Origin: Candidatus Kerfeldbacteria bacterium CG_4_10_14_0_8_um_filter_42_10
GTDB lineage: Bacteria; Patescibacteriota; Patescibacteriia; UM-FILTER-42-10
DNA length: 34,262 nt
Direction of reading: 5' to 3'
Assembly (NCBI GenBank): GCA_002784945.1
Contig: PFMD01000051.1
Span: 1-34,262 of the forward strand
Both the position numbers and the translations under genes were made by a program. Below are positions 1-34,262 of the stretch, piece by piece; positions within the stretch are counted from its first letter, which is position 1, and each line of letters begins with the position of its first letter. The notes below the pieces were generated by a model, which had not been told where the DNA came from, did no database searches, and worked only from the letters and a program-made list of their open reading frames with translations.

Positions 1-687
1 AAAAGCCGCCTCGGCATCCGGCATCCAGAATTCCATCATATGCCGGCGGGTCTTGGATTTCTCCGCGCGGAAAGTAGGGCCGAAATCGTAAACCTTTCCC
101 AGCGCCATGGCCATTGCCTCTAAATAAAGCTGGCCGGACTGGGATAAATAGGCCTTTTCGTCAAAATAGTCCGTTTCAAAAAGAGTGGTGGTTCCTTCAC
201 AGGAAGTGGGAGTTAAAATAGGTGTATCAGTCAAAGTGAATCCCTTTTTTCGGAAAAATTCCCGCATCTGCCAGATTATTTCATCCCGCACCGTCATGAT
301 CGCCGCCTGCCTTTCGGATCGGACCCATAAATGGCGCTGATCCATTAAAAAATCAATGCCGTGCTCTTTTTTGGAAATAGGATACTCCTCGGCTTGCTGA
401 ATCAGCTTGATCTCCTGCACTTGCATTTCGTAGCCGAAAGGAGAACGTTTGTCTTCCTGCACCTTTCCTGTAACCTCAATACTGGATTCCATGGTCAATT
501 GTTCGCATACTTTCCACGCTTCTTGAGATATGTCATCTTTGCTAACCACCGCTTGGATTCTTCCGGAACCATCCCTTAATTGCAGAAAATAAATTTTTCC
601 TGAGCTTCTAAAATTAAAAACCCAGGATTTTATTAATACTTCCTTATTAAGATTTTGAGATATCTCTGAAATTGATATTTCTTTCAT
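1..687 (-). CDS. asnS: Asparaginyl-tRNA synthetase, N-terminal part (runs off the window start)
   Basis: Own translation of the minus strand from ATG at 687: [48 protein letters not shown]...[21 protein letters not shown]...[23 protein letters not shown]...[29 protein letters not shown]-fold plus class II motif 2 typical of AsnRS. Absent from the ORF track because it is truncated. Confidence 0.9.
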
Positions 688-752
688 AATCCGCCCTTAC
701 TATAGCATTTTTACCAGGTTCCTGCAAACAAAAACATGGTCTTTAATCTACT

Positions 753-774
753 AAAAAAGGGCTGATTTAAGCCC
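753..774 (-). terminator. Intrinsic terminator after the YjdF-like gene
   Basis: Minus strand GGGCT-TAAATC-AGCCC followed by TTTTTT. Confidence 0.7.
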
Positions 775-800
775 CTTAATGCCAGTTAGCCAGCAAAATT

Positions 801-1391
801 CTATGAAACGGTGGTTTTTTTCTTTCTAGTGATCACAGCTCCTACTAAAACAACGGCCAGGGCGCCTAAAAGATTACTGGTTAAATCAGAGGCGGTGTCA
901 AAGCGCTCTCCAATCCGACGAGTACTAAATAATAAGTCGCCCAGGTACTCGGAAATTTCGTAAAAGGATACTAAAAGCATGGTTACTGAAACTACGAACA
1001 AATTCAAATTGAATCGACCCAACTTAATAAAACCTTTTTTATTGAGATGGAAAAAAATATATAAAAGCGTAATGGCTACGGATAGCGAACCAACGAAATG
1101 AGTAAAATCGTCCCACCAGCCGTAACGAGAATAAAAGTAGAAAAAATTGCCCATCGCGTCTAACCAGACACCAATTACCACGGATAGCGCCACATACCAC
1201 GATAAAACAATTTGATATTTCCTTTTTAGAACTCTATCAATAATAATAAAACTAACGCCGCTGATCATGGCGGTGGTAGAAAGAGCCACTCGGCGGTCTA
1301 AAATATCATAATTCACGCCCAACTCAATTCCCATGAGAACTGCCAGACTCAATAAAAATAAAATGATTATGATTTGATTTAAAGATTTCAT
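801..1391 (-). CDS. Multi-pass membrane protein, YjdF/DUF2238-like
   Basis: 196 aa ORF with several TM segments and motifs WWDDFTHFVGSL, YEISEYLGD, DTASDLTSNLLGA; stop TAG; overlaps the upstream gene by ATGA. Confidence 0.6.
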   Translation of the reverse strand: MKSLNQIIIILFLLSLAVLMGIELGVNYDILDRRVALSTTAMISGVSFIIIDRVLKRKYQIVLSWYVALSVVIGVWLDAMGNFFYFYSRYGWWDDFTHFVGSLSVAITLLYIFFHLNKKGFIKLGRFNLNLFVVSVTMLLVSFYEISEYLGDLLFSTRRIGERFDTASDLTSNLLGALAVVLVGAVITRKKKTTVS

Positions 1392-2017
1392 TGCAGATTA
1401 TTTTCCAAAATATCCATCCCCTCTTGAATTTTTTCTTTCGTAATTTGGAATCCGGTTTGGGAAACATCTTTAATGTTAGAAATAACCTCTTTTAGATTAT
1501 CGGGAACTTGAGCCTGCAACTGATTTAAAACTGCCTCATGTCTTTCTTTGTTTTGTTGGACCAGATTATAAATTTCCGTTAAGTCTCTGCTCTTATTCTT
1601 TGCTTTGGTGATATTACTATTGACTTCTTCCATCTGTTGGTTAAAACGGTCAAGTGATCCATTAATTAAATCGGTTTTTTTATTCTGGATCAGCGTTTCA
1701 GTTTCTTCCAACCGTTTATTGGCTAAGTTAATTCCGTATTTGATCTTTTTATTGGTATTAAAAATAAACCAGCCTTTTACCTCTTCCCAGGATCTTTTCA
1801 AAAAGTAAAACGGGCTGGAAGGCAATAATTTTATGTCAGGAAGATTAACATCAATATCGACTATCGTCGTTTCGTTTGTTTCTGGGGAGTTGACATTGGC
1901 AATGTAGCCGTCTTCCATTACTGGAGTAATATCGGAATTTTCAATTTCAACCATGGATTGAGCAAGCGCGATCATAGGAAACAGCAAAAGAATAAATATT
2001 AATGTAGCTTTTTTCAT
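1388..2017 (-). CDS. Secreted protein with a DUF5667-like region
   Basis: Signal peptide MKKATLIFILLLFPMIALAQS; motif LLPSSPFYFLKRSWEEVKGWFIFNTNKKIKYGINLANKRLEE followed by coiled-coil. Confidence 0.6.
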   Translation of the reverse strand: MKKATLIFILLLFPMIALAQSMVEIENSDITPVMEDGYIANVNSPETNETTIVDIDVNLPDIKLLPSSPFYFLKRSWEEVKGWFIFNTNKKIKYGINLANKRLEETETLIQNKKTDLINGSLDRFNQQMEEVNSNITKAKNKSRDLTEIYNLVQQNKERHEAVLNQLQAQVPDNLKEVISNIKDVSQTGFQITKEKIQEGMDILENNLQ

Positions 2018-2053
2018 ATTATTGGATAATTACTGATTATTCTAAGTATACCA

Positions 2054-2077
2054 ATAAAAAAACCGCTTTGAAAGCGG
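2054..2077 (-). terminator. Intrinsic terminator
   Basis: Minus strand CCGCTTTCAAAGCGG followed by TTTTTTT. Confidence 0.8.
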
Positions 2078-2183
2078 CTCAGGTGGTTAGTGTATCTTTT
2101 GAGATAATTTAACTGGATTCGTCTACTTTAGTCTCTATGCACAATTTGATTCACAACAAGAGTAGATCGGTCTAAAATTTTGT

Positions 2184-2918
2184 TCAGAAAGCATATTTTT
2201 CAAACGGACTTTCCGTAGTTTCTATTGCTGGCCATGCGAAATAGTATTGATCTGGTGCTGACCAATTCTCATAAGGTTTAATATTAAATAGAGAATTTGC
2301 TCCATACCAGAAATCATCCTTATCCTTTTGCACTAACATAGTTTCGTCGTTGTATGGATTAAAAGCGTATTCATTGAATTGAGAATACAGAATAATTAGT
2401 ACGCTAGCTACTGCATATATAACATTTTCTAATTTTGCAAGACTAAAATAATTCACGCGGTCATGTTTTACTAAATTATAATTTTTATACCAATTAAGAG
2501 ATTGACTCTTAGACCAGTCGCTTAATGGCATAATTATTTTAACCACCGGGTACCAAAAATTCATTTTAATTTGATATTCAGATACTCGAGTTGCTTTATT
2601 AATTTTACGATAATCAGTAATATCAAGATTTCCTCTTTTTTTATATCCATTTGCATTGAGTATGCCTTTACAATTTGTTTCAAATTCTGTGGCACTGCGT
2701 AGCAATAACTCATAAAGTCTATGTGAAAAAACATGCATATTCTCATCAACTGGTTCAATGTACTCTAAAATTTTCTTAAGATCATTTTCTATTAATTGAT
2801 ATGACTGAATAAGCGTAAATCTGTCAGGGGCATATCTCCTGTCTAATATGTACTCCGTGCCACTTTCTACCCTTGCAATTCTATAATATGGTTTTTTTAT
2901 GCTCATGCTCAAAGACAC
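2184..2918 (-). CDS. Orphan hypothetical protein (244 aa), possibly HEPN-like
   Basis: Full-length AT-rich ORF 14 nt downstream of tRNA-Lys on the same strand; helical prediction by eye, motif NYNLVKHDRVNYF; no family confidently recognised. Confidence 0.6.
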   Translation of the reverse strand: MSLSMSIKKPYYRIARVESGTEYILDRRYAPDRFTLIQSYQLIENDLKKILEYIEPVDENMHVFSHRLYELLLRSATEFETNCKGILNANGYKKRGNLDITDYRKINKATRVSEYQIKMNFWYPVVKIIMPLSDWSKSQSLNWYKNYNLVKHDRVNYFSLAKLENVIYAVASVLIILYSQFNEYAFNPYNDETMLVQKDKDDFWYGANSLFNIKPYENWSAPDQYYFAWPAIETTESPFEKYAF

Positions 2919-2931
2919 TTTGTTTCCTAAT

Positions 2932-3008
2932 TGGTGCGCCCTGCAGGATTCGGACCTGCGACCATCTGCTTAAAAGGCAGTTGCTCTACCAGGCTGAGCT
3001 AAGGGCGC
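2932..3008 (-). tRNA. tRNA-Lys (anticodon UUU), CCA encoded
   Basis: Minus strand GCGCCCT-TA-GCTCAGCCTGGTAGAGC-A-ACTGC-CTTTTAA-GCAG..GCAGG-TCCGAAT-CCTGC-AGGGCGC-A-CCA; 7-bp acceptor stem, complete cloverleaf. Confidence 0.95.
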
Positions 3009-3110
3009 CCGACTGCGCTCCGATTATCATCGGAGCTTCGACGGGCAAGCATATTTAAATCATTAAGCTGCTTGCCTTCCGAAGCTCAAATGGAATTTGA
3101 GCGCAGGGAG
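3009..3110. mobile_element. MITE/REP-like palindromic element flanked by 13-bp direct repeats
   Basis: Outer IR ctgcgctc (3013-3020)/gagcgcag (3099-3106); hairpins gctccgat-tatc-atcggagc (3017-3036) and gctcaaat-gga-atttgagc (3084-3102); inner IR 3033-3050/3070-3087; flanked by gagctaagggcgc at 2996-3008 and 3111-3123. Confidence 0.6.
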
Positions 3111-3143
3111 GAGCTAAGGGCGCAAAATAATGTATGACTTATT

Positions 3144-3172
3144 TTAACAAAGTATAGTAAATAAATCAAGAA
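3144..3172 (-). promoter_or_regulatory. Sigma70-like promoter for tRNA-Lys (and possibly the ORF downstream of it)
   Basis: Minus strand TTGATT, 17-nt spacer, TAAAAT just upstream of the partial GCGCCCTTAGCTC copy; coordinates approximate. Confidence 0.6.
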
Positions 3173-3314
3173 ATGCCTCCTTATAACTAATCGGATGCAC
3201 TGCCGAATGATTCTGAAATATTTTAAATATTTGCTGCGTAGTAATTTTAAGAGGTCATACTTTAGTAATTTGATATTGCTATCGTATGATCATTTCATTA
3301 AAATAAAAAAAATC

Positions 3315-4943
3315 ATGTTTTATCTGCGCTATTTATGGGCCGAATTAACCCGCCGTTGGAGTAAGACGCTCACTATTTCTTTAGGCCTAGCCATGGCCAG
3401 CGCCATCATAATTACCATCATTTCGGTATCTCAAAGTCTGTCCACGGCTCAAGATAAAGTGCTGAATCCTTTGCAGAACGTGGGAACCGACATTATGGTC
3501 AGCCGGACGGTAGATTCGGAAGAAATTCAAAATCTGGATGATGCCACTCGAGAAGAAGCACTTAATGACAATCGGATCACAATGGATTTTTCCAAGCTCG
3601 GAGAGCCCGGAGAGCAATTTGCCAACGATACGCTTATGCCGGGCAGCATGCTTACCTTTGCTTCCTCGGAAACGGAAAAACTGGATCCCTCGCTGGTAAA
3701 AACATACGCCACCGGGTTGGTGCTGAACGTAGTGCATCAGGAAGGGACTATTCCGAAATTGGCGGCTGAAATTGAAACCGGCGGACAGCGCATTGGATTC
3801 AGTCAGTCATTTCAAGTGAGCGATGCGGATCGTCAAGCTTTTATGGACGCTCAACAAAAGGCCATGGAGGAGTTAAAAAGCAAAGGCATTGACCCCAATT
3901 CAGAAGAGGGTCAAAAACTGATGCGCCAATCCGTCCCTAATCCGGTCTCTACGGTAAATGGCGAAGTAGAAGTTCCTAAATCAGTAATCCGCCAGGAAAT
4001 TGGATCATTTTCGACCGATGTTAAAACGGAAAACTTCACGTTAGCCGGAGTAGATACCAGCAAGAATGACATTGGGCTTATTCTTCCCAACCAGATTGTC
4101 GAAGGACGTTATTTAGAACAGCCCGGCGAGGTGGTGGCCACTCGAGCCTTTGCGCAAAAAAAGAATTATTCTTTGAATGGCACGATTACTATTGCGGAAA
4201 AAGAATTCACTCTGGTAGGTATAGTAGATCCCAAGTTATACACTATGTCGGCCGATTTGTATTTGTCTCTGACCGACGCGCAACAACTGGCTGGTCGCGA
4301 CGGCCGGATCAACGTATTGCTGGTTAAGGCCAGTAATGCGGACAATGTTAAGCTGGCGGGCGAAAGCGCGGCCGGATTATTCCCCGGAGCAAAAGTGACC
4401 GATGCGTCAGAAACCGCCCAACAGGTTTCAGGCAGTTTGGTCAGCGCCGCCAGCTTAACCGATAAATTCATCGGCGTGACCAGTATTATTGTTGTGCTTG
4501 CGGCTTTTATTATAGTCAGCTTACTTACCATTCTTTCGGTCAACAAACGAGTACGGGAAATCGGCACTCTTAAAGCAATTGGTTGGAAAAACCATTTGAT
4601 TATTCGACAAATAATTGCCGAGAACATTGTAATTGGAGTAATTGGCGCGGCACTCGGTATTGGTTTGGCGCTGGGAGCGATCGCCCTTTTGAATCATTAC
4701 GACATTTCGCTTTCCGCCACTGTTGCCGGCACTGATAACGGATTCGGTTTTGCGCGGCGATTCTTAGGAGGCGAAAATAATGAGGGGGTAACTGCTAGTG
4801 TCCAGCTTAACGTAATTTACACCTATACGGTGCTGGCCTTAGGTTCATTGATTGCCTTAGCTGCTTCCCTTTTTGCCGGCGCTTTGGCAGCGATCAAAGC
4901 GGCTAAAATGAAGCCGCAGGAGGCCTTTCGCAATCTGGAATAA
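3315..4943 (+). CDS. ABC transporter permease, MacB/FtsX type
   Basis: N-terminal TM, large extracytoplasmic domain, C-terminal TMs with LTILSVNKRVREIGTLKAIGWKNHLIIRQIIAENIVIG; start MFYLRYLWAELTRRWSKT more likely than the 3195 start in the ORF track. Confidence 0.85.
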   Translation: MFYLRYLWAELTRRWSKTLTISLGLAMASAIIITIISVSQSLSTAQDKVLNPLQNVGTDIMVSRTVDSEEIQNLDDATREEALNDNRITMDFSKLGEPGEQFANDTLMPGSMLTFASSETEKLDPSLVKTYATGLVLNVVHQEGTIPKLAAEIETGGQRIGFSQSFQVSDADRQAFMDAQQKAMEELKSKGIDPNSEEGQKLMRQSVPNPVSTVNGEVEVPKSVIRQEIGSFSTDVKTENFTLAGVDTSKNDIGLILPNQIVEGRYLEQPGEVVATRAFAQKKNYSLNGTITIAEKEFTLVGIVDPKLYTMSADLYLSLTDAQQLAGRDGRINVLLVKASNADNVKLAGESAAGLFPGAKVTDASETAQQVSGSLVSAASLTDKFIGVTSIIVVLAAFIIVSLLTILSVNKRVREIGTLKAIGWKNHLIIRQIIAENIVIGVIGAALGIGLALGAIALLNHYDISLSATVAGTDNGFGFARRFLGGENNEGVTASVQLNVIYTYTVLALGSLIALAASLFAGALAAIKAAKMKPQEAFRNLE

Positions 4944-4972
4944 TCGGATCGACTAACCAATTGATTAAAAAT

Positions 4973-5632
4973 ATGACTTTTATTAAAGTAAAAAATCTGC
5001 TGAAACAATATCGACAAGGAACCAAAACGATTAACGCAGTAGATGACATTGATCTTAACCTGAACAAAGGAGAGTTTCTGGCCATTATCGGATCATCGGG
5101 ATCAGGAAAAAGCACTCTGTTGCAATTAATTGGCGGATTGGACCGACCAACTAAAGGCATCATTGAAATAGATGGTGCTGAAATTACTAAAATAAGTGAT
5201 GCTAAGTTGACTACGCTTCGTCGAGATAAAATAGGATTCATTTTCCAAAATTTCAATCTAATCCCCACCCTTACCGCCGCTCAAAATGTTGAAGCGGTTA
5301 TTGCTAAACGAACCAAAAGGGATAGAGCCCGAGTTAAAGAAGTGTTAAAAAAAGTAGGGCTAGAAGAAAGAGCTAATCATTTGCCCAGTCTGCTTTCCGG
5401 CGGAGAGCAACAACGGGTAGCCATTGCCCGAGCACTGATTAATGAACCGGCGATAATTTTAGCAGACGAGCCGACGGGAAATCTGGATAGCAAGACCGGC
5501 GAAAGCATTATTCGGATCCTGCACGATTTAAATAAACAAAATAAAAAGACAGTTATTCTGGTCACCCATTCCGACTATGTTAAAAAATATGCCGATCAGA
5601 CTATTGAAATTAAAGACGGAAAAATAACATAA
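4973..5632 (+). CDS. ABC transporter ATP-binding protein, MacB/LolD type
   Basis: Walker [10 protein letters not shown], signature [15 protein letters not shown], Walker [14 protein letters not shown]; start at 4973 (MTFIKVKN) or 4961. Confidence 0.95.
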
Positions 5633-5675
5633 TGTATTAGAGATAATAGGATTGACGGTAAATGCTCTAAACTGC

Positions 5676-5704
5676 TTTTCCACTGCGATTAGAAATGATA
5701 TAAT
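5676..5704 (+). promoter_or_regulatory. Extended -10 promoter for the lipoprotein gene
   Basis: TGATATAAT (TGnTATAAT) ending at 5704; weak -35 ttttcc at 5676-5681. Confidence 0.5.
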
Positions 5705-5740
5705 AGAAAAGCGGTATTTTATTATTATCCCTAAAACACT

Positions 5741-6265
5741 ATGTTTAAAAAAGTTACCTCAATCGCCATGTTTTTGGCGCTTTTTTTATTAATTAGCGGA
5801 TTCGGCGGATGCGGAAAGAAAGCGGCTGAAAAAACAGCGGAAGAAGCCACAGAAAGAGCCCTAGAGAGTTCCACGGGCGGTCAAGCAGATGTAGACATAA
5901 GCGATAACACCGTCACCGTTAATACTAATGCGGGATCTTATCAAGTAGGCGGTAACGTAGATTTACCCTCTGACTTTCCTGACGATGTCTACGTCGTCGA
6001 CGGCACAATCACCGCGGCAATTACTTCTGTTGAAAATAAAGGATACACCGTTTCCATTGAAACCACTCAATCAGTCAACGACCTTAAAACTTTATACGAG
6101 CAGAAATTAGCAGATGAGGGTTGGACTGTTAATTTAACCATGACTTACGAAGGTGGAGCGTCGGTCGGCGGAGAAAAAGGTAACCGGATAGTCTCAATCG
6201 GTATTAATCCCAGTGAAGAGGGAAAAACAACTGTGGTGGTTACCACTTCTGAAACAAACTATTAG
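5741..6265 (+). CDS. Putative lipoprotein
   Basis: Signal peptide and lipobox-like LLISGFGGC, followed by a charged linker and a small beta-rich domain. Confidence 0.7.
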   Translation: MFKKVTSIAMFLALFLLISGFGGCGKKAAEKTAEEATERALESSTGGQADVDISDNTVTVNTNAGSYQVGGNVDLPSDFPDDVYVVDGTITAAITSVENKGYTVSIETTQSVNDLKTLYEQKLADEGWTVNLTMTYEGGASVGGEKGNRIVSIGINPSEEGKTTVVVTTSETNY

Positions 6266-6272
6266 TCGGAAT

Positions 6273-6351
6273 AAAAACAGGTGAGTTCGACCTGATTCTC
6301 TACCTTCCCTTGGGTTAAGGCGAGTCAGGATGAACATTTATCGCCTGTTTT
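6273..6351 (+). terminator. Long structured terminator-like hairpin
   Basis: aaaaacagg (6273-6281)/cctgttttt (6343-6351), with inner imperfect pairing gttcgacctgattc/gagtcaggatgaac. Confidence 0.5.
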
Positions 6352-6450
6352 TGCATTTTCCCCTTCTGGCTAGGTAGGTGGACAAAATGTAGAAAACATC
6401 CTCTTGCTCCGATTAATTCAAAGGTGGTAAGATGGTTAAGAATTAGGAAA

Positions 6451-6544
6451 TAGCTTATTAGCTGGTAGCTTTTTAGCTTCTTAGAAATTTTAATAAGCTA
6501 CTTCCTACAAGCTACAAGCTAAAAAGCTAACAAGCTACAAGCTA
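6451..6544. repeat. Word-repeat hairpin, TAGCTT family, copy A
   Basis: tagcttattagctggtagctttttagcttcttag...aataagctacttcctacaagctacaagctaaaaagctaacaagctacaagcta; the two halves are imperfectly self-complementary. Confidence 0.75.
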
Positions 6545-6550
6545 AATAAA

Positions 6551-7951
6551 ATGGCCAAAGAAAATACCGAAATAAAAGAAAATATCCCCCCTCATAACCT
6601 AGAGGCTGAGCAAGCAGTATTAGGCTCATTATTGATTGATAAAGATGCCATTGTCCGCATCGCCGATTTAGTGCATCCGGATGATTTTTATAAAGACGGG
6701 CACCGGCTTATCTTTGAAACCATGCTGGAGCTGTACAATCAAAGAGAACCAATTGATATTCTTAATCTCGCCAACCGTTTAAAGGAAAAAGGGCTTTTAG
6801 ATTCCATTGGGGGCAGAAGCTACTTAATGGGTTTGGCTAATATTGTCCCTACGGCCAGCAATGTCTCTAATTACGCCAACATTGTTCAAAAAAAAGCAAC
6901 GCTCAGAAGATTGATTCTAAGCGCTCAACAGATCACCGGCTGGGGATACGAGGAAACGGAAGATATTAACATTATTTTGGATAAAGCGGAACAAGCGTTG
7001 TTTAAGGTTTCTCAGAAATATCTGAAACAGAATTTTGTACCGATTAGAAGCGCGCTTACAGAAGCTTTCGACCGGATCGACGAACTGCATCGCGAAGGGG
7101 GAAAAATACGAGGAATCCCGACCGGATTCATTGATTTAGATAATAAGCTAGCGGGTCTTCAAAAATCCGATTTAATTATCATAGCCTCGCGCCCCAGCGT
7201 AGGAAAAACTTCCCTAGCACTGGATATTGCCCGGCAAGTTGGCGTTAAATCAAAAATCCCAGTGGGAATTTTTAGCTTAGAAATGTCTAAAGAACAGCTG
7301 GTAGACAGAATGCTTTGTTGCGAAGCGAATGTTGATTTATGGAAAATGAGGACCGGCAAGCTTTCTGATCGGGAGGAAGATGACGATTTCCCCCGCATTG
7401 GCAATGCCATGGGAATATTATCCGAAGCGCCTATTTTTATTGATGACTCCGCCTCCGCCAATGTAATGGAGATAAGGACTAAGGCCAGAAGACTGCAGGC
7501 GGAACAAGACCTGGGCCTTCTGATTGTGGACTACCTCCAATTAATGGAAGGCGGCAGCACTTTTAAGGATAACCGTGTTCAGGAAATCGCCGAAATTACC
7601 CGTTCCCTAAAAGCGATCGCCCGCGAATTGAATATTCCCGTTATCGCTTTATCGCAGCTTTCCCGGGCAGTGGAAGCCAGAAGCCCCTCTATTCCCAAGC
7701 TCGCTGATTTAAGAGAATCAGGGTCTATTGAGCAAGATGCCGATGTGGTAATATTCATTTATCGCGAGGTAATGGACAAAACTATCAGAAGAGAAGATTC
7801 CGATAGAAGAAACATTGCCGAAATCCACATTGCCAAGCACCGCAACGGCCCGACCGGAGTAATTGAACTGTTTTTTGATGAAGAAAAAGTTAGTTTCAAA
7901 AATCTCGCCAAAAAAATAGAAGAAACAGTCCCGGCCGCTACTCCCTTTTAG
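6551..7951 (+). CDS. dnaB: Replicative DNA helicase
   Basis: PPHNLEAEQAVLGSLLID, ASRPSVGKTSLALDIARQ, GLLIVDYLQLM, IALSQLSRAVEAR, RESGSIEQDADVVIFIYR. Confidence 0.98.
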   Translation: MAKENTEIKENIPPHNLEAEQAVLGSLLIDKDAIVRIADLVHPDDFYKDGHRLIFETMLELYNQREPIDILNLANRLKEKGLLDSIGGRSYLMGLANIVPTASNVSNYANIVQKKATLRRLILSAQQITGWGYEETEDINIILDKAEQALFKVSQKYLKQNFVPIRSALTEAFDRIDELHREGGKIRGIPTGFIDLDNKLAGLQKSDLIIIASRPSVGKTSLALDIARQVGVKSKIPVGIFSLEMSKEQLVDRMLCCEANVDLWKMRTGKLSDREEDDDFPRIGNAMGILSEAPIFIDDSASANVMEIRTKARRLQAEQDLGLLIVDYLQLMEGGSTFKDNRVQEIAEITRSLKAIARELNIPVIALSQLSRAVEARSPSIPKLADLRESGSIEQDADVVIFIYREVMDKTIRREDSDRRNIAEIHIAKHRNGPTGVIELFFDEEKVSFKNLAKKIEETVPAATPF

Positions 7952-8026
7952 ATTTAAGTTGTCAGTTATTTTGATACTCACAACTAACAACTGGCAATTG
8001 GTAACTTATCCTAAACTCTAACCACT

Positions 8027-8323
8027 ATGTTCGATAAACTTAAACAGATCAAAGATTTAAGAGATCAAGCTAAACAACTCCAAAATCAACTAGGGCAAGA
8101 AACGGTTTCCTCCTCTACCGAAGGGGGTAAAATTAATCTGGTCATGGATGGCAACCAACAAGTAATTGCCCTAGAGATTAATCCCGAACTCCTTAAGCTC
8201 GAGAGTAAAGAAATATTGGAAAAAGGATTAAAAGAAGCCTATAATGATGCCATTAAGAAAGTGCAACGGATTATTGCTCAAAAAATTCAAGGCGGAAATT
8301 TCAATTTGCCTAACATTGGATAG
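8027..8323 (+). CDS. ybaB: YbaB/EbfC-type nucleoid-associated protein
   Basis: 98 aa; MFDKLKQIKDLRDQAKQLQNQL...GNQQVIALEINPELL; directly upstream of recR. Confidence 0.9.
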   Translation: MFDKLKQIKDLRDQAKQLQNQLGQETVSSSTEGGKINLVMDGNQQVIALEINPELLKLESKEILEKGLKEAYNDAIKKVQRIIAQKIQGGNFNLPNIG

Positions 8324-8343
8324 TAATAAGCGGGATCTAAACT

Positions 8344-8946
8344 ATGGCCAGATTACCAGAAACAATCCAAAACCTGATTGAAGAATTTAATAAACTGCCC
8401 GGAATCGGACCAAAAACATCGGAGCGGTTTATTTTTTACTTGCTCAAACAGCCTACGGAAGAATTGGATAAACTGGCGGAAAGAATAAAGCGCTTAAAGG
8501 AAAAGATTACCACTTGCCCGGTTTGCTACAATTTTACCGATACCGTTCCCTGCCCTATTTGTTCCGATTCAAAAAGAGACCAAAAAACCATTTGCGTAGT
8601 TTCCGAAAGCCCTGATGTAATCGCTATTGAAAAAACAAGCAAGTACCAGGGCAGTTATCACGTTTTGGGCGGAGTAATCAATCAAATTGAGGGGATCGGC
8701 CCCGAACAATTAAAAATCAAGGAATTAGTGAACAGAATTCAGAAGAATGGCATTAAAGAAATTATTCTGGCCACCAACCCTGATCTAGAGGGTGAGTCAA
8801 CCGCCCTTTACTTAGCGAGACTACTAAAACCAATGAAAATAAGAATAACCAGGATCGGAAGGGGGCTGCCTATGGGAAGTAATATCGAATACGCTGACGA
8901 GGTAACTCTGGCTAATGCTCTAGCTGGTAGAGGAGAAATGAATTAA
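8344..8946 (+). CDS. recR: Recombination protein RecR
   Basis: LIEEFNKLPGIGPKTSERF, Cys4 CPVCYNFTDTVPCPIC, Toprim ICVVSESPDVIAIE, YHVLGGVI. Confidence 0.98.
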   Translation: MARLPETIQNLIEEFNKLPGIGPKTSERFIFYLLKQPTEELDKLAERIKRLKEKITTCPVCYNFTDTVPCPICSDSKRDQKTICVVSESPDVIAIEKTSKYQGSYHVLGGVINQIEGIGPEQLKIKELVNRIQKNGIKEIILATNPDLEGESTALYLARLLKPMKIRITRIGRGLPMGSNIEYADEVTLANALAGRGEMN

Positions 8947-8962
8947 TCTTTGTATAAAAATC

Positions 8963-9002
8963 AAAACTGAAAGCGCGAATACGTATTCGCGCTTTCAGTT
9001 TT
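8963..9002. terminator. 40-bp perfect palindrome, bidirectional terminator
   Basis: aaaactgaaagcgcgaatacgtattcgcgctttcagtttt lies between convergent recR (+) and rplU (-). Confidence 0.85.
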
Positions 9003-9017
9003 TTATATTCAATTTAT

Positions 9018-9335
9018 CTAGGCAGCTATTTTTTCAATTCTTACCTTTGTATACCACTGCCGATGCCCCCTTTTTCTTCGATACCGGATCTTGGACTTAT
9101 ATTTAACAATGGTTACTTTCTTATCTTTTTTCTCTTCTAGAACTTTGGCGGTAACTTCGGCTCCTTTTACTTTAGGAGCGCCAATTGATACTTTTTTCCC
9201 TTCTTTATCTGACACCAGCAGTACATCTTTAAAGACCATTTCGCTCCCCTCTTTTTTATCCAGTCTTTCTACTTTAATAATATCTTTTTCCCGAACCTTG
9301 TATTGTTTTCCTCCTGTTTTGATAATAGCAATCAT
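9018..9335 (-). CDS. rplU: 50S ribosomal protein L21
   Basis: MIAIIKTGGKQYKVREKDIIKVERL...KYKSKIRYRRKRGHRQWYTKVRI. Confidence 0.97.
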   Translation of the reverse strand: MIAIIKTGGKQYKVREKDIIKVERLDKKEGSEMVFKDVLLVSDKEGKKVSIGAPKVKGAEVTAKVLEEKKDKKVTIVKYKSKIRYRRKRGHRQWYTKVRIEKIAA

Positions 9336-9364
9336 AGATTTCTTTTAGTTAATTTACGATAATT

Positions 9365-10510
9365 CTAATGCTTCGTTTCACTTTTGTCAACTCCGTATAT
9401 TGGAGTCAAGTTTCCTTTGGACTTTTTGTAACGATAAATTAGTACTAAGGAAACGGCTAATACCAGCATTACTCCCAGTAAAACTATTAAGGCCGTAAGT
9501 TTTTCTTCGGTTTTAAGAAATAACGAGGTTGCCCCAAAGGCAGCAGTGATTAAATAAAGGAACAGTACGGCTTGCCGCTGGGACAGTCCAATGTCTAACA
9601 ACCGAAAGTGCAGATGTTTTTTATCTCCCCAAAAGGGAGATTTTCTTTCTTTAAAAACTCTCCTTAAAACCACCCACAATGTGTCCAAAATAGGAATTCC
9701 CATTATCAAAAGGGCGGTGGCTATTTTCGCTCCGCTGATAATAGCTAATACTCCCAGCATGAAGCCTATAAAAGTCGATCCCCCTTCCCCCAGAAAAATA
9801 CGGGCCGGGTGGAAGCTAAAAACGATAAAACCCAATAAAGCTCCTCCTAAAATAATAGATACCAGCGCGGTTTCCGGTTGGGCCACTGTTTTCGTTAAAC
9901 TTAAGACGAATGTCACAAATGCGCCAATCGCTCCGACGCCCGGCACAAGGCCGTCTAAGCCATCTAAGAATTTGGTGGTGTAAACCATTCCCATCAGCCA
10001 GATTAGAGCCAATAGGTCAGCCCATAGCGTGAAGTAATAAGGAATCTCCCCCAACTTAAACAGTTCTATTTTTATGGTATCAAGATACAGTGTTCCGCCA
10101 AAAGGATTAGTAATGTAAGGAATGCCAATGCCAGCAGCAATAATTACCAAAGAAGCCAGTAAGGGCCAAATAATTTGCTGCAGCGGTTTCAAATCGTACT
10201 TATCGTCTAAATACCCCCCGACCATTAAAAGCAAGCCCGCCAGGATAATGCCGCTAACGTGCTTCGACAGCATGTAACCGCCCAAAATCCGATGGGTAAA
10301 TAAAGTATAATAAAGCAACACCAGCGAAAAAGCGGTAAATACAGCGATTCCTCCTAAAAGCGGAGTTGGTTTAGCTTGAATTTTCCGCTCGGGATAAATC
10401 CGGGGGTCATCAACAATGTTCCTTTTTAAGGCAAAACTTTTAATCAGCGGGGTGATTAGGATCACTCCGGCGAAGGAAAGCAAAAAGGGAATTAAATAAT
10501 CAAAAATCAT
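9365..10510 (-). CDS. WecA/TagO/MraY-family glycosyl-1-phosphate transferase
   Basis: PTPLLGGIAVF, GGYLDDKYDL, TTKFLDGLDGLVPGVGAIGA, FHPARIFLGEGGSTFIGF. Confidence 0.92.
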   Translation of the reverse strand: MIFDYLIPFLLSFAGVILITPLIKSFALKRNIVDDPRIYPERKIQAKPTPLLGGIAVFTAFSLVLLYYTLFTHRILGGYMLSKHVSGIILAGLLLMVGGYLDDKYDLKPLQQIIWPLLASLVIIAAGIGIPYITNPFGGTLYLDTIKIELFKLGEIPYYFTLWADLLALIWLMGMVYTTKFLDGLDGLVPGVGAIGAFVTFVLSLTKTVAQPETALVSIILGGALLGFIVFSFHPARIFLGEGGSTFIGFMLGVLAIISGAKIATALLIMGIPILDTLWVVLRRVFKERKSPFWGDKKHLHFRLLDIGLSQRQAVLFLYLITAAFGATSLFLKTEEKLTALIVLLGVMLVLAVSLVLIYRYKKSKGNLTPIYGVDKSETKH

Positions 10511-10550
10511 ACCAGATTTCTTAATTCAATCTTCTTAAGGTTAATAATTT

Positions 10551-10653
10551 ACCCCGTTACTTGAATACCCGACGGTCAGGCCTCGGGGTTATCATAGTAG
10601 TCGTCTGTACATGCTCATAGGGGGTATAACGCCTCGTGATCAAGTAACGGGGT
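10551..10653 (-). ncRNA. Candidate structured RNA or long-range hairpin between ruvX and the WecA-like gene
   Basis: Perfect 14-bp closing stem accccgttacttga (10551-10564)/tcaagtaacggggt (10640-10653) with further internal pairings. Confidence 0.4.
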
Positions 10654-11067
10654 TTACTCGTTTTTGTTTTTTTCTAAATAACTTTGTAATATCAGGACTG
10701 CCGCTGTTTCATCAACTTTATCTTTTAACTTTTTCTTTCCGGCCTGTTTTAATAATTGTTCCGAGGCTTTGGTGGTGAATCTTTCATCTTCAAAATCAGC
10801 AGGAATATTAACAGTTTCTTCCAGCCGGCCGATAAAATCTTGAATTTTCTTTGCCTTTTCGTTTCTATTTTCCTTTAGAGATAAGGGTAAGCCAACCACT
10901 ATTTTTTCAATATTTTCTTTTTCACAAATTATTTTCAATTCCTCAAAAACTTGTTCCCAGGATTTTTTTTCTATCCTGCTATATGGAAAAACCCATTTTT
11001 TTTCGTCATCTGATACGGCCAGACCGATATGTTTTTCTCCGTAATCGATTCCCAGTATTTTGCTCAT
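10654..11067 (-). CDS. ruvX: Putative Holliday junction resolvase, YqgF family
   Basis: ILGIDYGEKHIGLAVSD, IEKIVVGLPLSL, DERFTTKASEQLL, KDKVDETAAVLILQSYL. Confidence 0.95.
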   Translation of the reverse strand: MSKILGIDYGEKHIGLAVSDDEKKWVFPYSRIEKKSWEQVFEELKIICEKENIEKIVVGLPLSLKENRNEKAKKIQDFIGRLEETVNIPADFEDERFTTKASEQLLKQAGKKKLKDKVDETAAVLILQSYLEKNKNE

Positions 11068-11071
11068 TATT

Positions 11072-11839
11072 TCAGACTTGAGTTAATATTTCGAATCCTT
11101 TTTTGGTTACTGCCACTGTATCTTCGAAATGGGCCGATAAAGAATTATCATTGGTAACAATTTTCCAACCGTCTGACGCCGTTTTTACCTCGCTCCCGCC
11201 GATATTCACCATTGGTTCAATAGCAATAGTCATGCCTTCTTTCAATTCCGTTCCGGTATGGGGCTCCCCGAAATTGGGTATTCTCGGCTCTTCATGAACA
11301 TTTTTGCCTATGCCATGCCCCACCAGTTGAGTTACCACGGAAAATCCCTGCTGTTCCACATATTTCTGAATGGCGGCACCGATATCGCCGGTGTGCCTTC
11401 CCGCCTTCACTTTTTTTATTCCGAGGGAAAGCGCTTTCTTTGTCACCTGAATCAGTTTTTCTTTTTCCGAATAGATTCCGCCAATGCCGACAGTTCGGGC
11501 CATGTCAGTACAAAATCCCTTGTAGCGCACGCCGGCATCAATTCCGATAATATCCCCCTTTTTCAAAATCCTGTTGGCACTGGGGATAGTATGCACCACT
11601 TCTTCGTTTACTGAAGTGCAAATCGAAGCGGGATAAGGGTCGCCTTCGAAATGGGATTGGTATCCTAGAAAAGCAGGTTCTCCTCCAAGCTGGCGGATCA
11701 ATTTCTCCGCCAGTAAATCCAGTTCTTTAGTAGAAATGCCCGGTTTCGCTGCCTTAACCACTTTTTTCAGCACAGTCGCTAAGATCCTGCCGCCTTCCCG
11801 CATAATTTCTATTTCTCGCGAATTTTTAATGGTAATCAT
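11072..11839 (-). CDS. map: Methionine aminopeptidase type I
   Basis: IKNSREIEIMREGGRILATVL, GIDAGVRYKGFCTDMART, VGHGIGKNVHEEPRIPNFG, IAIEPMV. Confidence 0.98.
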   Translation of the reverse strand: MITIKNSREIEIMREGGRILATVLKKVVKAAKPGISTKELDLLAEKLIRQLGGEPAFLGYQSHFEGDPYPASICTSVNEEVVHTIPSANRILKKGDIIGIDAGVRYKGFCTDMARTVGIGGIYSEKEKLIQVTKKALSLGIKKVKAGRHTGDIGAAIQKYVEQQGFSVVTQLVGHGIGKNVHEEPRIPNFGEPHTGTELKEGMTIAIEPMVNIGGSEVKTASDGWKIVTNDNSLSAHFEDTVAVTKKGFEILTQV

Positions 11840-12504
11840 TTTTTCGAAAAATTATTCTCGTCCATTTTTTGGAATATCTCTTTTTTTACCTCGGAGATCC
11901 CCTGCTCTCCGTTAACTCGAATCAGAATACCGCGTTTCAGGTACTCTTTTAAAAGCGGCTCGGTATTTTGATGATAAATCGCCAATCGCTGCCTGATTGT
12001 CTCCTCCTGATCATCTTCTCTTTGGAAAAGTTTTTTTCCGCATTGATCACAGATTCCTTCTTGTTTGGGTGGATTAAAATCAATATGAAAAGTCATCCCG
12101 CAAGTACAAACTCTTCGGCCGGAAATCCGACGGATCGCTTCTTCGTCGGAAATGGCAATTTCTAGAACAGCGCTAATTTGAGTCATTTGATCTAAGGTTT
12201 CCGCTTGCCCTCTATTCCGAGGATATCCTTCAAGAATGAATCCTGCTTGCGCGTCTTTCTCTTTTAACCGTTCTGCCACTAATCGATTAGTCACCTGGTC
12301 AGGCACCAATTTTCCTTCAATAATATACTGATTGGCCAATTTTCCCAGTTCTGTTTGCGCTTTAATGTTCTGACGATAAATATTTCCGGTGGAAATCCAG
12401 GGGATATTCAATTCTTTAGACAGAAATTCCGCTTGCGTTCCTTTACCCGAGCCCTGGGGGCCAAAGACCACTATTTTTCGAATTGATGTTTCTAGCTTAG
12501 TCAT
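11836..12504 (-). CDS. adk: Adenylate kinase with zinc-type lid
   Basis: VVFGPQGSGKGTQAEFL, CTCGMTFHIDFNPPKQEGICDQCG, stop TGA overlapping the map start (ATGA). Confidence 0.97.
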   Translation of the reverse strand: MTKLETSIRKIVVFGPQGSGKGTQAEFLSKELNIPWISTGNIYRQNIKAQTELGKLANQYIIEGKLVPDQVTNRLVAERLKEKDAQAGFILEGYPRNRGQAETLDQMTQISAVLEIAISDEEAIRRISGRRVCTCGMTFHIDFNPPKQEGICDQCGKKLFQREDDQEETIRQRLAIYHQNTEPLLKEYLKRGILIRVNGEQGISEVKKEIFQKMDENNFSKK

Positions 12505-12541
12505 ATCTAAATTATAATGATTTCTGCTTTAAAAACAAAGT

Positions 12542-12558
12542 CCGAGGGTTTTCCTCGG
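12542..12558 (-). terminator. Hairpin between secY and adk, possible terminator or processing site
   Basis: ccgagg-gtttt-cctcgg; weak, delayed T tract on the minus strand. Confidence 0.35.
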
Positions 12559-12587
12559 TACTCTTTCAGAGCTTAATCCTCTTTTTG

Positions 12588-13898
12588 TTAAAATCCTTCA
12601 TATTCCCGCATTACTAACTTTGATTCTACTTGTTTAACAGTTTCTAACACCACGCTAACTACGATTAAAAGACTGGTTCCTCCCAGCACGAGCGTTTGGA
12701 TATTGGTCGCTGCTTGCATAATATATGGCAAAACGGCAATTATGCCCAAAAATAACGCACCCGTCAAAAGAATTCTGTTGGAAACATAGTTTAGGTAAGC
12801 AGCGGTAGGTCGGCCCGGCCGGATGCCTGGAACAAATCCTCCCTGTTTTTGCAGATTTTCCGAGATTTGTTCCGGGTGAAAAATAACCGCCGTGTAAAAA
12901 TAGGTAAATGCCACTACAAAGAAAAAGTAAATCAATCCGTAATAAAGCTGGTTGTTAAAAATATTAATAGTTGCCTGTGAGATTGTTGCTATCCAGGCAG
13001 TGGAAGAATTAACGAAAAAACGAGCCACCAATGAAGGAATTAATACAATGGAGATGGCAAAGATGATGGGAATGACTCCGGCCTGGTTTACTCGAAGCGG
13101 GAGGTGAGTGCTAACGCCGCCATAGACTTTATTCCCTCTAATTCGGCGGGCGTAGGAAACCGGAATATTCCTTTGTCCTTCGGTTATTATTACCACTCCC
13201 CCTATGGTAATAATAGCCACTGCTACAAAAATTAGGTAAGTGAAAATCTTGCTGGGGTCAAAAATAGCAAAGGTTTGTTGAAGAGAACGCGGAAGGCCCG
13301 CGACAATTCCGGCAAAAATTAACAGAGAAATTCCGTTTCCCAGCCCTTTTTCAGAAATAAGTTCTCCTAACCACATTAGAAAAATACTGCCGGCAGCAAT
13401 CATGATTATTGCCGAAGCCAATTGAAACATACTCATATCACCGATAATTCCGTTCGGCGCGCCCGCTCCGGCCGCAAAACTTTGACCGCTCCTTTTTAAC
13501 AGGGTAATGGTCGCATATGCCTGCATAGCGGCCAGCGGTACGGTAAGAAGACGGGTATACTGATTAATTTTGGCCCGACCAGATTCTCCTTCTTTTTGCA
13601 TTTCTTCTAGCCGCGGAATAATCATGGCGAGCAACTGAAAAATAATAGAAGCGGTAATGTATGGCCCTAATCCCAACATTACCACGGAAAAGTTTTCTAG
13701 CGCTCCTCCTGAGAAAAGGTTTAAAAGCCCTAATACTTGGTTAGAGCCTAAAAAGTTTTTTAAGTTTTCTACATCCACACCGGGTACCGGCACGTGGGCC
13801 GCAATTCTAAACACTAACAACAATCCTAGGATGTAAAGAATTTTGTTTCTAATATCCTTAACCTTCCACAGTTGAGTTATTTTTTCAATAGCTTTCAT
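12588..13898 (-). CDS. secY: Preprotein translocase subunit SecY
   Basis: 10-TM protein with RIAAHVPVPGVD, LGLGPYITASIIFQLL, GISLLIFAGI, LPLRVNQAGVIPIIFA. Confidence 0.98.
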   Translation of the reverse strand: MKAIEKITQLWKVKDIRNKILYILGLLLVFRIAAHVPVPGVDVENLKNFLGSNQVLGLLNLFSGGALENFSVVMLGLGPYITASIIFQLLAMIIPRLEEMQKEGESGRAKINQYTRLLTVPLAAMQAYATITLLKRSGQSFAAGAGAPNGIIGDMSMFQLASAIIMIAAGSIFLMWLGELISEKGLGNGISLLIFAGIVAGLPRSLQQTFAIFDPSKIFTYLIFVAVAIITIGGVVIITEGQRNIPVSYARRIRGNKVYGGVSTHLPLRVNQAGVIPIIFAISIVLIPSLVARFFVNSSTAWIATISQATINIFNNQLYYGLIYFFFVVAFTYFYTAVIFHPEQISENLQKQGGFVPGIRPGRPTAAYLNYVSNRILLTGALFLGIIAVLPYIMQAATNIQTLVLGGTSLLIVVSVVLETVKQVESKLVMREYEGF

Positions 13899-13902
13899 GC
13901 TA

Positions 13903-14379
13903 TTATTTTTTTCTTGTTTGAGGTTTTTTAACGGTATTGATTGTTCCGCCTGCCTTTTTTATAGCATTTTCTGCTGATTTAGAAAAGTGCTCTGCGGTAA
14001 CTGCAAATTTTTTATTCAATTCACCACCGCCTAATACCTTGACCCCATTCCCATTTTTGGAAATCAAACCAACGCTTACTAGCTTTTTGGAATTAATCAC
14101 TTCTCCCTCGGAAAAATGACTATTTAACTGACCAATATTAACAATACTCATTTTCGAATTAAAGCCAAGGAATCCTCTGGTCTTGGGAATCTGGCTGATG
14201 AAAGCAGGAGATTTTTTGCCGCGATGGCCGCCCTTGCCTTTACCTCCGGAACGGGAGTTTTGTCCTTTTTGCCCCCGGCTTCCGTATGTTCCGCCCTTGC
14301 CGGCGTTGCCCCGCCCTAATCTTCTTCTTTTTTTGCGGGATGACGGGTATGATTTTAGTTGTGCTAGTGATAGAGTCAT
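13903..14379 (-). CDS. rplO: 50S ribosomal protein L15
   Basis: KRRRLGRGNAGKGGTYGSRGQKGQNSRSGGKGKGGHRGKKSP. Confidence 0.96.
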   Translation of the reverse strand: MTLSLAQLKSYPSSRKKRRRLGRGNAGKGGTYGSRGQKGQNSRSGGKGKGGHRGKKSPAFISQIPKTRGFLGFNSKMSIVNIGQLNSHFSEGEVINSKKLVSVGLISKNGNGVKVLGGGELNKKFAVTAEHFSKSAENAIKKAGGTINTVKKPQTRKK

Positions 14380-14380
14380 T

Positions 14381-14887
14381 TTAATCGGTTTGTCTTAGCT
14401 TTTTAATCTCTTCTGCCGTCCTTATGTTAGTTAAAGCATTAATGGTAGCCCGTACATTATTTATTTTGTTCTTAGATCCCTGCATTTTACTGACTACGTT
14501 TTTAATACCGGCTAATTCCAACACCGCTCTCACCGGGCCGCCCGCAATAACTCCCCTTCCGGCAGGAGCCGGCTTAAGGAATACTTCGGCGCCACAGAAT
14601 TTTTCTATTATCGTGTGAGAAATGGTGTCGTTAATCATCTTAATTTTGATCAAGTTCCTTTTTGCCGCAGTAACCGCTTTGTTAACGGCAATGGAAACAT
14701 CGGCGCCTTTTTTTATTCCTAGTCCGATTCGTCCCTTTTTGTCACCAATCACTACACAGGCGCGAAAACGCATTCTTTTTCCGCCTGCTTGCACTCTGGT
14801 TACTCGGGAAATTTCTATTATTTTTTGCTCAAATTCATCTTTAGAAAGTTCCCTCATCGCCGATTTTTTTGTCTTTCGATCAATCAT
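14381..14887 (-). CDS. rpsE: 30S ribosomal protein S5
   Basis: EIIEISRVTRVQAGGKRMRFRACVVIGDKKGRIGLGIKKG; GRGVIAGGPVRAVLELAGIKNV. Confidence 0.98.
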   Translation of the reverse strand: MIDRKTKKSAMRELSKDEFEQKIIEISRVTRVQAGGKRMRFRACVVIGDKKGRIGLGIKKGADVSIAVNKAVTAAKRNLIKIKMINDTISHTIIEKFCGAEVFLKPAPAGRGVIAGGPVRAVLELAGIKNVVSKMQGSKNKINNVRATINALTNIRTAEEIKKLRQTD

Positions 14888-14905
14888 ATTTAGTTATCTA
14901 ACGAT

Positions 14906-15271
14906 TTAAAATTTAAGTCCGCCCTCTCTGGCTCCTTCCGCTAGCGCTTTTATTCTACCATGATAGGCGAATCCCCCTCGATCAAAAACAACTACTCCAA
15001 TTTTTTTTGTCGATGCCTTCTGAGCGATTAATTTTCCTACCGCCTTGGCCATTGTTTCTTTCTTTTCCTTTTGATCTTTCTTTGCTAATTCACCATCGTT
15101 GGCACTCACTAACACTTTGGCTTTTTGGTCATCGATTATTTGAGCGTAGATATGTTTAAGACTGCGAAAAACACAAAGTCTTGGACGTTCCGCTGTACCT
15201 AGGATTTTTGCCCGGATTCTTTTTTTTCTTCTTTCTCTTTGAGATTGTTTCTTTTTTTGGGTATTAGACAT
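14906..15271 (-). CDS. rplR: 50S ribosomal protein L18
   Basis: [24 protein letters not shown]...[27 protein letters not shown]. Confidence 0.97.
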
Positions 15272-15298
15272 AATTCTATATTTAAAGCTTTTTTTATC

Positions 15299-15853
15299 TT
15301 AGGCTTTTCCTTCAGCTCCTTTCGCTACTTTACCCGCCTTCCGGCGGATTATTTCGTCAATATATTTAATGCCCTTACCTTTATAGGGCTCTGGTTTTTT
15401 TATATTTCTTATCCGAGCGGCCGTGTTCCCTACTAACTGTTTATCTGATCCTGTAATAATAATGACATTCTTTTCTACTTTTGCTTCGGTTCCTTCTGGC
15501 AATTCAAATTCAACGGGATGAGAAAATCCAACATTCAAAATTAACTTCTTGTCCTTTGCTTCTGCTTTGAATCCGATTCCGTTAATTTCCAGTTTTTTTT
15601 CGAAACCATTAGTCACTCCTTCGATCATATTGGCAACCAATACCCGAGTCAGGCCCCACAAGGCTCTGTTGGATTTAACTTGGGCTTCCGGCACGGATAC
15701 CTGAAGATACTCTTCTTTTCGAGCTAGCGTCACCAAAGGAGGAAGTTCTTGGAATAATTCCCCTTTGGGACCCTTAACCATTACTGTGCGTCCGTTGATT
15801 TCTACAGTGACTTTTTCAGGAATTTTGATTGGATTTTTTCCTACTCGGGACAT
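15299..15853 (-). CDS. rplF: 50S ribosomal protein L6
   Basis: MSRVGKNPIKIPEKVTVEINGRTVMVKGPKGEL...RIRNIKKPEPYKGKGIKY. Confidence 0.98.
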   Translation of the reverse strand: MSRVGKNPIKIPEKVTVEINGRTVMVKGPKGELFQELPPLVTLARKEEYLQVSVPEAQVKSNRALWGLTRVLVANMIEGVTNGFEKKLEINGIGFKAEAKDKKLILNVGFSHPVEFELPEGTEAKVEKNVIIITGSDKQLVGNTAARIRNIKKPEPYKGKGIKYIDEIIRRKAGKVAKGAEGKA

Positions 15854-15876
15854 ATGTAAATTATCTTTTAATTATC

Positions 15877-16272
15877 TTAGTTTACTTCGCAAATTACTTC
15901 TCCGCCTACTTTGTTTTTTCGTGCCTCTTTATTGGTCATTAGACCATTGGGAGTAGAAATAATGGCGATCCCTAAACCATTTAAAACATAGGGTAATTTT
16001 TGGTGATGAACATAAACTCTTCTTCCTGGTTTGCTAACCCTTACTATGTTCTGGATTACCGACTTACTGTCGGGAGCGTACTTTAGGGTTATTTTAATTT
16101 TAGCAAAGGCATTTTCTGTTTTCTCGGCCTTTTTGATATAACCTTCTTTTGCCAATATTTTAGCAATTTCAAATTTTATTTTAGAAAAAGGAAAAACTAC
16201 TTCGTCTTTTTTCAGCTGAACAGCATTACGAATTCTAGTTAGCATATCGGCAATGGGATCAGTCATAGTCAT
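15877..16272 (-). CDS. rpsH: 30S ribosomal protein S8
   Basis: MTMTDPIADMLTRIRNA...GLGIAIISTPNGLMTNKEARKNKVGGEVICEV. Confidence 0.98.
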   Translation of the reverse strand: MTMTDPIADMLTRIRNAVQLKKDEVVFPFSKIKFEIAKILAKEGYIKKAEKTENAFAKIKITLKYAPDSKSVIQNIVRVSKPGRRVYVHHQKLPYVLNGLGIAIISTPNGLMTNKEARKNKVGGEVICEVN

Positions 16273-16313
16273 AGGGTATTTATATAAGTGTTACTGTTTA
16301 GTTTTATTATTTT

Positions 16314-16387
16314 GCTTTGAGCTGTGAGCTTAGGGCTCCGGGCCAGTCATCTCTTTAGCACTTAGCTCAAGGCTCAAAGCGCCGGGC
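16314..16387. repeat. Word-repeat hairpin (GAGCTNAGGGCTC words) between rpsZ and rpsH
   Basis: gctttgagctgtgagcttagggct versus the reverse complement of agcacttagctcaaggctcaaagc: about 20/24 pairs. Confidence 0.65.
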
Positions 16388-16392
16388 TTTCT

Positions 16393-16587
16393 CTACCAGC
16401 TTGACTTTGTTATTCCCGGTATTTCTCCTTTATTCGCCAATTCTCGAAAGCAGATTCGGCATAAGTCAAATTTTCTCATGTATCCGTGGACTCTTCCGCA
16501 ACGCCAACACCTTCTTACTATGCGAGAAGAAAATTTTGGTTTTAGGCGTGATCTTTTTGCTCTTGCGATCTGAGATTTTTTAGCCAT
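16393..16587 (-). CDS. rpsZ: 30S ribosomal protein S14 type Z
   Basis: [38 protein letters not shown]. Confidence 0.98.
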
Positions 16588-16590
16588 AGC

Positions 16591-17133
16591 TTATTCCTCT
16601 TGTAAGGGAAAACCCAATAATTTAAATAGTAATATTCCTTCTTTTTTTGTTTTGGCTGAAGTAGTAATGTTCACCTCTAAACCGTGGATCACTTCTACTT
16701 CATCGGTTCTGATTTCAGGAAAAACAGTATGTTCCTTAAAACCAATGTTTAAATTGCCCTGATTACTAATCATTTTTAAAGGAAGTCCCCTAAAATCTCT
16801 GGTTCTGGGCCAACTTATTTTAACCAGTTTTTCTATCAAATCATACATTCGATTACCGCGCAGAGTAACCATTACTCCCACAGTCATTCCTTTTCTGACT
16901 TTAAAATTTGAAATGGATTTTTTTGCTTTGGTAAACACCGGCTTCTGCCCAGTGATTCTAGTCAAGGTATTTACCACCACGTCTAAAAATTTTGGATCGT
17001 GAACCACCTTGCCTATTCCAACGTTAACCGTCACCTTTTCTATGCGAGGAACAGCTAAATTATTTTTGTATCCCAATTGCTCCTTTAATTGGGGAATTAC
17101 TTCGCGGATGTATTTTTCTTTTAAATTATTCAT
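16591..17133 (-). CDS. rplE: 50S ribosomal protein L5
   Basis: VPRIEKVTVNVGIGK...ITGQKPVFTKAKKSISNFKVRKGMTVGVMVTLRG. Confidence 0.98.
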   Translation of the reverse strand: MNNLKEKYIREVIPQLKEQLGYKNNLAVPRIEKVTVNVGIGKVVHDPKFLDVVVNTLTRITGQKPVFTKAKKSISNFKVRKGMTVGVMVTLRGNRMYDLIEKLVKISWPRTRDFRGLPLKMISNQGNLNIGFKEHTVFPEIRTDEVEVIHGLEVNITTSAKTKKEGILLFKLLGFPLQEE

Positions 17134-17143
17134 ATAACTTCTT

Positions 17144-17449
17144 CTAAATTACTTCTTTACACTTTCGGCACATACGGCTCTTTTTATTTTCAATATTCTT
17201 GTGCCCGATTCTAGTGGGTTTACCGCATCTAGGACAAACCAGCAATGCGTTTGATGCATCCATCGGCGCGCTGAATTGGACCCGCTCCCCTTTTTGCCCT
17301 TCTTTCTTAGGACGAGCGTGTTTAACCCTAAGATTCAAGCCTTCTATCACTATTAGGTTTTTTTCGGGGAAAATTTGAATAATCTTTCCCTTTTTGCCTC
17401 GATCTTTGCCGAGAACTATTTTTACTTGGTCGCCTTTTCTTAATTCCAT
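17144..17449 (-). CDS. rplX: 50S ribosomal protein L24 with zinc motif
   Basis: [19 protein letters not shown]...[13 protein letters not shown]...CRKCKEVI. Confidence 0.96.
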
Positions 17450-17467
17450 CTTAGAAATTTTATTATT

Positions 17468-17839
17468 TTATAATACTTCAGGGGCCAAAGAGACTATTTT
17501 GTCGAACCCTCTGTTTTTCAGTTCTCGAGCAACCGGACCGAAAATTCTTGTTCCCTTTGGTTCTTTATTTTCTTTATCAACTATCACTGCCGCGTTTTCA
17601 TCGAAACGAATGTATGACCCGTCTGAGCGTCTTAGTTCTTTTCTTTGACGCACAATCACAGCGTGTAAAACATCCCCCTTCTTAACCATACTATAAGGAT
17701 TCGCTTCTTTTACTGCTACGGTAATAATATCTCCAATTCCAGCATAGCGGATTTTATTGCCCCCTAACACTTTAATACACTGCAGAGTTTTTGCTCCGGT
17801 GTTATCTGCTACTTTTAATCTTGTGCCTGCTTGAATCAT
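17468..17839 (-). CDS. rplN: 50S ribosomal protein L14
   Basis: [27 protein letters not shown]...[26 protein letters not shown]. Confidence 0.98.
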
Positions 17840-17843
17840 TTTA

Positions 17844-17938
17844 TAGCTTGTTAGCTGGTAGCTTGTTAGCTGGTAGCTTGTTAGCTTTTTAGAAACTCTA
17901 ATAAGCTACTTCCTACAAGCTAATAAGCTAATGAGCTA
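17844..17938. repeat. Word-repeat hairpin, TAGCTT family, copy B, between rplN and rpsQ
   Basis: tagcttgttagctggtagcttgttagctggtagcttgttagc...aataagctacttcctacaagctaataagctaatgagcta; 34-nt core matches copy A at 32/34. Confidence 0.8.
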
Positions 17939-17943
17939 TTTAC

Positions 17944-18225
17944 TTAATAAATTACCTTCCATCTTTTTTCTTTGGAAATTGGCCGGCATTCCACAAATTC
18001 TACCTTATCTCCCTTATGATATTTGTTTTGGGAATCATGAACTTTGAATTTCTTAGTTACTGAATATTGCTTTCGATATTTCGGATGAGACTTCACGCGA
18101 CCTATCCTTACTACGATTGTTTTGTCCATAGCATCACTAACCACTATTCCAGAAAATTTTCTTTTCTTGACTTTGGCAGTTCTATTTGAAACAGTTTCCG
18201 GAGGATTGTTTTTTTCTTTATCCAT
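17944..18225 (-). CDS. rpsQ: 30S ribosomal protein S17
   Basis: FSGIVVSDAMDKTIVVRIGRVKSHPKYRKQYSVTKKFKVHDSQNKYHKGDKVEFVECRPISKEKRWKV. Confidence 0.97.
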   Translation of the reverse strand: MDKEKNNPPETVSNRTAKVKKRKFSGIVVSDAMDKTIVVRIGRVKSHPKYRKQYSVTKKFKVHDSQNKYHKGDKVEFVECRPISKEKRWKVIY

Positions 18226-18228
18226 AAT

Positions 18229-18438
18229 TTATTTTTTATTAACTGGTTTTTTATTCGACCGTTCCTTTTCGACTGTCAATATTTTTGCGACAGTCTTTCT
18301 GTCAACTCGAATTTCACGGACATTCTTCAGCTGTTCGCTGGCCACTTTAAACCGCACTTCTCTAAGGTGTTCCCGCGTGCTTTTTAACAGTTTCTGAAGT
18401 TCTGCGTCTGATTTTTCTCTCAATTCCTTAATTTTCAT
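18229..18438 (-). CDS. rpmC: 50S ribosomal protein L29
   Basis: MKIKELREKSDAELQKLLKSTREHLREVRFKVASEQLKNVREIRVDRKTVAKILTV. Confidence 0.95.
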   Translation of the reverse strand: MKIKELREKSDAELQKLLKSTREHLREVRFKVASEQLKNVREIRVDRKTVAKILTVEKERSNKKPVNKK

Positions 18439-18440
18439 AG

Positions 18441-18854
18441 TTATGATTCATTTTTAATTAGAATCTTTGTTCTTACGGGAAGTTTATGCGAAGCCAATCG
18501 GAACGCTTCACGCGCCACTCCTTCTGAGATTCCATCCATTTCGAACATAACGGTGCCGGCCTTTACTTTGTCAACATAACGATCTACCGAGCCTTTTCCT
18601 CCTCCCATTCTTATTTCTCCTCCTTTGGCGGTTATGGGAAATCGAGGGAATATTCTGATCCAAATTTTTCCACCCCGTTTCACAAATCGAGTCATGGCAC
18701 GACGCGCTGCTTCAATTTGCCGATCCGATACCCAGGAACCGGTAACTGCCTTCAATCCATAGCTGCCAAAAGCGAGCTCCGTTTTTTGAGTGGCGTTTCC
18801 TCTGACATCGGGCCGATGTGGCTTTCGGTGTTTTAACTTTTTAGGCTGTAACAT
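18441..18854 (-). CDS. rplP: 50S ribosomal protein L16
   Basis: MLQPKKLKHRKPHRPDVRGNATQKTELAFGSYGLKAV...EARRAMTRFVKRGGKIWIRIFPRFPITAK. Confidence 0.98.
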   Translation of the reverse strand: MLQPKKLKHRKPHRPDVRGNATQKTELAFGSYGLKAVTGSWVSDRQIEAARRAMTRFVKRGGKIWIRIFPRFPITAKGGEIRMGGGKGSVDRYVDKVKAGTVMFEMDGISEGVAREAFRLASHKLPVRTKILIKNES

Positions 18855-18863
18855 GGGGCTTAA

Positions 18864-19529
18864 TTAAATTATTTTAGTTTGTTTTTTTTGCTTCTGAAAT
18901 ATCTGTCCGCGATAAACCCATACTTTAATTCCAACCGCTCCATAGGTAGTTCGAGCGGTCCCCCGGGAGTAATCAATATCGGCTCTTAAGGTGTGTAGGG
19001 GCACTTTTCCTTGAGAAAGAGTTTCGGTTCTCGCTATTTCTACTCCGTTGAGCCGGCCGGCCATAATTATTTTAACTCCTTGCGCTCCGGCCTGAATTAC
19101 TTGTTCAATTCCTCTTTTCATTACTCTGCGGAATGGGATTCTTTTTTCGATTTGAGCAATTAATCCCTGCAGTATCAATTCGGCATTTAAATCGGGTCTG
19201 TCTACTTCTTGGATATTAATGTTAAGATCCACTTTTTTACTACCTAAGTATTTTTGCTTCAGCTGCTTCTTCAATTCTTCAATGCCTCCTCCGCCTCTTC
19301 CTATAATCACTCCCGGCCGAGAAGTATAAATGATCACGGTCAGCTTGCCGGCGGAACGTTCAATTTCAATCTTAGCCACTCCTCCTTCTTTTAGCTTCTT
19401 TCTCAAAAAATCTCTAATTTGAACATCCTCCCGCAGAAGTACGCTGTAATATTTTTGAGCGAACCATTTAGAATTCGCTTGGTAAATTATCCCTATTCTA
19501 AATATTTTTGGATTTACTTTTCTTCCCAT
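18864..19529 (-). CDS. rpsC: 30S ribosomal protein S3
   Basis: MGRKVNPKIFRIGI...RPGVIIGRGGGGIEELKKQL...GVKIIMAGRLNGVEIARTE. Confidence 0.97.
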   Translation of the reverse strand: MGRKVNPKIFRIGIIYQANSKWFAQKYYSVLLREDVQIRDFLRKKLKEGGVAKIEIERSAGKLTVIIYTSRPGVIIGRGGGGIEELKKQLKQKYLGSKKVDLNINIQEVDRPDLNAELILQGLIAQIEKRIPFRRVMKRGIEQVIQAGAQGVKIIMAGRLNGVEIARTETLSQGKVPLHTLRADIDYSRGTARTTYGAVGIKVWVYRGQIFQKQKKQTKII

Positions 19530-19530
19530 T

Positions 19531-20061
19531 TTACTTTTCTCCTGTTCTATGAATAAATTTATCTTTTATTTTTCCTATGCCCATAATTGATTTCTTTTTC
19601 TTTTCTTCAGTAGGTAATTCTTTTTTCTTTGGGTCGGATGTTTCTTTTTGAATTTCATCTGCTTTAACTATCTTAAGACCTTCTTTTTCGCTTTTCTTTT
19701 TATCAGCTGTTACTTTGCGCTTTGATTCCTTTTTCTCCGCTAAAACAAGCTCGATCAAGGAAGAACGTTTTCTTATTTCGGCTGCTCTTCCAAAAGCACG
19801 CGGCCGGTAACGTTTTAAAACAGGACCTTCGTCAGCCGTGATTTTTTTTATAAAAAGATTATTTTTATCCAGTTTAAAATTGTTTTCAGCATTGGCTAAC
19901 GCTGAATTTAATAGTTTTAATATCGGCTGGGCCGCCGCTTTAGAAATAAACTGCAACTGCTCTTGGGCTTTTTCTATGTCTAGTCCGCGAATAACATCAA
20001 TTACCAAACGTACTTTTCTTGGCGACATTCTTATTCTGTTTAATTTTGCTTTAACTTCCAT
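19531..20061 (-). CDS. rplV: 50S ribosomal protein L22 with charged C-terminal tail
   Basis: NRIRMSPRKVRLVIDVIRGLDIEKA...ADEGPVLKRYRPRAFGRAAEIRKRSS followed by a ~65 aa K/E-rich tail. Confidence 0.96.
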   Translation of the reverse strand: MEVKAKLNRIRMSPRKVRLVIDVIRGLDIEKAQEQLQFISKAAAQPILKLLNSALANAENNFKLDKNNLFIKKITADEGPVLKRYRPRAFGRAAEIRKRSSLIELVLAEKKESKRKVTADKKKSEKEGLKIVKADEIQKETSDPKKKELPTEEKKKKSIMGIGKIKDKFIHRTGEK

Positions 20062-20079
20062 AAATTTTCCTGAGGTAAA

Positions 20080-20442
20080 TTATTTGCTTTCTTCTTTAGA
20101 TCCGGTTTTTTGCTCTATTTCTTTTTTCGCTTCCACTAGATCCTTTTTTTGAGCAGCCGCTTGTGCCGCTTCTTCCTCTTTTTGCATTCTTCCGCCGTGT
20201 CTGATAAATTTTCTGGTTGGTGAAAATTCGCCCAGTTTGTGCCCAACCATATTCTCGACAATATAAACAGGTATATGCTCTCTGCCGTTATGAACACCGA
20301 TGGTAAATCCAACCATCTCGGGAGTAATGGTACAGGCCCGGGACCAGGTTTTTATTATCGTTTTATCTCCCCGTTTTACTTTAGAAATTTTCTTGATTAA
20401 CTTCTGATCCACATAGGGTCCTTTTTTGAGCGATCGCGACAT
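20080..20442 (-). CDS. rpsS: 30S ribosomal protein S19 with charged C-terminal tail
   Basis: [19 protein letters not shown]...[19 protein letters not shown] plus a ~35 aa K/E/A tail. Confidence 0.97.
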
Positions 20443-20452
20443 AGGAATTACT

Positions 20453-20503
20453 AATTATGAATGATTAATTATTAATGATGAATAACGAATTACCTATTAC
20501 TAA
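20453..20503. repeat. Word-repeat spacer (AATTA/ATGAATGATTAATTATTAATGATGAATAACG) between rplB and rpsS
   Basis: gaattactaattatgaatgattaattattaatgatgaataacgaattacctattactaatt; reiterated, partly self-complementary. Confidence 0.5.
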
Positions 20504-21340
20504 TTACTTGCTTTTTCTTCTTTTGAGAATAAATCGATCGGATTTTTTCCCTTGTTTTCTTGTTTTTACCCCCAGGGCGGGCTTACCCCACGGAGTCTTC
20601 GGCCTTTTCATTCCGATCGGCGACTTTCCTTCTCCCCCACCATGCGGGTGATCAACCGGATTTTTGACTTTTCCTCTTACCGTTGGGCGGATGCCTTTAT
20701 GTCTTATGCGTCCTGCTTTACCCCAGCGAATATGACGATAATCAGGATTGGAAACTTGTCCGATTGATGCCATACAGTTTTCTGGAACTAACCTGATCTC
20801 TCCTGAAGGAAGCTTAATCTGAACCAATCCGTTTTCAATTGTCTGGACAATGGCGCTGTTTCCGGCTGACCGAATTATCTCACCGCCTCTACCCGGTACT
20901 AATTCCAAATTGTGGATCAGAATACCCGGCGGGACATTCTTGAGAATTAATCGATTACCATTTTTGATTTCAATTTTGTTTCGAGAAGAAACAACCTTAT
21001 CGCCTACCGCTAATCCTACGGGAGCTAAAATATATCTTTTTTCCCCATCTTCAAACCGAACCAAGGCAATTCGGGCATTCCGATTAGGATCATACTCTAT
21101 TGTTAAAACTTCGGCCACTTGATCAAAACGATCTTGTTTAAAATCTATCTTTCTAAGATAGCGCTTGGCGCCACCGCCCTGATGATAAACGGTGATTTTT
21201 CCTCTTACGTTCCGGCCGCCTTTTTTCTTCTTAATTAAAATCAGCTTCTTTTCTGGCCTCTTTTTAGTAAGATCAGAAAAAACTCCGACAGATGATATTC
21301 TTCGACCAGCAGTATTTGGTTTGTATTTTCTAATAGCCAT
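20504..21340 (-). CDS. rplB: 50S ribosomal protein L2
   Basis: GRISSVGVFSDLTKKRPEK...AKRYLRKIDFKQD...NPVDHPHGGGEGKSPIGMKRPKTPWGKPALG. Confidence 0.98.
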   Translation of the reverse strand: MAIRKYKPNTAGRRISSVGVFSDLTKKRPEKKLILIKKKKGGRNVRGKITVYHQGGGAKRYLRKIDFKQDRFDQVAEVLTIEYDPNRNARIALVRFEDGEKRYILAPVGLAVGDKVVSSRNKIEIKNGNRLILKNVPPGILIHNLELVPGRGGEIIRSAGNSAIVQTIENGLVQIKLPSGEIRLVPENCMASIGQVSNPDYRHIRWGKAGRIRHKGIRPTVRGKVKNPVDHPHGGGEGKSPIGMKRPKTPWGKPALGVKTRKQGKKSDRFILKRRKSK

Positions 21341-21347
21341 ACTGTTT

Positions 21348-21872
21348 TTAAACTCCTTCGTAAATTTCTATTTTTTCTCCTGCTTTCAAGGTAACTATTG
21401 CCTTTTTCCAGCTTCCGGTTCGACCAGAACTACGGCCGTATTTAATGGGCTTTCCGCCCTGGTTAACAATATTCACTTTTATTGCCTCAACTCCATAGAG
21501 ATCGTGAATCGCTTTTTTTATCGTTCTTTTGCTAGCATTTGATGATACTTTAAAAACATACTTGCCATAAACTCCTAGACTGGTTGATTTTTCAGTAACC
21601 AGCGGTTTAATTAAAATTCGATAAGCTTCTCCGGTGTCTTCCCTTTTTTCTTTTTTAGTTTTCTCCTTGGTTTTTTCTTTAATATCTTTCGGTTCTTTGT
21701 CCTGTTTTTCCGTTTTTGGTTTTTCCTCTTTTCCTGACGGTACCAAGGAAGGATCAAACAACCTCGGTTCAGCTTTTTTCTTTTTGCTTTCCGGTTTTTT
21801 CGGAGCCTTTTTTTCAACTTTCGGCTCTTTCTCTTTATCTTCCGTCTTTTTGAATCGATTAAATATCCCCAT
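21348..21872 (-). CDS. rplW: 50S ribosomal protein L23 with ~80 aa lysine/glutamate-rich N-terminal extension
   Basis: C-terminal L23 domain RILIKPLVTEKSTSLGVYGKYVFKVSSNASKRTIKKAIHDLYGVEAIKVNIVN preceded by a KK/EK/PK-rich region. Confidence 0.95.
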   Translation of the reverse strand: MGIFNRFKKTEDKEKEPKVEKKAPKKPESKKKKAEPRLFDPSLVPSGKEEKPKTEKQDKEPKDIKEKTKEKTKKEKREDTGEAYRILIKPLVTEKSTSLGVYGKYVFKVSSNASKRTIKKAIHDLYGVEAIKVNIVNQGGKPIKYGRSSGRTGSWKKAIVTLKAGEKIEIYEGV

Positions 21873-21887
21873 TGCTCGTTTAAAAAA

Positions 21888-22535
21888 TTATTTGCTAGAT
21901 TTTGATTTTAGATAAACTTCTTCTATTCTTCTTAAGCTTTCTTTGATAATCAGTAAATATTTTGATTCTAAAACATCCTTGATATTTAAACTGTCTGCTT
22001 GAATGGTTTTAATGCCTGGAATATTTCGGGCTGATTTTACAATTTTACTGTCGTTCTTAGGAAGAATAACGGTTGTTTTCTTGTTTTTGACCGGCAGCTT
22101 CGCTAATAGTCCGGCCAGCGCTTTAGTTTTAATCTCTTTCATGATTAACTCATTCAAAACAATAACCTTTGATTCTTTAGCCCGATCAGATAAAACCATA
22201 AAAAGAGCTTTGCGTTTGGCTTTTTTGTTAATCCTTTTGTGAAAGTTTCTATCTTTAGTAGGCCCAAAAGTTATTCCGCCGCCCACCCAGATTGGAGAAC
22301 GAATTGATCCATGACGCGCTCGTCCCGTCCCTTTTTGACGCCAAGGCTTTATTCCGCCGCCCCGAACTTCGCTACGGTCTTTAGTATGGGCCAGAACTTT
22401 TCGGGCATTAGCCATTTGCGCCACTACGGCCTGTTGAACTAATTCTGGTTTTACTTTGATTCCAAAAATTTTTGGATTCAAATCAATCTCTTCTACTATT
22501 TTTCCTTCGGAATTGTAAACTGGAGTTTTTTTCAT
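21888..22535 (-). CDS. rplD: 50S ribosomal protein L4
   Basis: VAQMANARKVLAHTKDRSEVRGGGIKPWRQKGTGRARHGSIRSPIWVGGGITFGP. Confidence 0.97.
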   Translation of the reverse strand: MKKTPVYNSEGKIVEEIDLNPKIFGIKVKPELVQQAVVAQMANARKVLAHTKDRSEVRGGGIKPWRQKGTGRARHGSIRSPIWVGGGITFGPTKDRNFHKRINKKAKRKALFMVLSDRAKESKVIVLNELIMKEIKTKALAGLLAKLPVKNKKTTVILPKNDSKIVKSARNIPGIKTIQADSLNIKDVLESKYLLIIKESLRRIEEVYLKSKSSK

Positions 22536-23308
22536 TTGTTTTCTCCTTCTGTTTTTTTGTCTTCTTTAGCGCTATTCTGATTGGGTTTCTCTTCTTCTTT
22601 TTCTGACCCCTTTTTTAAAATATCTTCCTTTTGTTCTTTATCATTTTTTGGTGAAACTTTGTCCGGTGTTTGATTATTTTCTGGAATAACAGCGGAAACC
22701 TCTCCTTCACCCAGAATCAAGATTAGCTGGTTTCTGGCACCGGGCACCGCTCCTTTAATGGCCAACTGGTGGTCTTTTTGATTAACTTCTATTATTTCTA
22801 GATTTTTGGCGGTGGCTCTTTTACCCCCCATGCGCCCCGCCATTCTTCGTCCTTTTAAAACATGTTCGGGAAAAGCGCTGCCAATAGAACCGGGCATTCT
22901 TAACTGATCTTTATGACCATGGGTAGCAGGACTGCCGTGAAAACCATGTCTTTTCACCACTCCTTGGAATCCTTTTCCTTTAGAAATCCCGCTCACTTGA
23001 ACTACGTCCCCTTCTTGGAAAATAGAAACATCGAGCAGATCGCCCCGCTTAAATTGGCCCGCGCTGCTGACTCGGAATTCCCTTAAGTATCTAAAACTAT
23101 CCAGATCTTTTAAATGTCCCTTAAGGGGCTGAGAAATCTTTTTCTTGGTTTCAAATCCAATTTGTACCGCTTCATACCCATCCCTTTTGCTGTTTTTCAC
23201 CTGAGTGACAGTACAAGGCCCTACTTTTACCAATGTAACAGGAACAACGGTTCCGTTTTCTTGAAACCGTCTGGTCATACCGATTTTTTTTCCTAAAATG
23301 AATTTCAT
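22532..23308 (-). CDS. rplC: 50S ribosomal protein L3 with charged C-terminal tail
   Basis: MKFILGKKIGMTRRFQENGTVVPVTLVKVGPCTV...GFQGVVKRHGFHGSPATHGHKDQLRMPGSIGS..; stop TGA overlaps the rplD start. Confidence 0.97.
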   Translation of the reverse strand: MKFILGKKIGMTRRFQENGTVVPVTLVKVGPCTVTQVKNSKRDGYEAVQIGFETKKKISQPLKGHLKDLDSFRYLREFRVSSAGQFKRGDLLDVSIFQEGDVVQVSGISKGKGFQGVVKRHGFHGSPATHGHKDQLRMPGSIGSAFPEHVLKGRRMAGRMGGKRATAKNLEIIEVNQKDHQLAIKGAVPGARNQLILILGEGEVSAVIPENNQTPDKVSPKNDKEQKEDILKKGSEKEEEKPNQNSAKEDKKTEGENK

Positions 23309-23451
23309 ATTTGATAAAACAAAAACCGCGATTTTAAGAATTTCACTTTCTTCAATTAAGGATCTTTAAAATCCCGGCTTAAACCTTTTGTTAATTGTTT
23401 GCTTTTGAAGAAAGATTAACTCCAATTTAGCTTTTTGAGCCTTCAGTCGAT

Positions 23452-23497
23452 ATCCCGCACCTTTGTATTTTTTCCAAAAAATACAAAGGTGCGGGAT
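23452..23497. repeat. Perfect 22-bp inverted repeat, 2-nt loop, in the rplC leader
   Basis: atcccgcacctttgtatttttt-cc-aaaaaatacaaaggtgcgggat. Confidence 0.95.
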
Positions 23498-23544
23498 CAT
23501 TCCCTGACACTCATTAAACTAAGAATTACTCTTGGTTTTAAAGA

Positions 23545-23931
23545 TTACATTTTTATTTCTACGTCTACTCCGGCGGGCAAGCTCAGATTCATTAAAGTAT
23601 CAACCGTTTTCGCGGAAGGATCAATAATATCAATCAAGCGCTTGTGCACTCGCATTTCGTACTGTTCCCGGGAATTTTTATGAACAAAGGCGGAACGAAT
23701 AACGGTATATTTGCTTTTTTCGGTAGGCAATGGCACCGGTCCGCAGATTTTTGCCCCTGACCGCTCAGCGGTTTCAATAATCGTACGAGTGGATTGATCA
23801 ATAATTTTATTATCGTACGCCTTAATTTTAATCCTAATCCGCTGATGGACAACTTCTTCTTCGTTGTTCTCGCTTTTTACTTTCGGATTATCCCTTTTTT
23901 CTGATGACTTCTTTTTCTCCTCAGTTACCAT
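23545..23931 (-). CDS. rpsJ: 30S ribosomal protein S10 with N-terminal charged extension
   Basis: [72 protein letters not shown]. Confidence 0.97.
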
Positions 23932-23968
23932 GGATGATTCTAATTTTTAACTTACTTTAAATTTTTAA

Positions 23969-23996
23969 AATGACGAGGCCGAATGACCCCATCATT
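23969..23996 (-). terminator. Terminator between tuf and rpsJ
   Basis: Minus strand AATGATGGGG-TCATTCGG-CCTCGTCATT (pairs with G-U) followed by TTAAAAATTT. Confidence 0.55.
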
Positions 23997-23998
23997 TT

Positions 23999-25189
23999 TT
24001 ATTTTGTTATTTTAGTTACTACTCCCGCTCCTACGGTATGTCCGCCTTCTCTGATAGCAAAACGTTGTTTCTCTTCTAACGCAATCGGGACGATTAATTT
24101 GATCTTAAACGTAACGGTATCCCCGGGCATGACCATTTCTGTTCCCGCCGCCAGTTCAATTTCTCCGGTCACGTCAGTGGTTCTGATATAGAATTGGGGT
24201 TTGTATCCTTTGGCAAAAGGAGTGTGGCGGCCGCCTTCTTCTTTGGTTAAGATATATACTTCTCCATCGAATTCAGTGTGGGGAGTGATTGTACCAGGTT
24301 TAGCTAGCACTTGTCCTCTTTCCACCTCATCCTTTTTGGTTCCTCTTAAGAGAATACCGGCATTATCCCCCGCTCTACCTTCATCCAACTGTTTATTGAA
24401 CATTTCAATTCCGGTAACTATTGTTTTTTGAGTATCCTTAACGCCGACAATTTCTACCTCATCGTTCAATTTTACCGCCCCTCTCTCGATTTTTCCCGTG
24501 ACTACGGTGCCTCTTCCTTCAATAGAGAAAATATCTTCAATCGGCATCAAAAAGTCTTTATCCACATCTCTTGTAGGATCGGGGATATAGCTGTCAATTG
24601 CGTCCAGTAATTCCTGCATGCATTTGGTCGCTTCCGGATCGGTGGGATTTTCCAAAGCTTTTAAGGCTGACCCTTTAATAATCGGAATTTGATCCCCGGG
24701 AAACTCATATTTATTGAGCAAATCTTTAATTTCTACCTCCACTAGATCAATCAGTTCTTTGTCATCAACCTGGTCGACTTTATTCAAAAAAACCACAATG
24801 TAAGGAACTCCCACCTGCCTAGCCAAAAGAATATGTTCTCTGGTTTGAGGCATGGGTCCATCCGCTGCGGAAACAACCAATATGGCACCGTCCATTTGAG
24901 CGGCGCCGGTAATCATGTTTTTGATGTAATCAGCGTGTCCGGGGCAGTCTACATGGGCATAGTGCCTTTTATCGGTTTCATACTCCACATGAGCAGTAGC
25001 AATGGTGATGCCGCGTTCTCTTTCTTCCGGCGCATTGTCTATCTGATCCACTGATTTATCCTGCGCTTTTTTACCCTGGCCAATAAGATATTTAAGAATA
25101 GCGGCCGTTAGCGTAGTTTTCCCATGATCAACGTGACCAATAGTGCCAACGTTTACGTGGGGTTTTGATCGGTCAAATTTTTCTGCCAT
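23999..25189 (-). CDS. tuf: Elongation factor Tu
   Basis: [23 protein letters not shown]...[59 protein letters not shown]. Confidence 0.99.
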
Positions 25190-25224
25190 AGCTTTTTTTG
25201 AATTATTTATTATTTAATTATTAT

Positions 25225-25806
25225 CTATAAATAACTTAATATTTGGTTTTTTAAATCTGTTAAATTATACACCTCGTTATCAGCATCTGTCACATTATCA
25301 TCACTATGTATTATATACTGTCCGTAAGTACCCCCAAGTACAACATAATTATTATCTTCATTAGTTCCTAAGAAAAGCAGATCTCTTTCACCTTCTACAT
25401 AAGTTATTTCATCGTCCATTGAAATACTGTTACCGTCAACTGTTCCACCGTATTGTTTAATATTTAATAACTGATCTGTATTTATTGGATTGTCACTATT
25501 ATCTTTAATGATTTCACTCACATCAAAATATAAGTTTGTATATATTAACGTACCGTCACTACTCTGCTCACTGTCACCCATGCTGGTAAAGATACCAATT
25601 ACAATTGCATTTGCTCCTTTTGTGTAACCTTCCACACTCTTTGCCTCACGTAGTGATAGGATTGTGCTACCATTTTTCTTGCCAGCTTTATAACTTTCAA
25701 TAGTTTCAATTTTATTACCATATTTTGGCAATACGATAAAATACAAACCTGTAATAATGAGCAATATTATTACAGAGATAAGGATTTTTTTGTTTTTGAA
25801 CATCAT
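25225..25806 (-). CDS. Membrane-anchored/secreted hypothetical protein
   Basis: N-terminal TM ILISVIILLIITGLYFIVL, beta-rich domain ANAIVIGIF...YTNLYFDVSEIIKD...IKQYGGTV...GERDLLFLGTNEDNNYVVLGGTYGQYII. Confidence 0.75.
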   Translation of the reverse strand: MMFKNKKILISVIILLIITGLYFIVLPKYGNKIETIESYKAGKKNGSTILSLREAKSVEGYTKGANAIVIGIFTSMGDSEQSSDGTLIYTNLYFDVSEIIKDNSDNPINTDQLLNIKQYGGTVDGNSISMDDEITYVEGERDLLFLGTNEDNNYVVLGGTYGQYIIHSDDNVTDADNEVYNLTDLKNQILSYL

Positions 25807-25881
25807 ATTTACTTCTTAAAGAACGTTGCATCTGACTATTTAAAATTTTCACAGCATTTTAATTGCTTGAAAGTATTGATG

Positions 25882-25910
25882 ATTATATCAGTGAAAAGAA
25901 ATTTTAGCAA
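25882..25910 (-). promoter_or_regulatory. Sigma70-like promoter for the 25225-25806 gene
   Basis: Minus strand TTGCTA (25910-25905), 17-nt spacer, TATAAT (25887-25882). Confidence 0.75.
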
Positions 25911-25997
25911 GTCATTTATTTGCTAACAATACACAACTTTTTCACAACTTTCGATTATTTGGCTAATTTAAGCCAAAAATTGTCTATAGTTAGACAT

Positions 25998-26339
25998 TTA
26001 GAGCGGCTCTAGGGTGAAATTCACCCGAGTAACCCTTAATGTTTTGACAATCTCCTCGTCTTCTGCCGGCTTATACCCTTCGGCTTCCACTCTGACCAGA
26101 TACATTCCCGGATCGATTTTCAGTACCGCTGGCGTTGTTTTTCCGGTGTCCTCCCCATTAATAAAGACTTTTGCCGCTACATTCTGAGGTTCAACGGTAA
26201 CAGAGATTTTAAGGCGACCCCGAGCGATTACTTCTACAAAACTTGATTCCTCAACGCTATTCGTACGATAAATCCAGATTACCCCAATCATCAAGAGGGT
26301 AAAAGAAATAAAAATGAACCAGCGCATAAAAAGGGACAT
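25998..26339 (-). CDS. PEGA-domain membrane-anchored protein
   Basis: N-terminal TM then LKISVTVEPQNVAAKVFINGEDTGKTTPAVLKIDPGMYLVRVEAEGYKP. Confidence 0.85.
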   Translation of the reverse strand: MSLFMRWFIFISFTLLMIGVIWIYRTNSVEESSFVEVIARGRLKISVTVEPQNVAAKVFINGEDTGKTTPAVLKIDPGMYLVRVEAEGYKPAEDEEIVKTLRVTRVNFTLEPL

Positions 26340-26376
26340 ATTTGTTTTGGGAAAGAATTAACTCCCTTTTATTCTA

Positions 26377-28455
26377 CTACTTATTTTCCAGATCTTCAAT
26401 TAAGCTATTGGCAACATTCTTGGGCACTTCGGCGAAATGGGAAAACTCCATGGAATAACTCGCCCGGCCTTGGGTCATGGAACGAAGAGTCGTGGCGTAT
26501 CCAAACATTTCCGCCAAGGGCACTTCGGCATCGATTACTTTCTGGTTAAGCCGATCTTTCATTTCTTTAATATGCGCTCTTTTGGAATTCAAATCTCCAA
26601 TCACGTCACCCATGAAATTCTCGGGAGTAATTACCTCAATTTTCATAATCGGCTCTAATAGGACTAAATCCGCTTTTCTCGCGGCCGCCTGTAAAGCCAT
26701 GGAGCCCGCTATTTTAAAGGCCGCTTCTGATGAATCAACTTCATGGTACGATCCATCGGTTACGGTGGCTCTTACATCCACCAGGGGGTAGCCGGCCAAT
26801 ACGCCATTATCCAGCGCTTCTTTTACTCCTTTTTCTATCGGAGGAATGTATTCCGCCGGTATATTGCCGCCCTTCACTTTATTAACGAATTCAAATCCCT
26901 TTCCTCGCTCTAAGGGCTCGACGGTAAGATAGCAATGGCCATATTGTCCTCGGCCGCCGGATTGTCGAATGTATTTTCCTTCTCCTTGCGCTTCCTTTTT
27001 AATTGTTTCTTTGTAAGCGACCCGGGGCCTTCCCACATTTGCTTCTACGTTGAATTCTCTTTTCATCCGGTCCACAATCACTTCTAAGTGCAATTCACCC
27101 ATTCCTGAAATAATGGTCTGGGCTGTTTCTTCATCAGTCTTGACTCGGAAAGTAGGATCTTCTTCTGCCAATTGGGCCAGAGAAAGAGCCAATTTTTCTT
27201 GATCCGCTTTGGTTTTTGGTTCAATGGCGATAGAAATGACCGGTTCAGGAAATATGATTTTTTCCAAAACAATGGGGTGATCCAAGTCGCAAAGAGTGTC
27301 GCCAGTAGTGGTTTTCTTTAACCCTACCGCCGCGGCGATGTCGCCGGCATGAACTTCTTTAACATCTTCTCGGTGATTGGCATGCAGACGAACAATGCGA
27401 CTGATTCTTTCTTTATTGCCTGTAGTTGTATTTAAAACATAGGAACCAGCGGCAAGAATGCCAGAATAAACTCTAAAAAAGGTCAGTTTGCCCACAAAGG
27501 GATCAGCCGCCACTTTAAATGCCAAAGCGGAAAAAGGTACTTCATCTTTAGTTTCCCTGGTTTCTTTTTGGTCAGTATCAGGATTATCCCCTTCTACCGG
27601 CGGAACATCTAAAGGTGAAGGGAGATAATCATTAACGGCATCCAGCAAAAACTGAACTCCTTTATTTTTAAGCGCCGAACCGGTTAAAATAGGCACTATT
27701 TTGTATGCGATCGTGGCTTGGCGCAACGTTCTTTTTAAATCCTCAATTGCTATTTCTTTTCCGTCGAGATACTGCTGAAGCAGATTTTCATCGTTTTCCA
27801 CGATTGCTTCGATTAATTCATGCCGATATTCCTCCACTTTTTCCTTCATATCTTCGGGCACGTCAGTTTCTTCCCATTCCTTACCCATTTCGTCTTTATA
27901 GATTATAGCCTTCTTAGTGAAGAGGTCGATGACGCCCTTAAAATTTTCTTCCGCTCCGATGGGCAGTTGGATCGGATGAGCATTTTTGGTCAGTCTTTCA
28001 TGAATAGAATCTAAATCAGAGTAAAAATCTGCGCCCATTCGATCCATTTTATTGATAAAGCACAAACGAGGGACTTCATATTTATCCGCCTGATGCCAAA
28101 CTGTTTCGGACTGAGGCTCTACGCCGGCTACCCCATCAAAAACCACTACGCCTCCATCCAGCACGCGCAAGGAACGCTGTACTTCCACGGTAAAATCAAT
28201 GTGTCCGGGAGTATCAATGATGTTAATCAGATGGTCTTTCCAAAAACAGGTGGTAGCCGCGGCAGTAATGGTTATTCCCCTTTCTTTTTCCTGTTCCATC
28301 CAGTCCATTTCGGCCTCCCCTTCATGCACTTCCCCTATTTTATGCTTCTTTCCCGTATAATAAAGAATCCGTTCAGTGACGGTTGTTTTACCCGCATCAA
28401 TATGCGCGATAATACCTATGTTTCTGGTTTTTTCTAGACTATATTCCCTAGGCAT
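26377..28455 (-). CDS. fusA: Elongation factor G
   Basis: [26 protein letters not shown]...[15 protein letters not shown]...[49 protein letters not shown]. Confidence 0.99.
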
Positions 28456-28466
28456 GAATTAATTTA

Positions 28467-28533
28467 TAATGTAAAATTTATAATTTATAATGACAAATTG
28501 AATTATACATTATAAATTATAAATTTTACATTA
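28467..28533. repeat. Perfect 26-bp inverted repeat between rpsG and fusA
   Basis: taatgtaaaatttataatttataatg (28467-28492) is the exact reverse complement of cattataaattataaattttacatta (28508-28533); 15-nt loop. Confidence 0.95.
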
Positions 28534-28535
28534 AA

Positions 28536-29000
28536 CTAGGCGAAATGGGCGAAGGCGCGGTTAGACTCGGCCATGCGATGAACATCTTCTTTCTTTTTAA
28601 TCGCCGTCCCTTGCTGGTTAGCAGCATCATTCAGCTCTTGGGCCAATTTTTCGTGCATCGGTTTTCCTTTTCTGTCTCTGGCGGCCTTAATAATCCAGCG
28701 CATTGCCAAGGCGGTCCGGCGTTCCCCTTTTACCTCTACCGGTATTTGGTAATTGGCTCCTCCGACTCGGCGCGCTTTAACTTCAACCACAGGAGAAGCG
28801 TTCTTAATTGCCTGGTCAAAGACATCTAAAGGATCTTTTTTGCTCTTTTCCTTGATAAGCTCCAGCGCACCATAAACAACGCGTTCCGCAGTCGATTTTT
28901 TGCCGCGACGCATTATCTGATTAATAAACTTAGTAATAATAATGCTATTATATTTAAAATCAGGCTGGATTTTTCTTTTGGGAGCTCTTTTTCCTCGCAT
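28536..29000 (-). CDS. rpsG: 30S ribosomal protein S7
   Basis: [46 protein letters not shown]...[14 protein letters not shown]. Confidence 0.98.
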
Positions 29001-29005
29001 TATTT

Positions 29006-29063
29006 TAGCTTTTTAGCTTCTTAGTTCCGACGCCTTGGTCGGAATTCCGACTTCACGTCGGAA
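29006..29063. repeat. Partial TAGCTT-family copy C plus tandem TTCCGAC/GTCGGAA hairpins
   Basis: tagctttttagcttcttag (19 nt identical to copy A, 6466-6484), then ttccgac-gccttg-gtcggaa (29025-29044) and ttccgac-ttcac-gtcggaa (29045-29063). Confidence 0.75.
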
Positions 29064-29104
29064 CTTATCAGGTTTTTTATTTCAATTAATCTATTATCCG
29101 ATTG

Positions 29105-29180
29105 CTCGATTGTTAATTGAATTGTCATATTGTTTTATTGTCAATTTTTAAAACAATAAAGCCACAAAACAATTAACGAG
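29105..29180. repeat. Word-repeat hairpin (ATTGT words) between rpsL and rpsG
   Basis: ctcgattgttaattgaattgtcatattgttttattgtc versus aaacaataaagccacaaaacaattaacgag; imperfectly complementary. Confidence 0.6.
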
Positions 29181-29606
29181 CTACTTCTTAACTTTTTCTT
29201 TTTTAGCGCCATAAAGGCTTCTTCCCTGTTTTCTGCCGTCAACGCCTTGAGTATCATAAACTCCCCTAACGACATGATAACGTACCCCTGGTAGATCTTT
29301 TACTCTTCCGCCCCTAATCATGACGATGGAATGCTCCTGTAAATTATGGCCAACCCCTGGAATATAAGCGGTAACTTCCATTCCGTTAGAAAGCTTGACC
29401 CGGGCAATCTTGCGAAGGGCAGAATTTGGCTTTTTCGGCGTAGTGGTAGTCACCTTAACGCAAATTCCCTGCTTAAAAGGCGAGCCTTTGGGCAGTTTAC
29501 TCCGTTTTCTTTTTAGAGGATTCAAAGTGGTTTCTAAGGCAGGAGTTTTGGATTTTCTTTTCTGGCTTTTTCGTCCTCTTTTTACTAATTGATTAATTGT
29601 CGGCAT
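29181..29606 (-). CDS. rpsL: 30S ribosomal protein S12
   Basis: [12 protein letters not shown]...[74 protein letters not shown]. Confidence 0.99.
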
Positions 29607-29649
29607 TTAGGATAAAAAAAATAATCTTGCTTAAGATATTTTCAAATAG

Positions 29650-29678
29650 AGTTTAGCAAGTATGCTTAAATAAGTCAA
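29650..29678 (-). promoter_or_regulatory. Sigma70-like promoter for the str/S10/spc operon
   Basis: Minus strand TTGACT (29678-29673), 17-nt spacer, TAAACT (29655-29650), 44 nt upstream of the rpsL start. Confidence 0.8.
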
Positions 29679-29789
29679 TAAATCATCGGGAAAGAGGTTA
29701 AGAAGCTATAGCGCTGCTAAGCAGGGAGCTTTGGCACGGGGGTAACTTAGAGCCAGAGAACTTCTAAGATCATCCATTTCTAGCTATTT

Positions 29790-30428
29790 TTAGCCAAAAA
29801 TACGGAAGATTACGTTGGAAGCAGCTTCAAAAACTGAGGAAAAAATGGAAAGGCCAAGGAAACTATCCAGAACTATTAGTCCCAAAAGCAACATTGGTCC
29901 GGAACGTTCAAAGGACTGTTTGAAACTGTCAGCGGAAGGAGGTAAAAAAGCATAAAGAACATGGTGGCCGTCTAAAGGAGGAATCGGAATCAAATTGAAA
30001 ATTCCCAGAACTAGATTGATATGGATCAAGGCGACCAGAAAGATAATCAACATATTTTCAGCCCCCAAGCCGGTATAAGCCAGCAAAATTTTAAGAGCGA
30101 AGCCGAATATCAACAAAGCGACGAAATTAGACAGCGGGCCAAATAGAGAAACAAGCACTGGCCCCCAGCGACGATTCTTAAGGTTAAAAGGATTATAGGT
30201 GACCGGTTTTCCCCAACCAAAGCCGGCAAAAAGCAAAACCATAAATCCCAAAAAATCGAGGTGAGCCAAAGGATTAAGGGTTAAGCGGCCTTCGTATTTA
30301 GGAGTACGGTCGCCTAATAAATTCGCCCCCAGGGCATGGGAAAATTCGTGGATGGTTATCCCGAATATTATTGCGATCAGCCAGGCTAAAAATATTGTTG
30401 GTTCTCTAAAAAGAAGGCTAAGAATCAT
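29790..30428 (-). CDS. Site-2 protease family (M50) membrane metalloprotease
   Basis: FGITIHEFSHALGANLLGD (HExxH), LNPLAHLDFLG, NLIPIPPLDGHHVL. Confidence 0.93.
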   Translation of the reverse strand: MILSLLFREPTIFLAWLIAIIFGITIHEFSHALGANLLGDRTPKYEGRLTLNPLAHLDFLGFMVLLFAGFGWGKPVTYNPFNLKNRRWGPVLVSLFGPLSNFVALLIFGFALKILLAYTGLGAENMLIIFLVALIHINLVLGIFNLIPIPPLDGHHVLYAFLPPSADSFKQSFERSGPMLLLGLIVLDSFLGLSIFSSVFEAASNVIFRIFG

Positions 30429-30496
30429 TGTTCTCTTGATTTAATACCGAAGATATGCTAATTTAAAAGGGAACTTCAAAAGTTTTTTTAATTTTT

Positions 30497-30529
30497 CCCG
30501 CCATGGCGGGATCTCCCGCCGTTGGCGGG
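30497..30529. repeat. Tandem GC-rich palindromes in the rpmB leader
   Basis: cccgccatggcggg (30497-30510) and cccgccgttggcggg (30515-30529). Confidence 0.85.
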
Positions 30530-30550
30530 GTGATAATTTTAGGTCATTAG

Positions 30551-30739
30551 ATGAATAAAACTTCTGGTCGATTTTGCCAAATCTGCGGAAGAGGCGCGTT
30601 AAGCAGTGTCTCAAGAAGTCATTCTAACATCGCCACCAAAAGACGGCAATATTTGAATCTTCAAACGACCATTTATCAAGGAAAAAAAGTAAAAGCTTGC
30701 ACCAGTTGCATCAAAACTTTAACTAAAGTGCAAAAGTAA
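30551..30739 (+). CDS. rpmB: 50S ribosomal protein L28 with Cys4 motif
   Basis: FCQICGRGALSSVSRSHSNIATKRRQYLNLQTTIYQGKKVKACTSCIKTL. Confidence 0.93.
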   Translation: MNKTSGRFCQICGRGALSSVSRSHSNIATKRRQYLNLQTTIYQGKKVKACTSCIKTLTKVQK

Positions 30740-30770
30740 TTTTCTTTGTATTTTCTCCAACGAAAACTTT

Positions 30771-31619
30771 TCAAAGAGAATTTTTTGTTTGTTTTGATTT
30801 CATCTGATTAGAAAAGGGGGAGGAGATTCCTGCTCGGTCAAATTCTGTTTTGATTCGTTTTCTTAATTCCCTAGTTAAATCCCACTGTTGGAGCGGTTTT
30901 GTTTTCCCTAATATTTTGAAAACAATCTCCGATTTTTCAAATTTATCCAGACCTAATACTAACGGCGCCTCTAGGAAAAATTTATGATACTCCGAATCCT
31001 GATATAATTCCTGGCCGATTTTGTTAAGAAGTTTTGTTACTTCATCAAGATCGGCATTGGGAGAAACCGGAACATCTAAATTTATTCGCGACCAGTCTTT
31101 GGTAAGATTGGAAGATACTTTTATCTCGCTATTCGGAATATGATGCTGAATGCCATCAAGATCTCTTAAAACAGTCCTTCTTAAATTCATGCTTTCCACC
31201 ACTCCCGATTTATCCCCTATTTTCACCACATCGCCGACTCCATACTGATCTTCAATGATAATAAATAAACCGGACAAAAAATCACGCACCAGGTTTTGGG
31301 AACCGAATCCTATCGCTAACCCGATGATTCCCGCTCCCGCCAAAAGCGGTGCTATCTCTATTCCTAATTCAGGAAGGATCGTCAGAAAAACAGCAACTGT
31401 TACTACTAAAGTGGTGGTGGCGTTAAAAACATTTGACAGCGTTTTCGCTCTTCTCTTAATTTCTCTTTCTTCACGGTTACTTTGTTTGTTTGTGACAAAT
31501 TTTGTTATTGTCCTATTAATAAATCTCTTTATAATTCTATTCAAAACGAATCCTAATAAAATAATTACCAGGATTTTTAATCCATGAACGTATAACCATT
31601 CAATAATGTTTTCCATCAT
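30771..31619 (-). CDS. MscS-family mechanosensitive channel
   Basis: LLAGAGIIGLAIGFGSQNLVRDFLSGLFIIIEDQYGVGDVVKIGDKSGVVESMNLRRTVLRDLDGIQHHIPNSEI. Confidence 0.95.
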   Translation of the reverse strand: MMENIIEWLYVHGLKILVIILLGFVLNRIIKRFINRTITKFVTNKQSNREEREIKRRAKTLSNVFNATTTLVVTVAVFLTILPELGIEIAPLLAGAGIIGLAIGFGSQNLVRDFLSGLFIIIEDQYGVGDVVKIGDKSGVVESMNLRRTVLRDLDGIQHHIPNSEIKVSSNLTKDWSRINLDVPVSPNADLDEVTKLLNKIGQELYQDSEYHKFFLEAPLVLGLDKFEKSEIVFKILGKTKPLQQWDLTRELRKRIKTEFDRAGISSPFSNQMKSKQTKNSL

Positions 31620-31679
31620 ACAGAATTAAAATAACACATTGTAATTCAAAACGCAAAAGAATTTAGCTAAGATGCTTTT

Positions 31680-34262
31680 CTACGTTTTAAATCTGTCTTT
31701 TACTGTAAGAACAAATAAGTATTTAGCTACTTCGATTATGAGAATCAGAATAAGACTGGCTCCTGCCACTATTACCCAATCATGAGGGTGGAGAGCTACT
31801 GTTTTGAAAATTTTCTGGAATGGCGGAAAGTAAACGGCTACTAATTGCATGGCAAGACCCAGCATTATTGCATAAATAAGATACTGATTAGAGAATATCC
31901 TGCGAGAAAAGATGGGATGACGAAGAGATCTTACACTAAAAACATAAAGCAAAGTACTTACCGCAATAATGGAGAAAATAATTGTTTGAGCTCTCATGAT
32001 ATCCCAGTTATTTTCCACAAAATATAGAAATGAAAACAAACTTACTAAACCAATAATACTGCTTATTAATGCCGAAAGAATTTTCATCTCCTTAGTGAAA
32101 AGAGTCTGGCTTTTACCTAAGGGTTTATCGTTCATTATCTCTGCTTCTTGCGGTTCCAATGTTAACGCAATACCGGGGAAACTGTCGGTAACCAGATTGA
32201 TCCAAAGTATCTGCGAGGCCAACAGCGGCAAAGGGAGATCTTTAACAAAAAATATATTAATCATGATAGTGCCAGTGATTAGAATTATTTCTGAAAAACT
32301 GTTAGATAATAGATAGAGAATGACTTTCTTAATATTATCAAAAATAATCCTTCCTTCCCTTACCGCCGCCACAATAGTTTTGAAATTATTGTCTAGAATA
32401 ACCATATCAGAAATTTCTTTCGCTACGTCTGAACCGGAACCTAGGGCAATTCCGATATCGGCTGTTTTAAGCGCCGGAGCATCATTAACGCCATCGCCGG
32501 TCATTGCTACCACTTCTCCCTTTTCTTGCCAAGCATCAACAATTTGCAGCTTATCCTTGGGGGTTACTCGGGCATAAACGGAAATATCTCTGACGCGTTT
32601 CACTAATTCTTTATGGGTCAGCTTGGCCAGATCTTTTCCTTCTAAAATATTCTCGGCTTTACTTTTTAGACCCAGCTCTTTAGCGATTGCTTGCGCCGTC
32701 AGTTTGTGGTCTCCCGTTATTATTACAATATTGATACCGGCTTTCTTGCATAAATCAACGGTTTCTTTCGTTTCTTTGCGCAAAGGATCTTTAATCCCTA
32801 CGAATCCCAAAAATATGAATTGATCCGATAATTCTTTCAACTGTTTTGGATTATCTAAATTTTTTACTCCTAAATCAACCGGCTGATAACCAAAGGCTAG
32901 AATCCTTAATCCCGTCTTGCTCATTTCTTCAAATTCTTTTTGGAACTTTCTTTTCAGAGAAAAGTTCATCTGTTTCACCAAGTTACCATCTTGGATTCGT
33001 TTAGACATTTTAAGAACTTTTTCCGGCGCCCCTTTCAGATAAATAACGTTTTTATTCTTTTGCTGGTGGAGCGTCAGCATATATTTTTTCTCGGAATCAA
33101 AGGGAATTTCATCAAGGCGAGGTTCTTCTTTTTCTAAATCTTCCCGATAAAAATCCAGTCGCGCCCCGACCGAGAGCAATGATTTTTCTGTAGGATTGCC
33201 GATCATTTTCCATTTAGAAAATTCGTCTTGAGGATTTTGAATGGCGGCGTTATTGCTAAGAACTCCGATTTTAAACATTAGGACCAATTCCATACTTTCC
33301 TTAATCTGGGGAGTGCTGCCATGGTGCTGGGCCGGGGAAAGATCGTGATGCAGAGTAACTAATTTTGCTACCCGCATGTCTCCTTCAGTTAAAGTTCCTG
33401 TTTTGTCGGTACAGATTACCGTGGTAGAGCCGAGAGTCTCGGCGGCAACCAGCTTTTTGACCAGCGCGTTCTGCTTTAAAATCCTTTGCATGCCCACCGC
33501 TAGAATGGCGGTAACCGCTATTACCAATCCTTCCGGAATTGCCGAAACCGCTATTGCCACAGACGTAGTAAAAATCTGATCGAAGCGAACCCCTTCTAGC
33601 ATTCCGATAACAAAAATTAAGAAAGATACTCCTAAAGTAATGCCGCCTAACCATCTGCTAAAACGATCCAGTTTTTTTTGAAAGGGCGTTCTTTCTTCCG
33701 GCGTATCTTTAATCAGGATGGCGATTTTACCAAGTTCCGTATTAATGCCGGTAGTAGTGACAACTAATTTTCCCATGCCTTGAACAACAACCGTTCCCAG
33801 AAAAACCATATTTTTCTGTTCGGCCACTACTAAATCTTCTTTTAAAGGATCAGCGTTTTTTTTCACCGGAATTGACTCTCCGGTCAAACTTGCTTCATTT
33901 ATTTCAAGATCCTTGCTTAAGATTAAACGGCCGTCCGCGGGCACTTTGTCGCCTGCTTTCAGTAAAACGATATCACCGGGCACTAATTCTTCGGTTTTAA
34001 CTTCCCTTTCTTTACCGTTTCTTTTTACCCGAGCAAAATAGGTAATCACTTTTTTCAGCTTTTCCATTGCTTGAGTAGCCTTGTATTCTTGAATAAATCC
34101 GACGATGACATTAACAATCACTGCAGCTAAAATAACATACATATCGGTGAATTCTTGAATTACCAAGCTGATAATAGCCGCACCCAGTAAAATATATACC
34201 AGTGAGTTTTTGAACTGATTTAAAAATAAAAAAAGCCACGGTGTCTTTTTTTCTTCCGGTAG
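31680..34262 (-). CDS. Cation (Ca2+-type) transporting P-type ATPase, N-terminus beyond the window
   Basis: EINEASLTGESIPV, CTDKTGTLTEGDM, KGAPEKVL, MTGDGVNDAPALKTADIGIALG; in-frame codons continue to 34262 (LPEEKKTPWLFLFLNQFKNSLVYILLGAAIIS), so the TTG start at 34166 is internal. Confidence 0.95.
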   Translation of the reverse strand, partial: LPEEKKTPWLFLFLNQFKNSLVYILLGAAIISLVIQEFTDMYVILAAVIVNVIVGFIQEYKATQAMEKLKKVITYFARVKRNGKEREVKTEELVPGDIVLLKAGDKVPADGRLILSKDLEINEASLTGESIPVKKNADPLKEDLVVAEQKNMVFLGTVVVQGMGKLVVTTTGINTELGKIAILIKDTPEERTPFQKKLDRFSRWLGGITLGVSFLIFVIGMLEGVRFDQIFTTSVAIAVSAIPEGLVIAVTAILAVGMQRILKQNALVKKLVAAETLGSTTVICTDKTGTLTEGDMRVAKLVTLHHDLSPAQHHGSTPQIKESMELVLMFKIGVLSNNAAIQNPQDEFSKWKMIGNPTEKSLLSVGARLDFYREDLEKEEPRLDEIPFDSEKKYMLTLHQQKNKNVIYLKGAPEKVLKMSKRIQDGNLVKQMNFSLKRKFQKEFEEMSKTGLRILAFGYQPVDLGVKNLDNPKQLKELSDQFIFLGFVGIKDPLRKETKETVDLCKKAGINIVIITGDHKLTAQAIAKELGLKSKAENILEGKDLAKLTHKELVKRVRDISVYARVTPKDKLQIVDAWQEKGEVVAMTGDGVNDAPALKTADIGIALGSGSDVAKEISDMVILDNNFKTIVAAVREGRIIFDNIKKVILYLLSNSFSEIILITGTIMINIFFVKDLPLPLLASQILWINLVTDSFPGIALTLEPQEAEIMNDKPLGKSQTLFTKEMKILSALISSIIGLVSLFSFLYFVENNWDIMRAQTIIFSIIAVSTLLYVFSVRSLRHPIFSRRIFSNQYLIYAIMLGLAMQLVAVYFPPFQKIFKTVALHPHDWVIVAGASLILILIIEVAKYLFVLTVKDRFKT

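Follow-up and report, generated by a model that had tools for sequence, protein, structure and literature searches.

A mobile double-hairpin element targeting tRNA gene starts in Patescibacteria

Why should the first bases of an intact tRNA gene be found a second time, about 100 nucleotides upstream, with a palindromic sequence lying in between? We addressed this question for tRNA-Lys in a window of 34,262 nucleotides, the whole stretch of DNA analysed, corresponding to positions 1 to 34,262 of contig PFMD01000051.1 of Candidatus Kerfeldbacteria bacterium CG_4_10_14_0_8_um_filter_42_10 (assembly GCA_002784945.1). A preliminary description had noted two copies of a 13-nt tRNA start separated by a 102-bp palindrome, and proposed a non-autonomous palindromic insertion whose target duplication regenerated the tRNA. 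We could confirm this as a description of the sequence: two exact copies of GCGCCCTTAGCTC lie on the minus strand at 2996-3008 and 3111-3123, with 102 nt between them, next to an intact tRNA-Lys (2932-3008, minus strand; anticodon TTT, CCA encoded; 68.6 bits). When two mismatches were allowed, the 13-mer matched three places in the window against 0.47 expected, and only these two exactly. The leader plus tRNA folds far better than shuffled sequences (-88.1 kcal/mol, z -6.5). A σ70-type promoter, TTGATT-17-TAAAAT, was found by pattern match at 3169-3141 on the minus strand, upstream of the outer repeat, in a stretch conserved at 86% in a congeneric genome (G001; G and C numbers are our handles for genomes and contigs, G000 being the genome of the window), and hence the transcript would carry the element as a 5′ leader. 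Promoter-like -10 boxes upstream of the outer versus the inner copy were counted in 9 of 29 and 4 of 29 cases respectively, which is not decisive.

We next asked if the insert belongs to a family. A DNA search of its own genome with the 102-bp sequence found only itself, and among Rfam families only tRNA matched. A search of 57 relatives with the wider locus revealed a 74% match at a tRNA-Thr of G001, whereas the orthologous tRNA-Lys of G001 carries a different, degenerate 5′ tRNA fragment with an unrelated palindrome, so that a second process that leaves broken tRNA copies also acts at these loci. A short pattern scan of named genomes then gave a tight class with a start-to-start distance of 112-119 nt and conserved sequence, at tRNA-Thr, -Lys, -Phe, -Ile, -Arg and -Glu in Kaiser-, Portnoy-, Nealson-, Harrison-, Yanofsky- and Sungbacteria and others. 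Sixteen members, the window sequence and 15 homologues, align at 72% mean column identity, and this alignment corrects the preliminary description in two respects. First, base 3111, counted there as tRNA nt 13, corresponds to the outermost base of a hairpin and co-varies with its partner across the family (C-G in 7 and U-A in 5 of 16 members), so the true direct repeat is 12 nt (tRNA nt 1-12), with the outer copy, GCGCCCTTAGCT, at 3112-3123 and the inner copy at 2997-3008, and the insert is 103 nt (3009-3111), all on the minus strand. Second, the conserved fold is better supported as two separate, adjacent hairpins than as one long palindrome.

Hairpin I (3075-3111, minus strand; CCTCCCTGCGCTCAAATTCCATTTGAGCTTCGGAAGG) begins directly after the outer 12-mer and is followed by a linker with inverted ends (3045-3074; CAAGCA … TGCTTG). 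Hairpin II (3009-3044; CCGTCGAAGCTCCGATGATAATCGGAGCGCAGTCGG), an inverted relative of hairpin I with covariation at alignment pairs 71-109, 83-98, 84-97 and 86-95, ends at base -1 of the intact tRNA. The insert is bounded by terminal inverted repeats (CTCCCTGCGCTC/GAGCGCAGTCGG), and in the family four of the eight outer pairs never vary in the 16 sequences. On the two-hairpin consensus 97% of cells pair, 36 cells change on both sides, and the covariation score (0.313) exceeds that of shuffles (0.122; 0 of 500 as high). The alternative long hairpin, which the window sequence itself prefers energetically, is much less supported (0.135 against 0.117 in shuffles). Since the shuffles do not preserve relatedness, these values are supportive rather than exact.

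As the relatives are too diverged for DNA search, we built a covariance model (R1) covering only the element, so that the flanks are an independent test. The window element scores 96.7 bits (E 1.4e-22), although it is one of the 16 sequences from which the model was built. In a class sample, 122 of 381 genomes had some match at E 0.01, and in a phylum sample 19 of 380 at E 1e-7; many of the weak matches are other palindromes. Of the 28 distinct loci scoring 60 bits or more in the two searches, 27 have a copy of a tRNA 5′ 12-mer on both sides (9-12 of 12 identical), the exception being contig C43 of genome G541. Some of these loci also contributed to the model (the window, G001:C47, G572:C2 and G523:C8) but most did not, and in a few the tRNA behind the inner repeat is itself broken and an intact tRNA lies 40-150 nt further on. 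The genome of the window has a second tRNA copy, at a tRNA-Thr (G000:C76), although copies in this genome are only about 60-65% alike, and G001 has two tRNA copies. Over all 52 tRNA-type copies collected, the repeat matched 12/12 in 34, 11/12 in 8, 10/12 in 9 and 9/12 in 1. Identity per position was 47-52 of 52 (90-100%) at nt 1-12, but 17-24 of 52 (33-46%) at nt -8 to -1 and 52% at nt 13. Repeat boundaries were fitted within one (left) and two (right) bases, which mildly inflates the match, and copies from the pattern scan are biased towards TAGCT starts, unlike those from the model searches. The repeat nevertheless follows the local tRNA, including starts without that motif: CGCGGGGTGGA at a tRNA-Met, from the model search, and GCCCTATCGTCT at a tRNA-Glu, on a contig fetched for another match.

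Evidence for recent movement came from one genome, G429. Its subfamily A copies, at tRNA-Lys(ttt), tRNA-Arg(cct) and a tRNA-like GGGCCCG locus, are 94-96% identical (100-102 of 106 positions), with a fourth related copy at tRNA-Val(gac), and its subfamily B copies, at tRNA-Ala(ggc) and tRNA-Ile(tat), are identical at 105 of 106 positions. Each copy carries the 12-mer of its own tRNA (12/12 except 10/12 at tRNA-Arg, where elements of two different subfamilies are stacked). Two copies in a row also occur at tRNA-Ile, -Thr and -Glu. These facts are what a mobile element with a 12-bp target duplication predicts, and are hard to obtain by vertical inheritance or local tandem duplication. A second shared repeat of about 100-110 nt, with its own hairpins, follows the 3′ end of several different tRNAs in G429 and in G485, among them tRNA-Lys, -Leu and -Asp.

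Could the element instead be a conserved structured 5′ leader, inherited with the tRNA, that regulates or aids pre-tRNA processing? In the minimum-energy fold the outer 12-mer pairs with the acceptor 3′ strand, 4 kcal/mol better than with the cloverleaf enforced, and might thus compete with nt 1-12 in a functional switch; the fold is, moreover, conserved by covariation. However, the element is patchy across genomes, occurs on different isoacceptors and is near-identical at different tRNAs within a genome, and the 12-mer decays in some copies (9-11 of 12). We therefore regard this explanation as very unlikely.

A more serious alternative is partial tandem duplication of the tRNA 5′ part, with some upstream sequence, followed by insertion of REP-like palindromes into the redundant fragment and decay, given that the tRNA loci of these genomes are unusually disturbed. 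In 284 tRNAs of 12 genomes, 5′ fragments of the same tRNA lie upstream in 52 cases and 3′ fragments downstream in 42, against 8 and 10 in the reverse arrangement (odds ratio 27, p 2e-13), often interrupted by GC-rich palindromes at the D, anticodon and T loops. Fragment ends cluster at nt 12/13 and 34-37, and the starts of 3′ pieces at 34-39 and 55-57. This asymmetry is expected from partial tandem duplications that preserve one intact copy, and does not by itself prove nested insertion. Several loci show duplicated upstream sequence and tRNA nt 14 onwards after the palindrome, and the orthologous tRNA-Lys of G001 is of this type. At a tRNA-Met (GCCAGGG) of G035, four tandem 111-bp units, each with a 13-nt tRNA start, a palindrome and tRNA nt 14-26, precede the intact gene, while in G000 (contig C6, about 8020-8190 of the locus extracted) an intact tRNA-Arg(tcg) lies inside the anticodon arm of another, broken tRNA, framed by a long inverted repeat. 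GC-rich palindromes are spread through these genomes and enriched about 2.8-fold within 300 bp of tRNAs, with others in the window at 30497-30529, 23456-23493 and 29026-29062. By contrast, the class to which our element belongs has no trace of nt 14-76 after the insert beyond short A-G matches, a nearly fixed length (99-107 nt in 50 of 52), hairpins flush with both 12-mers, and 94-99% identical copies at different tRNAs in one genome. Tandem duplication thus fits other loci better than this one, for which it appears unlikely.

Some fragments at tRNAs of the same genus and class are followed by a small GIY-YIG ORF (about 80-100 aa) that starts right behind the 5′ fragment, often near nt 36-46, and ends at or just before an intact copy of the same tRNA (for example, at 1-508 of a locus on G002:C54), in what looks like a homing-type element that carries or rebuilds a tRNA. 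The 103-nt element could be a remnant of a larger tRNA-invading element of this kind, but this is improbable, since those fragments are usually longer (to nt about 35-46) and no member of the 103-nt family contains such an ORF between its repeats.

Altogether, our analyses support the insertion proposed in the preliminary description, with high confidence, as a miniature, non-autonomous mobile element of about 103 bp, without a gene, that inserts specifically at the 5′ end of tRNA genes, even though no insertion-free orthologous site was found and no mobilising enzyme was identified. One boundary lies immediately before nt 1 and the other after nt 12 of the tRNA, and we infer that the 12-nt repeat arises as a target-site duplication from cuts 12 bp apart at nt 0/1 and 12/13. 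Because the duplication restores nt 1-12 in front of nt 13-76, insertion is probably harmless: the old promoter would stay in front and read through the element, and RNase P would free the tRNA from a long structured leader. The restored start would again be a target, which would explain stacking. A 12-bp duplication is not, however, a rule for every relative. Similar but lower-scoring doublets (about 40-58 bits; units of about 90-125 nt) lie, without direct repeats, in what look like variable loops of 16S, 23S and RNase P RNA genes, recognised by eye and not by a family search, leaving open that two mobilisation routes exist; others lie directly after the encoded CCA of tRNAs or in spacers between tRNAs of a cluster.

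The element shares with MITEs a small size, terminal inverted repeats, a target duplication and multiple copies, but differs in its strict tRNA-start target and two internal covarying hairpins, and has no known parent transposon (no autonomous relative was found, though none was specifically searched for). Its anatomy, two inverted palindromic units with a spacer, resembles that of REPINs (PMC3116915), which also have many copies per genome and compensatory changes; REPINs, however, pair the two units with each other and are reported as extragenic, whereas here covariation better supports two separate hairpins and the tRNA copies carry a strict 12-nt repeat, and the element cannot be filed as a REPIN on the present evidence. 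A Y1 (RAYT-type) transposase is a natural suspect for REP-like DNA, and Y1_Tnp hits occurred in 7 of 12 genomes, including G000 (8) and G001 (8). Such genes are present (5-8 each) in six genomes rich in tRNA fragments (G000, G001, G025, G035, G010 and G043) and absent from four with none or one (G014, G015, G026 and G055), with G007 (fragments but no Y1_Tnp) as an exception, but comparison of GIY-YIG and Y1 transposase counts with fragment counts is suggestive only. Moreover, these enzymes act on one strand and probably leave no target duplication, and so do not obviously account for the 12-nt repeat. Dada DNA transposons (PMC3706591) likewise target small RNA genes, including tRNA, with target duplications and tandem insertions, but are eukaryotic and autonomous, have 6-7 bp duplications and lie inside the tRNA, with each family limited to particular RNA genes. 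Casposons (PMC4046053) are prokaryotic elements with terminal inverted repeats and long target duplications, some next to tRNA genes without harming them, but are large, encode Cas1 and PolB, and act at tRNA 3′ ends. The rRNA insertion sequences of CPR bacteria (PMC11270868) occur in structural RNA genes of the same bacterial group, but over half are group-I-intron-like and they often encode homing endonucleases, and tRNA is not mentioned in the main text of that study. In the open-access literature searched, we found no description of an element such as ours. It is possible, though we put this forward only tentatively, that a previously undescribed class of bacterial mobile DNA recognises the 5′ end of tRNA genes as such, by position or structure rather than by one sequence, cuts 12 bp apart at nt 0/1 and 12/13 and thereby colonises essential genes without damage; the exact coincidence with the RNase P cleavage point would then hint at a link with transcription or processing of the tRNA.

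tRNA genes in these small genomes are mostly essential and few in number. An element that inserts into them at a fixed point and repairs the damage by its own target duplication is a neat solution to the main problem of a selfish element, and makes tRNA-start targeting in bacteria testable. It also means that a number of pre-tRNAs in Patescibacteria would carry about 115 nt of structured leader, and that tRNA annotation and promoter calls there need care.
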